NCBI RefSeq assembly: GCF_023336935.1
Contig: NZ_JAMBLR010000003.1
Span: forward strand, 248,001 to 312,000
DNA: 64,000 nt
Reading direction: 5' to 3'
DNA from: Phascolarctobacterium sp. ET69
Lineage (GTDB): Bacteria; Bacillota; Negativicutes; Acidaminococcales; Acidaminococcaceae
Under the pieces are notes generated by a model that was not told where the DNA came from, made no database searches, and worked only from the letters and a program-made list of their open reading frames with translations. This document shows positions 1 to 64,000 of this stretch, in pieces. Positions within the stretch are counted from its first letter, which is position 1. Each line of letters opens with the position of its first letter. A program made the translations under genes and the position numbers.

Positions 1-900
1 ATTAAAAGCATGGGCTATAATGTTGTTATCTTAAACCGTGGCTACCGCTCTCACTGGGATAAAGAGCTGGGCGTGGTAAGTGACGGCAAGAAGATTTTCA
101 TGACGGCTTATGAGGCAGGCGATGAAGCTTACCTGATGGCGAAAACCCTGCCCGGCATTCCCGTTATTATCGGTAAAAACCGTGCCGTTACCGGCCAGTT
201 TGCCGTAGATAAAATGAAGGCCGAAGTAATTATCATGGACGACGGCTATCAGCACTGGCATTTGTACCGCGACCTTGATGTAGTGCTGGTAGATACTTAC
301 AATATGTTTGGCAACGGCTGCCTGCTGCCGCGCGGCACACTGCGCGAACCGCTGAAGCATCTGGACAGGGCAGGGCTCTTTTTGCTCACCAAAACCGACC
401 AGAGCTCGCAGTTCAGCCGTATTAACCTCCGCAAAAACCTTGCAAAATATAACGACCGTGCCCCGGTTATCGAAAGTATCCATCACCCGAAAAACTTTGT
501 CGAAATTGCCGACTGGTACAAGGGCATTCATGAAAATACGCTGGAACTTTCCGAACTGGAGGGCAAAAAAGTTATGGTCTTTTCCGCTATCGGCAACCCG
601 TCCTCTTTCGAGCAGACCCTTGCCGGCATTGGCTTGGAAATCCTCGAAGCCATCCGTTACCCGGACCATCACGATTACGGTATGCTGGAAATGCAGTACA
701 TCAGCGAGCGCGCGGCCAGCAAAGAAGCGGTGGCGCTTATTACAACCGGTAAAGACGCGGTTAAAATTCCGACCGAATTTATTTATTTCAACAGGGATTT
801 GCCGCTGTACATATTAAACATGGATATTATGATTACCGAAGGGCAGGACTTGTTTGAAAAAGCAATTGTCAATGCCATTAAAAAGGAGACGAAGAAGTAA
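1..900 (+). CDS. lpxK: Tetraacyldisaccharide 4'-kinase, 5' end outside window
   Basis: LpxK phosphorylates the 4' position of the lipid A disaccharide at the inner membrane. The reading frame is already open at base 1, so the start and the Walker A region lie upstream; the first ATG, at base 10, falls inside the conserved block VILNRGYRS and is not a start. The family motif DDGYQH is present, followed by a long hydrophobic strand (DVVLVD) and the GCLLPRGTLREP segment typical of LpxK. The C-terminal part carries ALITTGKDAVK, also characteristic. The stop overlaps the kdsB start (TAATG), so the two are translationally coupled. About 300 residues are visible of a protein normally about 330-370 residues long. 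Confidence 0.95.
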   Translation: MKSMGYNVVILNRGYRSHWDKELGVVSDGKKIFMTAYEAGDEAYLMAKTLPGIPVIIGKNRAVTGQFAVDKMKAEVIIMDDGYQHWHLYRDLDVVLVDTYNMFGNGCLLPRGTLREPLKHLDRAGLFLLTKTDQSSQFSRINLRKNLAKYNDRAPVIESIHHPKNFVEIADWYKGIHENTLELSELEGKKVMVFSAIGNPSSFEQTLAGIGLEILEAIRYPDHHDYGMLEMQYISERAASKEAVALITTGKDAVKIPTEFIYFNRDLPLYILNMDIMITEGQDLFEKAIVNAIKKETKK

Positions 901-1637
901 TGAAGGTTTTATGTGTAATTCCGGCCCGCTATGCTTCCACCAGGCTGCCGGGCAAGCCGCTTGCGTTGATTGCCGGTAAGCCGATGATTCAGCATACTTA
1001 TATGCGCGCCTGCGAAGCGGAAGAACCGGATGATGTAATTGTAGCAACGGATAACGAAAAAGTTTATGATACCGTTACAGGCTTCGGCGGCAAGGCCGTA
1101 ATGACTTCGCCGGACCATCCGAGCGGAACTGACCGCCTGGCGGAAGTTGCCATGCAGTATCCTGATGTTGATGTAATTATTAACGTGCAGGGCGATGAGC
1201 CGATGATTGACCCGGATATTATTGACCGTCTGGCCAAAGCCTTTGAAGGCAATGACGATTTAAAAATGGCAACCATGAAGGTGCCGATGAAGGAAAGCGA
1301 ATACAACGACCCGGCTGCCGTAAAAGTTGTAACGGATGACAACGGTTATGCGCTGTATTTTTCGCGCAGCCTGATTCCTTATCCGCGCAACGATATTGAA
1401 GGCATGCGCGTTTATAAACATGTTGGCGTTTATGCTTACCGCCGTGACTTTTTACTGCAGTACGCAGCGCTTGAACCTACCATGCTTGAAAAGGTGGAAG
1501 GGCTTGAACAGCTGCGCGCGCTGGAAAACGGCTATAAAATAAAAGTGCTTGAAAGCGATTTTCAGGGTATCGGCATTGATACTCCCGAAGATTTGGAAGC
1601 AATCAACAAGCTCTTTGCGGCAAAAAACAATAAATAA
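900..1637 (+). CDS. kdsB: 3-deoxy-manno-octulosonate cytidylyltransferase (CMP-KDO synthetase)
   Basis: KdsB activates KDO with CTP to give CMP-KDO for transfer onto lipid A. The 245-residue protein has the usual family length. Residues 7-18 (PARYASTRLPGK) form the nucleotide-binding loop, NVQGDEP near residue 98 is the metal/CTP motif, and GIDTPEDL near the C-terminus is the conserved sugar-nucleotidyltransferase ending. The start overlaps the last base of lpxK. A 36-base gap with a strong AGGAGG leads to kdsA. Confidence 0.97.
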   Translation: MKVLCVIPARYASTRLPGKPLALIAGKPMIQHTYMRACEAEEPDDVIVATDNEKVYDTVTGFGGKAVMTSPDHPSGTDRLAEVAMQYPDVDVIINVQGDEPMIDPDIIDRLAKAFEGNDDLKMATMKVPMKESEYNDPAAVKVVTDDNGYALYFSRSLIPYPRNDIEGMRVYKHVGVYAYRRDFLLQYAALEPTMLEKVEGLEQLRALENGYKIKVLESDFQGIGIDTPEDLEAINKLFAAKNNK

Positions 1638-1673
1638 CTAAAAAATAACTATCAGTAAATAAAGGAGGCAGAC

Positions 1674-2492
1674 ATGAATATAGTAACAGTTGGCAATTAT
1701 AAAGTTGGGCAGGGCTGCCCCATGCTGCTTATGGCAGGTCCCTGCGTACTGGAAGGCTATGAACGCAGCCTGATGATTGGCCAGCGTGCCAAAGCAATTG
1801 CAGATAAACTCGGCATGCCCTATGTTTTTAAGGCATCTTTCGATAAAGCAAACCGTTCTTCCTATAATTCTTTCCGCGGGCCGGGATTAAAAGAAGGTTT
1901 GGCCATTCTGGCCCAGATTAAAAAAGATTTGGGTGTACCCATTGTAACGGATATTCACGAACCTGCGCAGGCAGAACCCGTTGCGGAAGTTGCTGATATT
2001 TTGCAGATTCCGGCATTTTTGTGCCGCCAGACTGACCTTGTTTACCAGGCTGCAAAAACCGGCAGAACCGTTAACGTAAAAAAAGGCCAGTTCCTTGCCC
2101 CGTGGGATATGAAAAACGTTATCAAAAAAATTGAAGAAGCCGGCAACCACAACATTATGCTTACAGAGCGCGGCGCAAGTTTCGGCTATAACACTCTGGT
2201 GACGGATATGCGCGGGCTTGCCATTATGCGCGAACTCGGTTATCCGGTTGTAATGGACGCAACCCACAGCGTGCAGATTCCCGGCGGGCAGGGTACTTCC
2301 TCCGGCGGCCAGAGCCAGTATGTGCCGCATATGGCAAGGGCTGCTGCCGCAGTAGGCATCGACGCTTTGTTCCTTGAAGTACACGATAACCCGGCTGAAG
2401 CTCTTTCGGACGGGCCGAACATGGTAAAACTGGATAATTTGGAAGCACTCTTGAAAGACGTGCTGGCCATAGATAAAATTGTACGCGGCTGA
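1674..2492 (+). CDS. kdsA: 3-deoxy-8-phosphooctulonate synthase
   Basis: KdsA condenses phosphoenolpyruvate with arabinose-5-phosphate to KDO-8-phosphate in the cytoplasm. The 272-residue TIM barrel has the expected family blocks: [10 protein letters not shown] near residue 22, [11 protein letters not shown] near residue 53, TDIHEP near residue 92, and a C-terminal [13 protein letters not shown]. The start is preceded by AAAGGAGG. It sits between kdsB and kdsD, so the whole KDO branch is in pathway order. The conserved Asn near residue 57 (KANRSS) suggests the metal-independent class, but this was judged by eye only. Confidence 0.97.
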
Positions 2493-2525
2493 TTGGCTGC
2501 CTGCATTTAAAGGAGTGATTTCCTG

Positions 2526-3503
2526 ATGGAAGATGTAATGCTGGAACAGGCGCGGCAGGTTCTGCGTATGGAAGCGGAAGCCGTGCTGGAACAGGTTGAA
2601 CGCATAGACGAACATTTTAAAGCAGCGGTTGAAATGATTATGGCCTGCCCCGGCCGCACCGTTATTACCGGCATGGGCAAATCGGGCATTATCGGGCGCA
2701 AAATGGCAGCAACGCTTGCCAGCACCGGTACGCCTTCTTTTTACCTGCACCCGGCAGAAGGAATTCACGGCGACCTGGGCATGGTAACCGAAGGCGACGT
2801 TGTTATTGCGCTTTCCAACAGCGGTGAAACCGGCGAAGTGCTGCATATACTGCCTTCGCTGCGCAGAATAGGTGCTAAATTAATTGCTATGGTGGGCAAT
2901 CCCAATTCCACTTTGGCCAAAAATTCTGATATCGTTTTAAATGTCGGTGTCACGAGAGAAGCCTGCCCGCTCGGGCTTGCGCCTACTTCAAGCACAACCG
3001 CGGCGCTTGCTTACGGCGATGCGCTTGCACTGGCGCTGCTTTCAAAACGCAAATTTACGGCCAGCCAGTTTGCGGTATTCCATCCGGGAGGCTCTCTGGG
3101 GCGCAAATTGCTTCTTACTGTTGAAGATATTATGCACAGCGGCACGGAAAACCCGCTTGTTAAGGCAGATATCAGCGTGCAGGACGCACTTTTTGTTATT
3201 ACCGACAAGGGCCTTGGCGCTGTTTCCGTCGTTGATGACGACAACAAAATGCTGGGCGTGCTGACAGACGGCGATATCCGCCGCGGACTCAGCAAAGGCG
3301 TGGACTTTTTAAAACGCCCGGTAACGGAACTTATGACGGCCAGCCCGAAAACCATTACCAAAGAAAAACTGGCTGCACAGGCTTTGCATATCATGGAAAG
3401 CAACCGTCCGAAACCGATTACGGTACTGCCGGTTGTAGATACTGAAAACCATGTTATCGGGCTTTTGCATATGACTGACCTTGTACGTCAGGGCGTGGTA
3501 TAA
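2526..3503 (+). CDS. kdsD: Arabinose-5-phosphate isomerase
   Basis: KdsD converts ribulose-5-phosphate to arabinose-5-phosphate, the first step of KDO synthesis. The 325-residue protein has an N-terminal SIS domain (residues about 35-170, with GMGKSGIIGRKMAATLASTG and the phosphosugar-binding ALSNSGETGE) followed by two CBS domains (about 205-325, ending HMTDLVRQGV). This is the standard architecture. A second in-frame ATG lies five codons downstream; the first is chosen because an AAGGAG sits about 10 bases ahead of it. The stop overlaps the kdsC start. Confidence 0.96.
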   Translation: MEDVMLEQARQVLRMEAEAVLEQVERIDEHFKAAVEMIMACPGRTVITGMGKSGIIGRKMAATLASTGTPSFYLHPAEGIHGDLGMVTEGDVVIALSNSGETGEVLHILPSLRRIGAKLIAMVGNPNSTLAKNSDIVLNVGVTREACPLGLAPTSSTTAALAYGDALALALLSKRKFTASQFAVFHPGGSLGRKLLLTVEDIMHSGTENPLVKADISVQDALFVITDKGLGAVSVVDDDNKMLGVLTDGDIRRGLSKGVDFLKRPVTELMTASPKTITKEKLAAQALHIMESNRPKPITVLPVVDTENHVIGLLHMTDLVRQGVV

Positions 3504-4048
3504 TGGAAAGAAACGTAAAAAATGCCTCCAAAATAAAACTGCTGGCCCTTGATGTGGACGGCGTACTGACGGACGGCAGCCTGAATATCGGCGCGGAAGG
3601 CGAACTTTTTAAAGCCTTCAACGCGCGCGACGGGCTTGGGCTGAGCTGCCTTCTGCGCAGCGGTGTGCGTGTGGCAATTATTACCGGCCGCAAAAGCGCC
3701 ATTATTCACCGCCGGGCGGAAGAACTGGGCATTACAGAGCTTTATGAAGGCATTAAAGATAAAAGAAAAATACTGGCAGACCTTGCCGCAGCAGGAGGGC
3801 TTGAGCAGGATGAAATTGCCTATATGGGCGACGATTTGAACGACCTGCCTGCACTTTTATATGCCGGGCTAGCCTGTGCCCCGGCAGACGCAGCGCCGGA
3901 GGTAATTTCTGCCAGCAGCTTTGTTGCCGCAAATAACGGCGGGCGCGGAGCGGTGCGCGAAGCGGCCGAACTTATTTTAAAGGCACAGGGCAAATGGAAT
4001 GAAATTGTAAATGCTTATATGAAGCAGGGACAGGGAGATTCACAATAA
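3503..4048 (+). CDS. kdsC: KDO-8-phosphate phosphatase
   Basis: KdsC removes the phosphate from KDO-8-P. It is a 181-residue HAD-family C0 phosphatase, which matches the family size. The catalytic motif I is LDVDGVLTDG (residues 14-23), motif II is the threonine in IITGRKS, and motif III/IV is YMGDDLNDLPAL near residue 109. It overlaps kdsD and lpxL by a few bases at each end, indicating tight coupling within the LPS operon. Confidence 0.95.
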   Translation: MERNVKNASKIKLLALDVDGVLTDGSLNIGAEGELFKAFNARDGLGLSCLLRSGVRVAIITGRKSAIIHRRAEELGITELYEGIKDKRKILADLAAAGGLEQDEIAYMGDDLNDLPALLYAGLACAPADAAPEVISASSFVAANNGGRGAVREAAELILKAQGKWNEIVNAYMKQGQGDSQ

Positions 4049-4953
4049 TGTGGCTTTACTATTTATTAAAAAGCATGAGCTGGATAATCAGCCACCTGCC
4101 CTATAAGCTGGTTGTAAAAATCGGCCTGGGGCTTGGCAGGCTTTATTACATAATTGCCAAAAAACAGCGCATAAGGGCGGAAGAAACAATAAAAGAACGC
4201 CTCGGCTATTCGGACGAACAGGCGAAAGCAACCATTCGCAGCCTGTTTATCAAGCTGGGCGCAACTTTTATGGAAATTATGTATATGCCGGCATTAAATA
4301 AAAACAATATCCGCGGGCTGGTAACCTTTGACCGCCCAGATGTTTTATGGGAAGCACTCGGCGAAGGCAAAGGCGTTGTAATGCTGGCCTGCCATATGGA
4401 TAACTGGGAATGGCTGGGTGCGGCGCTGGCGTTATCGGGCTTTCCGCTGAGCGCGGTGGAAAAACCGCAGCCGAACCATATTTACAGCGATTTTATGAAC
4501 GAACTGCGCAAGGGCGTAGGGCAGGAAATTTTTTCGCGCGGTACCAGTGAAATTCTGGGCTGTGCCCGCGCCATGAAGAAAAAACGCATGTTGGGGCTTA
4601 TTGCCGACCAGGACGGCGGCTATGACGGTATTTTTGTTCCGTTCCTCGGCAAAATGGCTTCAACGCCGACCGGGCCTGCTTATTTTTCCAGAAAGTTTAA
4701 CGCGCCGATTGTGCCGATATTTATTGTGCGCAAGGAAGGCAATTACGGGCATCTGGCGATTGTTAAAGACCCCATTTACTACGAAGACACCGGCGACCGC
4801 AAGGCCGATGATTATAACGTAACTTTGAAAATGACGCAGATTGTTGAAGAAGTTATAAAAGAATACCCGGATAACTGGCTGTGGTTCCAGCACCGTTGGA
4901 ATACCCCGTACACACCGCCGGAAGAAAAGGAGCTGAAGCAAGGTGAAAAATAA
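4048..4953 (+). CDS. lpxL: Lipid A biosynthesis lauroyl-type acyltransferase
   Basis: This 301-residue LpxL/HtrB-family enzyme adds a secondary acyl chain to KDO-lipid A at the cytoplasmic face of the inner membrane. The HX4E catalytic box is HMDNWE (residues about 115-120), and the second conserved block is DQDGGYDGIFVPFLG, with a downstream PTGPA. The N-terminus is hydrophobic and then basic, consistent with membrane association. Only one late acyltransferase is seen in the operon, so the chain specificity (LpxL versus LpxM type) cannot be decided; the symbol denotes the family. It overlaps lptC by 11 bases. Confidence 0.88.
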   Translation: MWLYYLLKSMSWIISHLPYKLVVKIGLGLGRLYYIIAKKQRIRAEETIKERLGYSDEQAKATIRSLFIKLGATFMEIMYMPALNKNNIRGLVTFDRPDVLWEALGEGKGVVMLACHMDNWEWLGAALALSGFPLSAVEKPQPNHIYSDFMNELRKGVGQEIFSRGTSEILGCARAMKKKRMLGLIADQDGGYDGIFVPFLGKMASTPTGPAYFSRKFNAPIVPIFIVRKEGNYGHLAIVKDPIYYEDTGDRKADDYNVTLKMTQIVEEVIKEYPDNWLWFQHRWNTPYTPPEEKELKQGEK

Positions 4954-5488
4954 GGGGCTTTTGCTGATTGCAGGCGGCATTGCCATTGCAGCAGCAATAA
5001 TTGCCTGGCTGATGTTTGGCGGCGAGGCGCCGAAGAACCCGGAAAATACCGCTTCCAATGCGGTAAGCGCAGTAGTAAAAAATACTACCGTCAGCCGCGA
5101 GCAGGACGGCAGACGCCTGTGGGAGTTTTCGGTTGAAGCGCTGGAAAGCATTTCCGGCAGCGGCGAAGCTGTAATGAAAGGCGTTAAGGGCAAAATTTAC
5201 CGCGAGGATGGTTCTGTAATTGACGTTACGGCCGGCGGCGGCAAAATTAATAACGACGATAAGAACTTTGCTCTCGACCGCGGCGTAAAAGCAACGCTTT
5301 CTACCGGCGGGGAGATAACTGCCGAAGAAATCAGCTGGAACCAGAAGGACGATATTATTACGGCCACCGGCAAAGTAAAGGTTGTTAAAGATGAACATAC
5401 GGCTTTGGCCGATAAAATTGTTACCAGCAGTAAATTTGACCATTTTAAATTAAGCGGACATGCCGAAGTACAGAAAGGGGAACTGTAA
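4943..5488 (+). CDS. lptC: LPS export protein LptC
   Basis: LptC is a bitopic inner-membrane protein that passes LPS from the LptBFG transporter to LptA. The 181 residues start with a short cytoplasmic segment, one transmembrane helix (residues about 4-25, LLLIAGGIAIAAAIIAWLMF), then a beta-rich periplasmic domain of the LptC/OstA jellyroll type (WEFSVEAL, ATGKVKVV). It lies directly before lptA, whose start overlaps its stop. The start at 4943 lies inside lpxL and follows GAAGGAG-like bases. Confidence 0.85.
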   Translation: MKNKGLLLIAGGIAIAAAIIAWLMFGGEAPKNPENTASNAVSAVVKNTTVSREQDGRRLWEFSVEALESISGSGEAVMKGVKGKIYREDGSVIDVTAGGGKINNDDKNFALDRGVKATLSTGGEITAEEISWNQKDDIITATGKVKVVKDEHTALADKIVTSSKFDHFKLSGHAEVQKGEL

Positions 5489-6342
5489 TGATGAAAATAA
5501 AATCAGTAGCGGCGCTGGCAGCGGCTTTTATGCTGTTAGGTTCATCTGCTTTATATGTGCCGGCATTTGCGGCTCAGGGCAGTGGTTTTAATGTTAAAGC
5601 CGACGAAATTGAATATGATATGACCAGCGGCAACGGTACTGCCAAAGGCAATGTGGTAATTTTGCATGACGGCGGCAAGGCTACGGCCGCAGCTGCGGAA
5701 TTTAACAGCAAAACCATGAGCGGCAAACTTACCGGCGGCGTTGTTGCCGATAAAGACGATGCCCATATTACCTGCGCAACCTTTGTAATGCATAATGAAG
5801 ATTTTGTTTCCGCAGTAGGCGAAGCATCCGTTACCAAAGAAGATAAAACGCTTACGGCAGAGCAGATTGACTATCACAGCGATGCTGAATACGCTGAAAC
5901 CATCGGCTCCTGGGGCCAGTTGACTTCTACCGATGGCAGTGTGCTTACGGCAGCGCAGATTACCTATAACGGCAAAACCGGCCTTGCAGAAGCTACCGGC
6001 AATGTCGATATCGTAAGCCCGCCGCGTAATTTAACCGCAAAGGCGGATAAAGCAATTTACGACACCAATAACGACGGCAAAGTAGAACTTATCGGCAATG
6101 CAACCGCAACGCAGGACGGCAATACCGTTTCCGGCAACCGACTGATTATGAATAATGCAGGCAATGCCGCAGCAGGACAGCGTGCCGAAGCATTTGGCAA
6201 TATTAAGATTGTGTATGTTCCCGAAAAGCAGCCAGCACAGGCTGAGGCAAATACTGCCGCAGCAGGCAGCGAAGGAACGCAGACAGAAGCTGCAGCCCAG
6301 AACGCAGCAGCAGAAACCACCGGACAAGTGGAGGCAGCATAG
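5488..6342 (+). CDS. lptA: Periplasmic LPS-bridge protein LptA (OstA family)
   Basis: LptA forms the periplasmic bridge for LPS transport. The 284-residue protein has a signal peptide (about 1-29, ending PAFA-A), then repeated OstA jellyroll strands with the recurrent motif 'G-N-V' ([28 protein letters not shown]). This is longer than the approximately 185 residues of E. coli LptA. The extra length is partly additional strands and partly a low-complexity Ala/Glu/Gln/Thr-rich tail of about 45 residues after [10 protein letters not shown]. The tail has no recognisable fold and may be a flexible or cell-wall-spanning extension (inference). Confidence 0.88.
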
Positions 6343-7061
6343 TGGTAATTGAAACAGCTAATCTTGTAAAAGAATATGCGGACAGACGCGTTGTAAACAA
6401 TGTCAGCATCCGTGTGGAGCAGGGCAGCATTGTTGGTTTGCTCGGCCCTAACGGCGCCGGCAAAACTACTACCTTTTATATGATAGTAGGCATCATCAAG
6501 CCGGATTCCGGCACGGTAACGCTGGACGGGCAGGATATTTCCGGCCTGCCGATGTATATGCGCGCGCGCGCCGGTATCGGTTATCTGCCGCAGGAGGCTT
6601 CCATTTTCCGTAAAATGACAGTGGAAGAAAATATTCTTGCCATTTTGGAAGCCAACAATGTGCCGGAAAAAGCGCGCTATGAAAAAATGAACGCACTTGT
6701 TGAAGAATTCCATATCGACCATATCCGCAAAAACAAAGGCACGGAACTTTCCGGCGGTGAACGCCGCCGCGTGGAAATTGCCCGCGCTTTGGCAACAGAC
6801 CCGGCGTTCATTCTGCTGGATGAGCCTTTTGCCGGTATCGACCCGATTGCCGTTGCCGATATTCAGAATATGATTGCCCATCTTGCGCAGCGCGGCATCG
6901 GTATTCTGATTACCGACCATAACGTGCGCGAAACGCTGAGCATTGTTGATAAAGCATACATCCTTGCCAATGGTGAAATACTGCTGCACGGCGACAGCGA
7001 GACCATTGCCAACGACCCGGTAGCGCGCAAATACTACCTTGGTGAAAACTTTAGCATGTAG
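6342..7061 (+). CDS. lptB: LPS export ABC transporter ATP-binding protein LptB
   Basis: LptB powers extraction of LPS from the inner membrane together with LptF/G. The 239-residue ATPase has Walker [10 protein letters not shown] (about 36-44), signature LSGGERRR, Walker [14 protein letters not shown] and an H-loop TDHNVRE, all typical of LptB. The start codon is GTG at 6342, overlapping the lptA stop; an in-frame ATG is not available nearby. The GGAGG at 6330 is the ribosome-binding site. Confidence 0.97.
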
Positions 7062-7072
7062 GGGGGAAGAAG

Positions 7073-8164
7073 ATGCGTTTACGTTTGTTAGACAGATATG
7101 TACTGAGCGAATTGCTGTATCCGTTCATCTTCGGTATAGCCTCCTTCTCAAGTATTTTTATCGCCAGTTCCATGCTGTACCGCATTACGCAGTACATGAC
7201 CAAATACGGCGCCAGCTGGGACAGTGTGGCATGGCTGTTCTTTTACAGCCTGCCGGAAGTAATTAACTACACTTTCCCGATGTCGATGCTTCTGGCATCA
7301 CTTATGGCGTTCGGCAAATTGTCCGGCTCAAGTGAAATTATCGCCATGAAATCCGGCGGCATCAGCTATTACCGCATTGTAGCGCCGGTGCTGATAGTGG
7401 CGTTTATTGTCAGCATGTTCTCGGTTGTATGGGCCGAAAAAGTTGTGCCTGCTTCCAAAGTGCAGTACACACGCGTTTTGGAATACCAGATTAAAAAGAA
7501 CACCAAGCCGAAAACGCAGGACAATGTTATCATTAAAACCATGAGCGGCGACACTCAGCGTTTAACTTACGCCCGCCGCTTTGAAGAAGAATCCGGCAGA
7601 ATGATGGACATTACCATCGAGGAATTTGACAACCATAAACTGGCACGCATCCAGACTGCCAAAGAGGGCCGCTGGGAAAACGGTTCCTGGCGTTTGATTG
7701 ACGGCACGGTGTATTCCGTGCATGATGAGGCAGGCCTGCAAAGCACTGCCAAATTTGATGAGCAGATAATTCCTCTGGATATTGCCCCGGAACAAATTTC
7801 CTGGGAACAGAAAGAGCCGGAAGAAATGACCATCCGCGAACTGCGCGAATACATACACATGCTGGAAATGCAGGACCAGCCGACTGCGCGTCACTGGTGC
7901 GAAATTTACATGCGTATCTTTATACCTATGGCCAGCTTCTTCTTTGCCATGATAGGCGCGCCGCTGGGAACGCAGAAACAGCGCACAAGTTCGTCCATCG
8001 GCCTGGGGCTGAGCATTATAGTTATTTTTATTTACTACGCGATTATGACCTTTACAACGGGTCTTGGCAAAGGCGGGGCAATGAATCCTTTTCTGGCCTG
8101 CGCACTGCCGAACATTATTTGCCTGATGGTAGGTATTTATCTTTTACGGCAGAAAAATGCGTAA
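7073..8164 (+). CDS. LptF/LptG-family permease of the LPS exporter
   Basis: This 363-residue YjgP/YjgQ-family protein is the membrane part of the LPS exporter. It has three N-terminal transmembrane helices (about 12-125), a periplasmic beta-jellyroll (about 130-270) and three C-terminal helices (about 280-360), the standard layout. It begins LLDRYVLSELLYPF, as in the family. Only one such gene is present here, whereas E. coli uses an LptF-LptG heterodimer; either a partner is encoded elsewhere or this protein forms a homodimer. The operon continues 18 bases later. Confidence 0.92.
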   Translation: MRLRLLDRYVLSELLYPFIFGIASFSSIFIASSMLYRITQYMTKYGASWDSVAWLFFYSLPEVINYTFPMSMLLASLMAFGKLSGSSEIIAMKSGGISYYRIVAPVLIVAFIVSMFSVVWAEKVVPASKVQYTRVLEYQIKKNTKPKTQDNVIIKTMSGDTQRLTYARRFEEESGRMMDITIEEFDNHKLARIQTAKEGRWENGSWRLIDGTVYSVHDEAGLQSTAKFDEQIIPLDIAPEQISWEQKEPEEMTIRELREYIHMLEMQDQPTARHWCEIYMRIFIPMASFFFAMIGAPLGTQKQRTSSSIGLGLSIIVIFIYYAIMTFTTGLGKGGAMNPFLACALPNIICLMVGIYLLRQKNA

Positions 8165-8182
8165 AACCAATGGGGTGAGTTT

Positions 8183-9331
8183 ATGTTTGGGTTGCGCCTG
8201 ATAATTATTCTGGCTGTTGTCGGCGGCCTGATTGCATTTATTGGCGATAAACTGGGCAGTAAAATAGGTAAGAAAAAATTGTCTGTTTTCGGGCTGAGGC
8301 CGTACTATACCTCGGTGCTGATGACGGTAATTACCGGCGTGCTGATTGCGGCGACGACCATTATCGTGATGGCAATATCTTCGGACAGCGCCAGGACGGC
8401 AATGTTTGGCATGGAACGTTTGCAGGACGAACTGAGCAGCCTGAACAGGGAAAAGGCCATAGCGGCGGAAGAAATGGATAAAGCCCGTGCTGCCCTTGCT
8501 GACCGCAACAGGGAAATACAGGACCTTGACGGAGAAATTGAGGCCATTAATGCCGAAAAAGCACATCTCCAGAATGAGGTTAACAGCAGCCGCGAAGAGC
8601 TTGGGCGTGCCCGTGCGGAAGTAAACAGCCTTTCGGAATCGAAGGCAACACTTGAAAAAGAAGTTAATTCGCTGGAGGCTACTACCGAACGCCTGCGCCG
8701 CGGCATTGTTGCCATGCGTGAGGGCGACGTTGTATACCGCAGCGGCGAAGTAATTTATGCAGGAGTTTTAAGCAGCAAGCTTGCCGATGCTGAAAATACC
8801 AAACAGCTTGAAATGTTCCTGAGCGCGGCTAACGAAGCGGCCATGCAGCGCATGGGCATCCGCAGCGAAGAACCGGTAGGCGTTTTATGGCTGCCTAATG
8901 AACTTATCCAGGCGGCTTTAAAAGAAATTCAGGCGGCAGACGGCAATGTGTTTGTAAGGCTGCGCGCCGTGGCAAACATTATAGCCGGTGAGCCTGCAAT
9001 CTGCACTATTGAACTGGTGCATAACGAATGTGTATATAAAAACAACGAGCTGATTTACAGCAAAGTTATAGATGTAAGCGGCATTAAATACGGTTTGGAC
9101 CGTGAAATTTTGATGTTCCTGAATTCCGTTAACCATACGGCTGTAAGTGCCGGCGTAATGCCCGACCCGCTTACCGGCAAGGTAGGCAACCTTGATGCGG
9201 GAACTATGGTGCAGACCGGCGAAAAAATGGCGGCGCTTGGCGGCAAAGTTATGCTTAAGGCTTATGCCCGCGGCGATATTTATACCTCCGGCCCGGTGCT
9301 GCTGCGTTTAGAGGTTGAAGATGCTGAATAA
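8183..9331 (+). CDS. DUF3084 membrane-anchored coiled-coil protein
   Basis: Function is not established. The 382-residue protein has two N-terminal transmembrane helices (about 4-25 and 46-70) with the DUF3084 hallmark GKKKLSVFGLRPYYTSVL between them. A long coiled coil follows (about 80-185, rich in Glu/Leu/Ala heptads such as LNREKAIAAEEMDKARAAL), then a C-terminal globular region. It is 18 bases after the LptF/G gene and appears to belong to the LPS-transport transcription unit, so a structural role at the envelope is plausible (inference). Confidence 0.85.
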   Translation: MFGLRLIIILAVVGGLIAFIGDKLGSKIGKKKLSVFGLRPYYTSVLMTVITGVLIAATTIIVMAISSDSARTAMFGMERLQDELSSLNREKAIAAEEMDKARAALADRNREIQDLDGEIEAINAEKAHLQNEVNSSREELGRARAEVNSLSESKATLEKEVNSLEATTERLRRGIVAMREGDVVYRSGEVIYAGVLSSKLADAENTKQLEMFLSAANEAAMQRMGIRSEEPVGVLWLPNELIQAALKEIQAADGNVFVRLRAVANIIAGEPAICTIELVHNECVYKNNELIYSKVIDVSGIKYGLDREILMFLNSVNHTAVSAGVMPDPLTGKVGNLDAGTMVQTGEKMAALGGKVMLKAYARGDIYTSGPVLLRLEVEDAE

Positions 9332-9743
9332 CGGTTTTTTGCTTGGCATAGACCCCGGCAGCTTTAAAACCGGCGTGGCGCAGGTAACGCCGCAGGGCGA
9401 AGTTTTAAACGCAGAATGGGTGGAAACAAAAAAACTTGCGGAAGCACTGAACCTGCTTTGCAGCGATAAAGGGCTGCCGCAGGCGGTAATTATCGGCAAC
9501 GGTACCAATACGCAGCCGGTGCATAAAGTGCTGGCGCAGATTTTTACTGCCGTGCCGGTAATAGAAATTGACGAAAAACACAGTACGGAACAGGCACGTA
9601 CTTTGTACTGGCAGCTTAACAAGCCGCACGGTTGGCGTGCGCTGCTGCCGGAAGGGCTGCGTGTGCCGCCGGAACCGCTGGACGGTTATGCAGCGGCAGT
9701 GCTTGTAAAAAGATATCTGGAGCAAAATAAAAGCAGGGATTAA
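9321..9743 (+). CDS. YqgF/RuvC-like RNase H-fold protein
   Basis: A small (140-residue) protein of the RNase H fold related to YqgF/RuvX. It starts with the first catalytic strand LLGIDPGSFKTGVA and has the second acidic motif VIEIDEKHSTEQAR and a third, LDGYAAAVLVKRYL. The ATG at 9321 lies inside the DUF3084 gene; a TTG at 9315 is in frame but less likely. Whether it processes rRNA, resolves DNA junctions or acts on something else cannot be told from sequence. It is the last gene of the operon and a terminator overlaps its stop. Confidence 0.75.
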   Translation: MLNNGFLLGIDPGSFKTGVAQVTPQGEVLNAEWVETKKLAEALNLLCSDKGLPQAVIIGNGTNTQPVHKVLAQIFTAVPVIEIDEKHSTEQARTLYWQLNKPHGWRALLPEGLRVPPEPLDGYAAAVLVKRYLEQNKSRD

Positions 9744-9758
9744 CGCCCTGCTTTTTTT
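9732..9758 (+). terminator. Rho-independent terminator of the LPS operon
   Basis: A 7-bp stem (AGCAGGG/CCCTGCT) with a 7-base loop is followed by seven T. The stem overlaps the stop codon of the YqgF-like gene, closing the lpxK-to-yqgF transcription unit. Confidence 0.85.
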
Positions 9759-9818
9759 GCAGGTATTTTGCCAAGCGGCAGCGAATAATGCAGGCAGAAT
9801 TATTTTGTTGGTGATATT

Positions 9819-11315
9819 ATGAAACGGCTTATAAATTTATTTTTTGTAATGCTGCTGTGCTGTGCGGCCTTTTTGGCAGAGGCTGCGCCGATACAGATAG
9901 ATATTTACAGCGTTAACGATTTGCACGGCAGGCTGCGTGCCGCAGAAAATGCGCCCGGCGCTGCGCGTTTGGCTGCTGCGCTTAATTTACTTACGGCAGC
10001 CAATCCCAAAGGCACGCTTATTGTTGGCGGCGGTGATATGCTGTCCGGCAGCATCGACGCAGACAGCTTTGACGGTTTGAACGCTGTGGAAGCCATGAAT
10101 ATTATGAGGTTTGCCGCAAATTGTGCAGGCAACCATGCTTTCGATTATAATTTCCCGGCTATTGTGCGTCAGGCCAAAGCCGCTGATTTTCCGCTTTTGG
10201 CGGCTAATATTACAGATGCAAACGGCAATATTCCCGCACCGTTTGCGCCGTATGCCGTGGTTAAACGCAATGGCATAAAAACAGGCATTATAGGCGTGCT
10301 TGACGAGCAGGCGTTTAAAAAAGTAAAGCCTGACCATGTGGCAGGGCTGAAACTTACCTCTCCGGCAGAAGCGGCAAATAAATATGCCGCGCAACTCCGC
10401 AGAAACGGAGTGCAGGTAGTTGTGCTTTTGGCGCATATCGGTGGGCAGATGGAAAACGGCATGCTGACAGGCGCAATAGTGCCTGTTCTGGATAACCTGA
10501 AAGGCATTGACGCTGTGGCGTCAGGCGACAGCCATACAGTGTTTGCCTGCTCTTATAAGGGCATTCCGGCAGTGCAGGCAGGTGAATACGGCAGGCAAAT
10601 AGGGCATATAAAGCTGTTTTATGATGCGGATGCCGGCAAAATTACACAAGCTGAGGCCAATGTTTATGAAACCGGCGCTTTAACACAAGAACGCGACAGC
10701 AAAGCAGCAGCTTTTTTACAGCCGTATTTTGAACGCGTCGATGCTGTTTACAGCAAGGTGCTGGCTTATAATACGCAGTATCTTGCTAACGAAAAGTACG
10801 GTGAATCGCCGCTGGCTGATTATTTTATGGATTTAATTAACAGCGAACTGCAAACGGACATAACTCTTTATAACGGCGGGGCAATCCGCTCCAATCTGCC
10901 TGCGGGCAATGTTACGCTGAGAGAGCTGAAACAGATTTTTCCGTTTAACAATACCTTATATGTTTTGAGGCTGCGCGGCAGCGATATTTTAAAAGCTTTG
11001 GAGCACGGGCTGGGCAGTAAGGAAATTGCCAGGGTGCGTTTTGCCGGGCTTACCGTAACGGCAGATTTAACTGCGCCGGAAGGGGAAAGGTTAATATCTG
11101 CGCAGTTAGCAGACGGCAGTATACTGAACCATGAGAGATATTACAGCGCTGCTGTTAATGATTTTCTGCTTTCCGGCGGAGACGGTTATACATCTGTAAA
11201 AGGGGCGGAAATTATCCGCGAAAGCGGCAAGGACCTTGATGTTTTAAGCACGGCGCTGAAAAAGGCATGGCAAATAAATTTTGATTATAATAATAAGCGT
11301 TTGATTTTAAAGTAA
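9819..11315 (+). CDS. Exported 5'-nucleotidase / UDP-sugar hydrolase family protein
   Basis: This 498-residue periplasmic enzyme of the UshA/YfkN family hydrolyses nucleotides or related phosphoesters. A signal peptide covers about residues 1-22 (LFFVMLLCCAAFLAEA). The metallophosphatase domain shows VNDLHGR, GGGDMLSGS, GNHAFDYN and GDSHT; the usual GNHE has Ala in place of Glu. The C-terminal substrate-binding domain contains TLYNGGAIRSNLPAG and FLLSGGDGY. The symbol is withheld because UshA, YfkN and CpdB-like members cannot be separated by eye. It is a monocistronic-looking gene 13 bases ahead of the cyclodeaminase. Confidence 0.88.
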   Translation: MKRLINLFFVMLLCCAAFLAEAAPIQIDIYSVNDLHGRLRAAENAPGAARLAAALNLLTAANPKGTLIVGGGDMLSGSIDADSFDGLNAVEAMNIMRFAANCAGNHAFDYNFPAIVRQAKAADFPLLAANITDANGNIPAPFAPYAVVKRNGIKTGIIGVLDEQAFKKVKPDHVAGLKLTSPAEAANKYAAQLRRNGVQVVVLLAHIGGQMENGMLTGAIVPVLDNLKGIDAVASGDSHTVFACSYKGIPAVQAGEYGRQIGHIKLFYDADAGKITQAEANVYETGALTQERDSKAAAFLQPYFERVDAVYSKVLAYNTQYLANEKYGESPLADYFMDLINSELQTDITLYNGGAIRSNLPAGNVTLRELKQIFPFNNTLYVLRLRGSDILKALEHGLGSKEIARVRFAGLTVTADLTAPEGERLISAQLADGSILNHERYYSAAVNDFLLSGGDGYTSVKGAEIIRESGKDLDVLSTALKKAWQINFDYNNKRLILK

Positions 11316-11327
11316 CGGGAGGTTAAT

Positions 11328-11960
11328 ATGGAAAATTTAAGCACTATAACTTGCGGAACTTTTTTGGAAGAACTGGCGTCAAAAGCGCCGACACCGGGCG
11401 GCGGTGCGGCTTCGGCACTTTGCGGGGCTGTTGCGGCGGCGCTTACGGCCATGCTTGCCAATTTAACTGTGGGCAAAGCAGGCAGCGAAGAAAATGAGCA
11501 GCAAACTGCACAGATTATTGTCGCTGCCGGTAAACTGCGTGAAGAATTGACGGCGCTTGCAGATGATGATGCGGCTGTATTCGGCAAATTTATGGCAGCG
11601 TATAAAATGCCCAAAACAACGGATGAAGAAAAAGCGGCGCGTACGGCTGCAATACAGCAGGCTGCGGTTGCGGCGGCTGATGTTCCCATGCAGATTGCCG
11701 AAAAGAGTATGGAGGTACTGCTCTTGGCCCGCAGAATTATTGTAATCGGCAACCCCAATGCCATCAGCGACGGAACGGTATCGGCTATTGTGGCAAGAGC
11801 AGCGCTGCGCAGCGCCTTGTATAACGTAAAAATTAACCTTGGGCTTATTAAAGACGCCGCTTATGTGGAGCAGGCAGCGGCCAAAATGCAGACGCTGGAG
11901 GCCAAAGCACTGGAAACAGAAGCCTTTGTGCTGGCGCGCACTGATGAAATTTTAAAGTAA
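11328..11960 (+). CDS. Cyclodeaminase/cyclohydrolase family protein (FTCD/FchA-like)
   Basis: A 210-residue all-helical protein of the formimidoyltetrahydrofolate cyclodeaminase family, which acts in one-carbon metabolism. The signature APTPGGGAASALCGAVAAAL is at residues about 21-40, and DDDAAVFGKFMAAYKMP follows. No glutamate formiminotransferase or other histidine-degradation gene is adjacent, so the physiological substrate (formimino-THF or methenyl-THF) is not resolved. The start has GGGAGG 10 bases upstream. Confidence 0.88.
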   Translation: MENLSTITCGTFLEELASKAPTPGGGAASALCGAVAAALTAMLANLTVGKAGSEENEQQTAQIIVAAGKLREELTALADDDAAVFGKFMAAYKMPKTTDEEKAARTAAIQQAAVAAADVPMQIAEKSMEVLLLARRIIVIGNPNAISDGTVSAIVARAALRSALYNVKINLGLIKDAAYVEQAAAKMQTLEAKALETEAFVLARTDEILK

Positions 11961-11966
11961 TGACGC

Positions 11967-11995
11967 TTGACTGATAAGCACATTTATCATATAAT
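11967..11995 (+). promoter_or_regulatory. Sigma-A promoter for tRNA-Ser(UGA)
   Basis: TTGACT at 11967 and TATAAT at 11990 are separated by exactly 17 bases and lie 14 bases before the tRNA. Confidence 0.85.
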
Positions 11996-12008
11996 AAAAA
12001 ATTAGCAG

Positions 12009-12096
12009 GGAGAGGTGGTCGAGTGGTTTAAGGCTCTGGTCTTGAAAACCAGCGAGGTGCAAGCCTCCGTGGGTTCGAATCCCACCCTCTCCGCCA
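12009..12096 (+). tRNA. tRNA-Ser (anticodon UGA)
   Basis: An 88-base class II tRNA with a 7-bp acceptor stem (GGAGAGG/CCTCTCC), discriminator G and encoded CCA. The anticodon stem CTGGT/ACCAG holds loop CTTGAAA, giving anticodon TGA. A long variable arm and the T-loop GGTTCGAATCC are present. Confidence 0.97.
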
Positions 12097-12105
12097 CGAT
12101 TTTAC

Positions 12106-12130
12106 CGCGCCTTTTAAGGCGCGTTTTTTA
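12106..12130 (+). terminator. Terminator after tRNA-Ser(UGA)
   Basis: Stem CGCGCC/GGCGCG with a TTTTAA loop followed by a T-rich run, starting 10 bases after the tRNA. Confidence 0.85.
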
Positions 12131-12143
12131 TTATGGGAGCGCT

Positions 12144-12791
12144 ATGCTTTATTTTGAATACGGCGAAAAAGAACTGAATTATTTAAAAAAGAAAGACAAG
12201 CGTCTGGCTGCCGTTATCGAAAAAGCCGGGGTCATTCAAAGAGAATTATACCCCGATATTTTCGTATCGCTTGTTAATTCCATTGCGGGACAGCAAATAT
12301 CGCGCCACGCCAAAGCAAGCGTATGGCGGCGCTTTACGGAATTGCTGGGCGGTGTTGTTACGCCGCAGGCAATTGACGCAGTAACGGAGGAACAGCTGCG
12401 CAGCTGCGGGTTATCCGGGCGCAAGGCTGTGTATATTAAACAACTGGCGCAAAAAGTGCTTAATGGCGAAATTGATTTTGGCGCTTTTGCGGCTATGGCT
12501 GATGAAGAAGTTATTGCAGAACTGGTAAAACTGGATGGCATCGGCAAATGGACGGCGGAGATGCAGCTGATTTTTTCGCTGGGGCGCAAAAATATATTGA
12601 GTTTTGGCGATGCAGCCATTCAGAACGGGCTTAAAAGGCTGTACGGGCATAAAAAAATAACCCCGGCGCTGGCAGAAAAGTACCATAAACGTTACAGCCC
12701 GTATGCTTCGGTAGCCAGTTTTTACCTGTGGGCGCTGTCCAACGGCGATGTGGAATACGAGCGGCCGTGCAGAAACGCAGAAAAAATTTAA
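12144..12791 (+). CDS. DNA-3-methyladenine glycosylase, HhH-GPD family
   Basis: A 215-residue AlkA-type glycosylase that removes alkylated bases from DNA. The helix-hairpin-helix is LDGIGKWTAEM and the catalytic aspartate is in LSFGDAAIQNG. The ATG at 12144 is chosen because longer readings in the same frame run back through the tRNA-Ser and its terminator. There is a GGGAG 6 bases upstream. It lacks the N-terminal TBP-like domain of E. coli AlkA, as in many bacterial AlkA2-type proteins. It lies between two tRNA-Ser genes. Confidence 0.9.
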   Translation: MLYFEYGEKELNYLKKKDKRLAAVIEKAGVIQRELYPDIFVSLVNSIAGQQISRHAKASVWRRFTELLGGVVTPQAIDAVTEEQLRSCGLSGRKAVYIKQLAQKVLNGEIDFGAFAAMADEEVIAELVKLDGIGKWTAEMQLIFSLGRKNILSFGDAAIQNGLKRLYGHKKITPALAEKYHKRYSPYASVASFYLWALSNGDVEYERPCRNAEKI

Positions 12792-12809
12792 AATTGTTGC
12801 TTTAAATAC

Positions 12810-12838
12810 TTGCCAAACAGCAAAACATAGTGTATACT
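12810..12838 (+). promoter_or_regulatory. Sigma-A promoter for tRNA-Ser(GCU)
   Basis: TTGCCA at 12810 and TATACT at 12833 are separated by 17 bases, ending 17 bases before the tRNA. Confidence 0.8.
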
Positions 12839-12855
12839 AATTAAGTAAGTCAATT

Positions 12856-12946
12856 GGAGTGGTACTCAAGTGGCTGAAGAGGACGGTTTGCTAAATCGTT
12901 AGGGGGGGCAACTCCCGCCAGGGTTCAAATCCCTGCCACTCCGCCA
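12856..12946 (+). tRNA. tRNA-Ser (anticodon GCU)
   Basis: A 91-base class II tRNA with acceptor stem GGAGTGG/CCACTCC, discriminator G and encoded CCA. The anticodon stem (CGGTT/AATCG) presents TTGCTAA, giving GCT. It has a long variable arm and a T-loop GGTTCAAATCC. Confidence 0.97.
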
Positions 12947-12958
12947 GTTAAAAATTAA

Positions 12959-12994
12959 GACCCTTTAGGCAGATGCCCGAAGGGTCTTTTATTT
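12959..12994 (+). terminator. Terminator after tRNA-Ser(GCU)
   Basis: Stem GACCCTT/AAGGGTC with an inner GGC/GCC pairing, followed by TTTTATTTTT. Confidence 0.8.
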
Positions 12995-13144
12995 TTGTAG
13001 TAAATTTTTATAAAATATGTGCAGTGAGCAGAACTTTAGTTAAAAATTTTTAACTATTAAATTCAATTTTTTATAATTTTGCGGTATAATAGTTTCTGCT
13101 GTAATTATTGTTTCAGCAAAATGTTTTAATTTCAGGAGGTTTAT

Positions 13145-13879
13145 ATGTCTAAATTACGTATTGCCATTACTGCCGATACTTACCCGTACGCCAGTGATGT
13201 AACTAACCTTGTGCGCGCGCCGTTTACCGCACGCGGGCTGGTTGATATTATTAACGAGCTGGGCGCGCTGCCCATTGTGCTGCCGGATGTTCCGGGTGCT
13301 AAAGGCGAAGATTATGCAGAAATGTTTGACGCGCTGATTATTCCCGGCGGGCCGGATGCCGACCCTTCGTTTTTCGGCGAAGAACCATGGATGCATATCG
13401 GTATGACCAATTACAAACGCGATGTGTTCGAAGCAGAAATTTTTAAAGCCTTTTACAAGGCAGGCAAGCCTATTTTCGGCATCTGCCGCGGCTGCCAGTT
13501 TATTAATATTATGATGGGCGGCAGCGTATATCAGGATTTGGCAACGCAGAACCCTGATGCTTATATCCGCCATTCGCAGGGTGCAAACGGCTGCTATCCT
13601 ACTCACTACGTAACGGTGGAAGAAGGCAGCTGCCTGTATGAAGCGCTGGGCGGCAAAGCGTATGTAAATTCCCGCCATCATCAGGGCATTAAAAAAGTTG
13701 GCGAAGGCTTAAAAGTTACGGCCAAAGCTCCGGACGGAGTTATTGAAGCAATTGAAAGCGCCGAAGGCAGCCAGATTGTTGCCGTACAGTGGCATCCGGA
13801 AAATATGTGGCAGGAGCACCCGGAAATGCGCAGAATTTTTGCCGGTTTTATCGACAGGGTTGCCGCATCTAAAAAATAA
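13145..13879 (+). CDS. Gamma-glutamyl-gamma-aminobutyrate hydrolase family (peptidase C26)
   Basis: A 244-residue class I glutamine-amidotransferase-like hydrolase of the PuuD/YvdE type. The nucleophile is in FGICRGCQF, the catalytic His-Glu pair in VQWHPEN, and an oxyanion motif IPGGPDADPS is present. A TATAAT at 13085 with a weak -35 at 13062 (17-base spacing) and AGGAGG at 13133 precede it. The next gene, 30 bases on, is an amino-acid permease, so the pair may import and hydrolyse a gamma-glutamyl compound (inference). No other puu genes are nearby. Confidence 0.85.
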   Translation: MSKLRIAITADTYPYASDVTNLVRAPFTARGLVDIINELGALPIVLPDVPGAKGEDYAEMFDALIIPGGPDADPSFFGEEPWMHIGMTNYKRDVFEAEIFKAFYKAGKPIFGICRGCQFINIMMGGSVYQDLATQNPDAYIRHSQGANGCYPTHYVTVEEGSCLYEALGGKAYVNSRHHQGIKKVGEGLKVTAKAPDGVIEAIESAEGSQIVAVQWHPENMWQEHPEMRRIFAGFIDRVAASKK

Positions 13880-13909
13880 AGTTTAATTTAAAATAAGGGA
13901 GAAGTTACT

Positions 13910-15190
13910 ATGAGTAAAGGTAAAATGGGCTTTTGGACGATAGTGCTTTTCGGTATTAACAGCATTATCGGCTCGGGCATTTTTCTTTTGCCTAACAACG
14001 CCATGAGCATTATCGGCCCGGCAAGCCTTGGCGTACTTTTGTTTGATATGCTGCTGGTATTGGCAATGACTTTTTGCTTTGCCGAAGCCAGCGGTCTGTT
14101 TAAAGATAACGGCGGTCCGTACATTTATGCCAAAGAGGCTTTTGGCAATTTTATCGGCTACGAGGTTGGCTTTTTAACGTGGATTACCCGCATTATTGCA
14201 TTTTCTACCATGGGTGTTGGCTTTGCTACTGCTTTGGGCGGCATTATGCCGGAGTTAAGCACGCCGCTAATGAAAAACATTATTGTAACCGTAATTTTTG
14301 CACTGCTGGCAGTTATGAACCTGTTTGGCGTGCAGCTGTTTAAGGTTATCCAGAATATGGCAACCGTTGCCAAAATTCTGCCGTTTGTATTGTTCATCGG
14401 CATGGGCGTTTTCTTTATCGACAGCGCCAATTTTACGCCGCTGTTCCCCGGCGGTGAATACACTCCCGGCAGCTTCGGCACGGCGGCTGTAATGCTGTTC
14501 TTTACTTTTACGGGCTTTGAAAGTATCGCCGTTGCCGCTTCCGAAATGGAAAACCCGCAAAAGAATTTGCCGAAAGCCATTTTGGTTGTTATCTGTATTG
14601 TAGCAGCAATTTATTTTATGCTTCTGGCCTGCGCTATCGGCATAATGGGTTATGACCTTGCCAATACAACGGTTCCCGTGCAGGAAGCTTTCGGGCGTAT
14701 TGCAGGCAGTTTCGGTGTGGGCATTGTTGCTTCCGGCACGCTGGTTTCTATCGGCGCGCTGTGCATTAGTTCGTCTTTTGTTACTCCGTACAGCTGCCTT
14801 GCTTTGGCAGAAAAAGGCATGCTGCCTGCCGCTATGACGAAGCGCAACCGCTTTAACGCTCCTTACTGGTGCATAATTGCTTCTACCGTTATCGCGCTTT
14901 TAATTGCCTATACCGGCAGCTTTACATTCCTTGCTTCCATCAGCGTGGTATCGCGTTTTTCGCAGTATATTCCAACCTGCCTTTCCATACCGGTATTCCG
15001 CAAAAAAATGCCGGATGTGCCGCGTGCGTTTAAAATTCCGTTTGGCCCTGTTATTCCGGTTATTGCCGTGCTTACCAGTTTATGGCTTCTGGCACAGGCT
15101 AAGCCCCAGCAGCTGATTATGGGCCTTGGCGCAGCCGTAATTGCCGTGCCGTTCTATTACTTTGTTTATAAAAACAAAAAAGAAGAATAA
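13910..15190 (+). CDS. APC-family amino acid permease
   Basis: A 426-residue, 12-helix inner-membrane transporter of the amino acid-polyamine-organocation superfamily. The N-terminal GINSIIGSGIFLLPN is the unwound helix-1 substrate motif, and FTFTGFESIAVAASEMENP is the conserved helix-6 block. The substrate is not identifiable; pairing with the C26 hydrolase suggests a gamma-glutamyl compound, glutamate or GABA (inference). The gene ends 30 bases before the IS3 element. Confidence 0.9.
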   Translation: MSKGKMGFWTIVLFGINSIIGSGIFLLPNNAMSIIGPASLGVLLFDMLLVLAMTFCFAEASGLFKDNGGPYIYAKEAFGNFIGYEVGFLTWITRIIAFSTMGVGFATALGGIMPELSTPLMKNIIVTVIFALLAVMNLFGVQLFKVIQNMATVAKILPFVLFIGMGVFFIDSANFTPLFPGGEYTPGSFGTAAVMLFFTFTGFESIAVAASEMENPQKNLPKAILVVICIVAAIYFMLLACAIGIMGYDLANTTVPVQEAFGRIAGSFGVGIVASGTLVSIGALCISSSFVTPYSCLALAEKGMLPAAMTKRNRFNAPYWCIIASTVIALLIAYTGSFTFLASISVVSRFSQYIPTCLSIPVFRKKMPDVPRAFKIPFGPVIPVIAVLTSLWLLAQAKPQQLIMGLGAAVIAVPFYYFVYKNKKEE

Positions 15191-15203
15191 AAACCAAAAA
15201 CAA

Positions 15204-15220
15204 AAGGAGAAGGTTTTAAG
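15204..15220 (+). promoter_or_regulatory. Orphan ribosome-binding site abutting the IS element
   Basis: An AAGGAGAAGG sequence after the permease stop has typical Shine-Dalgarno form, but the IS begins at 15221, where a start codon would be expected. Within the IS the first ATG (15225) opens only an 8-codon frame. It looks like the leader of a third operon gene that was cut off (inference). Confidence 0.4.
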
Positions 15221-15251
15221 TGATATGCACCCAAAAAGTTGGACAAAATAA

Positions 15252-16052
15252 TTAAGCTGTTCTTAAGGACTTGGTTCGGTATTCTACCGGGCTGAGTCCT
15301 TTTAACTTTGCCTTTATCCTCCGGTTATTGTAATAATCTATATATTCATCTAACTTCTCTTTAAAATCTTCTATTGACTTAAACTTCTCAAAATAGAATA
15401 ATTCTGACTTCAGCAGCCCAAAGAAATTCTCTATTACGGCATTATCCAAACAGTTTCCTTTCCTTGACATGCTTTGGATTATGCCATTTTCTTTTAATAT
15501 CTTTCGATATGCCTTATGCTGATATTGCCATCCCTGGTCACTATGCAGTATTAAGCTGTCTGTTTTTCCTATACGCGTGACAGCTTCTTTTACCATATCC
15601 GTTACCTGTTTTAATACAGGACGCTCTGAAACTTTATAGCTTATTATCTCACCGTTATACAGGTCTATAATCGGCGACAGGTACAACTTCCTGCCAAATA
15701 ACGAAAACTCTGTTATATCTGTTGACCATTTCTTATTTGGCTTGTCTGCCTTGAAATTTCTTTGCAGAATATTAGGCGCAGCTTTCCCATGTTCACCTCT
15801 ATATGATTTATATTTCTTTAATCTTACTTTGCAGGTTAGACCGGTTTGCTTCATCAGCTTCATTACTACCTTATGGTTTACTTTAAAACCTTTTCTTCTA
15901 ATCTCTAAGGTTACGCGCCTGTAGCCGTACCTGCCTTTGTTATCTGTGCAGATACGTTTTATTGCTTCTTTCAGCTCACTATACTTATCGCCTTGATTTA
16001 TGCTTTTCATAGCGGCATAGTAAGTGCTTTTAGCCATGCCTGTATATTCCAA
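15252..16052 (-). CDS. IS3-family transposase OrfB (DDE integrase domain)
   Basis: The catalytic subunit carries the rve integrase core with WSTDITEF, LHSDQGWQY and the glutamate of VIENFFGLLKSE. The spacing between the second Asp and the Glu is exactly 35 residues, i.e. D,D(35)E. The HTH_21 region RYGYRRVTLEIRR precedes the core. The apparent start is a TTG at 16052, but the frame is open further upstream and overlaps the end of orfA, as expected for -1 frameshifted OrfAB. Confidence 0.95.
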   Translation of the reverse strand: MEYTGMAKSTYYAAMKSINQGDKYSELKEAIKRICTDNKGRYGYRRVTLEIRRKGFKVNHKVVMKLMKQTGLTCKVRLKKYKSYRGEHGKAAPNILQRNFKADKPNKKWSTDITEFSLFGRKLYLSPIIDLYNGEIISYKVSERPVLKQVTDMVKEAVTRIGKTDSLILHSDQGWQYQHKAYRKILKENGIIQSMSRKGNCLDNAVIENFFGLLKSELFYFEKFKSIEDFKEKLDEYIDYYNNRRIKAKLKGLSPVEYRTKSLRTA

Positions 16053-16093
16053 TAACTTTTTCAGAGGATATTCTGCCCTTAATTCAGAGATTA

Positions 16094-16609
16094 TTAACGC
16101 TGTCTTTTGCGTCTTTCTTCTTCCTCTTCCTGCTGAATCAAGGCGTTGTACTTTTTTAAGAAGGCGTTCTCCATTTTAAGAAAAGCATTTTCTGCTTCCA
16201 GCTGTTCAAGATAAGTAGGTTCAGGTTTCTGTTTGCGCTTTTTAGGTTTATATTTCATTGACGGCCTGCCTTTCTTTTTAGGCAGCAGTCCTGATTTACC
16301 GTAGGCAAGGTATTGTTTTTCCCATTGATGGATAGTTGAATTATTGGGGATAGCAAAAAGGGCTGCCGTTTCCTTTAATGATAACCCATGCTGCCAGCGG
16401 TGCTCAAGGACTTTTTGTTTAAAATCTGGGGAATATGAACGGTTTTTATGAAGGAGCTGGTTAAAGCCGCCGTGTTTGTAGTGGGCGAGCCAGTCACGTA
16501 AGGGACGGCTGTCTGGTATTGCCAATATTCTGCAAACATATTTTATGGCATTACCGTCTAAAACCATTTGTACTGCTTTAATTTTAAATTCGTCTGAGTA
16601 TTTAGTCAT
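16094..16609 (-). CDS. IS3-family transposase OrfA (HTH)
   Basis: A 171-residue DNA-binding subunit with two helix-turn-helix segments (YSDEFKIKAVQMVLDG and HGLSLKETAALFAIP) and a C-terminal leucine/glutamate coiled coil (LEQLEAENAFLKMENAFLKK), the oligomerisation region of IS150-group OrfA. The Glu/Arg-rich end overlaps the upstream extension of orfB. Confidence 0.93.
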   Translation of the reverse strand: MTKYSDEFKIKAVQMVLDGNAIKYVCRILAIPDSRPLRDWLAHYKHGGFNQLLHKNRSYSPDFKQKVLEHRWQHGLSLKETAALFAIPNNSTIHQWEKQYLAYGKSGLLPKKKGRPSMKYKPKKRKQKPEPTYLEQLEAENAFLKMENAFLKKYNALIQQEEEEERRKRQR

Positions 16610-16702
16610 GAAAAAACTGCACCTCCAAAAGTTTTTGTCTAACTTTTAGGGTGCAGTTCATTATCCGATGGTTTTTTATAATAATTTATTTACAACTTTA
16701 TA

Positions 16703-17341
16703 TCAAGGTCTTAGTTTTTCCATTTCCAAACGTACCTGGTACATCTGGTCTTCGGTAATGCCAAGCTGCGTGGCAACGGCGTCCCAATCAGTTGCGGGCG
16801 GGTTGTGCATTTCAACAATCTGCGCTGGGGTGCTGCTGCAATATTTAGCCATCAGCACTGCGTGGGCAACGTCGCCCATGCCAAAGTTCTGTTCAAACAG
16901 CGGCAGGCTTACGGCGGTGTCAACGCCAAGCACGGTGCTTAAATATTCGGCATCGTTTTTATCGTGCGCGGCTTTAATGTCGTTAGGGGTCAGCCCCAGC
17001 ATATATTCAACGCGCGGCCATCTGTTGTATTCGGTTTTCAAATCAAGTACGGCGCCCATGTCCTTGCCGGTGGCATAGCTTAAAAAGGCGGCGTGGCGCA
17101 GTTCTTTAAAGCCCCAGCCCTGGTTGTAAAATTTTTTCACGGTGCTTTCGGCTACGCCAAAGCGCGCGCTGATGGAATCAATTTCGTTATCAATGCGTAC
17201 CTGATGCGGCACAAGCCCTTCGCGTGCAGCAGGGCGCGGCGGCAGCGGTTTTGCTTCGGCGGTGCTGCTTAAAATATCGGTAGTAAAAGGTGCAGCAACA
17301 AGGCCAAAGGCGAGTGCGAGAGTTAATAAGGATTTTTTCAT
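16703..17341 (-). CDS. Exported protein of unknown function with two internal repeats
   Basis: I do not recognise this 212-residue protein. A signal peptide is clear (residues 1-29, ending STAEA-K) and a short proline-rich stretch follows. The mature part consists of two related halves of about 68 residues: the first from IDSISARFGVAEST to MLGLTPNDI, the second from YLSTVLGVDTAVS to QLGITEDQM. Both share a 'GV' turn, a central aromatic/Gly segment, an 'HA' pair and an ending LG(L/I)T. It is predicted all-helical. The start follows AAAGGGTGG. The gene lies beside the IS right end and appears monocistronic. Confidence 0.75.
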   Translation of the reverse strand: MKKSLLTLALAFGLVAAPFTTDILSSTAEAKPLPPRPAAREGLVPHQVRIDNEIDSISARFGVAESTVKKFYNQGWGFKELRHAAFLSYATGKDMGAVLDLKTEYNRWPRVEYMLGLTPNDIKAAHDKNDAEYLSTVLGVDTAVSLPLFEQNFGMGDVAHAVLMAKYCSSTPAQIVEMHNPPATDWDAVATQLGITEDQMYQVRLEMEKLRP

Positions 17342-17445
17342 ACGTTACCACCCTTTCGTAATCAATAATAATTCTATATTACTCATTGTATCATAGTTTT
17401 ATGCGTTTTGCATTAAGTAAGTTTAAAATTTTATATGAAAATTAT

Positions 17446-17478
17446 AAAAAAAGCCCCCAAAGCTTAAACTTTGAGGGC
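17446..17478 (-). terminator. Terminator of the SMR pump operon
   Basis: Read on the minus strand, GCCCTCAAAGT pairs with ACTTTGGGGGC-like bases around a TTAA loop and is followed by seven T. A separate perfect CTGCTCT/AGAGCAG hairpin lies at 17481-17497, between it and the stop codon. Confidence 0.85.
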
Positions 17479-17508
17479 AACTGCTCTGGCAGAGCAGAGA
17501 GGGGGTTG

Positions 17509-17832
17509 TTATACCATTTTTAAAAGCACGATGCCGCTGATCATGGTGGCAATGCCTGCAAAACCGAGCGGTTTAATCCGCAGGCCGAAAAAGGCTTTAT
17601 CCACGCAAGTGGTTAATAGTATGCCCAGTGCGCCCCAGACGGCGTAAGCTATGCTTAAGTCCAGCGTTACCAGCGCTTGTGCCATAAGCAAAAAGGCAAC
17701 GCCGATAAGGGCAAGCGAAGCAAACCCGTATTTTTTGTTGTGGAAACCATTTGATTTTTTAAGAAAAATATTAGCGATAACGTCAGTTGCAACAGCAAGC
17801 AATAAGTATATAATGCCGGTTGTATAAGCCAT
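17509..17832 (-). CDS. mdtI: SMR-family efflux subunit, MdtI-like
   Basis: A 107-residue, four-helix small multidrug resistance protein. It resembles the spermidine-export subunit MdtI through IANIFLKKSNGF in helix 1, the QAL...DLSIAYAVWG block in helix 3 and a short C-terminus. The membrane-embedded charge of helix 1, normally Glu, is Asp here (VATDVIAN). It starts 2 bases after the MdtJ-like gene ends, so the two are made together as a heteromeric pair. Substrate assignment to polyamines is by family resemblance only. Confidence 0.8.
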   Translation of the reverse strand: MAYTTGIIYLLLAVATDVIANIFLKKSNGFHNKKYGFASLALIGVAFLLMAQALVTLDLSIAYAVWGALGILLTTCVDKAFFGLRIKPLGFAGIATMISGIVLLKMV

Positions 17833-17834
17833 TT

Positions 17835-18170
17835 TTATTCACTCCCAGTGCGGGCTGTGCCGTTTTTAACCATTGTCAGCCCTATTAGTATAATTGCAAA
17901 AGCAAAAAGCTTTTGCGGCGGCATTGCTTCGTTAAAAATAATCCAGGCAATAAAGGCGGTGCCCATAAGGCCAATGCCTTCCCAAACTGCGTAGGCAACG
18001 CTGATGGGTATTTTTTTTACTGCCTTGCTGAGGCAGAAGTACGAAAAGCCCATTAATAAAAGCATTACCGGATAACCGATAAGCCATTCGTGCATAACGG
18101 AAAACTTCATAAAAGTTGTGCCTGTAACTTCCAGTGCAATGGCCGCAAACAGCATATAAACATGTTTCAT
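17835..18170 (-). CDS. mdtJ: SMR-family efflux subunit, MdtJ-like
   Basis: A 111-residue, four-helix SMR protein resembling MdtJ: EVTGTTFMK with the conserved Glu of helix 1, LSKAVKKI, and VAYAVWEGIG in helix 3, plus a polar C-terminal tail after MVKNGT. It is the first gene of the minus-strand pair, driven by the MerR-type promoter at 18219-18249. Homologous MdtJI exports spermidine; other SMR pairs export cationic drugs, so either role is possible. Confidence 0.82.
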   Translation of the reverse strand: MKHVYMLFAAIALEVTGTTFMKFSVMHEWLIGYPVMLLLMGFSYFCLSKAVKKIPISVAYAVWEGIGLMGTAFIAWIIFNEAMPPQKLFAFAIILIGLTMVKNGTARTGSE

Positions 18171-18188
18171 GATAATTCACCCTTTCAC

Positions 18189-18217
18189 TTGCAGCAAAGT
18201 AATTTTGCCGCTATAAT
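18189..18217 (+). promoter_or_regulatory. Sigma-A promoter of the merR-type gene
   Basis: TTGCAG at 18189 and TATAAT at 18212 are separated by 17 bases. The predicted start of transcription falls at about 18224, just ahead of the 17-bp operator palindrome, so the regulator could repress its own synthesis. Confidence 0.75.
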
Positions 18218-18218
18218 A

Positions 18219-18249
18219 ATAGTAAAGTATGGTGCAGCACCATAGTCAA
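18219..18249 (-). promoter_or_regulatory. MerR-type promoter and operator of the SMR operon
   Basis: On the minus strand, TTGACT (-35, 18249-18244) and TACTAT (-10, 18224-18219) are separated by 19 bases. The spacer contains a perfect palindrome, TATGGTGC-A-GCACCATA (18228-18244; it shares one base with the -35). An over-long 19-bp spacer with a dyad in it is the hallmark of promoters that MerR-family activators untwist. Confidence 0.88.
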
Positions 18250-18262
18250 GGGGGTTTTAAAA

Positions 18263-19096
18263 ATTTCGCAGAGGCTTTTAAAAACGGGCGAATTTGCCGC
18301 CTTTTGCAATACAACCAAAGATACTTTATTCCATTATGATGATATTGGGCTTTTAAAACCGGTAAAAACAGCGGCGAACGGTTACCGCTATTATTCGCTG
18401 AACCAGATTTATATGTTTGACCTTATAACTACTTTAAAAGAAGTGGGGCTTTCGCTGGAAGAAATAAAAAATTACATGGATGAGCGCGATGCCGATGCCT
18501 TTATGGAGCTTTTAAAAGAGCAGGACAAGCTGCTGAAGCAGAAAATTGAGGTGCTGACGCGCCGCCGCCGCCTTTTGCGCAATACATTAAAAATGACAAA
18601 AGAAGCGTTTGATGTGCAGGAAAATACCATAAGCATTGAAGACGCCGGAGAAGAATATTTTATAATTAGCGACAGACCAAAAAATAACAGTGAAAAAGAA
18701 TTATTTGCTGTTGTTTCGCGTTTATGGGATTACTGTACAAAGCATAATGCGTATGATGATTTTGTTACTGGGGAGATAATTCCTTACGAAAATATTGTAA
18801 ACGGCAGTTTTGCTACGGGATGGTTCTCCTCGCGGGTTGATAAAAAAGCAAAAAGCCGCTATTTGCACGTTAAACCGGCAGGATGCTATGCCGTTAAATA
18901 TATACGTTCATCATACTATGCCTTGCAGGAGGAATACCGCAAGTTTTGCTGCGAGCTGCATGAACTTGGCTATGAACCAAACGGCAGTATTTATCAGAAT
19001 GATATAACCAATTATTTATCGGAGCGTTATGCCGATGATTATTTAATGAAAATAGAGGTAAGTGTTAAACGGCATGATGAAAATGGCTGCAAATAA
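18263..19096 (+). CDS. MerR-family regulator with BmrR/GyrI-like effector domain
   Basis: The N-terminal winged helix (LLKTGEFAAFC...TLFHYDDIGLLKP...NGYRYYS) is typical of MerR proteins, followed by a dimerisation coiled coil (about residues 75-115) and a GyrI-like ligand-binding domain ending MKIEVSVKR. No ATG, GTG or TTG exists in frame before the HTH. The only start with a good ribosome-binding site (AAGGGGG, 8 bases away) is ATT at 18263; the first ATG, at 18413, would delete the DNA-binding domain. It is divergent from the SMR genes and probably senses a pump substrate. The downstream ATPase-like gene overlaps its end. Confidence 0.85.
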   Translation: MSQRLLKTGEFAAFCNTTKDTLFHYDDIGLLKPVKTAANGYRYYSLNQIYMFDLITTLKEVGLSLEEIKNYMDERDADAFMELLKEQDKLLKQKIEVLTRRRRLLRNTLKMTKEAFDVQENTISIEDAGEEYFIISDRPKNNSEKELFAVVSRLWDYCTKHNAYDDFVTGEIIPYENIVNGSFATGWFSSRVDKKAKSRYLHVKPAGCYAVKYIRSSYYALQEEYRKFCCELHELGYEPNGSIYQNDITNYLSERYADDYLMKIEVSVKRHDENGCK

Positions 19097-20666
19097 AAAT
19101 TTAACCAAAAAAGAACTTTATATTTGCCTTTTGCTGACGCTGGCCTTATGCGTTTTGGCTGCCGTGCCGCTTTTTGTAACGCTTACGGACTGGCGTTATA
19201 AGGCAGCCTTGGCGGCGGTGCAGTTTGTTTTGCTGCTGCCGCTTGTTTATTATTCGCAGCTTGTTTTGCAAAGCGGCAGAAAAACTTTGTTCGGCGGCGT
19301 ACCGGCAATGGAAGGGCTGGTATTTGTTTGCTGCGTGATTGGAATAATCAGCAGTGTAATTGTAAGCGTAAATGCGGTACATGGATTTATCAGTGCCGCA
19401 GCGGCAGGTTTTGCACCGCTTGCCGTTTTACTGTTTACTGTTTTGGTAAATTGTTATTTTAAGCAAAACCGTTTAATTTTTAGTGACGCGGAGCCTGATG
19501 ACAGCATTACAGCCGATAAAACAGCGGCGTTTGTCCTGCCAGCAGTATTTGCCCTTGCACTTGCAGCGGCGTTAAGCTGGTGGTTTTACGGGCTTGGCGC
19601 GGCTGCTTCGTGGCAGGTTTTAAGCAGCGTGCTTATGGCAGCCGGGGCAGGTGCGTTTATGCTGGGTAATACTCTGCCGTATTATTTTGCCTTGCAGAAT
19701 GCGCAAAACAAAAATTATTCGTTTGAAAACAAAAAAACATTAAATAACAGCCGCAAAATAAGCATGGCAGTTTTTGATGAAAGTTTTGCCGGTGGCAGCG
19801 GAGTGGAAATAACAGATATTATTACGGCAGCTGTCAGTGAAGCGCAGCTTTTGGCGTTGGCGGCATCCGTTGCGGAAACTGCCGGGCATCCGCTGCGCAA
19901 AGTATTGAAAAATGCGGCAGCTGGGCTTAACCTGCCTGTATGCAGCGGCGTTGTAATGCTGCGGGGCGGCATTGCGGCTCAGTGCAGCCGTAAAAATATC
20001 CGCATGGGCACATTGGCGTTTGTGCGTACTGTGGCGGATGTTCCTGCTGCTTTTGCCAAATATGAAGCAGAGCTGCAAAAACAGGGCAAAACTGCCTATT
20101 ATTTAACCTGCGGCAGAAACTTGCAGGGGATTATAGCGGTTGGAGAGAAAGTCAATACCAATCTTGCCCCGGCGTTGCAGAGCCTGCAAAAACTCGGCGT
20201 GCGCACGGTTATGTTCAGCAGCGGCACTAAGCACAGGGCAGAATACATCGGCAGTAAGGCTGGTTTTGATAAAACCGTGGCGGAACTTAGTGCGGAACAC
20301 CAGAAAGAACTTGCCGAAACCTTTTGCAGAACCGGGGAATTTGTTGCCGTAATTAAGCGTTGCGATGACGGCACAGCCTTGCGGGCAGATATTTACAGCC
20401 CCGGTGCCGTTAAAGAAGGCAGCGTTGTTTTTAATGATGGCAATGCGGAAAACCTGGCAGAGGCGATAAAGCTGAGTAGAAGGCTGCAAAAAATGTGCAG
20501 GCAAAATGAAAAAGCTGCTCTTTGGGCAGCCGTGTTATGGGCTTTTGGCGCTGCCTGCGGATGGCTGCTGTTGTTTAAAACAGCACTGCCGGGCGTTGTG
20601 CTTGCGGCCATGCTTGTAATACAGGCAGCTGCTATATGGCTAAACAGCCGGAGGCTGCAAAAATGA
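19074..20666 (+). CDS. Catalytically inactive P1B-type ATPase homologue (pseudo-ATPase)
   Basis: An intact frame of about 530 residues that follows the backbone of a CopA-like heavy-metal ATPase but has lost every catalytic motif. The transmembrane blocks are recognisable (FVLLLPLVYYSQLVLQ; ADKTAAFVLPAVFALAL). The metal-binding metal-binding heavy-metal domains and the whole actuator domain are absent. CPC of helix 4 is GAF (19650-19658); DKTGT is DESFA (19776-19790); TGDN is SSGT (20217-20228); GDGxNDAP is missing near 20360. The HP motif (AGHPLRK) and a hinge-like GVRTVMF remain. It overlaps the merR gene; ATGs at 19074, 19077 and 19083 and a GTG at 19062 are possible starts. A membrane scaffold or sensor role is conceivable; no ATP-driven transport is expected. 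Confidence 0.78.
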   Translation: MMKMAANKNLTKKELYICLLLTLALCVLAAVPLFVTLTDWRYKAALAAVQFVLLLPLVYYSQLVLQSGRKTLFGGVPAMEGLVFVCCVIGIISSVIVSVNAVHGFISAAAAGFAPLAVLLFTVLVNCYFKQNRLIFSDAEPDDSITADKTAAFVLPAVFALALAAALSWWFYGLGAAASWQVLSSVLMAAGAGAFMLGNTLPYYFALQNAQNKNYSFENKKTLNNSRKISMAVFDESFAGGSGVEITDIITAAVSEAQLLALAASVAETAGHPLRKVLKNAAAGLNLPVCSGVVMLRGGIAAQCSRKNIRMGTLAFVRTVADVPAAFAKYEAELQKQGKTAYYLTCGRNLQGIIAVGEKVNTNLAPALQSLQKLGVRTVMFSSGTKHRAEYIGSKAGFDKTVAELSAEHQKELAETFCRTGEFVAVIKRCDDGTALRADIYSPGAVKEGSVVFNDGNAENLAEAIKLSRRLQKMCRQNEKAALWAAVLWAFGAACGWLLLFKTALPGVVLAAMLVIQAAAIWLNSRRLQK

Positions 20667-20674
20667 ATAGTAAG

Positions 20675-20707
20675 AAACTGCTGTAAAGAAATTTACGGCA
20701 GTTTTTT
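20675..20707 (+). terminator. Terminator after the pseudo-ATPase gene
   Basis: Stem AAACTGC/GCAGTTT with inner TGTAAA/TTTACG pairing, then six T. Confidence 0.85.
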
Positions 20708-20745
20708 AATTATAAATAAAAAAAGATAAAAAATTTTTTAAAATT

Positions 20746-20788
20746 TTAGCACTCATCTATTGACGGTGCTAACAACAAGTGGTATATT
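20746..20788 (+). promoter_or_regulatory. Heat-shock promoter overlapped by a CIRCE-like operator
   Basis: TTAGCACTC at 20746, a 9-base gap and CGGTGCTAA at 20764 match the HrcA operator CIRCE (left arm 9/9, right arm 7/9). It overlaps a sigma-A promoter, TTGACG (20760) - 17 bases - TATATT (20783). Repression by HrcA is therefore likely. Confidence 0.85.
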
Positions 20789-20899
20789 ATATTCAGAACG
20801 AAGGAAGGCCCCGATAAGGGGCGGAACCCTTAAGTTCAGAAGCGACAGCCTTTAAAGCTGCTGATATAAATTGCAAGTTTTGAAAGGAAGTCTTTTATT

Positions 20900-21352
20900 A
20901 TGATGTTACCTACCATTTTTGGAGAAAACTTATTTGATGATTTTATGGACGATGCTTTTGAAAGAAACTTCTTCGGCGGCAGAAACCCGTTGTATGGCAA
21001 ACACAGCAAAAACCTTATGAAAACTGATGTTAAAGAAACCGAAACAGGTTATGAACTTGATATTGACCTGCCGGGCTTTAAAAAAGATGAAATCAGCGCT
21101 CATCTGGAAGACGGTTATCTTACCGTTTCGGCTGCTAAAGGCGTTGATAAAGACGAAAAAGATAACAAAGGCCGTTATATCCGCCGTGAACGTTACAGCG
21201 GCAGCATGACAAGAAGCTTCTATGTTGGTAACGCCGTTACCGAAGAAGATATTAAAGCTAAATACGAAGACGGTATTTTGAGCCTGAGCATTCCTAAAAA
21301 AGACCCGAAAGCCGTTGAAGCTAAAAAGTATATCGCCATTGAAGGCAAATAA
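20900..21352 (+). CDS. Hsp20-family small heat-shock chaperone
   Basis: A 150-residue alpha-crystallin-type chaperone that holds unfolding proteins. The ACD begins at MKTDVKETETGYELDIDLPGFKKDEI and ends with the conserved GILSLSIPK. The N-terminal arm starts MMLPTIFGENLFDDFM, common in Firmicute Hsp20s. A leader of about 105 bases separates it from the CIRCE promoter; it contains a GCCCC/GGGGC hairpin (20808-20822). AAAGGAAG precedes the ATG. Confidence 0.95.
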   Translation: MMLPTIFGENLFDDFMDDAFERNFFGGRNPLYGKHSKNLMKTDVKETETGYELDIDLPGFKKDEISAHLEDGYLTVSAAKGVDKDEKDNKGRYIRRERYSGSMTRSFYVGNAVTEEDIKAKYEDGILSLSIPKKDPKAVEAKKYIAIEGK

Positions 21353-21368
21353 GTTGATAGCTTAAATT

Positions 21369-21403
21369 AAAAGCTGCGGCACGATTTGTGCCGCAGCTTT
21401 TTT
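21369..21403 (+). terminator. Terminator of hsp20
   Basis: A 14-bp stem (AAAAGCTGCGGCAC and its complement) with a GATTT loop, ending in a T-run. Confidence 0.92.
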
Positions 21404-21415
21404 GCTGTTTAAACT

Positions 21416-21447
21416 AAAAACGCACCATGTTTTTACATGGTGCGTTT
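21416..21447 (-). terminator. Terminator of the lemA-TPM operon
   Basis: On the minus strand AAACGCACCATGT pairs with ACATGGTGCGTTT and is followed by a T-run. It faces the hsp20 terminator. Confidence 0.88.
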
Positions 21448-21468
21448 ACTTTTTACTTATTTATTTAC

Positions 21469-22227
21469 TTACCATCTTCTGGAGGAGCCGCCGCCACCGC
21501 CGCTGCCGCCTCCAAAACCTCCTCCGCCGCCGAAGCCGCCGCCTCCTCCGCGCCGGAAGATTGATAGAATCAGCATTTGGGTAATAAAGCCGCCCAAAAA
21601 TACGTTATCTATTACGAGAAGCAGCACTATGCCGATGCCGATTGCAAGTTCTGCCCACAGCGGCAGGCTGTCATTCTGCTTCGGTGTCGGTGGGGTATAG
21701 CTTACTCCCTCCAGCTTAACATTGTATTCTTTGGCAACTGTCGCTGCAGTTGCGGCATAGCCGTTAACAATGCCTTTATCGTACTGTCCCTGTTTAAAGT
21801 AGGGCAGCATGGTATCGTCCTGCAAGCGTCCGGTAAGCCCGTCAGGCAGTGCGCCTTCCAGTCCGTACCCAACTTCAATACGGCTTTGCCTGTCCTGTGT
21901 GGCAACAACTATCAGCACGCCGTTATTTTTATCACGGCTGCCGATGCCCCAGCCGCGCAGCACTTTAAGCGCATAGCTTTCAATGGGCTCGCCGTCAAGC
22001 GTAGGCACAGTCAGCACGGCAACCTGTGCCGTTGTTTTGCTGTCAAGCTCACGGCCGATAGAATAAATTATTTTTTCGGAAGCCGGTGAAATAACATCAG
22101 CGTAGTCCTGCACATATATATTGCTGCCTGCCTGCGGTTTAGGCGGTATTTCCGCTGCTTCCAGCCCTGCTGCGGCATAAAGGGTTTGTGCCAGTACCAG
22201 AAGCAGAAGTAAAAAATGCTTAATCAT
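21469..22227 (-). CDS. TPM-domain membrane protein (YgcG-like)
   Basis: A 252-residue envelope protein. It has a signal peptide (about 1-24), a TPM domain (about 40-170, with VQDYADVISPASEKII and GSRDKNNGVLIVVA), one transmembrane helix (about 195-212) and a C-terminal Gly-rich tail of about 28 residues ending SSRRW. TPM proteins are often paired with LemA, as here, but their function is poorly defined; some are implicated in phosphatase activity or membrane protein quality control. Confidence 0.88.
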   Translation of the reverse strand: MIKHFLLLLLVLAQTLYAAAGLEAAEIPPKPQAGSNIYVQDYADVISPASEKIIYSIGRELDSKTTAQVAVLTVPTLDGEPIESYALKVLRGWGIGSRDKNNGVLIVVATQDRQSRIEVGYGLEGALPDGLTGRLQDDTMLPYFKQGQYDKGIVNGYAATAATVAKEYNVKLEGVSYTPPTPKQNDSLPLWAELAIGIGIVLLLVIDNVFLGGFITQMLILSIFRRGGGGGFGGGGGFGGGSGGGGGSSRRW

Positions 22228-22248
22228 GGTTTAAATCCTTAACGCATT

Positions 22249-22803
22249 TTAAAATTGTACCTGCGGCACTGCTTTGGCGCTTTCGGGCACTTCAAAGTAA
22301 TCGCGCTGGCTGAAGCCCAAAATGCCTGCATACAATACGGTTGGGAACTGTTTGATGCTGGCGTTGAATTCCTGCACGGCGTTGTTGTAATCCTGGCGGG
22401 ATACGGCAATGCGGTTTTCGGTGCCTGCCAGTTCATCCTGCAGCTGCGTAAAGTTGGCATTGGCCTTAAGCTGCGGATAGTTTTCGGCTACCATTAACAG
22501 GCGGCTCAGTGCGCCGGAAAGTTCGCCGTCAGCCTGGCTTGCTTCCTGCACGGTTTTGGCTCCGCCAAGTTTGGCGCGCGCGTCGGCAACAGCTTTAAAC
22601 ACATCGCTTTCGTGTGCAGCATAACCTTTAACGGTATTAACAAGGTTGGGGATTAAATCGTTGCGGCGCTGCAGCTGGTTTTCAATCTGCGACCATTTGC
22701 CGTTGATGTTTTCATTCATGCCTACAAGGTTGTTGTAACCGCTCATTACAAGCCCGAAAATAACGAGCAGTGCGGCGATAACAATCATTAAGTTTTTATT
22801 CAT
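22249..22803 (-). CDS. LemA-family protein
   Basis: A 184-residue LemA protein with one N-terminal transmembrane helix (about 5-24) and a long four-helix coiled domain. The hallmarks are RRNDLIPNLVNTVKGYAAHE, the YPQLKANANFTQLQDELAGTENRIAVSR block and a hydrophobic C-terminus. It is the first gene of the pair with the TPM gene, 21 bases apart. The precise role of LemA proteins is unknown. Confidence 0.95.
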   Translation of the reverse strand: MNKNLMIVIAALLVIFGLVMSGYNNLVGMNENINGKWSQIENQLQRRNDLIPNLVNTVKGYAAHESDVFKAVADARAKLGGAKTVQEASQADGELSGALSRLLMVAENYPQLKANANFTQLQDELAGTENRIAVSRQDYNNAVQEFNASIKQFPTVLYAGILGFSQRDYFEVPESAKAVPQVQF

Positions 22804-23035
22804 TGTGTAAGTTAACCTCCTTAATTATATTAACTATATTTTAACGAAAACTCTGTGCCGGTGTCAACTTTATCATAGCGGCGGAGTGTGAATTTATTGT
22901 GTAGAAAATTTTACATAATTAACAATTTCTTAATGAAATTTAAAGTTTTTTAACCAATACTTAACCTGATGAACACATTGCATTTTAAATTTTAATGTTA
23001 AAATGAAGAAAATCAAAATCACGGAGGTTCTAATA

Positions 23036-24340
23036 ATGAGTTTAAAGAAAAAAATTGCCGGTGTTCTGCTGGCAACCATGTGTACCGCATTCTTTGCCGG
23101 CTGCGGCGGCGATAACAAATCTGCCGACAGTACCAGCGGCAAAAAAGTACAAATTGAATATTGGCATGTAGCGTCTGAAAGCTTCGGCGGCCAGACCGTT
23201 AAAGAACTTGTAAAAGATTTTAACGAAAAACATCCCGATATTGAAGTAGTTGAAAAATACAACCCTGATATGTATAAAGGTCTTACCCAAAACCTGCAGG
23301 CAGCCATTGCTTCCGGCAAAAATCCGGACGTAGTGCAGATGGGCTGGTCCTACCTTAACTATGCTGCCGAAAACCTGAAATACCAGGACATCAACCAATC
23401 CTTTGAAAGCGCCAAAGACCCGAACTTCTTAAAAGACAACTTCCTGCCTAACGTACTGGCGCTGGCGCAGACCGACGACGGCAAACAGATTGGCGTGCCG
23501 TACTCCATCAGTGTGCCGGTGCTGTACTACAACCCGGAAATTTTTAAAGCAGCAGGGCTTGACCCCGCTAACCCGCCCAAAACCTGGGACGAAGTTAAAG
23601 CGGCTGCGAAACAGATTAAAGACAACACCGGCAACATGGGCTTCTTTATGCAGGAATATGCCGATAACTGGACTCAGCAGGCTATCATCGAATCCAACGG
23701 CGGCAGCATGCTGAAGAAAGAAAACGGCAAAACCTTGGCAGGCTTCGATACCCCGGAAGCTGCCGAAGCATATCAGCTGCTGGCTGACATGGTACAGGAA
23801 GGCACCGGCCTGCATGCTACCAACGAAGAAGGCTTCCAGGCTTATCTCAGCGGCAAGCTCGGCATGGTTTGCACAACTATCGGCAAACGCGCCAACTTTG
23901 AAAAGAGCGCTAAGTTTGAAGTAATGGCTGCTCCGTTCCCGAAATTTGAAGGCAAAGAGCTGAAAGTTCCGGCAGGCGGCAACTTCTTGATGATTTTCAG
24001 CAACGACGATGCTAAAAAAGCAGCAGCCGTTGAATTCATTAAATATCTGGAATCTCCGGAAGCACTGCTGAAATGGAGTACCGGCACCGGTTACCTGCCG
24101 CCGCGTAAAGGCGTAGAAAACGACCCCAACGGCTTCAAGAAACTGGTTGACACCAACAAAAACGTGCAGGTTGCACTTTCCTTAATGCCTAACCTTGTAC
24201 CTTGGGCAAGCTTCCCCGGCGCTAACGGCTTACAGGCTGAACAGCTTCTCATCGACGCCCGCGACATTATCCTGAGCGGCAAAGAAAGCGCTGCACAGGC
24301 TCTGCACGAAACCGCAGAAAAAATTAACAGCCTGATGTAA
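23036..24340 (+). CDS. ABC transporter substrate-binding lipoprotein (UgpB/MalE-like)
   Basis: A 434-residue solute-binding protein of family 1. It begins with a lipoprotein signal peptide (lipobox FAGC at about residues 20-23) and a Gly/Ser/Lys linker. The mature part starts KVQIEYWHV and contains the family block GKNPDVVQMGW. ATG at 23036 is chosen because GGAGG lies 9 bases upstream; an in-frame ATG at 23003 would put a charged extension before the signal peptide. Its permeases and ATPase follow. The ligand is probably a sugar or glycerophosphate-like compound, not determined. Confidence 0.9.
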   Translation: MSLKKKIAGVLLATMCTAFFAGCGGDNKSADSTSGKKVQIEYWHVASESFGGQTVKELVKDFNEKHPDIEVVEKYNPDMYKGLTQNLQAAIASGKNPDVVQMGWSYLNYAAENLKYQDINQSFESAKDPNFLKDNFLPNVLALAQTDDGKQIGVPYSISVPVLYYNPEIFKAAGLDPANPPKTWDEVKAAAKQIKDNTGNMGFFMQEYADNWTQQAIIESNGGSMLKKENGKTLAGFDTPEAAEAYQLLADMVQEGTGLHATNEEGFQAYLSGKLGMVCTTIGKRANFEKSAKFEVMAAPFPKFEGKELKVPAGGNFLMIFSNDDAKKAAAVEFIKYLESPEALLKWSTGTGYLPPRKGVENDPNGFKKLVDTNKNVQVALSLMPNLVPWASFPGANGLQAEQLLIDARDIILSGKESAAQALHETAEKINSLM

Positions 24341-24358
24341 TAAGGGCTGATGAACTTT

Positions 24359-24392
24359 CAGGCTGCTGCTTGCTGCGGCAGCCTGATTTTTA
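24359..24392 (+). terminator. Hairpin between binding protein and permease genes
   Basis: CAGGCTGC pairs with GCAGCCTG around a GC-rich loop and is followed by ATTTTTAA. It probably attenuates transcription so that the binding protein is made in excess, or stabilises its mRNA 3' end. Confidence 0.6.
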
Positions 24393-24410
24393 ACTAAAGG
24401 AGAAATTAAG

Positions 24411-25289
24411 ATGGAAAAGAATAAATGGCACGCGTTTTTGTTTCTGCTGCCAAGCATCTTCTTTTTTGTAGTATTTTCATACTGGCCGCTGCTGCAAAAC
24501 CTGTATTTAAGCTTTTTCAGCTGGAATATGGTCAGCCCAAACATGACGTTTGTCGGTATCGAAAACTACACCGCCGTGCTGGGCAGCGAGGAGCTTATCA
24601 AAATACTTGCCAACACTGTTGTGTTTGTAGCCATCATGCTGGTGCTGAATTTTGTGCTGCCATACCTGTTTTCGTTTGTGCTGGGGCACTTAATTGAACG
24701 CGGCAAGGGCTTTTACCGTTCAACCCTTTTCATGCCGGCAACGCTTTCACTGGCAGTTGCCAGTATTTTGTTCCTGTGGATTTACAACCCGCTGGCTGGC
24801 CCGTTAAGCATTGTGCTTTCGTGGTTCGACTTGGAATCGCCGCGATGGTTTAAGGAAAACTGGCTGGTAATTTTTGCTATCTGCACCATCATCGGCTGGA
24901 AGGTTTTCGGTTACAACCTGATTGTAATGCTGGCCGCCATGCTGGCAGTGCCGAAAGAAATGATTGAAGCAGCCAAACTTGAAAACGCCAGCAACTGGCA
25001 GATTTTTAAACAGATTATCGTGCCGATGACGTCTTCCACCGCTATTTACGTATTTACAATAACTGTGGTGTTCGGCTTGCAGTATGTGCTGGTGCCGGTA
25101 AACATGCTTACGCAGGGCGGGCCGGACCAGGGCAGCTCCAACCTTGTGTACATCATTTACCAGTATGCGTTTGTATTCTTCCAGACCGGCAAATCCGCAG
25201 CCTTTGCCATAATTACGATGATTTGCTATATCGCGTTCCTGCTGTTTAGGACCAAATATTTAGAGAAGAAGGTATATTATGAAAACTGA
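24411..25289 (+). CDS. ABC sugar-type permease, MalF/UgpA family
   Basis: A 292-residue inner-membrane permease with six helices, starting with the family-typical FLFLLPSIFFFVVFSYWPLLQNLYLSF. The EAA loop EAAKLENASNWQIFKQIIVP (about 183-202) contacts the ATPase. It overlaps the next permease gene by 11 bases. Confidence 0.93.
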   Translation: MEKNKWHAFLFLLPSIFFFVVFSYWPLLQNLYLSFFSWNMVSPNMTFVGIENYTAVLGSEELIKILANTVVFVAIMLVLNFVLPYLFSFVLGHLIERGKGFYRSTLFMPATLSLAVASILFLWIYNPLAGPLSIVLSWFDLESPRWFKENWLVIFAICTIIGWKVFGYNLIVMLAAMLAVPKEMIEAAKLENASNWQIFKQIIVPMTSSTAIYVFTITVVFGLQYVLVPVNMLTQGGPDQGSSNLVYIIYQYAFVFFQTGKSAAFAIITMICYIAFLLFRTKYLEKKVYYEN

Positions 25290-26103
25290 TAAAAAAGAAT
25301 TAATGTGGCATATCCCGCTTTTAATTGCAGTTTTTATTCAGCTGTGGCCGATAGTTTTTATGATATCCACTTCTTTAAAGGATATGGACCAGATTTTCCA
25401 GGCTACGCTGAACCCGCTGCCGTTTCCTCCTACTTTTGACAATTACACAACGGTGCTGGAGGACTTCCCACTTTTAACCTACATCTACAACACCTTCATC
25501 ATCGCCGCGGGCACAACCGCGATGAAGGTTATAACAAGCGTCCTGGCGGCGTTTGCCTTTATCTACTACGATTTTAAATACAAAGAAACGATTTTTAACA
25601 GCATGCTGCTGACGTTCTTCATCCCAGTAACGGTGCTGATTATGCCTAACTACCTGCTGATGAGCAAGCTGAACCTGTTAAACCACCCGCTGGGTGTAAT
25701 GCTGCCCGCTTTCGCGGATGGCATGGGCATTTTCCTGATGCGCCAGACGATGCGCGGCATACCGAAGGCGCTGCTGGAGGCGGCCATCCTTGACGGCGCC
25801 AAGCCGTTTGTCATCCTGCGCCGCGTTATTCTGCCGCTGATTAAACCTTCCGTTATCGCGGTGGCGATTCTGTTCTTCATCAACTCGTGGAACGAATACT
25901 TCTGGCCGCTTTTGGTTTTGCAGGACAAAGATATGTACACCCTGCCGCTGGCTTTGCAGATGTTTATCAGCGCCGAGGGCGGCAGCGAATGGGGCATTGC
26001 TATGGCGGTTGCCGTGCTGACAAGCCTGCCGCCGTTGATTCTGTACGTGTTCTGCCAGAAGTTCATCCTTAATACATTTATGCAATCGGGGGTTAAAGGT
26101 TAA
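25279..26103 (+). CDS. ABC sugar-type permease, MalG/UgpE family
   Basis: A 274-residue six-helix permease with the EAA loop EAAILDGAKPFVILRRVILP (about 173-192) and the WNEYFWPLLVL block typical of CUT1 transporters. Its stop overlaps the start of the ATPase gene. Confidence 0.93.
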   Translation: MKTDKKELMWHIPLLIAVFIQLWPIVFMISTSLKDMDQIFQATLNPLPFPPTFDNYTTVLEDFPLLTYIYNTFIIAAGTTAMKVITSVLAAFAFIYYDFKYKETIFNSMLLTFFIPVTVLIMPNYLLMSKLNLLNHPLGVMLPAFADGMGIFLMRQTMRGIPKALLEAAILDGAKPFVILRRVILPLIKPSVIAVAILFFINSWNEYFWPLLVLQDKDMYTLPLALQMFISAEGGSEWGIAMAVAVLTSLPPLILYVFCQKFILNTFMQSGVKG

Positions 26104-27188
26104 TGAATAGCATAGTTTTTAAAGACGTCTGCAAATCCTACGGCGACGCTAAAATCGTTAAATCGTTAAATCTTGAAATTAATGAAGGCGAAAGGCTTAT
26201 CCTGCTCGGGCCTTCCGGCTGCGGCAAAAGTACAACCCTGCGCATGATTGCGGGTTTGGAAGAAATTACCAGCGGCGAGCTGATTATGGGCGGCAGGGTT
26301 ATTAATGACGTGCCTCCCGGAGAGCGCAACGTGGCGATGGTTTTCCAGAGCTACGCGCTGTTCCCGCATCTTTCCGTTTGGGATAATATTGCCTTCGGCC
26401 TGAAAATCCAGAAATTAGGCGAGGACGAAATTAAAAGACGTACCATGGAAGCGCTGAAAATTCTGAACTTGCAGGGCTATGAAAACCGCAAGCCGAAAGA
26501 CCTTTCCGGCGGCCAGAAGCAGCGTGTTGCTTTGTGCAGGGCGCTGGTAAAACAATCGCCTTACTTCCTTCTGGACGAACCTCTTTCCAACCTTGACGCG
26601 CAGCTGCGCCAGCAGGCAAGGACTGAGCTTGTCCGTATCCACGAAATTTACAAACCGACCATGATTTACGTAACGCATGACCAGATTGAAGCTATGACCG
26701 TTGCCAACCGCATCGTCGTTATGCGCGATGGTATTTTGCAGCAGGCAGCTACGCCGGACGTTATTTACCACCATCCGGCCAACACCTTCGTTGCAGGCTT
26801 CATCGGCTCGCCCGCGATGAACATCATCAGCGGCTATTACAGCAGCGGCAAGCTGAAAATCGGCGACGTGGTAAGCGATGTGCCCGAATTGTGGCAGAAA
26901 CTGCTGGAAGGCCATACTGATGTGCTTATCGGCATCAGGCCGGAGCATTTAAAGCCTGCGGCTGACGGCAAAATTAAGGGCTGCGTAAGCTACCAGGAAA
27001 ACACCGGTAACCAGCGTACCGTGACCGTTAATGTCAATGGCGAAACGGTGTTTGTAACGCTGCCGGGCACTGGCGCGGAAATTAGTGGCAACATCGGCCT
27101 TGATTTTAACTGGGACGAGGTAAGCCTGTTTAACGCAGAAACCAAAGAAAATATCGGTTATGTACAAAAGGGTGAGATTGTAAGATGA
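26103..27188 (+). CDS. ABC transporter ATP-binding protein, UgpC/MsmX family
   Basis: A 361-residue CUT1-type ATPase. Walker A is GPSGCGKST, signature LSGGQKQRV, Walker B YFLLDEPLSNLDAQ, H-loop VTHDQ. A C-terminal TOBE/regulatory region runs from about residue 235 (GFIGSPAMNIISGYY; GIRPEHLKP). It completes the importer with the two permeases and the lipoprotein. The stop overlaps the isomerase start. Confidence 0.95.
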   Translation: MNSIVFKDVCKSYGDAKIVKSLNLEINEGERLILLGPSGCGKSTTLRMIAGLEEITSGELIMGGRVINDVPPGERNVAMVFQSYALFPHLSVWDNIAFGLKIQKLGEDEIKRRTMEALKILNLQGYENRKPKDLSGGQKQRVALCRALVKQSPYFLLDEPLSNLDAQLRQQARTELVRIHEIYKPTMIYVTHDQIEAMTVANRIVVMRDGILQQAATPDVIYHHPANTFVAGFIGSPAMNIISGYYSSGKLKIGDVVSDVPELWQKLLEGHTDVLIGIRPEHLKPAADGKIKGCVSYQENTGNQRTVTVNVNGETVFVTLPGTGAEISGNIGLDFNWDEVSLFNAETKENIGYVQKGEIVR

Positions 27189-27955
27189 AATTTTCGGTAA
27201 GCGATTTGCCTTTCGGCAGCTTTAGCAAAGCCTTTTTAAAGGACTTGCCGATGCAGTATGATATTGAAATTTTTTATGAGTTCGGCACCGACCATTACTG
27301 GGATTATGTGCTGAAGGATTTGAAGGAAAAGGACGGCATGACCCGCCGCTTCAGCATCCACGGGCCGTGCGTGGCGGTAAACCTTGCCGACCCGAATGAT
27401 ACGGCATATCTGGAAGTGTACGAAAAAACTTTTGCCTATGCTGCCAAAATTAATGCGGCTTTTGTTGTTGTACACAGCAACGAAGCATGGCATTTTGCCG
27501 GAGAAAAACTGGCCGTTCAGGAGCTTGTGTGCAGCCGCATTGAAAAACTGCTGCAGCTGGCAGGCAAATACGGCGTAACTGTTGCTTTGGAAAACGTGGG
27601 CCTGCGTACAACCGGCACGCTCTTGTTTGAATATGAGGAATATCTTGGCTTGTTTAAACGCTTTCCCAATGCTGCTGCACTGCTTGATACAGGGCATGCG
27701 CATGTTAACGGCTGGAAATTAAGCGATGTTCTGCGCGATTTGAATAAAAAATTAGTTGGCGTACATATTCACGATAATGACGGTACGGCAGACGCTCATT
27801 TGCCGGTTGGCTGCGGCAATATAGACTGGAACGATTACTTTGCAGCGCTTAAGGAATACGCGCCGCAGGCCGTGCAGGTATGCGAATATGCTGCTATTAA
27901 CCAGTATGCCATGGTAACGGAAAGTTTGGCAAAACTGGAAAAAGCAGTGAAATAA
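27185..27955 (+). CDS. Sugar phosphate isomerase/epimerase, xylose isomerase-like TIM barrel
   Basis: A 256-residue AP-endonuclease-2-family TIM barrel. Metal-ligand motifs include VVHSNEAWHF, VALENVGLR, LLDTGHAHVNG and GVHIHDNDGTADAHLPVGCGNIDW. It is translationally coupled to the ABC ATPase, so it probably acts on the imported compound. Related proteins include endonuclease IV-fold sugar epimerases; the exact substrate cannot be assigned. Confidence 0.85.
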   Translation: MKFSVSDLPFGSFSKAFLKDLPMQYDIEIFYEFGTDHYWDYVLKDLKEKDGMTRRFSIHGPCVAVNLADPNDTAYLEVYEKTFAYAAKINAAFVVVHSNEAWHFAGEKLAVQELVCSRIEKLLQLAGKYGVTVALENVGLRTTGTLLFEYEEYLGLFKRFPNAAALLDTGHAHVNGWKLSDVLRDLNKKLVGVHIHDNDGTADAHLPVGCGNIDWNDYFAALKEYAPQAVQVCEYAAINQYAMVTESLAKLEKAVK

Positions 27956-28012
27956 ATAAACTTGTAATATTTGGTAAAGCCTTACACAGTTAAGTAATAA
28001 GACTTAAAAAAC

Positions 28013-28043
28013 AGCGGACAGGATTAACCTGCCCGCTTGTTTT
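28013..28043 (+). terminator. Terminator of the ABC operon
   Basis: Stem AGCGG-ACAGG/CCTG-CCGCT around ATTAA, followed by TTGTTTT. It lies 58 bases after the isomerase stop. Confidence 0.75.
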
Positions 28044-28062
28044 GCGTTAATACCGTTTTTAG

Positions 28063-28711
28063 TCATTTATACAAAAAGCCTGCTGTCATATCAAGGTAGT
28101 TTTCGCCGTCATAATCAGGGAAGGCAGCTTTCATATTTGCTTTAAATTCATCGGCGGTTTTGCTCTGCTGCATAATTTCTTTGGTTTTGTTAAGGTAGGC
28201 AATTTTTTCGGCAACGGCATCCTGCCCTTCCGGCCCGCCGTGCGAGGTTAAAATCATTTCGTAGCCTGCTGCCTGATATTCCTTTAACATTTGCAGAAAG
28301 GCTTCAATATGTGCCGCACTGGTTAAAATGGAGTGGGTTGTTTTGCCAAGCATGTGTGTGTAAATAACGTTCAGCGAAGGAATTGCCAGGTCGTAGCTTT
28401 CGCCACGGTCAATAACTTCAAAATCTACACCGGCAAGTTGTACTTTGCCGCTTACGGTATCGGTAATTGCCGCCGTATCGTCTCCGCCGTGAAAATCAGC
28501 CCCGAAAGCTGCAAACAGGCCTTGCGTGGTTGCACCGGTGCTGCCGGAAACAATGAATTTTTGCGCGCCTTCCGTGCCGTAAACGTTCATGCCTTTAATA
28601 TAGCTTGCTCCTGCAGGATGGCAGACGATAAAGATATCGTTCATGGGTTTGCCGAGCGATTCAACATAATCTTTCCAGGCATCAAGCCCGGCCTGCCCGG
28701 TAGCTACCACG
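28063..28711 (-). pseudogene. 5'-truncated metallo-beta-lactamase-fold protein gene
   Basis: Read leftward, residues from about VVATGQAGLDAWKDYVESL to the end FLYK resemble the body of an MBL-fold protein (LNVIYTHMLGKTTHSI; MILTSHGGPEG). The usual N-terminal strands are missing. The place of the HxHxDH motif reads CHPAGAS, so catalytic metal binding is also doubtful. Upstream of the junction near 28711 the frame runs antisense through an HxlR regulator, and the nominal start at 28872 is therefore spurious. The C-terminal half looks well preserved, so the loss may be recent. Confidence 0.65.
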
Positions 28712-28999
28712 GTGGCTTTAATTGGCAGCAAATGGAAGCTTTTGATTATGCGCAACCTGCAAATGCGTACCTGGCGTTTTAACGAACTTAAAAAAGATTT
28801 GGAGGGAATCAGCCAGAAGGTACTTACCGACAGCCTGCGCTCAATGGAAAAGGACGGCATTGTTGTGCGCACGGTTTATGCGGAAGTGCCTCCGCGCGTG
28901 GAATATTCTCTGAGCGAGCTGGGCAAATCCATGCATCCCATTATAGACGCTATGGCGGATTGGGGCAGGGCCTATCAGCAAATGGTTAACAAACAGTAA
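28712..28999 (+). pseudogene. 5'-truncated HxlR-family transcriptional regulator gene
   Basis: The winged helix of the HxlR family is nearly complete: IGSKWKLLIMRNL, FNELKKDLEGISQKVLTDSLRSMEKDG, and YSLSELGKSMHPI. The normal N-terminal 15-20 residues, including the CPVE-type segment, are absent and the frame begins at a GTG (28712) at the junction with the MBL remnant. No ribosome-binding site precedes it. If translated it would be a 95-residue shortened regulator, so 'pseudogene' is a judgement. Confidence 0.6.
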
Positions 29000-29016
29000 A
29001 ACTGTGCTATATAAAT

Positions 29017-29051
29017 AAAACCCGCACGGCAAAAAAAGCAGTGCGGGTTTT
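29017..29051 (+). terminator. Terminator after the hxlR remnant
   Basis: AAAACCCGCAC pairs with GTGCGGGTTTT; the loop is A-rich. The symmetric A/T flanks would work in both directions. Confidence 0.8.
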
Positions 29052-29060
29052 GCATAATAA

Positions 29061-29088
29061 AAGCGGTATGGCGTTTGCCATACCGCTT
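29061..29088 (-). terminator. Terminator of the P-type cation ATPase gene
   Basis: A perfect 12-bp stem (AAGCGGTATGGC and its complement) with a 4-base loop; on the minus strand it is followed by TTATTATG. Confidence 0.8.
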
Positions 29089-29109
29089 TAAGTTTTTGTT
29101 AATCAGCCA

Positions 29110-31788
29110 TTAGGCTTGATGACGCATTTTGCGCTGAATGAATTTTACGATTTCTACAATAGGAATTACGGAGAATGCCATACCCATTGCAACTACGTAT
29201 TCTTCAAAGGAGATATGCTGGAATTTGAACATATCGGAGATAACCGGCATGTAAACGATACCGGTGCTGAGTACCCAGCTGAATACCATGGAGCCGTACA
29301 GATATACGTTATGGCCTTGTACGGAGAAGATGGAAGCGTGCTGAGTACGCATGTTGAAGGAGTGGAAGATTTCAGCCATTGCCAGGGTAATGAACGCCAT
29401 GGTCATACCGTCAAGGCTGTCAACAATTTCCCAACGCCCGGATTCCAGATAATGGCCTACGAAGTAGGATACCAGCGTTACGCCTGCCAGCATAATGCCC
29501 TGGTATGCGCAGTCGAAGCCCATGCCGCCGGCAAAGATGCCTTCGTTGGAGGAACGCGGTTTGCGTTTCATAATATCGGCTTCGCCTTTTTCCATGCCCA
29601 GTGCCAGTGCCGGGAATGCGTCGGTAATAAGGTTAATCCACAGAAGGTGAATCGGCAGCAGGATGGTAAAGCCCATCATGGTCGATACGAAAATACTGAT
29701 AACCTCGGAAAGGTTGGAAGAAAGCAGGAACTGAATGGATTTACGGATGTTGTCGTAAATGCGGCGGCCTTCTTCAACCGCTGCAACGATGGTTGCAAAG
29801 TTATCATCGGCAAGTACCATATCGGCAACGTTTTTGGTAACGTCGGTGCCGGTAATGCCCATGCCGATACCGATATCGGCGTTTTTAATGGAAGGAGCGT
29901 CGTTTACGCCGTCGCCGGTCATGGCGGTTACTTTGCCGCGTGCCTGCCATGCTTTTACGATACGAACCTTATGTTCAGGCTGTACACGTGCATATACGGA
30001 GTATTTTTCAACAGCGCCGCCGTTGAATTCAGCTTCGCTGATTTCGTTAAGCTGTGCGCCGGTAATTGCCTGCGAAGCATCTTCAACGATACCGAGCTGT
30101 TTAGCAATGGCAACTGCTGTGTCGATATGGTCGCCGGTAATCATAACCGGGCGGATGCCTGCGCTGTGGCATTCTTTAATAGCGTCTACAACTTCGGGGC
30201 GAACCGGGTCAATCATGCCGGTAATGCCAACGAAGATTAAATCATGTTCCAGTGCTTCCGGGCTGAAGTCCGTAGGCGGTTTTTCATATTCGCGTTTAGC
30301 GCAGGCAAGTACGCGCAGTGCGTTGTTTGCCATGCGGCGGATATGGCTCTGGATAAGTTCGCGTTTGTTGTCGGTCAGCGGTTTGATAACGCTGTTTTCA
30401 TCAAGGTAATGGGTGCAGAGGTTCAATACTTCGCCCGGTGCGCCTTTGGTGAACTGAACGTAATCACATACGCCCGGCAGTTTTAAGTATTCTTTATTCA
30501 GGCGTTCGTGAACCGTACTCATCATTTTTCTTACGGAGTCGAACGGAGCTTCGCCGATACGCGGATATTCCGGAACGAGTTTGTTTTTCGGGTTGCCTAC
30601 GGTGTAGGAGTAGGTAACGAGCGCTGCTTCGGTAGGCTCGCCGGTAACGTTGCCGTTATCGTCAATTTCGGCGTCGCAGCACAGGCTCATGGCTTTAGCC
30701 AGATACGGACGGTCTTTGGTGAAATGGAAATGGTCAACAACCGTCATTTTGTTCTGCGTTAAAGTACCGGTTTTATCGGAGCAGATAATTTCCGTGCAGC
30801 CGAGGGTTTCTACCGCGGTGAGCTTACGGATTACTGCATGGCGTTTGGACATTTTGGTAACGCCTATGGAAAGTACAATGGTAACAACGGCTGCCAGGCC
30901 TTCAGGAATAGCTGCAACAGCAAGGCTTACTGCAACCATGAAGGATTCCTGTACCAGACGGGTGTCGATAGCGTCGGCGCGCCATACGCTGAAAGCAAAG
31001 ATAAATGCGCAGATGCCCAGTACCATGTAGGTAAGGATTTTACTGAGCTGGCTCAGTTTTTTCTGAAGCGGGGTTTCGCCTTCGCTTGCTTCTGTAATAG
31101 CGGTTGCGATTTTGCCCATTTCGGTGTCCATGCCGGTGCCAACAACAACAGCCTTGCCGCGGCCGTATACAACGGCGGTGCCGTTATAAAGCATGTTTTT
31201 GCGGTCGCCCAGCGGAACGTCTTTCTGGTCGCCAAGTGCAAGGGTATCAACCTTTTTGTTTACAGGCACGGATTCGCCGGTGAGGGCTGCTTCTTCAACC
31301 TTCAGGCTTGCACATTCAATAATGCGCGAATCGGCAGGAACAGCGTCGCCTGCTTCAAGAGCGATAACGTCACCGGGAACGAGGTCCTCGCTTTTTACGG
31401 TAACAAGGTTGCCGTCGCGGTAAACTTTAGAAGTTGCGGCGGACATTTCTTTCAGTGCTTCAATGGCTTTTTCGGCTTTGCTTTCCTGAATAACGCCGAG
31501 CACCGAGTTTAAAATAACAACGAACATGATGATAAATACGTCAACCGGGGATTCACCGGACAGATAGTTGGTGATGCCCGATACAACGGCTGCTACCATC
31601 AAAATAATCAGCATCGGATCAGACAGCTGCTCTAAAAAGCGCTGCAGCAGGGTAACTTTCTTCCCTTCGGCAAGTTTGTTTTTGCCGTACTTTTGCAGTC
31701 TTGCTTCGGCCTCCTGTGCTGAAAGACCGTGTGGGTCTGAAGAAACTTCTTTAAAAGTGTTTTCCACAGATTCCAGATAGAATTTCAT
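29110..31788 (-). CDS. P-type cation-transporting ATPase (Ca2+/Mn2+, PMR1/SPCA-like)
   Basis: An 892-residue P2A-type ATPase of normal length. Cation_ATPase_N domain is at about 5-75, the actuator motif is LTGES, helix 4 has IPEGLAAVVTIVLSIGV, the phosphorylation site is CSDKTGTLT, and the hinge is TGDGVNDAPS. Helix 6 contains NLITDAFPALALGME. PMR1/SPCA-type pumps move Ca2+ or Mn2+; the yybP-ykoY Mn2+ riboswitch in its leader argues for Mn2+ export here. It is divergent from a second Mn2+-efflux gene. Confidence 0.93.
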   Translation of the reverse strand: MKFYLESVENTFKEVSSDPHGLSAQEAEARLQKYGKNKLAEGKKVTLLQRFLEQLSDPMLIILMVAAVVSGITNYLSGESPVDVFIIMFVVILNSVLGVIQESKAEKAIEALKEMSAATSKVYRDGNLVTVKSEDLVPGDVIALEAGDAVPADSRIIECASLKVEEAALTGESVPVNKKVDTLALGDQKDVPLGDRKNMLYNGTAVVYGRGKAVVVGTGMDTEMGKIATAITEASEGETPLQKKLSQLSKILTYMVLGICAFIFAFSVWRADAIDTRLVQESFMVAVSLAVAAIPEGLAAVVTIVLSIGVTKMSKRHAVIRKLTAVETLGCTEIICSDKTGTLTQNKMTVVDHFHFTKDRPYLAKAMSLCCDAEIDDNGNVTGEPTEAALVTYSYTVGNPKNKLVPEYPRIGEAPFDSVRKMMSTVHERLNKEYLKLPGVCDYVQFTKGAPGEVLNLCTHYLDENSVIKPLTDNKRELIQSHIRRMANNALRVLACAKREYEKPPTDFSPEALEHDLIFVGITGMIDPVRPEVVDAIKECHSAGIRPVMITGDHIDTAVAIAKQLGIVEDASQAITGAQLNEISEAEFNGGAVEKYSVYARVQPEHKVRIVKAWQARGKVTAMTGDGVNDAPSIKNADIGIGMGITGTDVTKNVADMVLADDNFATIVAAVEEGRRIYDNIRKSIQFLLSSNLSEVISIFVSTMMGFTILLPIHLLWINLITDAFPALALGMEKGEADIMKRKPRSSNEGIFAGGMGFDCAYQGIMLAGVTLVSYFVGHYLESGRWEIVDSLDGMTMAFITLAMAEIFHSFNMRTQHASIFSVQGHNVYLYGSMVFSWVLSTGIVYMPVISDMFKFQHISFEEYVVAMGMAFSVIPIVEIVKFIQRKMRHQA

Positions 31789-31834
31789 TCATTTTGCCTC
31801 CCTTAAAATTTTTTGAAGATCTGCGCAAGTTCAT

Positions 31835-31950
31835 AGCTTTATGGCATTTACGCATGAGTCTCGTTAATTAAGGCAAACCAGGCAAATTGCTTCCGTGTTT
31901 GTTGAGATGCCCCGCCTTCATAGGACGGTAACTACTCCCTCATCATTCAG
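31835..31950 (-). ncRNA. yybP-ykoY manganese riboswitch upstream of the cation ATPase
   Basis: Minus-strand elements of the aptamer occur in order: GGGAGTAG (31941-31934), TCAACA (about 31893-31888), GCCT, and ACGAGAC (31864-31858). Promoter TTGATA-17-TATACT lies just upstream. No T-tracked terminator follows the ACGAGAC element; a GCGTAA/TTGCGC hairpin does, so control may be translational. Mn2+ binding normally turns these genes on. Confidence 0.88.
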
Positions 31951-31978
31951 TCATACAGCTATATATAACTTTGAAAAA

Positions 31979-32007
31979 AGTATATCATTTTTTTAAGAAA
32001 ATATCAA
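31979..32007 (-). promoter_or_regulatory. Sigma-A promoter of the riboswitch-ATPase transcript
   Basis: TTGATA (32007-32002) and TATACT (31984-31979) on the minus strand with 17-base spacing, about 35 bases before the aptamer. Confidence 0.8.
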
Positions 32008-32069
32008 TAATTATCTATGTTTTGGTAGTTGTTTTGTTTTTCTCCTGTGTACATTTTATAAATTAGTGC

Positions 32070-32098
32070 TTGACAAAAAGAAGCGCTTCTGTTAAAAT
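32070..32098 (+). promoter_or_regulatory. Sigma-A promoter of the riboswitch-mntP-like transcript, with internal palindrome
   Basis: TTGACA (32070) and TAAAAT (32093) with 17-base spacing. A perfect 12-base palindrome, AGAAGCGCTTCT (32079-32090), fills the spacer and may be a protein-binding site. Confidence 0.82.
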
Positions 32099-32104
32099 TT
32101 TCTA

Positions 32105-32247
32105 CATTCCTAAAGGGGAGTAGTTCCCGGCAATAAGTCAACATACTAGCCGCCCAGCGGTTTGGCTTATTCTTTAGCAATCAAGCTAAAAACGAGACCT
32201 TTAGTACAGATGGCATAAGTCTGTACTAAAGTGCCTCGTTTTTTTAT
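32105..32247 (+). ncRNA. yybP-ykoY manganese riboswitch with intrinsic terminator
   Basis: The aptamer shows AAAGGGGAGTAG (32112-32123), AGTCAACAT, CCGCCC, GGCTT and ACGAGACCTTT (from about 32192). The ACGAG sequence is also the 5' edge of a long hairpin (CTTTAGTACAG/CTGTACTAAAG) that ends GCCTCGTTTTTTT at about 32247. Ligand-bound aptamer and terminator are therefore mutually exclusive, the usual Mn2+-ON design. Confidence 0.93.
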
Positions 32248-32350
32248 TTTTTATAGATATATTTTTATGAGGGATGTGGTATACAGGCAGATACGCCATA
32301 GCGCTGACTATTTATTAATAATATGTATGAAATTTAGGAGGGTATTTTTC

Positions 32351-32926
32351 ATGACAGCGTTTATGACAGCATGTATTTTTGTAGTATTGGCGGAGATGGG
32401 CGATAAAACCCAGCTTCTGGCAATGGCGTTTGCCACAAAGTATAACTGGAAAACAGTTATGGCAGGCGTTTTTGCGGCAACTGTTTTTAACCATCTTTTT
32501 GCGGTAGCGGTAGGTTCTTACTTAACCGAGTTTGTACCGATGAGCACAATTCAGCTGGCCGCTTCTGTTTCGTTTATTATTTTCGGTTTGTGGACCATCC
32601 GCGGCGATAAACTTGAAGGCGAGGACAAGGAGCGTGGCATGAGCCCGTTCTGGACTGTTGCGGTTGCCTTTTTCCTGGCGGAGATGGGCGATAAAACCCA
32701 GCTGGCAACTGTTGCACTGGCAGCGCAGTTCCAAAGCCTGATTCCGGTTTGGCTGGGCACCACTACCGGCATGATGATTGCCGACGGCATCGGCGTTATT
32801 GTTGGCAACGTGCTTGGCAAACGTATTCCGGAGCGTACCGTTAAATGGGCTGCGGCAACGATTTTCATTTTGTTCGGCCTCGTAGGCATTTACGACTGGT
32901 ACACCGGCGGCAGCCTTATGGGCTGA
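32351..32926 (+). CDS. UPF0016/TMEM165-family Mn2+ exporter
   Basis: A 191-residue membrane protein with the family's duplicated motif: AEMGDKTQLLAMAFA (residues about 14-28) and AEMGDKTQLATVALA (about 113-127). About six transmembrane helices. Bacterial members (MneA/Mnx type) export Mn2+, and the upstream yybP-ykoY riboswitch agrees. The start at 32351 follows GGAGGG; the longer frame upstream has no ribosome-binding site. Confidence 0.92.
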   Translation: MTAFMTACIFVVLAEMGDKTQLLAMAFATKYNWKTVMAGVFAATVFNHLFAVAVGSYLTEFVPMSTIQLAASVSFIIFGLWTIRGDKLEGEDKERGMSPFWTVAVAFFLAEMGDKTQLATVALAAQFQSLIPVWLGTTTGMMIADGIGVIVGNVLGKRIPERTVKWAAATIFILFGLVGIYDWYTGGSLMG

Positions 32927-32957
32927 TTGCGGGCGGTATATAAGTAAATAAAAACAA

Positions 32958-32987
32958 AATCCCGGTTCAGCGCCGGGATTTTTTATT
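32958..32987 (+). terminator. Terminator of the UPF0016 gene
   Basis: AATCCCGG/CCGGGATT stem with a 7-base loop and a T-run. Confidence 0.88.
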
Positions 32988-33073
32988 TGCAGGAACAAAA
33001 TAATTGATAATTGTTTTTTTTGAGTTTGCCTTATAATTAAAAGTAGATAACATATATTTAAGGAGGCGGTTTT

Positions 33074-33628
33074 ATGAAGAAATTATTAATGCTGGCAATT
33101 GTTCTGGTAATGTTTGCAATTGTTGGCTGCGGCGGAGGCAGCAGCAAAAATATGTTTACCGAGCAGGGCGAACTTGTGCGCATTATGGACGAGCTGAAAA
33201 ACAAAGACGGCTTTAAAGGGAATGACCTGCTGGTATTTCAGGATATTTCTTTAATGTATGTAGATGAAGAAGCAGTTGGCAACACTATTGACATCTATAT
33301 TGTAAAACCCGGCACGGAAGATGTTGATAATTATAAATACAGCAATGGTAAGTGGGAAGGCCCTAACCCTGTGCAGCTTACCGGTGACGGTCGTATGGAA
33401 GATAACGTAACGCCTATGAGCAAAATAGATTTTTCCAAAGTTCCTGATATGTATAAACAGCTTGAAGCCAAAGCCAAGGACGTTGAAGGCGGTAAAGTAA
33501 GCAACCTTCTTGTTTATATTTTAGGCAGGGACGGCATGTATGCAAGCTGGGGCGTTGAAGGAACGCGCGAAAAATACAATGCTGATTTTGATTTGAACGG
33601 TAAATTAACCAGTTACGAAAAACAATAA
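33074..33628 (+). CDS. Lipoprotein of unknown function
   Basis: A 184-residue predicted lipoprotein (lipobox AIVGC at about 15-19, followed by GGGSS). I do not recognise the mature domain. It looks alpha/beta, with ICE-like strands IDIYIVKPGTEDVDNYKY and VSNLLVYILGRDGMYASWGV. AAGGAGG lies 8 bases ahead of the ATG, and a terminator follows. It appears to be a single-gene unit. Confidence 0.75.
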   Translation: MKKLLMLAIVLVMFAIVGCGGGSSKNMFTEQGELVRIMDELKNKDGFKGNDLLVFQDISLMYVDEEAVGNTIDIYIVKPGTEDVDNYKYSNGKWEGPNPVQLTGDGRMEDNVTPMSKIDFSKVPDMYKQLEAKAKDVEGGKVSNLLVYILGRDGMYASWGVEGTREKYNADFDLNGKLTSYEKQ

Positions 33629-33650
33629 CTGTTAATATTGTGTAACGATA

Positions 33651-33684
33651 AAAGGACGGTAAGCGTAAGCTGCCGTCCTTTTAT
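33651..33684 (+). terminator. Terminator of the lipoprotein gene
   Basis: AAAGGACGG/CCGTCCTTT stem with a 13-base loop, then TTATAA. Confidence 0.85.
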
Positions 33685-33720
33685 AATAAGATTTTATTTT
33701 GTGAAGTTATGTTGTTAACC

Positions 33721-33872
33721 GCCAAGAACGGTATATGCTGATGCGGCTCTGCAAAAATGCTGCGGTTGCATCGATTCCGTCCGGGCGTGGCACAGAACTC
33801 TCGTACATAGGCATTTTGATTTTAGCCGCCGCAGTTTTTGTCTATCGCCTTGCAGCATATACTGTTCTTGGC
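33721..33872. repeat. Large imperfect inverted repeat A
   Basis: Arms 33721-33740 and 33853-33872 match at 19 of 20 positions (GCCAAGAACGGTATATGCTG against the reversed right arm). Partial pairing continues inward (GCAAAAATGCTGCGG against CCGCCGCAGTTTTTG). There is no gene in the 33,685-34,201 region; these hairpins account for much of it. Confidence 0.8.
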
Positions 33873-33901
33873 TTTTATATTGTTCTGCTGTAAAGCATAA
33901 A

Positions 33902-34059
33902 AAAGATCACTGGGTGAAGTTTTGAAAATTTAAAGACAAAACAACGGCGGCTTCATGTTATTAGTAAACTTCATGCGCCAAACCGCTACGAAGTCGTGTT
34001 TGCGCACGGTGAAGCCGTTGCATTTTGCTAAATTTGAAAAACTTTATCCAGTGATCTTT
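33902..34059. repeat. Large imperfect inverted repeat B
   Basis: Arms AAAGATCACTGGGTGAAG (33902) and its near complement (to 34059) match at about 20 of 22 positions, and pairing continues as GGCTTCA.../...TGAAGCC toward the centre. It follows repeat A by 30 bases and is of similar size, so the two may be related palindromic elements. Confidence 0.78.
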
Positions 34060-34068
34060 TTGGTCAAG

Positions 34069-34138
34069 TATGCTAAGTTTTTTATAATAAATGTAGGATT
34101 ACAAATTTTGCTCATTGTTCAATCGCAAAATTAGCATA
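34069..34138. repeat. Inverted repeat C
   Basis: TATGCTAA (34069-34076) and TTAGCATA (34131-34138), with weaker pairing on both sides. It overlaps the dispersed repeat at 34115-34194. Confidence 0.6.
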
Positions 34139-34194
34139 ACTTCGCTGACACAATTATTGCCTTCGCTGCTGCTTGGCACTAATTGGCGGCTCAG
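34115..34194 (-). repeat. Dispersed intergenic repeat, copy 1
   Basis: On the minus strand this 80-base stretch closely matches 37478-37554 on the plus strand. Both contain CGCCAATTAGTGCC, then AGCGAAGGCAATAATTG and GTGTCAGCGAAG without interruption (28 identical bases in all), then ATTTTGCGATTGA. They differ by a few substitutions and a short indel. It sits beside tRNA-Arg. Confidence 0.85.
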
Positions 34195-34201
34195 TAAAAA
34201 T

Positions 34202-34227
34202 AAAAAAACACCGCATATTCTGCGGTG
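34202..34227 (-). terminator. Terminator of tRNA-Arg
   Basis: Minus-strand CACCGCA/TGCGGTG stem followed by a T-run (seven A on the plus strand). Confidence 0.85.
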
Positions 34228-34239
34228 CTGATTTTTAAT

Positions 34240-34316
34240 TGGTGGCCCCGGCAGGATTCGAACCTGCGACCTTTTGATTCGTAGTCAAACGCTCTATCCA
34301 ACTGAGCTACGGAGTC
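34240..34316 (-). tRNA. tRNA-Arg (anticodon ACG)
   Basis: A 77-base tRNA with encoded CCA. Anticodon stem TTTGA/TCAAA presents CTACGAA, giving ACG. D-arm TAGCTCAGTTGGATAGAGC and T-arm GCAGGTTCGAATCCTGC are canonical. The acceptor stem GACTCCG/CGGGGCC has an A2-C71 mismatch and a T4-G69 wobble, which is unusual. Confidence 0.93.
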
Positions 34317-34588
34317 ACATTTGTCATCGCTCTCGCTGCTGACAAATGATATTATACTGGTTATTGGCGGAACTGTCAAGCATAAATTTAAAAATTTTTT
34401 AAAATTTTTTTAGCGGCGGCAGCATGGCTGTTTTGTGTACATTATTTTACTGTTTACAAAAGACGGCAGGTATTTTTATGCATAAATTAACACAGCCTGC
34501 TGCATATTCTATTGACTTTAGTGCATACTTTGCATAAAATTAAAATGTTACAATTATTTTGAAAGCTGTAATAAGGGGAGGATTTTAA

Positions 34589-35977
34589 ATGTCAGTTTCA
34601 TTAGCAATATTAATATTGTATATTGCGGCTCTTTTTGCAATCAGCTGGTATGCTAAAAAACGCAGCGAAGGCGAAGCGGAAAACTATGCCCTTGCCGGGC
34701 GCAAGCTCAACACGCCGCTGATTGCCGTAACCATTATCGGCCTTGCCGTTGGCGGCGCTTCAACCATCGGCGTTTCGGAACATGCCTTCCGCGTTGGCCT
34801 TTCCGCCGGATGGTACACCATTGCCTGGGCGCTTGGCGCCATTGTAATGGGCATGTTCATGGCAAAAAAATACCGCGAACAGAACATTACCACCATTTCG
34901 GAACTTATTGAACGCCATCACGACATGAAAGCTGTTGTGCTGGGCGTATTCTGCCAGATTGTCATTCAGCTGGTTATTATTTCGCTGCAATACATTGCGG
35001 GCGGCAGCATTCTGCACGCCATTATGCCGGATGTATTTGACTTTAAAAGCGGCATGATAGTAAGCGCCATAGTATTCATCGGCATTACTTTCATCGGCGG
35101 CATGTGGTCTGCTTCTCTTTCCAATGTTATGAACATTGTATTAATTTACGTTGGCATTTTAATTGCAACGGTAGTGCAGTTTTACCGCGTCGGCGGAATG
35201 GAAGGGCTGGCTGCATCGCTGCCTGCCGGTGTGCCCTGGTTCAGCTTTACGGAAGGCGTTGGCATGGTAACCATTACCAGCTGGGTAGTAACCTTAATTA
35301 CCGTAAACCTTTCCTTGCAGAGCATTTTGCAGATTTCGCTCGGCGCTAAAGACGCAGAAACGGCTAAAAAAGGCTTTGTGTGGGGCGGCATTATCATGCT
35401 GCCGGTAGGCGTTTTGGCGGCGTTCCTCGGCATTTGCGCCAAGGCAATGTACCCGGATGCTCAGGCTGCGCTTGCACTGCCCGAGGTTATTGTAAGCTTG
35501 CAGCCGCTTCTTGCCGGTATTACCCTTGCGGCGCTGTGGGCAGCCGATGTTTCCACCGCGTGCAACCTGCTTTTATCTGCCGGTACGCTGTTCAGCAACG
35601 ATATTTACAAACGCTTCATTAACCCTGCGGCAGACGGCAGCAGGCAAATTTTAATGACGCGCCTGTGCGTAATGCTTACCGGTTTAATGACACTCGGCCT
35701 TGCCATGACGGTATCGAGCATTTTGGGCACTATTATGATAGGCCTGAGCCTGACGGCGGCGTTTACGGTAATTGTTATCGTGGCGCTGTTTTTCCCGCAG
35801 CACAGCTGCAAAGAAGCAGGCTTCTGGACACTGCTTGCCGGTTTTGTAATGCTTATTTTGTGGCAGTTCTTCCCGGCAGTGCGCATTCTGCCCAACATCA
35901 TTTACATGGAGTGGCTGGTGTGCATTATCGCTTATGCGCTTGTGGCTGTTATTAAGCCCGGCAAAAAAGCGGCGTAA
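34589..35977 (+). CDS. Sodium:solute symporter family protein
   Basis: A 462-residue SSS-family transporter with about 13 helices. It has the N-terminal YALAGRKLNTPLIAVTIIGLAVGGASTIGVSEHAF block and the GGMWSASLSNVMNIVLIYVG region typical of the family. The substrate is unknown. GGGGAGG precedes the ATG. A long AT-rich stretch with no gene lies between it and tRNA-Arg (about 270 bases). Confidence 0.9.
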   Translation: MSVSLAILILYIAALFAISWYAKKRSEGEAENYALAGRKLNTPLIAVTIIGLAVGGASTIGVSEHAFRVGLSAGWYTIAWALGAIVMGMFMAKKYREQNITTISELIERHHDMKAVVLGVFCQIVIQLVIISLQYIAGGSILHAIMPDVFDFKSGMIVSAIVFIGITFIGGMWSASLSNVMNIVLIYVGILIATVVQFYRVGGMEGLAASLPAGVPWFSFTEGVGMVTITSWVVTLITVNLSLQSILQISLGAKDAETAKKGFVWGGIIMLPVGVLAAFLGICAKAMYPDAQAALALPEVIVSLQPLLAGITLAALWAADVSTACNLLLSAGTLFSNDIYKRFINPAADGSRQILMTRLCVMLTGLMTLGLAMTVSSILGTIMIGLSLTAAFTVIVIVALFFPQHSCKEAGFWTLLAGFVMLILWQFFPAVRILPNIIYMEWLVCIIAYALVAVIKPGKKAA

Positions 35978-35989
35978 AACTGTTTAACG

Positions 35990-36016
35990 GCGGCGGGGCC
36001 TACCCGCTGCTTTTTT
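35990..36016 (+). terminator. Terminator of the symporter gene
   Basis: GCGGCGGG/CCCGCTGC stem (one G-T pair) and six T. Confidence 0.8.
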
Positions 36017-36067
36017 ATTTCTGCGGCGTATGGTATACTAATATCAGAAATTTTTTGGGAGGCTGCT

Positions 36068-36358
36068 ATGAAAAATACCGGCATCAATCCTGTTGTAATA
36101 AAAGAAATACGCCAGATGGCACAGCAGTGCGGGCTTGTGCGGGTAATTCTTTTCGGCTCCCGCGCGCGCGGAGATTTTACCAAAGTAAGTGATATTGACC
36201 TTGCCGTTACGGGCGGCAACACTGCGCGGTTTGCGTTGGATATTGAAGAAACGTCAACGCTTTTGTGCTTTGATGTTGTTGATTTGGATAAACCGGTACA
36301 GAAAGAACTTCGGCAGGCCATTGCTGATGAAGGGATAGTGTTGTATGAAAAAGTATGA
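36068..36358 (+). CDS. MNT-family minimal nucleotidyltransferase (antitoxin-type)
   Basis: A 96-residue MNT protein with the exact GSX10DXD catalytic signature (GSRARGDFTKVSDID, residues about 32-46) and a downstream acidic residue in FDVVDLD. Such proteins act with HEPN partners; the MntA type AMPylates the HEPN toxin. The HEPN gene overlaps its end by 14 bases, the typical order for this class. Confidence 0.88.
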   Translation: MKNTGINPVVIKEIRQMAQQCGLVRVILFGSRARGDFTKVSDIDLAVTGGNTARFALDIEETSTLLCFDVVDLDKPVQKELRQAIADEGIVLYEKV

Positions 36359-36731
36359 AAATTTTAAAGCCGCACTGAAAAACCTTAAAGATATTTATGA
36401 TTACGAAGAACCGTACAATAATGTTGTGCTTACGGGGCTGGCGGCATTATACGAAATTTGCTTTGAACAATCATGGAAAGCAATGAAAGAACTGCTTGTA
36501 AACGAAGGCGTTAGCGAAGCGGCAACAGGTTCGCCCAAAAGTATTTTAAAAGCAGCCTATAAGGCCGGGCTGATTGATAATGAACAGCTGTGGCTGGAAG
36601 CTCTTGCCACTCGCAACAATGTGGCGCACGCTTATAACAGCGCCATTGCCCTGCAAATAGTGCGCGATGCCAGGGAAAAATATTACGATATGTTCTGCCG
36701 TTTGGACGAAGTGCTGGCAGGCAGAATTTAA
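36345..36731 (+). CDS. HEPN / HI0074-family nucleotidyltransferase substrate-binding protein
   Basis: A 128-residue helical protein with the HEPN RNase-like motif R-X4-H (RNNVAH, near residue 87) and a tyrosine two residues later (AHAY), the target of AMPylation in MntA-HepT pairs. It resembles the HI0074 family. With the MNT gene it forms a probable toxin-antitoxin module, although the HI0074 branch has not always proved toxic. Confidence 0.85.
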   Translation: MKKYENFKAALKNLKDIYDYEEPYNNVVLTGLAALYEICFEQSWKAMKELLVNEGVSEAATGSPKSILKAAYKAGLIDNEQLWLEALATRNNVAHAYNSAIALQIVRDAREKYYDMFCRLDEVLAGRI

Positions 36732-36760
36732 TCAGCAACGCAAAAATTTATAGACACATA

Positions 36761-36803
36761 AAAAACGCATCCGTGCCCGTTAAAGGATTGGATGCGTTTT
36801 TTT
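36761..36803 (+). terminator. Terminator of the MNT-HEPN module
   Basis: AAAAACGCATCC/GGATGCGTTTTT stem with a 17-base loop; works in both directions. Confidence 0.85.
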
Positions 36804-37067
36804 ATGTATAAAGTTTTCGTGAAATTTTACATTAAAAGATTTTTTTGATGGTTTGTGTTTTTGAATTTAGGTTATTATATTTTTATTTACTTTTTTATTC
36901 ATGTTACTTTTAATTTTGTTTTCGTCTTTGATTATACGTTATCAATTTTTATTTCTTTTTATTATTCATCTTCATTCTTTTGAATGAGCAAAAGAACGAA
37001 GCAAGAAAACTCACGCGGCTGAAAAAATTTAAACGCGGCACACCGAAAGCAATAAAATTTTCCGCGG

Positions 37068-37404
37068 AACTCGCTTCGCTCAAACACCGGTAAAATTTTA
37101 TCGCTTTTCAGTAAATACCGCTAAATTTTTAATGCCGCGCTCTGGCGTAAATCGTACTTTTTAATTGCTTAATTTAGTATATTTTGACATTATGCCGTAC
37201 TTCTCAAATGCTTATTATAAAAAATATAAAAAATGGAACTTATAATTTTTTACTCTTAAAGCCTGCGGCAACATTGCTGTTGTTCATAACAATTTGCCCA
37301 AAGTACGAATTTGGGCGGAGCGCGACTTTCAAAAAAACAGGCGAAAACTTAAAGTAAAAAGGCACTTGCAGCATTTGCCGGAGGGTGTTTGAGCGAAGCG
37401 AGTT
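37068..37404. repeat. Long-range inverted repeat
   Basis: Twenty-one bases beginning AACTCGCTTCGCTCAAACAC (37068-37088) recur exactly as the reverse complement at 37384-37404, and similarity extends outward (GCGG, CCGG). Confidence 0.85.
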
Positions 37405-37423
37405 TCCGCAGGCGCTGCAAGTG
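37362..37423. repeat. Hairpin with 10-bp GC-rich arms
   Basis: CACTTGCAGC near 37362 pairs with GCTGCAAGTG ending near 37423; the right copy of the long-range repeat forms its loop. Confidence 0.7.
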
Positions 37424-37477
37424 GCAAACTGATTTGATACTGAGCCGTTAAGTTTTTTGAGGAGCGAAGGCTTTGGG

Positions 37478-37554
37478 CTGAGTCGCCAATTAGTGCCGAG
37501 TTATAGCGAAGGCAATAATTGTGTCAGCGAAGCTACGCAAATTTTGCGATTGAA
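37478..37554 (+). repeat. Dispersed intergenic repeat, copy 2
   Basis: Plus-strand counterpart of 34115-34194 (see there). It begins CTGAGTCGCCAATTAGTGCC and ends TTTTGCGATTGAAT. The two copies are in opposite orientation, about 3.3 kb apart, flanking the symporter and MNT-HEPN genes. Confidence 0.85.
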
Positions 37555-37763
37555 TAAGGAGCTAAATTTACGTTACCTTAATATTTTGGCCTACAAAAAG
37601 TAATATGAATAAAACCGTAAATCAAAATATAATAACGTAAATACAAAGACGTAACGTAAACAAAAATTAAAAGATAAAAGTAAAATTTTCGCCGCCAGGC
37701 AGGTAATAGCAAATTTTTGCCTAAATAAATAAGTACATTATATTGCATTGGCAGGTGTTTGAA

Positions 37764-38576
37764 ATGGCCAAACAAAGTAACCAGAAAGCAAAATTATTAT
37801 ATTTACAAAAATTTTTAACGGAAGAAACGGATGCACAGCACGGCATTACCATTGCCGGGCTTGTTGACAGGCTTGCAGAAGCAGGCATTGCCGCAGAGCG
37901 CAAAAGCCTTTATGACGATATTGAGGTGCTGCGCGCATTCGGCCTGCAAATTGAAACCGTGCGCGGGCGTGCCAACAGTTATAAATTAACCGGCCGCGTA
38001 TTACAGGCGCAGGAGGTTGTTAAAACCGGTTTGGCATTAAAAGCCGCGGGCGTGGAAGGCGCCGAAGCAATTATTGAAAGTTTGTGCGGCTTGCTGAGCA
38101 AATATGACGCAGAAAGCGTTAAAAACGAACTTGCTGTCGCCGTTATGCCGCAGCAGGATAACTCCACCGGCGCAGAAGCGCAGGAAGCACCGGCAGAAGT
38201 GCTGCCCGAAACCGTACCCGAAGCAGTGACGGCAGAAAACGTAAAAGAAGCTGCGCAGCCGGAAAATGACAAAGCGGAAGAAAAATCTGCACCGGAAGCG
38301 AAAAAAGCAGCTGCCGCTAAAGACGCCAGCGCCGCCGAAACCATTGAGCTGAAATGCGCTGCGGACTTGCAGGACGCTGTGCTGTCTTACCTGGGCGCAG
38401 GGGCTAAAATTGTAAAAGTAAAAAGCAGCGGCGTTGTTATAAAAGCAAAAACCGTAATTAACGAAGATTTTTATGCGCAGCTTATTAAATGGGGGGGCGT
38501 AAAATTAAGCGAGCCTTCGGAACGCCGCAAAGAATTTAAAAAATACTGCAAGAAAATCATCAGCCAGTATAAATAA
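37764..38576 (+). CDS. WYL-type transcriptional regulator lacking the WYL core
   Basis: A 270-residue protein that matches the two ends of a WYL-family regulator. The N-terminal winged helix (about 1-100) includes ERKSLYDDIEVLRAFGL and ETVRGRANSYKL, followed by the usual helical segment to LLSKYDAESVK. Instead of the ligand-binding WYL domain there is an Ala/Glu/Pro-rich low-complexity linker of about 65 residues. The C-terminus (about 200-270; INEDFYAQLIKWGGVKLSEP) fits the WCX domain. Start 37764 has AGGTG upstream; the earlier in-frame TTG has none. The target is unknown; it may control the next gene, 13 bases away. Confidence 0.78.
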   Translation: MAKQSNQKAKLLYLQKFLTEETDAQHGITIAGLVDRLAEAGIAAERKSLYDDIEVLRAFGLQIETVRGRANSYKLTGRVLQAQEVVKTGLALKAAGVEGAEAIIESLCGLLSKYDAESVKNELAVAVMPQQDNSTGAEAQEAPAEVLPETVPEAVTAENVKEAAQPENDKAEEKSAPEAKKAAAAKDASAAETIELKCAADLQDAVLSYLGAGAKIVKVKSSGVVIKAKTVINEDFYAQLIKWGGVKLSEPSERRKEFKKYCKKIISQYK

Positions 38577-38589
38577 CGGAGAGTGAAAA

Positions 38590-38967
38590 ATGGAATTTAT
38601 TGAACCGGACCGCAGTAATTATATTGTATCGGCGCATAAGCCCAATGACGAAGGCGTGCGCGACATAGGCTTTGTTAAGGGCACGTTTTTGGACGGCAGG
38701 CCGTACAGGCTGGAATGCTGGTGCATGGACGAGCTTATTATGGCAAGTGTTTTTTTTGACGAGCGTTATTTGACGGCGTGGAAGCGCCTTGATTTTGCGC
38801 TGCTTTTGGAGCTGGAAGGCGTTTTGCAGTTTAAGGACGGGCCTTATTTGCAGGCAGGGCGCATGAAGGACGGCAAGGGGCGCGGCATTTGGGCCGTTAC
38901 CGTTATGCTTAAAGATGATGATGGGCTGCACGCCGAAGTTTTAACGCCCGTGCAGCGTTACAGGTAG
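38590..38967 (+). CDS. Hypothetical protein, 125 residues
   Basis: I do not recognise this protein. It has no signal peptide or membrane segment. The composition is mixed alpha/beta with a cysteine pair in LECWCMDE and a run of strands (DIGFVKGTFLDGRPYRLECW). GGAGAG precedes the ATG and the gap to the WYL-less regulator gene is 13 bases, so the two are probably co-transcribed and functionally connected. The frame has good codon usage for this genome. Confidence 0.7.
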   Translation: MEFIEPDRSNYIVSAHKPNDEGVRDIGFVKGTFLDGRPYRLECWCMDELIMASVFFDERYLTAWKRLDFALLLELEGVLQFKDGPYLQAGRMKDGKGRGIWAVTVMLKDDDGLHAEVLTPVQRYR

Positions 38968-39002
38968 CTTAGCAATTACAGGCAATAATTTTCTTGTTTT
39001 AA

Positions 39003-39025
39003 TTGACAAGTTAATATACTACAAT
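39003..39025 (+). promoter_or_regulatory. Possible promoter of the RNA leader
   Basis: TTGACA at 39003 is a perfect -35, but TATACT (39015) and TACAAT (39020) are too close to it and TTACAA (39028) is 19 bases away. TTGTTT at 38994 with TATACT would give 15 bases. A promoter is likely here, its exact form is not clear. Confidence 0.4.
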
Positions 39026-39049
39026 TCTTACAATTTGAAAGGAAAGTTA

Positions 39050-39275
39050 AAAGAGTCTTTTCAAAGCGATTATTACGGACCACTCTTTAAGAGTTAAGGC
39101 CATACGGACAGCCGGGTCCACTGCCGATTGACTGCTTTGGGCAGTCCTATTGATTGAGTTAAAAGCTCGAATTTTATAAGTTGGTTATCCATAACTGAAA
39201 TGCGCCAGTGCGCAAACTTGTGAAACGGTCAATACGAGTAGTAAAAGTATAATTGCTATATAGACTCTGACTTAA
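39050..39275 (+). ncRNA. Structured RNA leader of unassigned family
   Basis: A non-coding stretch of about 220 bases whose ends pair perfectly (AGAGTCT 39052-39058 with AGACTCT 39262-39268). Inside are further hairpins: GGACC/GGTCC (39077/39115) enclosing ACTC/GAGT and GGC/GCC; ACTGC/GCAGT (39131/39141); GTTA/TAAC near 39184; GCGC/GCGC (39202/39210). It therefore folds as a multi-branched junction closed by one helix, like a riboswitch aptamer. A terminator (39342-39378) follows before the spermidine operon. It does not match the riboswitch consensus sequences I know (lysine, SAM, cobalamin, M-box, guanidine, T-box). Confidence 0.6.
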
Positions 39276-39341
39276 TCCGAAAGCATATACGCCTTTTTTG
39301 CCTTTATACTTGTTGGCAGAAGGGCTTGAATTTTGGCTGAG

Positions 39342-39378
39342 AACGCAAGTTGTGCATTAGCACGGCTTGCGTTTTTTT
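39342..39378 (+). terminator. Intrinsic terminator between RNA leader and speA
   Basis: AACGCAAG/CTTGCGTT stem with an inner GTGC-ATTA-GCAC helix and seven T. It lies 32 bases before the speA start, so it must be read through for operon expression, or the operon has its own promoter after it. Confidence 0.9.
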
Positions 39379-39409
39379 GTTTTGCGTAACCGCCGGGAGG
39401 GTGAAAAGA

Positions 39410-40870
39410 TTGAGGAATAAACGTAACGGTTTAGACCAGAGCCGCGCGCCGATTTACGAAGCGCTGGAGAACTTCCGCCGGATGAGGGTGGTGCCCTTTG
39501 ATGTGCCGGGGCATAAGCGCGGGCGCGGCAACCCGGAGCTGACGGCGTTTTTGGGGCAGGCCTGCGTGGGCGTGGACGTGAACAGCATGAAGCCGCTGGA
39601 TAACCTGTGCCATCCGGTTTCTGTTATCCGCGAGGCGGAGGAGCTGGCGGCGGATGCTTTTGGCGCAGCGCACGCCTTTTTAATGGTAGGCGGCACTACA
39701 AGCTCGGTGCAGAGCATGGTGCTCTCTTCCTGCAAACGCGGGGATGAAATTATTTTGCCGCGCAACGTGCATAAAAGCGTTATTAACGCGCTGGTGCTGT
39801 GCGGCGCGGTGCCGGTGTACGTTAACCCGGAGGTAGACCAGCGCTTGGGCATATCGCTCGGCATGAAGCGCGAACAGGTAGCCAAAGCGATTGCCGAACA
39901 TCCCAAAGCCGTTGCGGTTTTGGTGAACAACCCAACTTATTACGGCATTTGCAGCGATTTGCGCGCTATTGTAAAAATGGCGCACGACGCCGGTATGCTG
40001 TGTTTGGTGGATGAAGCGCACGGCACGCATTTTTATTTCGGCAGCGGCCTGCCGGTATCGGCCATGGAAGCCGGTGCGGATATGGCGTCGGTATCCATGC
40101 ACAAAAGCGGCGGCAGCCTTACGCAGTCCAGCCTGCTGCTGACGGGGCCGAACATTCACGCCGGTTATGTACGGCAGATTATTAACCTTACACAGACCAC
40201 TTCGGGCAGCTACCTTTTAATGTCCAGCCTTGACATCAGCCGCCGCAACTTAGCTTTGCGCGGACGCAAGGTGTTTCACCAGGTGGCGGATATGGCGGAA
40301 TACGCCCGCCGCGAGATTAACGCCGTGGGCGGCTATTATGCTTTTGGGCGCGAGCTGATGAACGGCAATTCCGTATTTGATTTTGACACCACCAAGCTGA
40401 GCGTGCATACGCTGGATATTGGGCTGGCGGGCATTGAAGTGTATGACATTCTGCGCGACGAGTATGACATACAAATTGAGTTCGGCGACATCGGCAACAT
40501 TTTGGCTTATCTTTCCATGGGTGACAGGCCGCAGGAGCTGGAACGCCTGGTGAGCGCGCTGGCGGAGATACGCCGCCGCTACCAAAAGGACGCCACCGGC
40601 ATGCTGACGCAGGAATACATTGAGCCGGAGGTTGTTACCAGCCCGCAGGAAGCGTTTTACGCGCCGAAAATCAGCGTGCCGCTGGCAGAAAGCGAAGGGC
40701 GCGTGTGCAGCGAATTTGTAATGTGCTATCCGCCGGGTATACCTATTTTGGCGCCGGGCGAGCGCATTACCGGCGAAATTTTGGAACATATCGGCTATGC
40801 CAAGGAAAAAGGCTGCAGCATGACGGGTTCAGAAGACCCGGATTTAACACGGATTAACGTGCTGGAATAA
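39410..40870 (+). CDS. speA: Arginine/ornithine/lysine decarboxylase (PLP fold I), probable arginine decarboxylase
   Basis: A 486-residue Orn/Lys/Arg decarboxylase of the short Firmicute type. The PLP lysine is in SMHKSGGSLTQ, and the cofactor pocket includes VDEAHGTHF and VGGTTSSVQSM. A small C-terminal domain ends GYAKEKGCSMTGSEDP. The agmatinase downstream indicates arginine as substrate. The start is TTG at 39410, placed 8 bases after GGGAGG; upstream extensions would enter the terminator. Confidence 0.87.
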   Translation: MRNKRNGLDQSRAPIYEALENFRRMRVVPFDVPGHKRGRGNPELTAFLGQACVGVDVNSMKPLDNLCHPVSVIREAEELAADAFGAAHAFLMVGGTTSSVQSMVLSSCKRGDEIILPRNVHKSVINALVLCGAVPVYVNPEVDQRLGISLGMKREQVAKAIAEHPKAVAVLVNNPTYYGICSDLRAIVKMAHDAGMLCLVDEAHGTHFYFGSGLPVSAMEAGADMASVSMHKSGGSLTQSSLLLTGPNIHAGYVRQIINLTQTTSGSYLLMSSLDISRRNLALRGRKVFHQVADMAEYARREINAVGGYYAFGRELMNGNSVFDFDTTKLSVHTLDIGLAGIEVYDILRDEYDIQIEFGDIGNILAYLSMGDRPQELERLVSALAEIRRRYQKDATGMLTQEYIEPEVVTSPQEAFYAPKISVPLAESEGRVCSEFVMCYPPGIPILAPGERITGEILEHIGYAKEKGCSMTGSEDPDLTRINVLE

Positions 40871-40885
40871 AGGAGGCGGCAAAAA

Positions 40886-41740
40886 ATGGAAATGTGGTTC
40901 AGTGAGTTTCATACCCCGGACGTAAAGCACAGTATTAGGGTTAACAGGCATTTATATTCCAAACAGAGCGATTACCAGCGCATAGACATTTTTGAAACGC
41001 CGGAGTTTGGGCGCGTGCTGACCCTTGACGGCAACGTGATGCTGACTGAAAGGGACGAATTTATTTACGATGAGATGATTACCCATGTGCCGATGGCGGT
41101 GCATCAGGGCATTAAAGATATTTTGGTTATCGGCGCGGGCGACGGCGGCGTTGTGCGCGAGCTGACGCGCTACGACCGTGTGCGCCGCATTGACTTGGTG
41201 GAGATGGACCCACAGGTGGTGGAAGCCTGCCGTACCTATCTGCCCAGCAATGCCTGCCGCATGGATGACCGCCGCGTGCATATTTATTTCGGCAACGCGC
41301 TGAAATTTATCCGCCGCTGCGAGGAAGAATACGATTTGATTATTGTGGATTCCACCGACCCGTTCGGGCCTTCGGAAGGGCTGTTTACGCGTGAGTTTTA
41401 CGGCAGTTGCTTTAACGCGCTGCGCGAGGACGGCATTATGGTGAACCAGCAGGGCAGTCCGTTTTATGCGGAGGACGCTGCGGCTATGCAGCGCAGCCAT
41501 AAACGCATTGCCAGCACCTTCCCCATCAGCAAGGTGTACCAGGCGCATATCCCTACTTATGCCGCCGGTTACTGGCTGTTTGGCTTTGCCAGCAAAAAAT
41601 ACCACCCCATGGACGATTTGGACAGCGAGGCGTGGAACGCTTTGAATATGCACACCCGTTACTACACTACGCGGCTGCATAAAGGGGCGTTTTGCCTGCC
41701 CGCATTTTTGGAAGAAATGCTGAAAGAAGTGGAGGACTGA
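40886..41740 (+). CDS. speE: Spermidine synthase
   Basis: A 284-residue polyamine aminopropyltransferase. The decarboxylated-SAM site is IGAGDGGVVRELTRY and the catalytic aspartate region is IIVDSTDPFGPSEGLF. The N-terminal beta domain (WFSEFHTPDVKHSIRV...TLDGNVMLTERDEF) is typical. It transfers an aminopropyl group from decarboxylated SAM to putrescine. No SAM decarboxylase gene (speD) is visible in the window. GGAGGC precedes the ATG. Confidence 0.94.
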   Translation: MEMWFSEFHTPDVKHSIRVNRHLYSKQSDYQRIDIFETPEFGRVLTLDGNVMLTERDEFIYDEMITHVPMAVHQGIKDILVIGAGDGGVVRELTRYDRVRRIDLVEMDPQVVEACRTYLPSNACRMDDRRVHIYFGNALKFIRRCEEEYDLIIVDSTDPFGPSEGLFTREFYGSCFNALREDGIMVNQQGSPFYAEDAAAMQRSHKRIASTFPISKVYQAHIPTYAAGYWLFGFASKKYHPMDDLDSEAWNALNMHTRYYTTRLHKGAFCLPAFLEEMLKEVED

Positions 41741-41743
41741 GCC

Positions 41744-42598
41744 ATGAAGCCTAATGTGGATAATTTTATCGGCTGTGACAGCGATTATGCCGCTGCGAAA
41801 ATAGTGCTGTACGGCGCACCTTTCGATTCTACCACCAGCTTCCGCCCCGGGGCGCGCTTTGGCCCGGCGTCGATGCGGCACGAAAGCTTTGGACTGGAAA
41901 CTTACAGCCCTTACCAGGATGCCGATTTAACGGACTGCGCCGTGTTTGACAGCGGCGATATGGAGCTGTGCTTCGGCAGTTCGGAAGCCGCTTTGGCGGA
42001 TATTGAAGCGCGCGCGGCAGAGATTTTGGCGGACGGAAAGCTGCCGCTGCTGTTGGGCGGCGAGCACCTTGTAACGCTGGGCGCTGTGCGTGCCGCCGTA
42101 AAAAAATATCCTAACCTGCATATCATCCATTTTGATGCGCATGCCGATTTGCGCGACAATTACCTCGGCGCAAAATTAAGCCATGCCTGTGTTATCCGCC
42201 GCTGCCACGAGCTTGTGGGCGATGGGCGCATCCATCAGTTCTGCATCCGCAGCGGCGAACGCGAAGAATTTGCCTTTGCCAAAGAACATACCCAAATGCA
42301 GAAATTTACTTTTGACGGGCTGGAAGAAACCGTGGCGCAGCTTAAGGCTGACGGCACGCCCGTGTATTTTACGATAGATTTGGATTGCCTTGACCCTGCC
42401 GTTTTTGCGGGCACCGGCACGCCGGAAGCTGGCGGCGTAAGTTTTGTACAGCTGTTGGCTGCACTGCGCTGCGTGTGTACGGCCAACGTAATCGGCGCGG
42501 ACGTAAACGAGCTGGCACCGATGCTGGACGCCAGCGGCGTATCGACCGCTACGGCCTGCAAAGTTTTGAGGGAATTGCTTTTAGCATTGCATAAATAA
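41744..42598 (+). CDS. speB: Agmatinase
   Basis: A 284-residue ureohydrolase that converts agmatine to putrescine and urea. Mn2+ ligand motifs are LLGGEHLV, HFDAHADLRD and TIDLDCLDPA. The gene is 3 bases after speE, and together with SpeA it gives the arginine-to-putrescine route. Confidence 0.94.
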   Translation: MKPNVDNFIGCDSDYAAAKIVLYGAPFDSTTSFRPGARFGPASMRHESFGLETYSPYQDADLTDCAVFDSGDMELCFGSSEAALADIEARAAEILADGKLPLLLGGEHLVTLGAVRAAVKKYPNLHIIHFDAHADLRDNYLGAKLSHACVIRRCHELVGDGRIHQFCIRSGEREEFAFAKEHTQMQKFTFDGLEETVAQLKADGTPVYFTIDLDCLDPAVFAGTGTPEAGGVSFVQLLAALRCVCTANVIGADVNELAPMLDASGVSTATACKVLRELLLALHK

Positions 42599-42619
42599 AA
42601 TTTAAAGGAGAGTTGTAAA

Positions 42620-43879
42620 ATGAGTAAAGTTCTTGTTATCGGTTGCGGCGGCGTTGCTACCGTTGCCATCCACAAATGCTGCCAGGTGAGCGAAATTTTT
42701 ACGGAGCTGTGCATTGCCAGCCGTACCAAAGCCAAATGCGATAAGCTCGCGGCAGAACTGCAAGGCAAAACCGCCACCAAAATTACCACAGCGCAGGTGG
42801 ATGCCGACGATGTTGAACAGCTGAAAGCGCTGATTAATGAATACAAACCCGACCTTGTAATGAACATTGCCTTGCCGTACCAGGATTTAACGGTTATGGA
42901 TGCATGCCTAGCCTGCGGCGTAAATTATATGGATACCGCCAACTACGAACCGGAAAACACCGATGACCCCGAATGGCGCGCCGTTTACGAAAAACGCTGC
43001 AAAGAAGCAGGCTTCAGCGCCTATTTTGATTACAGCTGGCAATGGGCATACCGCAAAAAATTTGAAGAAGCGGGCCTTACCGCGCTGTTGGGCTGCGGTT
43101 TTGACCCGGGCGTAACGCAGGCTTACTGCGCTTATGCCAAAAAACACGAGTTCGACACCATCGATACTATTGATATTTTGGACTGCAACGGCGGCGACCA
43201 CGGTTATGCCTTCGCCACCAACTTCAACCCCGAGGTTAACCTGCGCGAAGTATCTGCCCCTGGCAGCTATTGGGAAAACGGCAAATGGGTAGAAATTCCT
43301 GCTATGAGCATTAAGCGCGAATATGATTTTGACCAGGTTGGGCATAAGGATATGTACCTTCTGCACCACGAAGAAATTGAAAGCCTGGCGCTGAACATTC
43401 CCGAAGTAAAACGCATCCGCTTCTTTATGACCTTTGGGCAGAGCTACCTTGACCATATGCGCTGCCTGGAAAACGTAGGCATGCTTTCTACAACGCCGGT
43501 AATGTTTGAAGGGCACGAAATTGTGCCGATTAAATTTTTGAAAGCCCTGCTGCCCGACCCGGCAAGCCTTGGCCCTCGTACTAAGGGCAAAACCAATATC
43601 GGCTGCATTTTTACCGGCAAAAAAGACGGCAAAGATAAAACCTACTATATTTACAACGTGTGCGACCACGAAGAATGCTACAAAGAAGTCGGCAGCCAGG
43701 CAGTAAGCTACACCACCGGCGTACCTGCTATGTGCGGCGCAATGATGCTGCTGACCGGCAAATGGAACAAACCCGGCGTGTACACCGTGGAAGAGTTTGA
43801 CCCGGACCCGTTCCTGGACGCGCTGGATAAATACGGCCTGCCCAGAAGCGAAAGCTATGCCCCGGTGCTGGTAGACTGA
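42620..43879 (+). CDS. Carboxynorspermidine/carboxyspermidine dehydrogenase (saccharopine dehydrogenase family)
   Basis: A 419-residue NAD(P)H-dependent enzyme with an N-terminal Rossmann motif (VLVIGCGGVATVAIHKC) and the saccharopine-dehydrogenase fold. CANSDH couples aspartate semialdehyde with putrescine or diaminopropane to give carboxy(nor)spermidine. The assignment rests on fold plus the adjacent nspC. The substrate here should be putrescine, since the operon makes it. Confidence 0.9.
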   Translation: MSKVLVIGCGGVATVAIHKCCQVSEIFTELCIASRTKAKCDKLAAELQGKTATKITTAQVDADDVEQLKALINEYKPDLVMNIALPYQDLTVMDACLACGVNYMDTANYEPENTDDPEWRAVYEKRCKEAGFSAYFDYSWQWAYRKKFEEAGLTALLGCGFDPGVTQAYCAYAKKHEFDTIDTIDILDCNGGDHGYAFATNFNPEVNLREVSAPGSYWENGKWVEIPAMSIKREYDFDQVGHKDMYLLHHEEIESLALNIPEVKRIRFFMTFGQSYLDHMRCLENVGMLSTTPVMFEGHEIVPIKFLKALLPDPASLGPRTKGKTNIGCIFTGKKDGKDKTYYIYNVCDHEECYKEVGSQAVSYTTGVPAMCGAMMLLTGKWNKPGVYTVEEFDPDPFLDALDKYGLPRSESYAPVLVD

Positions 43880-45090
43880 TGGGCGTTTTAACTAAAGACA
43901 GCCGCCCGCAGTTTGCCGGGCTGCGCGGTAAGCTGCCGCAGGAAGTTTTTGGCAGCCTGCCCACGCCCTGTTATATTTTGGACGAAGTGATGCTGAAGCA
44001 CAACGGCGAAATTTTGGCGGGCGTGGCGGCGCGTACGGGCTGTAAAATTTTGCTGGCGCAGAAGGCGTTCAGCAACTACGATTTATACCCGGTGCTTGCG
44101 TCTTACCTTGCCGGTACGGAAGCCAGTGGTTTGTACGAGGCACGCCTTGGCGCGGAAGAAATGCCCGGCAAGGAAGTACACGTTTTTTGCGACGCTTACC
44201 GTGAGGACGAGTTTTACGAACTGTTAAAATACGCGGGGCATATCGTGTTTAATTCTCCGCGCCAGCTGGCAAAATACGGCGCCGCTGCCAAACAGGCGGG
44301 CAAAAGCGTGGGCCTGCGCATTAACCCGGAATGCTCTACGCAGGAAGGGCACGCCATTTACGACCCCTGCGCTCCCGGCAGCCGCATGGGCACCACCCGC
44401 GCGCAGTGGGATGAGCAAATGACGCCGGAGCTTGCGGCGATGCTGGATGGCTTGCATTTCCACACGCTGTGCGAGCAGGATGCCGGTGACTTGGAAATAA
44501 CTTTACAAGCCGTTGAACAGCGTTTCGGCGATGTGCTGCCCAAAATGCAGTGGCTTAATTTTGGCGGCGGGCACCATATTACCCGCCCCGGTTATAACAT
44601 CAGCCTGCTGGAACGATGCATTAATTATGCGCAGCAAAAATGGGGTGTAACCGTGTACTTGGAACCTGGCGAAGCCTGCGCTTTAAACGCCGGTTACTTG
44701 GCAACGCGCGTACTGGATATAATCAAAAACGGCAGCACCAATATCGCGATACTTGATACCAGTGCTGCCTGCCACATGCCCGATGTTTTAGAAATGCCCT
44801 ACCGTCCGCCGCTGTACGGCGCAGGCGACGCCGCAGAAAAAAGTTATACCTGCCGTTTGGGCAGCCAAACCTGCCTTGCGGGAGATGTTATCGGCGATTA
44901 CAGCTTTGACGCGCCGCTTGGCGAAGGCGATATGCTTTTGTTTGGCGATATGGCAATTTACACTACCTGCAAAAACAATACCTTTAACGGCATGCCGCTG
45001 CCTGCCATTTATTCATATACGGCATCAGGGCAGCTTAAGCTGATTAAAAAATTTAACTATAACGATTTTAAAAACCGCTTGGGCAGATAA
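43879..45090 (+). CDS. nspC: Carboxynorspermidine decarboxylase
   Basis: A 403-residue fold-III PLP decarboxylase (alanine racemase-like barrel) with the lysine in KILLAQKAFSNYD, the Gly-rich phosphate site LNFGGGHHITRPGY, EPGEACAL, and C-terminal ETAYY-type CLAGDVIGDYSF. It decarboxylates carboxy(nor)spermidine to (nor)spermidine. It overlaps the previous gene by one base, and a terminator follows, closing the five-gene operon. Confidence 0.93.
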   Translation: MGVLTKDSRPQFAGLRGKLPQEVFGSLPTPCYILDEVMLKHNGEILAGVAARTGCKILLAQKAFSNYDLYPVLASYLAGTEASGLYEARLGAEEMPGKEVHVFCDAYREDEFYELLKYAGHIVFNSPRQLAKYGAAAKQAGKSVGLRINPECSTQEGHAIYDPCAPGSRMGTTRAQWDEQMTPELAAMLDGLHFHTLCEQDAGDLEITLQAVEQRFGDVLPKMQWLNFGGGHHITRPGYNISLLERCINYAQQKWGVTVYLEPGEACALNAGYLATRVLDIIKNGSTNIAILDTSAACHMPDVLEMPYRPPLYGAGDAAEKSYTCRLGSQTCLAGDVIGDYSFDAPLGEGDMLLFGDMAIYTTCKNNTFNGMPLPAIYSYTASGQLKLIKKFNYNDFKNRLGR

Positions 45091-45108
45091 TTGAATAACG
45101 GCAAAAGA

Positions 45109-45141
45109 AAACCTCCGCAAAAATTTTCTGCGGAGGTTTTT
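45109..45141 (+). terminator. Terminator of the spermidine operon
   Basis: AAACCTCCGCA/TGCGGAGGTTT stem with an AAAATTTTC loop, then TTTGCG. Confidence 0.85.
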
Positions 45142-45437
45142 GCGTACCGGCATTTTTAAACGGCTGTGGTAAAATGCTGCGGCCTAATAAAAAAAGCTGC
45201 GCTCCGGCGGCATTTTAACGTAAAGAGAAACAGCGCTTGCAGGGGATTAGTGCAAGCGCCGCTCTCTAGGAAAGCTGTTTATGATGAATTTGATGGGAAG
45301 GGTTTAGCAAGTTCTCACTTGCTATGGCTTTATTATACAAAATATATTTGACATAAAAAGGGCAAGAATTTGAACAGTTTGTGAACATATAAAAATTTTT
45401 AATCATTCGTCATTTATAATAAGTTTAATATTTTTTA
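45142..45437. other. Intergenic region, about 300 bases
   Basis: No credible gene. It contains a hairpin GCGCTTGCA/TGCAAGCGC (45233-45261) of unknown use, and its last 80 bases are AT-rich. The short ORF at 45166-45351 has no ribosome-binding site. Confidence 0.6.
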
Positions 45438-46241
45438 TTATTTTTTTGATGCAGTTTTGGAAGCGGCTGTTTGCTTTTTATCCTTTACGCCGCAGTAAAT
45501 AAAGGCGGCAAGCGCAATTAAAAAGAATATCAAGCTTGTTGCCTGCGCCGATTTTAAGCCGAACAGGAACGGTTCCACGTAGTCGCCGCGCAGCATTTCC
45601 AGCCCAAAGCGCACGGCGGAATACAGCATAACATACAGGCACATAACCTGCCCTCTGGCGTGGCCGCAGGCGCGGAAGATTAATAAAAGGGCAAAAATGA
45701 CAACGTCCAGCTGGCCTTCCCAAACTTCCGCAGGCCAAAGCGGCTGGCTGCCGTAGGTTTTGTGTGCCAGCGTGCCAACGGGGTACAAAATGCCGAAGTT
45801 GCCGCCGGTAGGGGTGCCGAAGGCATCGCCGTTCAGCAGGTTTGCCATGCGCCCAACCGCCTGCCCTATAAGAATGGAGGGCGTAACGATATCGGCAAAG
45901 GCAACCCAGTCGATATTACGGCGCTTGCAGTACCAAATGCCGGTAAGCACGCCTGCAATAATGCCGCCCTGCACTGCCATGCCGCCCTGCCATACAAAGG
46001 GAATTTCCAGCAGGTGGTGCTGGTAGTAATCCCAGTCGAAAAAAAACACATCCCACAGGCGCGCGCCGATAAGTCCGGCAAAGCCGCCGTAAATGCCGAT
46101 ATCAAGAACGTGCTGGTGCCAGCGTCCGTCCTGCTTGGCTAAAAAGTAGGCCACGCCCGTTGCCAGAAAAATGCTCATACATAAAACAAGCCCGTACATA
46201 CGGATTGGGAAATCGCCGATGTAAAAAAGATATTGATGCAT
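45438..46241 (-). CDS. lgt: Prolipoprotein diacylglyceryl transferase
   Basis: Lgt attaches diacylglycerol to the lipobox cysteine of prolipoproteins. The 267-residue, seven-helix protein has the signature GQAVGRMANLLNGDAFG (about residues 128-144) and the N-terminal YIGDFPIRMYGLVLCMS. The C-terminal tail is Lys/Ser/Ala-rich. GGAGG precedes the ATG. Several lipoproteins in the window are its potential substrates. Confidence 0.95.
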   Translation of the reverse strand: MHQYLFYIGDFPIRMYGLVLCMSIFLATGVAYFLAKQDGRWHQHVLDIGIYGGFAGLIGARLWDVFFFDWDYYQHHLLEIPFVWQGGMAVQGGIIAGVLTGIWYCKRRNIDWVAFADIVTPSILIGQAVGRMANLLNGDAFGTPTGGNFGILYPVGTLAHKTYGSQPLWPAEVWEGQLDVVIFALLLIFRACGHARGQVMCLYVMLYSAVRFGLEMLRGDYVEPFLFGLKSAQATSLIFFLIALAAFIYCGVKDKKQTAASKTASKK

Positions 46242-46330
46242 AGTTACCTCCTGCTTATAATAAAAGCGTTGTTATTATTGTAGCACATGTATAAATAAAT
46301 GGCTATGGAGAAATTCCTACAAAAAAAGTA

Positions 46331-46359
46331 TGGAATTAATTTAGAAGCTGTGTTATAAT
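46331..46359 (+). promoter_or_regulatory. Promoter of the sufC-sufB-like operon
   Basis: TGGAAT (46331) and TATAAT (46354) at 17-base spacing, 45 bases before the GTG start. Confidence 0.65.
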
Positions 46360-46403
46360 GATAACGCAATCAAAGCAAATCCTGAAGAAAGAAGGTAAAT
46401 TAA

Positions 46404-47207
46404 GTGTTAAAAATAGAGCATTTGTCCGTGGCTGTACGCGGGCGTAAAATACTTAACGATATTAATTTGCATATTAAACCCGGCGAAGTCCATGTGCTGT
46501 TCGGGCCTAACGGCACCGGCAAATCCACCCTTATAGGTGCGATTATGGGCTTTAACCGTTACGAAATTTTAGAAGGTAAAATTTATTTTAAAGGGCAGGA
46601 CATTACAGATATGAGCTGCGACGAAAGGGCAAGGCTCGGCGTTGGCGTAATGATTCAGCGCCCGCCGACGATTCGCGGGCTTTCGCTGCGCAAAATGGTG
46701 GAAATTTGCGGCGCAACCAGTGAAGAAGCCGAAACAATGGCTAAATGGATGGGGCTGGATAATTTCCTCGACCGCAGCGTTAACGACGGCTTCAGCGGCG
46801 GTGAGTTAAAACGCTGCGAGCTTTTGCAGCTGATGGCGCAGAACCCCGACCTGCTTTTGCTGGATGAACCGGAAAGCGGCGTTGACCTGGAAAACATTGC
46901 CCTTGTCGGCAAAGCCGTAAACTATATTCTGCATACCGAACCGTGCGGCGGCGCGGGCTGCGATAAGCCGTGCTGCATTAAAAACCAGGGCTGGGAAAAC
47001 TGCAATCCGCTGGAAAGCAAACGCAGCGGGCTGATTATTACCCATTCCGGCCATATTTTAAAATATGTGCCTGCCAGCCATGCGCATATTCTTTATGAAG
47101 GAAAAATGACCTGTGCCTGCGGTGACCCGCTGGACGTACTGAACTGCATTGGGCAGGCAGGTTATGAAACCTGTGTGAAACGCGGCAAATGCGAGGTGAA
47201 AAAATAA
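46404..47207 (+). CDS. SufC-like Fe-S assembly ATPase with cysteine-rich insertion
   Basis: A 267-residue SufC-family ATPase: Walker A GPNGTGKST, signature FSGGELKR, Walker B LLLLDEPESGVDL. Between the D-loop and the H-loop (THSGH) is a cysteine-rich insertion, CGGAGCDKPCC followed by a further Cys (about residues 181-201). The C-terminal segment adds five more Cys (CACG...CIG...CVKRGKC). This resembles the compact two-component Fe-S systems (SmsCB/SufCB) of archaea and Clostridia rather than the E. coli SufBCD set. GTG start at 46404. Confidence 0.88.
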   Translation: MLKIEHLSVAVRGRKILNDINLHIKPGEVHVLFGPNGTGKSTLIGAIMGFNRYEILEGKIYFKGQDITDMSCDERARLGVGVMIQRPPTIRGLSLRKMVEICGATSEEAETMAKWMGLDNFLDRSVNDGFSGGELKRCELLQLMAQNPDLLLLDEPESGVDLENIALVGKAVNYILHTEPCGGAGCDKPCCIKNQGWENCNPLESKRSGLIITHSGHILKYVPASHAHILYEGKMTCACGDPLDVLNCIGQAGYETCVKRGKCEVKK

Positions 47208-48427
47208 TGGATAATAAAAAACTTACTGCTGCACTTGAGAAAAAAGCCGTTTACGGCAATGACATAGATTTAAACTCTTACAGCGACAGCGATAAGGGCA
47301 GCCTTAAAAGCGTGGATGACCTTTCGGAAGCAACGCGCGGGCGCCTGGAATACGTTGGCATTGAAACCGGCGCGGCGGAAGAAGAAAGCCGCAGCGCTTC
47401 GTTTGTGCAGCTTGATAACAATGCTGTGGAAATTAAAGTAAAAAAACAAACTCCGCTGGAACTGATGAGCACCGGCAAAGCTGCCGAAAAATATCCGGAG
47501 CTGGTGGAAAAATACTGGTGGAAGGCTGTGCAGCCCGATACCGATAAATATACAGCAAGAACCGCCCTTGAAAAAGAGCAGGGTTATTTTATACGTGTAA
47601 AGGCGGGCGAAAAAATTACCACGCCGCTGCAGGCCTGCATGTGCATCAGCCATGACCAGCAGCTGCAGCATGTACACAATGTTATTATTGTTGAGGACGG
47701 CGCGGAACTGAGCATTATTTCCGGCTGTACTTCGGCACATGAAGTTGAAAACGGCATGCATATCGGCATCAGCGAAATGTATATCGGCAAAAACGCCAAG
47801 CTGAGCTTTACCATGATTCACAGCTGGGGCGAGAACGTTGTGGTGCGCCCGCGTACTGTTGCCATGGTGGAAGAAGGCGGCCAGTATATCTCCAACTATG
47901 TTTTAATTGAAAAAGCAAAGGATGTACAGATGTACCCGACCGTTAACTTAAACGGCAAAAATGCCGTTGCACGCCTGAACTCCATTTTGGTTGCGCCGGA
48001 AGGCTCGCACCTTGATATTGGCGGCAGGGTTGTGCTTAACGCGGACGGCTGCCGTGCCGAATCTATTACCCGCACCATTTCTACCGGCGGCGAAGTTATT
48101 AACCGCGGCTGCATGATTGGCAAGGTTGAAGGCGTGCGTGCCCATCTGGAATGCGACGGCCTGATGCTGAGCAATAAAGGTTATATTCTGGCAATTCCGG
48201 AGCTTGACGCACAGACCGGCAACGCCGAAATGAGCCACGAAGCTGCCGTTGGCCGCATTAACCCCGAAGAAATTGAGTACCTTATGGCGCGCGGCATGAG
48301 CGAGGACGATGCTACGGCAACCATTGTGCGCGGCTTCCTGAACGTTAATATTGAAGGCCTGCCCGACAGCCTTGCCAAAAAAATTCATACAACACTGGAC
48401 AGCTTTAAATATAACAAAGGAATGTAA
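47207..48427 (+). CDS. SufB/SufD-like Fe-S cluster scaffold protein
   Basis: A 406-residue SufBD-family protein with the right-handed beta-helix core: VEDGAELSIISGCTS, AKLSFTMIHSWGENV, and the C-terminal SHEAAVGRINPEEIEYLMARGMSEDDA that mediates SufC binding. ATG 47207 overlaps the SufC stop. No second SufB/D paralogue, SufS or SufU is adjacent, so a minimal SufC-SufB pair is suggested. Confidence 0.92.
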   Translation: MDNKKLTAALEKKAVYGNDIDLNSYSDSDKGSLKSVDDLSEATRGRLEYVGIETGAAEEESRSASFVQLDNNAVEIKVKKQTPLELMSTGKAAEKYPELVEKYWWKAVQPDTDKYTARTALEKEQGYFIRVKAGEKITTPLQACMCISHDQQLQHVHNVIIVEDGAELSIISGCTSAHEVENGMHIGISEMYIGKNAKLSFTMIHSWGENVVVRPRTVAMVEEGGQYISNYVLIEKAKDVQMYPTVNLNGKNAVARLNSILVAPEGSHLDIGGRVVLNADGCRAESITRTISTGGEVINRGCMIGKVEGVRAHLECDGLMLSNKGYILAIPELDAQTGNAEMSHEAAVGRINPEEIEYLMARGMSEDDATATIVRGFLNVNIEGLPDSLAKKIHTTLDSFKYNKGM

Positions 48428-48487
48428 CAATACTTACAATAAAAACTATTGTCCTTCTGGCGTGTAAGTGTTATAATTTATTTAAGC

Positions 48488-48526
48488 AAAGAGGCTTGCG
48501 TTTTAATGCGCAGGCCTCTTTTTTAT
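48488..48526 (+). terminator. Terminator between the suf-like operon and the DASS gene
   Basis: AAAGAGGC/GCCTCTTT stem extended by TTGCG/TGCGC pairing, then a T-run. Confidence 0.85.
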
Positions 48527-48556
48527 TTTAATTTTTGTTTGAGGGGATGTGTTTTT

Positions 48557-50044
48557 ATGAGAAAGGAAACTGCTTTAAAACAGGCTCAGCCGGGTTTTAT
48601 AAAACGCTTTGGGTTTTATATTGCGCTTGCTGTTCTGGCTGTTATTGTGCTTCTTCCCACGCCGGAAGGCCTGTCTGTAGCAGGGCACAGGATGATTGGG
48701 GTTATGGTGTTTTCTGTAATTGTGTGGGCAACAACGGCTATTTCGTACCCTGTAAGCGCGGGCGTGATAATGGTTTTAATTGCCCTTCTGGTTGGGTTTG
48801 CGCCTAACGAGGCAACCGGCAGGCTGTATGGCACAAGTGCCGGGCTCGGCATGGCGCTGAAAGGGTTTTCGTCAACGGCCTTCTGCCTTGTGGCGGCGGC
48901 TATGTTTCTGGCGGCGGCCATGACCAAAACCGGGCTTGATAAACGTATTGCCCTGATGATACTTTCCAAAGTAGGGGCCAAAGCAAACCGCGTTTTGCTG
49001 GGCGTTATTTTGTGCGGCTTTATTTTAAGCTTTTTTGTGCCGAGCACAACGGCGCGCGTTGCCTGCCTTGTCCCCATTGTTATGGGAATGATTAAAGCCT
49101 TCGGTGTACCGCTGAAAAGCCGTTTTGCAGGCATGTTGATGATTACCGTGGCGCAGGTTGACAGCGTATGGAATGTAGGCATAAAAACCGCGGCGGCGCA
49201 GAACATGGTTGCTGTAAACTTCATCAGCCAGACGCTTGGCGTTGATATTTCGTGGCTGGACTGGTTTATTGCCGCTGCCCCGTTTGCCGTGCTGATGTCG
49301 GCCGCGCTTTATAAGCTGATGCTGCACATTATGCCGCCTGAAATTGATGAAATTGCCGGCGGGCAGGCTACGGTAACACGCCTGCTGAAAGAAATGGGAA
49401 AAATAAGCGCCGATGAATTAAAGCTTTTGGTAATTTCGCTGTGTTTGCTGTTCTTCTGGACTACTGAAAAAGTTTTGCACAGCATAGATACTTCTACCAG
49501 TACCATGGTGGCGATAACACTTTTAATGCTGCCAAAAATCGGCGTAATGCACTGGAACGAAACCGTAAATAAAATTAACTGGGGCACGGTTGTGCTGTTT
49601 GGCGTGGGCATTTCGCTCGGCAGCGCGCTGCTTTCCACAAAAGCTGCAACCTGGCTTGCCAACCAGATAGTTTCTATCTTTGCGCTGGAAAGTTCTACCA
49701 CTTTAATGGTGCTGGCTATAATGACCGTTTTTCTTATCGTCATCCACATGGGCTTTGCCAGTGCCACCGGCCTTGCATCGGCCATTATACCGATAATAAT
49801 TTCCGTACTGCAGCAGCTTAAAACGCCGGGCGTTAACGTAGTAGGCATGACGATGATTTTGCAGTACGTTGTAAGCTTCGGCTTTATACTGCCTGTAAAT
49901 GCACCGCAGAACATGATTGCTTACGGCACCGATACTTTTGAAGTTAACGACTTTGTAAAATCGGGCATACCGCTTACGCTTATAGCTTTTGCGCTGATAA
50001 TGCTTTTAGGCGCGACATACTGGAAATGGATGGGTTTGGTGTAA
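48557..50044 (+). CDS. DASS-family (SLC13) sodium:anion symporter
   Basis: A 495-residue transporter with about 12 helices of the divalent anion:Na+ symporter family, importing dicarboxylates or inorganic anions. The family motif lies at FILPVNAPQNMIAYGT near the C-terminus, and SFFVPSTTARVACLVPI is the first substrate motif (SNT-like). The ATG at 48557 has GAGGGG upstream; a longer frame would read through the terminator. Malate/succinate-type substrate is plausible but not shown. Confidence 0.9.
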   Translation: MRKETALKQAQPGFIKRFGFYIALAVLAVIVLLPTPEGLSVAGHRMIGVMVFSVIVWATTAISYPVSAGVIMVLIALLVGFAPNEATGRLYGTSAGLGMALKGFSSTAFCLVAAAMFLAAAMTKTGLDKRIALMILSKVGAKANRVLLGVILCGFILSFFVPSTTARVACLVPIVMGMIKAFGVPLKSRFAGMLMITVAQVDSVWNVGIKTAAAQNMVAVNFISQTLGVDISWLDWFIAAAPFAVLMSAALYKLMLHIMPPEIDEIAGGQATVTRLLKEMGKISADELKLLVISLCLLFFWTTEKVLHSIDTSTSTMVAITLLMLPKIGVMHWNETVNKINWGTVVLFGVGISLGSALLSTKAATWLANQIVSIFALESSTTLMVLAIMTVFLIVIHMGFASATGLASAIIPIIISVLQQLKTPGVNVVGMTMILQYVVSFGFILPVNAPQNMIAYGTDTFEVNDFVKSGIPLTLIAFALIMLLGATYWKWMGLV

Positions 50045-50090
50045 AAAGCAGCTCTGGCTACAAATTAGTTAAAACAGGATAATAAAAATA

Positions 50091-50126
50091 AAATCTCCGG
50101 TTTGGCATATTGCTTTCCGGAGATTT
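50091..50126. terminator. Bidirectional terminator between DASS gene and fic
   Basis: AAATCTCCGG/CCGGAGATTT stem; serves the two convergent genes. Confidence 0.85.
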
Positions 50127-50129
50127 TGT

Positions 50130-50741
50130 TTATTTATTTAAGTTTTCAGTTTTATAAGTATTATAACCTTCGTAGTTATAGCTGGCGTCGATACCTTTCA
50201 TATAAACGTCTCGGTCATTAATTTTATCAGTCAGGGCAGATTTTAACAGCAGTTTTATTTCAGTATCTTTTATGGGGCTGCGTTCCATGGCGAGCAAATA
50301 ATCTTCTTTGTCAATTTTGCTCCAGTCAATTACAAGTTGCAGCTCTGTTTTTAAAATATGGTCCAGCCATATCCGCGTGCTGCGCCCGTTGCCTTCGCGG
50401 AAGGGATGGGCAACATTCATTTCCACATATTTGGCGATAATTTCATCAAAAGTATTTTGCGGCATTTTGCTGATGCTTTCAAGTGCATCCGAAAGGTACA
50501 GCGCCGGTACAAAACGGAAGCTGCCTTTGGCAATATTTACTGTGCGTATCTGCCCTGCAAAATCGTAAATGTCTTCAAACAAAAATTTGTGAATGACTGC
50601 AAGCGCAGAAAAGGTGCCTGCTTCAAGGCCGTTTAAAAAGCCGGTTTCAAAAAGCAGCAGTGCCTTGCGTTTGGTAATTTTTTCTTCTTCGTTTGCAAGC
50701 TGCAAGGAATTGGAAATGCCAAGTTTATTATCAAGAGTCAT
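50130..50741 (-). CDS. fic: Fic-domain protein adenylyltransferase, class III
   Basis: A 203-residue Fic protein with the canonical active site HPFREGNGRSTR (about residues 108-119). The C-terminus carries the inhibitory-helix motif SYNYEGY, as in Neisseria-type class III Fic proteins, so it is predicted to be self-inhibited and not need an antitoxin. The target is unknown. ATG 50741 fits an ACGGAGAA site. A probable promoter on the minus strand is TTTACT (50801-50796) and TATAAT (50777-50772), 18 bases apart. Confidence 0.9.
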   Translation of the reverse strand: MTLDNKLGISNSLQLANEEEKITKRKALLLFETGFLNGLEAGTFSALAVIHKFLFEDIYDFAGQIRTVNIAKGSFRFVPALYLSDALESISKMPQNTFDEIIAKYVEMNVAHPFREGNGRSTRIWLDHILKTELQLVIDWSKIDKEDYLLAMERSPIKDTEIKLLLKSALTDKINDRDVYMKGIDASYNYEGYNTYKTENLNK

Positions 50742-50928
50742 TGTAGTTCTCCGTAGTTTATTTTTGTTTCTATTATAAAACGGCGTACGGCTAAAAGTAA
50801 ATAAAAATTGCAGCTGATAATAAGCAGCACGGAAAAGTAAAGTCACAAATTTTTCACAAATAAAAACAGAATTTGTGGGAAAACTTTCTGCACCGGCGAA
50901 TATCAATTACCCGGAAAGGGGTGCAGCG

Positions 50929-52146
50929 GTGCAGCAGTACAAGTGGAAAGCGGTAGATTCTTCCGGCGTGAGCCGCAGCGGAGTTTACAGTGCTGCCAGC
51001 GAATTTGAGGCAGCGGCTTTTGTGCGCAGTAATTATGGTTATTTAACCCTTTTACAGGCGGAAAAGCCTGCAAGTGCCCGGGTAAAAAAGCAGGGGTTGT
51101 TTAAGTTTAGCAAAACTAAAAACGGTTTAAGCGATGAAGAAAAAACGGTGTTTTTCAGCCAGCTGGCATTGATGCTTAACAGCGGGCTGCCGCTTTTAAA
51201 GTCGCTTAGCGTATTGGCAGAGCGCCTGCCGCCAAAAACGGCGCAGCTTTGCCTTGGCATTGAGCGCGATTTAAAAAAGGGCACGAGTTTTGCAGGCTGC
51301 ATAAAAAACAGGCAGGAGGTATGGGGCGCACTGCCTGCGGCGGTGGCCGAAGCAGGTGAAAACGGCGGCATTTTATGCGAAATGCTGGAAGAACTGGCAG
51401 AATATTATAAATTGCAGGTGCAGATGAAGCGTTTTCTTAAAAATATATCTTTGTATCCGCTCTTTCTTTTTTCAGCTTCATTGGCAACGGCAGTTTTATT
51501 TATTGTGCAGGTTCTGCCGCTGTTTAAAGATTTGTATGCTTCAATGAATGCCCAGCTTCCGCCGTATTTAAAGCTGCTTTTTGCCGTGCAGGAATTTTTA
51601 GCCGCCAACATGCCGGCAGCGTGCGTATTACTGTCTGTTGTTTTGGTAATTGCGGCGGCGCGGCGCAGGTGGCTGCTTGAACTTGTGTTTAAAATACCGT
51701 TTTTTAAAGCGCAAAAAGAACTGTATCTGGAAATCCGCTTTAACAAAGTGCTGGCGCTGCTTCTGCACGGCGGCATACCTCTGCCGCAGGCGGCGCAGAT
51801 TGCAGGTTCGGCGTTGGGGGATGCCGGGCTGTGCCGCAGGGCGGAAGTTTTTGCCGCTGACGTGCTGCGCGGCGTAAACCCGGCAGAGGCGGCATTAAAG
51901 GCAAAACCTTTATTTGGCAGTTTAAGTGCGGAATTTATCGGCGTGGGGGCCGAAACGGGACGCCTGCCGGAAATGTTAATGCGTGCCGCAGAAATTTTGC
52001 AGTACCGTTTTGACGATACACTGAAAAATTTAAAAACAGTGCTGGAGCCGCTGCTTTTAACAGTGGCGGCCGGGGTTGTTTCAGCTGTTATTCTGGCTGT
52101 GGCTGCACCAATGTTTTCCTTATCGGGCGCGCTGCCCGGATTTTGA
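50929..52146 (+). CDS. Type II secretion/type IV pilus inner-membrane platform protein (GspF/PilC family)
   Basis: A 405-residue platform protein with two T2SSF domains (about 70-190 and 265-390) and three transmembrane helices. LALMLNSGLPLLKSLSVLAER and ALLLHGGIPLPQAAQIAGSAL are the paired family motifs. The start is a GTG at 50929 after AAAGGGG. It opens an operon of pseudopilin genes, but no GspE/PilB ATPase is adjacent. Confidence 0.9.
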   Translation: MQQYKWKAVDSSGVSRSGVYSAASEFEAAAFVRSNYGYLTLLQAEKPASARVKKQGLFKFSKTKNGLSDEEKTVFFSQLALMLNSGLPLLKSLSVLAERLPPKTAQLCLGIERDLKKGTSFAGCIKNRQEVWGALPAAVAEAGENGGILCEMLEELAEYYKLQVQMKRFLKNISLYPLFLFSASLATAVLFIVQVLPLFKDLYASMNAQLPPYLKLLFAVQEFLAANMPAACVLLSVVLVIAAARRRWLLELVFKIPFFKAQKELYLEIRFNKVLALLLHGGIPLPQAAQIAGSALGDAGLCRRAEVFAADVLRGVNPAEAALKAKPLFGSLSAEFIGVGAETGRLPEMLMRAAEILQYRFDDTLKNLKTVLEPLLLTVAAGVVSAVILAVAAPMFSLSGALPGF

Positions 52147-52165
52147 TTATGGAAGGGGTTATAAT

Positions 52166-52546
52166 TTGCTTAAAAAATTACGCGGCAATGCCGGGTTTAC
52201 TTTATTGGAAGTTTTGGCGGTGGTGGCTTTGTTAGGCGTTTTGGGCGCCATGCTTTTGCCGTCGCTTGACAGCGCTGCCGGACGCGCTAAAAACGCCCGC
52301 CTTGAAAGCGACCTGGCAACAATTGATAACGCTATTTTGCTTTATAAAATGGATAAAGGCACCTGCCCGAGCGCTTTAAGCGACCTGGTGGATGAATACA
52401 TTGCCAAAGGCAAGAAGTTTGAGGATGCCACCGGAACGGAGCTGGTGTACACTCCTTCTGGCGACAAGCTGACCTATACTTTGAAAGGCAAAAATGCGGA
52501 CGGTGAACCGGTAACGTCCGATGGCAGCAGTGACGCTGAAGAATAA
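52166..52546 (+). CDS. GspG-like major pseudopilin
   Basis: A 126-residue prepilin. The cleavage site is GNAG|FTLLEVLAVVALLGVLGAML with Glu at +5, and the GspG-type region AKNARLESDLATIDNAILLYKMDKGTCP follows. The start is TTG at 52166 after GGAAGGGG; upstream readings would overlap the previous gene in another frame. It should be cleaved by a prepilin peptidase, not seen here. Confidence 0.88.
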   Translation: MLKKLRGNAGFTLLEVLAVVALLGVLGAMLLPSLDSAAGRAKNARLESDLATIDNAILLYKMDKGTCPSALSDLVDEYIAKGKKFEDATGTELVYTPSGDKLTYTLKGKNADGEPVTSDGSSDAEE

Positions 52547-52973
52547 GGGCTTCGGGCTGGCAGAGTTTTTGGCAGCGGTAGGGCTTACGGCAATGGCTGC
52601 TGCTTTTTTGGTGCCTGCTTACGGCGGCGTGCAGAAGTATCTACTGAAAATGCAGGCAGAGCGCGCCGCCCAATGCCTTGCCGGTGATATTGCAGCTTTG
52701 CAGCAATATTCTTTTTACGATATGAGCGGCAAAAGCCGTTTGGAAATGGACGCCGATAAAGGCGGCTACCGTATTTATTACGGCGGCAAGCTTGCCGTTT
52801 TAAGAAAGCTTGAAAATGGGCTATATTTTGACCAGCATTTTAACGCGCTGAAATTTTCCGGCGAAGGAGCGCCTTCGGCAGCCAATAACTATATTATTAA
52901 ATGCCGCCAGGATAGAACCATCAGCAAATGGCTGCAGGTACAGCCTGTTACCGGAAGGGTTGTGTTTAAATGA
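52521..52973 (+). CDS. Minor pseudopilin
   Basis: A 150-residue prepilin-like protein with NKG|FGLAEFLAAVGL (Glu at +5) and a hydrophobic helix, then a beta-rich C-terminal domain. It overlaps the previous gene by 26 bases and the next by 4. GTG 52530 is an alternative start. Confidence 0.78.
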   Translation: MAAVTLKNKGFGLAEFLAAVGLTAMAAAFLVPAYGGVQKYLLKMQAERAAQCLAGDIAALQQYSFYDMSGKSRLEMDADKGGYRIYYGGKLAVLRKLENGLYFDQHFNALKFSGEGAPSAANNYIIKCRQDRTISKWLQVQPVTGRVVFK

Positions 52974-53275
52974 AGGGCAGCAAAGGCTATTTGCTGGCGG
53001 AAGTTTTAGTGTGCCTGGCAGCGGCAGTAATTATCTGCCTAAGCGCGGTTGGCGCATATACAAGCGGCATAAAGTTAATGGTGCAGCGCAACGCGGCAGC
53101 AGATGCGTTTAATGCGGCAGCTGGTGCTTATGATGAAAACGCTTTGCGGCAGGCAGGGCTTGCCGTTGAAAAAACTGAGTTTTACTGCCCCGGCCTTACA
53201 GGGCCGTTTTATTATGTAACGGTTAAAAACAGCAGCGGGAAAATACTGGCAAGCGTGGTAACCGGCGGTGAATAA
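52970..53275 (+). CDS. Minor pseudopilin
   Basis: A 101-residue prepilin-like protein, SKG|YLLAEVLVCLAAAVIICLSAV, with Glu at +5 but Tyr instead of Phe at +1. It resembles GspI/PilV in length. It overlaps both neighbours, so the set is translated as a unit. Confidence 0.75.
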   Translation: MKGSKGYLLAEVLVCLAAAVIICLSAVGAYTSGIKLMVQRNAAADAFNAAAGAYDENALRQAGLAVEKTEFYCPGLTGPFYYVTVKNSSGKILASVVTGGE

Positions 53276-53750
53276 CAAGGGCTATTTACTTGCGGAAACC
53301 TGTGCGGCACTTGCCGCTGCCGGTATTTGCGCCGTTATTTTTTATAACGGGCTTTCTGCCTTTGCTGTTTCGTGGCAAAATTTAAAAAGCGACTTGCTTT
53401 TATATCGTGCCGCACGTTACAGCCAGAGTTTTATTGAACACGAACTGCTTTTAAACAGCAGCAGGTTAAAAATAACAACGGGCAGCAATGATAAAATTGT
53501 TTGCACTGAAGTGTACGGCAACAGGCAGGTAACTTTTTACCGCAGCGGCGGTGCGCTGGCACGCGAAATTAAATATAATTCCACGCGCGGCGTAAACCCG
53601 CTTTCTCTGGCGGAGGTTACTTTGCAGTCCATAAAAGCGGAGCAGCTTGCCGCAGATAAAATTAAGGTAACTTTGGAATTTAAAGATAATGCAAGCGGAC
53701 GCAGCAAAAAATTTACGGAAGTTTATGTTTTGGCAAATGGCAGTTTTTAA
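53268..53750 (+). CDS. Minor pseudopilin
   Basis: A 160-residue prepilin-like protein, NKG|YLLAETCAALAAAGICAVIF (Glu +5), with a GspJ-like length and a beta-rich tail. The start is GTG at 53268. The last five residues overlap the next gene. Confidence 0.75.
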   Translation: MNNKGYLLAETCAALAAAGICAVIFYNGLSAFAVSWQNLKSDLLLYRAARYSQSFIEHELLLNSSRLKITTGSNDKIVCTEVYGNRQVTFYRSGGALAREIKYNSTRGVNPLSLAEVTLQSIKAEQLAADKIKVTLEFKDNASGRSKKFTEVYVLANGSF

Positions 53751-54666
53751 TAAAATTTTGAAGGATTGCCGCGGCAGCATAGGCACAGCAGTGCTGGCAG
53801 GTATTTTGTGTGCGGCGGTATGCCTGCATGCGGCGGCGTACTGGGTGCGCCAGGAAGCGGAAGAAAACAGCAGGCGCATTTTGCGACGCCAGCTGCAATT
53901 TGCGGTGCAGGCACTTGCAAAAGCCGGTTTTGAAAACGGCAGCCTGCCTGAAGGCGGAATTAATTTGCCGCCGCAAAAGCTGTACCCCGGCAATTACACG
54001 CTTAAAGCAGGAATATTTGAAGAAAACACTTCCGGCGGCATAAAAAAATACACCATACAGGCAGAAGCAGGCGGCGAAACTTTTGCTTTGCAGCAGCTTC
54101 AAATAGCTTTGCATCAGCAAATTGCGGAACTTGGTAAACGTTATACGCTTGCTGCGGGTAAAAGTTTGCAGGGCGCGGAAAATCTGCCGGAAGGCATTGC
54201 TTATGCCGGTGAACTTGGTGAAATTTTACAAAGCCTTGATGTGAAAAATTTTGCCGCATTTAAGGAAATGGATTTCCCTAGCAAAAGCACATTTGAAGAA
54301 TACGGGCTTGGCGGTGCGCTGTATTATGATGACGGCAATTACAGCAAAAGCATTGCGTCAAGTTCCAAAAACATCAGAGGCGAAGGCGTGCTTGTTTCCA
54401 AAATGAGCATTTTTATTGCTGACAGCACCCAAATGCCGGATTTTTGCGTTATTATCAGCGACGGGCAGATTGAAATAGGCAAAAATGCCGTGCTCGGCAA
54501 AGCGCTGCTGCTTTCAAAATACGATATTACCGTTAAAAGTGGTGCTTCCATAAACGGCATCGCCCTTTGCGACGGCAGGCTGATTGTTGAGGACGGAGTT
54601 ACGTTTATGCGTGATGAAAGTGTTTTGCAGCCTTTTATAACGGCATACCGCTTAAAACAGCAATAA
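53725..54666 (+). CDS. Pilus-assembly-type membrane protein with repetitive C-terminal domain
   Basis: A 313-residue protein, the last of the pseudopilus operon. A transmembrane segment (about 15-35, GSIGTAVLAGILCAAVCL) follows a short basic N-terminus, with a coiled segment to residue 65. It lacks a Glu +5 prepilin motif and is closer in layout to GspK/PilX. The C-terminal part (about 225-295) repeats short hydrophobic turns (FCVIISDGQIEIGKNAV; ALLLSKYDITVKSGA; IALCDGRLIVEDGV), like a beta-solenoid. ATG 53737 is an alternative start. Confidence 0.7.
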   Translation: MFWQMAVFNKILKDCRGSIGTAVLAGILCAAVCLHAAAYWVRQEAEENSRRILRRQLQFAVQALAKAGFENGSLPEGGINLPPQKLYPGNYTLKAGIFEENTSGGIKKYTIQAEAGGETFALQQLQIALHQQIAELGKRYTLAAGKSLQGAENLPEGIAYAGELGEILQSLDVKNFAAFKEMDFPSKSTFEEYGLGGALYYDDGNYSKSIASSSKNIRGEGVLVSKMSIFIADSTQMPDFCVIISDGQIEIGKNAVLGKALLLSKYDITVKSGASINGIALCDGRLIVEDGVTFMRDESVLQPFITAYRLKQQ

Positions 54667-54693
54667 AAAATCCGCACCCGTATGAGTGCGGAA
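54665..54693 (-). terminator. Terminator of the metallophosphoesterase gene
   Basis: TCCGCAC/GTGCGGA stem; on the minus strand it is followed by six T. Confidence 0.75.
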
Positions 54694-54724
54694 TAAGGTT
54701 TAAGATAAAATTTTATGGCGGCTC

Positions 54725-55420
54725 TTACGGCAGTACAAGCTGTGGCATAAAGTTCTGCGTATCGCAGCTTACAAGCTTATAAGTTACGCCGCGGGTTTCG
54801 CCTTCAAAAATATTGCCTGCGTCCTGCCCGTGGATATGCCCGAAAACGCAGTGCTTAACGCCGTATTTGGAAAAAAGTTCCGTAAATATGGTTTCTTCGT
54901 CCGCTTTATACAGCGGCGGGTAATGCAGGGCGGCAACAAATTTGTTAAAGCCTGCGTTTTTGGCGGCGGCAAGCGAATTTTCCAGCCTTATGCCTTCGCG
55001 CTGGTAAATGTGCCTGTCATCATCCGTAAACGCTTCCGACGACGGCAGAATCCAGCCGCGCGAACCGCACACTGCAACATCGCCGCAGGGAAAAAAGTTG
55101 TTCTGTAAAAACATAAATTTGCTTTCCGTGGCCTGCTGCATTTTTTTCAGCGAAGTCCACCAGTAATCGTGGTTGCCGCGCAGAATTATTTTTTGCCCCG
55201 GCAGGGCAGCAATGCGGTTTAAATCCTGCATGGCAGCCTCCAGCGACATGGCCCACGAGGTGTCGCCGCAGATAATTACGGTATCTGTTTCTGTAATTTT
55301 AGTAAGCCAGTTACGGCGTATTTTTTCAAAATGGTTTTCCCAGTTCGGGCTGAAAACCTCCATTGGTTTGGCAGGCGGTTCGCCCGATAAATGAAAGTCA
55401 CCGATAGCAAAAAGGCTCAT
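54725..55420 (-). CDS. Calcineurin-like metallophosphoesterase
   Basis: A 231-residue enzyme with the complete two-metal motif set: GDFHLS, CGDTSW, LRGNHDYWW, HYPPLY and GHIHGQ. It is of the YmdB/predicted-phosphohydrolase type common in Firmicutes. The substrate is unknown. It is monocistronic, convergent with the pseudopilus operon. Confidence 0.92.
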   Translation of the reverse strand: MSLFAIGDFHLSGEPPAKPMEVFSPNWENHFEKIRRNWLTKITETDTVIICGDTSWAMSLEAAMQDLNRIAALPGQKIILRGNHDYWWTSLKKMQQATESKFMFLQNNFFPCGDVAVCGSRGWILPSSEAFTDDDRHIYQREGIRLENSLAAAKNAGFNKFVAALHYPPLYKADEETIFTELFSKYGVKHCVFGHIHGQDAGNIFEGETRGVTYKLVSCDTQNFMPQLVLP

Positions 55421-55584
55421 GCTGTCTCCTTCTTATGTAAAATCTTCTTTGATTGTATCATATTTTTTACACTTTGGCGATATTAATGCAGGTGCAGAGT
55501 ATTTATAATTGACTTTAAATCCTGTAAGCTATATAATTTTAAGGGTATTATCTATAAATAGCTTTATTTGCGAGGTTGAAAAAT

Positions 55585-58077
55585 ATGATTCAGGAAAAGT
55601 ATAATCCCCATGAGATTGAAGCCAAATGGCAAGCTTATTGGGAAGAACACAAAACTTTTAAAACAGAGATGGACAGCAGCCGTCCGAAATCTTATGTGCT
55701 GGAAATGTTCCCGTATCCTTCCGGCAATCTGCACATGGGCCATGTCCGCAACTATTCTATTGGCGACGTTGTAGCCCGTTTCCGTACCATGAACGGTTTT
55801 AACGTGCTGCACCCCATGGGCTGGGATTCCTTCGGTATGCCGGCGGAAAACGCCGCTATTAAACACGGCATTCCGCCGAAAAAATGGACGATGGAAAACA
55901 TTGCCAATATGACGCGCCAGCAGAAACGCCTCGGCCTTTCTTACGACTGGGACCGCGAAGTAACTACCTGTAAACCCGATTATTATAAATGGACCCAATG
56001 GTTCTTTGAACTGTTCTACAAACGCGGCCTGGCTGTTAAAAAGAAATCGGCCGTTAACTGGTGCAACACCTGCAACACCGTACTTGCCAACGAACAGGTT
56101 ATTGACGGCAAATGCTGGCGCTGCGACCACGAAGTAGTAAAAAAAGACCTGGAACAGTGGTTCTTTAAAATTACCGATTACGCAGACGAGCTTTTAAAAG
56201 ACCTTGACCTTCTTGAAGGCTGGCCGGAACGCGTTAAAACCATGCAGCGCAACTGGATTGGCCGTAGCGAAGGTTTGGAATTCAGCTTTGATTTTCCGGA
56301 AATCGGCGAACGCATTCCTGTTTATACCACCCGCCCGGATACGATTTACGGCGTTACCTATGTTGTACTTGCCGCAGAGCATCCGCTGGTTGAAAAACTG
56401 TGCGTAAACAACCCGAAAGCCGAAGAAATTAAAGCTTTCTGCGACCGTGTAAGAAACCAGTCCGATATTGAACGTACTTCCAGTGAATCTGAAAAAGAGG
56501 GCCTGTTTACCGGCTGCTACTGCATCCATCCGCTTACCGGCAAAAAAGTGCAGGTTTGGATTACCAACTATGTACTTTACGATTACGGTACCGGCGCGGT
56601 TATGGGCGTACCTACCCATGATGCCCGCGACTGGATGTTTGCGGATAAATACGGCCTTGAGAAAATTGTTGTAATTAACCCCAAGGATAAAGAGCTTAAA
56701 TTAGAAGATATGACCGACGCCTATGAAGAAAAGGAAGGCGTGCTTGTTAATTCCGGCGAGTTCAGCGGTATGGAGCTGCATGCCGGTATGGAAGCAATTA
56801 AAGACAAGATTGAAGCAATGGGCATCGGCAAACGCCGTGTAAATTACCGCCTGCGCGACTGGTTAATCAGCCGCCAGCGTTACTGGGGCGCACCGATTCC
56901 GGTTATTTACTGCCCGGACTGCGGGGAAGTGCTTGTGCCGGAAGACCAGCTGCCGGTTATGCTGCCGGAAGATGTTAAGTTTGACGCCGGCGCCGTATCC
57001 CCGCTGGCAACTTCCGAAAGCTTCGTAAACTGCACCTGCCCGAAATGCGGCAAGCCTGCAAGACGCGAAACCGATACCATGGACACCTTCCTGTGCTCCT
57101 CCTGGTATTACCTGCGCTATACCGACCCGAAAAACGATAAAGCACCGTTTGCGAAAGACAAAGTAAATTACTGGTCTCCTGTTGACCAGTATATCGGCGG
57201 TATCGAGCATGCAATTCTGCATCTTTTGTATTCCCGCTTCTTTATGAAAGTTCTGCACGATGCAGGCCTTGTAGATTATAAAGAACCGTTTACCAACCTC
57301 CTGACTCAGGGCATGGTTATTAAAGACGGCGCCAAAATGAGTAAATCTCTCGGCAACGTTGTTTCGCCGGAAGAAATTATCGGCAAATACGGCGCAGATA
57401 CGGCAAGGCTGTTTATTATGTTTGCCGCACCGCCCGAAAGAGAACTTGAGTGGAGCGACCAGGGCGTTGAAGGCTCCTTCCGCTTCCTGGGCAGGGTATG
57501 GCGTATAGTTTATCATTATCAGGATCTGCTGGCAGAAAAGGTTACGCAGTATAACCCGGCAGAACTGAGCGAAGCAGGCAAAGAACTGCGCCGCGTACTG
57601 CATACCAGCATTAAAAAGGTAACGGATGACATTGAGCAGCGCTTTAACTTTAACACTGCCATCAGTGCTATGATGGAACTGGTTAATGCCTTGTATGCTT
57701 ATAAAGAAGCAGAAAAAACTCCGCATGCCGGCCTTATTTACGAAGTTGTTTCCAACCTGCTGAAATTGCTCTCTCCGTTCGTTCCGCATATTACGGAAGA
57801 ACTGTGGCACGGCGTAATTTCCGAAGAAGGCAGCATCCACGAAGAAAAATGGCCTAAATATGATGAAGCAGCCATGAAAGTGGATAATATTGAAATTGCT
57901 TTGCAGGTTAACGGCAAACTTAAAGGGCGTCTCGTTGTTCCTGCCGCTGCTTCCAAAGACGAGCTGGAAAAACTTGCCCTTGCCGAACCGCATATTGCAG
58001 AAACTGTTGACACTTCCAAAATTGTTAAAGTTGTCTGCGTACCGGGCCGTCTGGTTAATATCGTTGTAAAACCGTAA
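55585..58077 (+). CDS. leuS: Leucyl-tRNA synthetase
   Basis: An 830-residue class I synthetase. The HIGH-type motif is [19 protein letters not shown] (about 40-58), KMSKS is [10 protein letters not shown], and an editing domain (CP1) lies in between with [12 protein letters not shown]-like [18 protein letters not shown] 55585 is preceded by GCGAGG; an in-frame TTG at 55576 is too close to that site. No T-box leader was found in the 160-base upstream gap. Confidence 0.98.
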
Positions 58078-58092
58078 CAGGTTAAATTTATA

Positions 58093-58126
58093 AAAACTCC
58101 TTTGATTTAATCCGGGGAGTTTTTTA
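58093..58126 (+). terminator. Terminator of leuS
   Basis: AAACTCC/GGAGTTT stem with a 15-base loop, then TTTTATTTT; it also precedes the comEA ribosome-binding site by a few bases. Confidence 0.8.
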
Positions 58127-58146
58127 TTTTGTCAGGAGTTGAACAG

Positions 58147-58776
58147 ATGGCACAACTGAATAAAAAAATAATGGCCGTTGCCGTGGCAGTGGTTTTTTGC
58201 TTGCTGGCTGCTTTTTGGCCGCATGAGCGTGAAGCTGATGTTTTAAAAATTGAACAGCAGGCCGTAACGGCAAGCGAAAAAGAAGAAGCGAAAATAACGG
58301 TTTACGTAAGCGGCGCTGTGGCAAACCCGGGCCTGCACGAAATTGCGCCCGGAAGCAGAGCCGTGGAGGCTATTGCCGCCGCAGGCGGAATGACGGAAGA
58401 AGCCAATAAGGACAAAGTAAACCTTGCAAAAATCTGTAAGGACGGTATGCAGGTTAATGTGCCCCGCCTGAGCGCAAAAGAACGGCGCAGGCTTGCCGCT
58501 GCAAATACATCTGCAAGCGGTGCGGAAGCGCCAGAGCAGAGTGGCGCTTCTTACAATGCTGCGCAGGAAAGCGAAGCCGCTTTAACCGGCAAGGTGAATT
58601 TAAACACTGCTACGGCGGAAGAACTGGAAACACTGCCGGGCGTTGGCGCGGTAACGGCGCAGCGCATTGTGGAATACCGCTCTGCCCACGGCTTTGCCAG
58701 AATTGAGGACCTTATGAACGTAAAGGGCATAGGGCAGGCAAAGTTTAAGAAAATGCAGCCCTGGCTTGATTTATGA
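58147..58776 (+). CDS. comEA: ComEA-family DNA-uptake receptor
   Basis: A 209-residue protein with a membrane anchor (about 9-25), a SLBB domain (TVYVSGAVANPGLHEIAPGSRAVEAI), a polar linker and a C-terminal helix-hairpin-helix domain (NLNTATAEELETLPGVGAVTAQRIVEYR). It binds double-stranded DNA at the cell surface for transformation. ATG 58147 follows CAGGAG. It overlaps comEC by 4 bases. Confidence 0.95.
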   Translation: MAQLNKKIMAVAVAVVFCLLAAFWPHEREADVLKIEQQAVTASEKEEAKITVYVSGAVANPGLHEIAPGSRAVEAIAAAGGMTEEANKDKVNLAKICKDGMQVNVPRLSAKERRRLAAANTSASGAEAPEQSGASYNAAQESEAALTGKVNLNTATAEELETLPGVGAVTAQRIVEYRSAHGFARIEDLMNVKGIGQAKFKKMQPWLDL

Positions 58777-61073
58777 AAACATGGTTTGCGGCAGCAGCCG
58801 CGCTTTTTGCAGCCGGTGATTACGCCGGTATTTTAATGCCGCAGTATTTTAGTGTTTATGCCGCGCTGGCAGTAGTTTTTGCAGTGCTTATGGCAGCGGC
58901 GGCAAAATTTAAGCCGCAAACTTACGGTGCGGCCATATTAGCCCTTATATTTTTTACCTTGTGCGGCATGGCGGCAGGCAGTAAGGCTATGCAGCCGCAC
59001 ACTGCGGATATTAAAAATTATATCGGGCAAAAGGTAACGGTGTACGGCAAGATTGATTTGCTGACGCTGAAAAAACAGGAAAAAGGCACCGGGTTTATAC
59101 TTGAGTGTACTGCGCTGCAAACAGGCAGCGGTAATTTGCATAAAACTCGCGGCAATATACGCGTGTTTGTGCAGAATGCCAAAGTTAAAAATTTTACGGC
59201 TGGCAGCATTGCCGTTACCGGCACATTAAAAAGCCTTAACGGTTTTGCCAATCCCGGCAGCTTTAACAGCGAAAACTGGAATTTACAGCAGGGCTTACAA
59301 GGCAGAATGTCTGTAAAACAGGCGGCTTTGCAGGTTATGGGTGAAGCTGATATCAGTGATAAATTCTTTTTATTTGCACTGGGACTGCAGCATAAAATAA
59401 CAGATACGGTTGACGGCGAAGCAGGGGCAGTGCTGTGCGGCATGGCGCTCGGCGGTTATGACGGTTTAAGCGAAGCAACTCGCGAAGCATTTTCCGTAAC
59501 CGGCCTGGCTCATATATTGTCGGTATCGGGCACGCACATGGCGCTGGTGGCAGGCTTTTTAATTTTAATTATCGGCAGGCGCGGCAAAGCGCAGATAATA
59601 ACAGTGCTGCTTTTGTTATTTTTGTATGCGCTGTTATGCGGCGGCAGCGCACCGGTATGGCGGTCATTCATTATGAGTGCGGTTGCACTTGCCGGTGCCG
59701 GTACTTACAAAAAAGCGCAAAGCGGCAATATTTTTTGTGCGGCGGCAGTGCTGCTTTTAATATATAACCCGTTATGGCTGTTTGATGCCGGGTTTCAGCT
59801 TTCGTTTGCGGCAACCGGCGGGCTGATATTTATTTACCCGCAGCTTAAGGAGCGGCTGCAATTTTTAAAACCCGTGCTTGTGCGCGAAGGGTTTGCCATT
59901 ACGCTTGCGGCGCAGCTTGCCTCTCTGCCGCTTTTATTATGGCATTTTAACCAGCTTTCGCTTGTAACTTTTGCCGCTAATATTCTGCTTGTGCCTGCTA
60001 TGGAAATTTTGGTAATAGCCGCGCTTGCCGGGTTGTGCTTGCCTTTTGCCGGTACATATTTAATTTATGCTGCCGGAATTTTCATGCAGCCCCTGCTTAA
60101 CGCCGTCAGTTTCCTCGCGGTGCTGCCTGCGGCGGCAGTTAATGTTCCGCACTTGCCTGCGGCGTGCTTTGTGCTGTATTACATAATGCTTGCCATACTG
60201 TTTAATAGTAACTGGTTCAGCAAAACGGAGCGCAGGTATACAGCTGCAATTTGTTCGGCCGGAATAATTGTTTTGGCGGTATACAAAATTTTTACGCCGC
60301 AGCCGTTTACCGCGCATTTTATGGATGTGGGGCAGGGGGACGCCGCTTTGGTGCAGACAACGGACGGGCATAATATTATTGTTGACTGCGGCGGTTTGCA
60401 GGGAAACTTTGATACCGGCAGCCGCATTATTGTGCCGTATCTGCGTTATCTCGGCGTGGAGGAGATTGACCTTTTGGCACTCAGCCACGGGCACCATGAC
60501 CACGCCGGGGGAGCGGCAGGGCTTGCACGCCTTGTAAAAGTTGATAAGCTCCTGCTGCCGCAGGAAAAACCTTCGGAAGATGTACAAAAACTGCTGCATT
60601 ATATTAAGCCGCAAGATATTTTAGAAGCGGCGGAGGGCAGTGTATATACGCTTGGCAAGTGCCGCATTGAAGTTCTGGCGTCAGGAAAATCCGAAGGCGG
60701 AGGCAACGAAAGCAGCGTAATTATGCGCATAGCCGAACCCGCAGGCAGCATTTTGTTTACCGGCGACGCCGATGAAAACATAGAATTTGCGGCAGCTGGC
60801 AAAATAAAACCGGCCGATGTTTTAAAAGTTGCCCATCACGGCAGCAATTATTCTTCGTCGCCGCTGTTTTTAAAACAGGCCAAACCGCGGCTTGCGGTAA
60901 TTTCCGTTGGTGCGGATAACCGTTACGGGCACCCGGGGCGTGATGCCGTGCAGCGTTTGCAGGCCGCCGGGGCCAAGGTGCTGCGCACGGATAAACTGGG
61001 CGCGGTAAAAGTATGTTTTGACGAAGGACGCCTGCAATGGTATAGTTATAGGTACGACAAAGAATTTTTTTAA
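58773..61073 (+). CDS. comEC: ComEC/Rec2 DNA translocation channel
   Basis: A 766-residue protein with all three expected parts: N-terminal OB-like DUF4131 (about 15-175), the Competence domain with multiple helices (about 205-480; LSVSGTHMALVAGF), and a C-terminal metallo-beta-lactamase domain (LSHGHHDHAGGAAGL; VAHHGSNYSSS). It carries single-stranded DNA through the inner membrane. Together with comEA and the pseudopilus genes it suggests natural transformation. Confidence 0.96.
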   Translation: MKTWFAAAAALFAAGDYAGILMPQYFSVYAALAVVFAVLMAAAAKFKPQTYGAAILALIFFTLCGMAAGSKAMQPHTADIKNYIGQKVTVYGKIDLLTLKKQEKGTGFILECTALQTGSGNLHKTRGNIRVFVQNAKVKNFTAGSIAVTGTLKSLNGFANPGSFNSENWNLQQGLQGRMSVKQAALQVMGEADISDKFFLFALGLQHKITDTVDGEAGAVLCGMALGGYDGLSEATREAFSVTGLAHILSVSGTHMALVAGFLILIIGRRGKAQIITVLLLLFLYALLCGGSAPVWRSFIMSAVALAGAGTYKKAQSGNIFCAAAVLLLIYNPLWLFDAGFQLSFAATGGLIFIYPQLKERLQFLKPVLVREGFAITLAAQLASLPLLLWHFNQLSLVTFAANILLVPAMEILVIAALAGLCLPFAGTYLIYAAGIFMQPLLNAVSFLAVLPAAAVNVPHLPAACFVLYYIMLAILFNSNWFSKTERRYTAAICSAGIIVLAVYKIFTPQPFTAHFMDVGQGDAALVQTTDGHNIIVDCGGLQGNFDTGSRIIVPYLRYLGVEEIDLLALSHGHHDHAGGAAGLARLVKVDKLLLPQEKPSEDVQKLLHYIKPQDILEAAEGSVYTLGKCRIEVLASGKSEGGGNESSVIMRIAEPAGSILFTGDADENIEFAAAGKIKPADVLKVAHHGSNYSSSPLFLKQAKPRLAVISVGADNRYGHPGRDAVQRLQAAGAKVLRTDKLGAVKVCFDEGRLQWYSYRYDKEFF

Positions 61074-61082
61074 GGTGATTTT

Positions 61083-62102
61083 ATGGAACTGGCACCGGAA
61101 AAACTGATAGAAATGCTGGAAAAAGGCGAAAGCCTGCCCAACGTTATTTTAATGTACGGCGAAGAAAACTATTACCGCAGCAAAGCCGCAGCCTGCATAA
61201 AAAAATATGTTTTTGGCAGCGCGGCGGATGAAGATATGGAAATCAGCGTTTTCGACCGCGATACGGATTTAAAAAGGCTTAATGCCGCTGTTAACACTTA
61301 TCCGTTCTTTGGCGGTAGCAGCCTCGTCATCATCAGCGACGATAAAATTTTTGCCGCTGAAAAAAAACAGAAAGAAAATCTGGAAGTAATTTTGGCGAAC
61401 ATACCGGAGTTCTGCCATGTGTTTATCAGCGTAAGCAAAATAGATAAGCGCGGCCGCCTTTATAAAATGCTGGCGGCAGAAGGCGCTGCCTGCGAATGTA
61501 AACCGCTGAAGCCGTACCAGCTTAAGCCGTGGCTTGACGCCGAAGCCAAAAAACGCGGCTGCCGTTTTGAATATGATGCGGAACAGACGGTGATGGAATA
61601 TCTTTCTGCGGCCGATACCGCACCGCTGCTTTTGCTTGAGCAGGAAATAGAAAAGCTGTACGTTTACGGCGGTAAACGGCGCATCTGGACAAAAGCCGAT
61701 GTTGAAGCTGTATTTTCTTCCCTGCCGGAAGTTTCGCGCTTTGCGCTTTTAAATGCCATTGCCCAAAAGAACCTGCCCGAAGCACTGGAGCTTTTGCAGA
61801 ACGAAAAGAAACACGGCGGCAGTGCGATAGCCGTCAGCGGTTTGATTGCCTTTCAGGTACGCCGCCTGGCGCAGGTTAAAGAACTGGCGGCGCAGGGAAT
61901 GAATCAGCAAACGGCGGCTTCCGCTTTAAAAATGTCGCCCTATGCCGTAAAAAAATTAATGGAGCAGTGCCGCAATTTTACTGCGCACGGCTTATCGGAA
62001 TTTATGCTGGCGCTGGCAGATTTTAACGCCAATATCCGCTACGGCGGCAGGCAGTTTGAAATGCTGGAGGAAATACTCATCCGTTTTTTGGGCAAGCGTT
62101 AA
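61083..62102 (+). CDS. holA: DNA polymerase III subunit delta
   Basis: A 339-residue clamp-loader subunit. Residues 17-29 (LPNVILMYGEENY) and the C-terminal collar helices (GLIAFQVRRLAQVKEL...LSEFMLALADFNANIRYG) match HolA. The comEC-holA adjacency is common in Firmicutes. The ribosome-binding site is AAGGTG. Confidence 0.94.
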   Translation: MELAPEKLIEMLEKGESLPNVILMYGEENYYRSKAAACIKKYVFGSAADEDMEISVFDRDTDLKRLNAAVNTYPFFGGSSLVIISDDKIFAAEKKQKENLEVILANIPEFCHVFISVSKIDKRGRLYKMLAAEGAACECKPLKPYQLKPWLDAEAKKRGCRFEYDAEQTVMEYLSAADTAPLLLLEQEIEKLYVYGGKRRIWTKADVEAVFSSLPEVSRFALLNAIAQKNLPEALELLQNEKKHGGSAIAVSGLIAFQVRRLAQVKELAAQGMNQQTAASALKMSPYAVKKLMEQCRNFTAHGLSEFMLALADFNANIRYGGRQFEMLEEILIRFLGKR

Positions 62103-62130
62103 AATTTTTACAAAACCGGAAAGATTTTAC

Positions 62131-62215
62131 TGGACGCGGAGAAGATTATTTGTTATAATACAAACGTGGTCAATGGAGACCCTGCTATTTGTATGCCCAA
62201 GTAGCAGGGTCTTTT
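62131..62215 (+). promoter_or_regulatory. glnA promoter with leader terminator (attenuator)
   Basis: TGGACG (62131) and TATAAT (62154) at 17-base spacing give a start near 62166. A strong hairpin, AGACCCTGCT/AGCAGGGTCT (arms about 62177-62212), followed by TTTTGTATTTT, lies about 15 bases after that start and about 75 bases before glnA. It therefore acts as a premature terminator, perhaps regulated. A second GCGGC/GCCGC hairpin sits at 62260-62274, between two possible ribosome-binding sites. Confidence 0.7.
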
Positions 62216-62285
62216 GTATTTTATTTTTGTTTTAATTATTTTAATTAAATGAAAGGAGCGCGGCGCAAAGCCGCAGGTGACCGAA

Positions 62286-64000
62286 ATGATGAACCCCGAT
62301 ATGCTTTATGTTATCAGCCCCGAAGAACAGAACAGAGAAACACTGACCGAGATTTTAACAGCGCACCCGGAAATTAAATTCGTTTCCTTTATGGGTGTGG
62401 ATTTTGCAGGCAACGATACCGACGAAAAAGTGCCTATCAGCCTGTTTTTGAAAGATATTGACGGCTTTCTGGAAGGCATGGCTGCCCAGACCGACGGCAG
62501 CTCCGTTGTGCTTACCGGCATTGCTACTTTAAATAACGCCCGCGTCGATATGAAAATCGACAGCAGCGTAAACTGGTATATTGACTATAACTACGAACAT
62601 TTCGATTCCGCAACCGGCAGAATGGTTGGCACGCTGCGTATTCCGTGCTTCCTTGTACACAATAACGTACGCGTTGACTCCCGCTCTATTCTGCACGATA
62701 CGCTGGATTATGTTGAAAAAGAATTGCTGGAGCTCTTTAAAAAGCATCCTCAGGTTGCAGGTTTGGAACATATCAGCGGTGAAGACATTGAAAAAATTAT
62801 TTTCACCTGCGCAACCGAACTGGAATTCTGGGTAAAATCCCCGCGTGAAGATGCTCCGATTGAAGCATTAAGCTCCTCGCAGATGATGCAGGAACAATAC
62901 TGGCAGCGCTGCCGCGGCAACGTGCGCACCGCCTTGGAACAAACCGTGGAAATGCTGGAAGCCTACGGCCTTGGGCCTGAAATGGGACATAAGGAATGCG
63001 GCGGCGTACGCGGGCAGATTGACGACAACGGCCATATGACCCACGTTATGGAACAGCTGGAAGTAGACTGGAAATACAGCTACGGCGTACAAACTGCCGA
63101 TAACGAACTTCTGGCGCGCATTATCGTTAAAGAAATTTTCCGCCTGAACGGCCTTGAAGTTTCCTTCCAGGCAAAACCCGTTCCGGGCGTTGCCGGCAGC
63201 GGCGAACATACCCACGTTGGCATTGCCGCCAAAATGAAAAACGGCAAAGTTGTTAACCTGTTCGCACCGAAAGATATGCACACAGAATTCCTCTCTGCCG
63301 TTGGTTACGGTTCCATGATGGGGCTTTTGAAAAACTACGAAGTAATCAACCCCTTCATTTCTTCCACCATCGACTCTCTGAACCGTTTGAAACCCGGCTT
63401 TGAAGCACCTGTCTGCATTGTAACTTCGCTCGGCCTCAGCCCGGAAGTCCCTTCCCGTAACCGTACCATTCTGGCAGGCTTAATCCGCGACATCGACAGC
63501 CCGATGGCAACCCGTATTGAAATGCGTTCCCCGAACCCGTATACCAATACCTACCTTGCCATTGCAGCTTTCTATATCTCCATGCTGGACGGCATTAAAG
63601 CCTGCGTGGAATCCGGCAAAACGCTTAAGGAAATGGAAAACGAGCTGTCCAAAAAAGCGGGCGACGAAGGCTTCTACCTTGAAAAAGACAGAGAATACCG
63701 CAGCGAGCATGACGTATTTGAAGACTACAACGAAGAAGAACGCGCCCACCTGTTTGGCAAACCGCCCGCAACCGTTTGGGAAAACATGTGCGCCATTAAA
63801 AACTATCCGGAAAAAATTGCCGTGCTTACCACCGGCAATATTCTTAAAAAAGAATTTATCGAATCCTTCGCCAAAGGCGCTTTGATCCGTTGGCAGACGG
63901 AACTTCTGAACAGAATTATTCCTGAATATCATAAGGAAATCTGCCTGATGAAAAAACTGCATGACGACGATAACCATACCACGCATGATGCGGCAATGTG
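62286..64000 (+). CDS. glnA: Glutamine synthetase, 3' end outside window
   Basis: The first 571 residues of a glutamine synthetase that makes glutamine from glutamate, ammonia and ATP. Catalytic blocks appear in order: ATELEFW, AKPVPGVAGSGEHTHVGI, SRNRTILAGLIRD and RIEMRSPNPYTNTYL. The frame is still open at the last base, already exceeding the approximately 440-470 residues of ordinary GSI, so it is a long variant; it lacks the GSIII N-terminal signature as far as I can judge. ATG 62286 or 62289 follow AGGTGA. Confidence 0.92.
   Translation, partial: MMNPDMLYVISPEEQNRETLTEILTAHPEIKFVSFMGVDFAGNDTDEKVPISLFLKDIDGFLEGMAAQTDGSSVVLTGIATLNNARVDMKIDSSVNWYIDYNYEHFDSATGRMVGTLRIPCFLVHNNVRVDSRSILHDTLDYVEKELLELFKKHPQVAGLEHISGEDIEKIIFTCATELEFWVKSPREDAPIEALSSSQMMQEQYWQRCRGNVRTALEQTVEMLEAYGLGPEMGHKECGGVRGQIDDNGHMTHVMEQLEVDWKYSYGVQTADNELLARIIVKEIFRLNGLEVSFQAKPVPGVAGSGEHTHVGIAAKMKNGKVVNLFAPKDMHTEFLSAVGYGSMMGLLKNYEVINPFISSTIDSLNRLKPGFEAPVCIVTSLGLSPEVPSRNRTILAGLIRDIDSPMATRIEMRSPNPYTNTYLAIAAFYISMLDGIKACVESGKTLKEMENELSKKAGDEGFYLEKDREYRSEHDVFEDYNEEERAHLFGKPPATVWENMCAIKNYPEKIAVLTTGNILKKEFIESFAKGALIRWQTELLNRIIPEYHKEICLMKKLHDDDNHTTHDAAM

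Follow-up and report, generated by a model that had tools for sequence, protein, structure and literature searches.

Among the closest described systems is the published spermidine riboswitch, a SAM-I variant of four-stem architecture with 13 representatives in that study's alignment, which controls ldcC, speE, speB and related genes and turns them off via exchange between an antiterminator and a terminator (PMC10853860); its authors state that more classes remain for discovery (PMC10853860). Other structured leaders are known from the same branch of metabolism, among them the odc1 motif, which precedes an ornithine decarboxylase gene and is described as a pseudoknot with a uORF (PMC8632094), and the ABC-leader of Pasteurellaceae, a putative transcription attenuator upstream of potABCD (PMC2965389). 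Rfam also holds RF02440 (SpF59_sRNA, alias ldcC RNA), a 54-nt model typed "Gene; sRNA" and taken from the Streptococcus sRNA SpF59.

The leader described here lies upstream of a polyamine operon in the window, a stretch of 64,000 nucleotides from Phascolarctobacterium sp. ET69 to which all coordinates refer; all features are on the plus strand. The conserved RNA as a whole spans 39065-39257 (covariance model R1, 188 bits, E 5.6e-47). It has target genes and an OFF logic, the latter known here from anatomy only, in common with the SAM-I-type spermidine riboswitch, but differs from it in fold and sequence, is about twice its size and has a much wider range. SAM-I (RF00162) gave no match up to an E value of 10 between positions 38000 and 40500 of the window, and at 20 homologous loci the RNA had none either; the present RNA resembles that class in function but stands outside it. 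The odc1 motif is likewise a structured RNA before a decarboxylase gene but has no apparent relation in sequence or fold to the present one (PMC8632094), and the ABC-leader likewise precedes potABCD but belongs to Gammaproteobacteria (PMC2965389).

A cmscan search against Rfam, which the sequence-only reading had suggested, returned RF02440 at 39077-39127 (51 nt; score 70.9 bits, threshold 37.2; model positions 1-54 fully covered). That reading had seen no conserved core of a known riboswitch, which was right as far as riboswitches go but overlooked this match. Besides RF02440, Rfam was without a match over the RNA of the window, including SAM, lysine, glycine, T-box and 6S, so that neither the 6S RNA named earlier nor any other housekeeping RNA is matched here; at 20 homologous loci, the RNA likewise matched no further family, SAM-I, T-box and lysine riboswitches included. 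Domain 1 of the RNA, here and in most homologues, matches the 54-nt model over its full length, but the model ends there and contains neither P1 and P6 nor domain 2 (P7-P11), nor the invariant 3' segment or the expression platform. Conservation among homologues extends over approximately 230 nt, which makes the RNA about four times the size of RF02440, and whereas the entry is typed as an sRNA, the present RNA is a cis leader, not a free-standing sRNA, at every usable locus that we sampled. By score the RNA falls within RF02440, but the entry represents a piece of a larger cis-regulatory RNA, and its sRNA label is at odds with the cis context. No description of the complete RNA turned up in the open-access literature searched; subscription papers lay outside this coverage and may contain one.

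Fold of the leader and its covariation

The minimum free energy fold of the leader has -112.6 kcal/mol, compared with -84.5 kcal/mol for shuffled sequences (z = -5.7; none of 100 shuffles equally stable). Part of this structure is the outer closing helix, AGAGUCU (39052-39058) with AGACUCU (39262-39268), 210 bases apart, just as read from the letters of the window, and the "at least five" inner hairpins of the same reading turned out to be six (P3, P4, P6, P8, P10 and P11). Just inside the outer closing helix lies P1, an inner closing helix (GCGATTAT/ATAATTGC; 39066-39073 with 39249-39256), which is better conserved than the outer one and in which all eight pairs have changed on both sides. 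The 5' hairpin P0 (TTTGAAAG...CTTTTCAAA, 39034-39065), found in the folds of many leaders and in a constrained fold of the window leader, is a probable alternative to the outer closing helix, since the two have bases in common.

Domain 1 (39077-39127), supported by covariation and including the Rfam match, consists of P2 (39077-39081/39115-39119; both-sided changes in 48 sequences), P3 (39082-39085/39091-39094; R1 and RNAalifold) and P4 (39098-39100/39111-39113; a GC-to-CG flip in 11 sequences), the loop of P4, CATACGGACA, being near-invariant among homologues. The invariant loop bases ACGG and the equally invariant TGCCG that follows (39098-39126) could pair as CGG/CCG, a candidate tertiary contact. 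The hairpin P6 (GACTGC/GCAGTC, 39130-39146) shows compensatory changes in six of its six pairs and is also found by RNAalifold on the unfitted alignment. Domain 2 (39148-39234), delimited by covariation, is built of P7 (39148-39155/39227-39234), which encloses P8 (39156-39158/39166-39168) and P9 (39172-39181/39216-39225), the latter enclosing in turn P10 (39184-39187/39192-39195) and P11 (39201-39205/39210-39214); all five helices come from the covariation model, and P7 and P8 from RNAalifold as well. The P8 loop carries long additional hairpin insertions in two leaders (L133 and L077) and thus tolerates additions. A near-invariant 3' segment (CGAGTAGTAAAAGT...TTGCTATATAGACTCT, 39235-39268), apparent from both the alignment of homologues and RNAalifold, reads GAGTAGTAAAAGT...TTGCTATATAGACTCT after domain 2. 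Within it a local pairing, P12 (GAGT/ACTC), is possible, and because this 3' strand is invariant, covariation does not rank P12 against the outer closing helix.

Covariation among homologous leaders, which had been named as a check, is present. The covariance model R1 has 196 positions and 55 pairs, 41 of which show changes on both sides in an alignment of 100 matches; standard pairs fill 93.1% of the cells, compared with 32-41% in slid controls, and both-sided changes amount to 538 cells, whereas shuffles give 164 and sliding by 1-3 columns gives 58-125. As this alignment was fitted to the model, such counts favor it, and two independent tests therefore matter. (i) RNAalifold, run on an unfitted MAFFT alignment, predicted P3, P6, P7 and P8 independently, with strong covariation in P3 and P6 and a mostly invariant P7. 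(ii) On raw segments, the two strands of P1 pair better within a leader than between leaders (-6.4 versus -4.2 kcal/mol, z -11.6), and in the outer closing helix the 5' segment likewise prefers the 3' tail of the same leader to those of other leaders (-13.0 versus -10.0 kcal/mol, z -12.3); both signals persist after dereplication to 80, 70 and 65% identity. The leader has, as a riboswitch does, a conserved, covarying aptamer fold. From Acidaminococcaceae to Paenibacillus, many of its unpaired positions hardly vary, a pattern typical of a ligand pocket.

Gene context, spread and reduced forms

In the window, the RNA is followed by speA (39410-40870), which encodes an Orn/Lys/Arg-type decarboxylase from a TTG start and is the first regulated gene, then by speE for a polyamine aminopropyltransferase (spermidine synthase; 40886-41740), speB for agmatinase (41744-42598), a gene for a carboxynorspermidine synthase-like protein (CANSDH; 42620-43879; best NCBIfam model NF043000, below its cut-off) and nspC for carboxynorspermidine decarboxylase (CANSDC; 43879-45090). 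The open reading frame immediately before the leader (38590-38967; 125 aa) has no NCBIfam match, and a sigma-70 promoter scan upstream of the leader found none on the plus strand at a spacing of 16-18. A second speA-like decarboxylase of the same genome, approximately 38% identical and located outside the window (G000:C2:146769-148211), has no such leader.

Homologues were gathered from RF02440 matches and with an exact pattern over named genomes, the pattern alone giving at least 116 loci, and occur in Acidaminococcus, Phascolarctobacterium, Faecalibacterium, Blautia, Flavonifractor, Paenibacillus, Bacillus, Neobacillus and others. Among 399 Bacillota genomes, R1 matched 22, a model of domain 2 (R2) 25 and RF02440 18; phage and viral contigs gave no match, and the plasmid search found the RNA on one Paenibacillus megaplasmid. 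One copy stands upstream of speD-speA in a metagenome-assembled genome labeled Spirochaetes (L086), where transfer or mis-binning is possible. We sampled 157 loci, a few of them the same genome via two collections, and eight ended too early; at all 149 usable loci, without exception, the next gene on the same strand belongs to polyamine synthesis or uptake, namely speA (65), speD (42), the carboxynorspermidine synthase gene (26; first after the RNA in Bacillus and Paenibacillus), potA of the potABCD transporter (15) or speE (1). In the family of the window, 19 of 59 genomes have the RNA; these are 19 of the 21 genomes that carry the orthologous speA (at least 68% identical), and the RNA occurs in none of the 38 genomes that are without it. 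The two exceptions (G019, locus L215, and G020, locus L216) have speD-speA and no leader RNA, a natural loss.

Several leaders are reduced or divergent. Two from one genus, upstream of speD-speA (L196 and L199, around positions 1500-1700 of each locus), are miniatures of approximately 100 nt, in which a short helix (ACCAA/UUGGU or ACCG/CGGU) replaces domain 1 and most of domain 2, while P1, ACTTGTGAA, GGTCAATAAGAGTAGTAAAAGT (GGTAAATAAGAG in L199), TATATAGACTCT and a terminator-like arm are retained. With P1 and the near-invariant 3' segment remaining, the regulation-like parts are kept, and these miniatures may represent a minimal sensing core. In two others (L145 and L151), a GCCC-type domain 1 is kept, domain 2 is unrecognizable and a terminator-like hairpin stands before speA; the two domains seem to have been lost independently of each other. 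L170 and L172 keep domain 2 and have a changed domain 1. Together with L174 and L175, the last two form a set, upstream of speA or speD and missed by Rfam, in which the SpF59 core is altered or missing and domain 2 or its 3' segment is conserved. The motif CAATAAGAGTAGTAAAAGTA occurs in 14 of the 399 genomes, always within one of these leaders.

Terminator, antiterminator and the proposed switch

The strong terminator recognized earlier 32 bases before the speA start is an intrinsic terminator (39339-39378) with a 17-pair stem (39339-39376) and a T tract, and a terminator-like hairpin with T tract lies between RNA and gene in 113 of 133 homologous leaders. Its 5' arm, CGCAAGUUGUGC (39344-39355), is at the same time the right strand of an antiterminator, whose left strand (GCGC.AACUUGUG, 39210-39222) consists of the 3' strands of P11 and P9; the two strands pair with -14.7 kcal/mol. 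Across homologues, this strand on average pairs better with its own terminator than with those of other leaders (-10.98 versus -9.32 kcal/mol, sd 0.21, none of 5,000 permutations), and after dereplication at most 4 of 3,000 permutations do as well. The partners covary, for example as ACATCACTTGT with ACAGGTGATGT in L014, GCAGACTTG with CAGGTCTGC in L104 and GCTTGC with GCAAGC in L005. In the nascent RNA, before the right arm of the terminator is made, the aptamer and antiterminator states of the window leader are near-isoenergetic (+0.6 kcal/mol), the difference ranging from -8.8 to +7.1 kcal/mol in 16 leaders; once that arm is present, the terminator state is favored by 5-22 kcal/mol. When the window leader was folded under constraint, P0 appeared in the antiterminator state alone, in place of the outer closing helix, and this one fold suggests that the 5' end may join in the switching. 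The leader possesses, as riboswitches do, an expression platform that is mutually exclusive with the aptamer.

We consider it likely that this cis-acting leader is a transcriptional OFF switch of genes for polyamine synthesis and uptake, and that it works as a riboswitch for spermidine or a closely similar polyamine. When polyamine is scarce, the 3' strands of P9 and P11 (39210-39222) would base-pair with the terminator's left arm (39344-39355), which would block the terminator and let the polymerase read into speA. Abundant polyamine would stabilize the aptamer closed by P1, P7 and P9 and hold the switching strands inside it, whereupon the terminator (39339-39378) would form and transcription would stop. 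It is from this anatomy that we infer the sign of the switch: since the antiterminator is made of aptamer strands, stabilization of the aptamer must favor termination. The riboswitch or attenuator of a polyamine operon envisaged in the sequence-only reading is supported by the covariation, the exclusive association with polyamine genes and the covarying antiterminator and terminator. A leader-peptide mechanism is made less likely by covariation along the entire leader and by indels of every length.

The signal and its alternatives

A spermidine-like ligand, deduced from the pathway, and the RNA itself as the sensor appear most likely. Intracellular spermidine or a near relative is the only common product of speA/speB/speE together with speD, of CANSDH/CANSDC and of the PotABCD importer, and spermidine feedback is the one signal compatible with speA, speD, CANSDH/CANSDC and potABCD alike. 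A related signal, such as putrescine, agmatine, aminopropylcadaverine, norspermidine, arginine, lysine or SAM, is doubtful as the ligand, even though the operon encodes steps that use putrescine, agmatine and dcSAM, and RF02440 bears the name ldcC RNA, lysine decarboxylases belonging to the same enzyme family. Four on the earlier list of candidates, SAM, arginine, lysine and agmatine, are unlikely, as they would leave control of CANSDH/CANSDC alone or of potABCD unexplained: none of them is used by carboxynorspermidine synthase or potABCD, both of which the RNA also precedes. Putrescine is a substrate of some of the regulated genes and a product of others. What stands of that list is the polyamine end product, and the present evidence is equally compatible with spermidine and with a close analogue of it.

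That the leader is an attenuator read by a protein, or an mRNA structure that responds to general effects of polyamines or magnesium on folding without a selective pocket, seems improbable to us. The anatomy of antiterminator and terminator is silent on what stabilizes the aptamer side, but the near-invariant unpaired bases and a multidomain fold of 230 nt exceed what a protein-binding hairpin or a nonspecific sensor would need. Polyamines bind RNA unspecifically, so that selectivity is a real question for the riboswitch favored here. They are reported to stabilize RNA folds generally (PMC10853860), as the general-effect reading would have it. Several points weigh against a riboswitch: the signal may come from a protein or from a different small molecule, the reduced variants (L196, L199, L145 and L151) leave more than one part of the RNA as a candidate binding site, and the operons of G019 and G020 are without the RNA. 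An independent trans-acting sRNA released by the terminator, as filed in Rfam and as raised alongside the riboswitch in the sequence-only reading, is very improbable: a terminated leader of approximately 340 nt would indeed appear as a small RNA, and RF02440 is typed accordingly, but the RNA stands directly upstream of polyamine genes, on the same strand, in 149 of 149 sampled loci, it is absent in the family of the window where the operon is absent, and complementarity to its own terminator makes sense only in cis.

To conclude, the RNA is a widespread cis-regulatory leader and probably represents an undescribed class of polyamine riboswitch. On balance, we favor the view that it is a second class of polyamine (spermidine) riboswitch, independent of the first in structure and far more widespread, of approximately 230 nt in two separable domains and with natural miniatures near 100 nt, which lies behind a truncated 54-nt sRNA entry and would govern polyamine synthesis by two pathways as well as uptake across the Bacillota. 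An existing Rfam sRNA entry thereby turns out to be a piece of a cis-regulatory RNA. The RNA bears on whether polyamine riboswitches extend beyond one rare SAM-I variant: with its defined fold, defined switching strands and several natural deletions, it makes this directly testable, as a concrete candidate that is common among the Bacillota of gut and soil (Acidaminococcus, Phascolarctobacterium, Faecalibacterium, Blautia, Paenibacillus and Bacillus).
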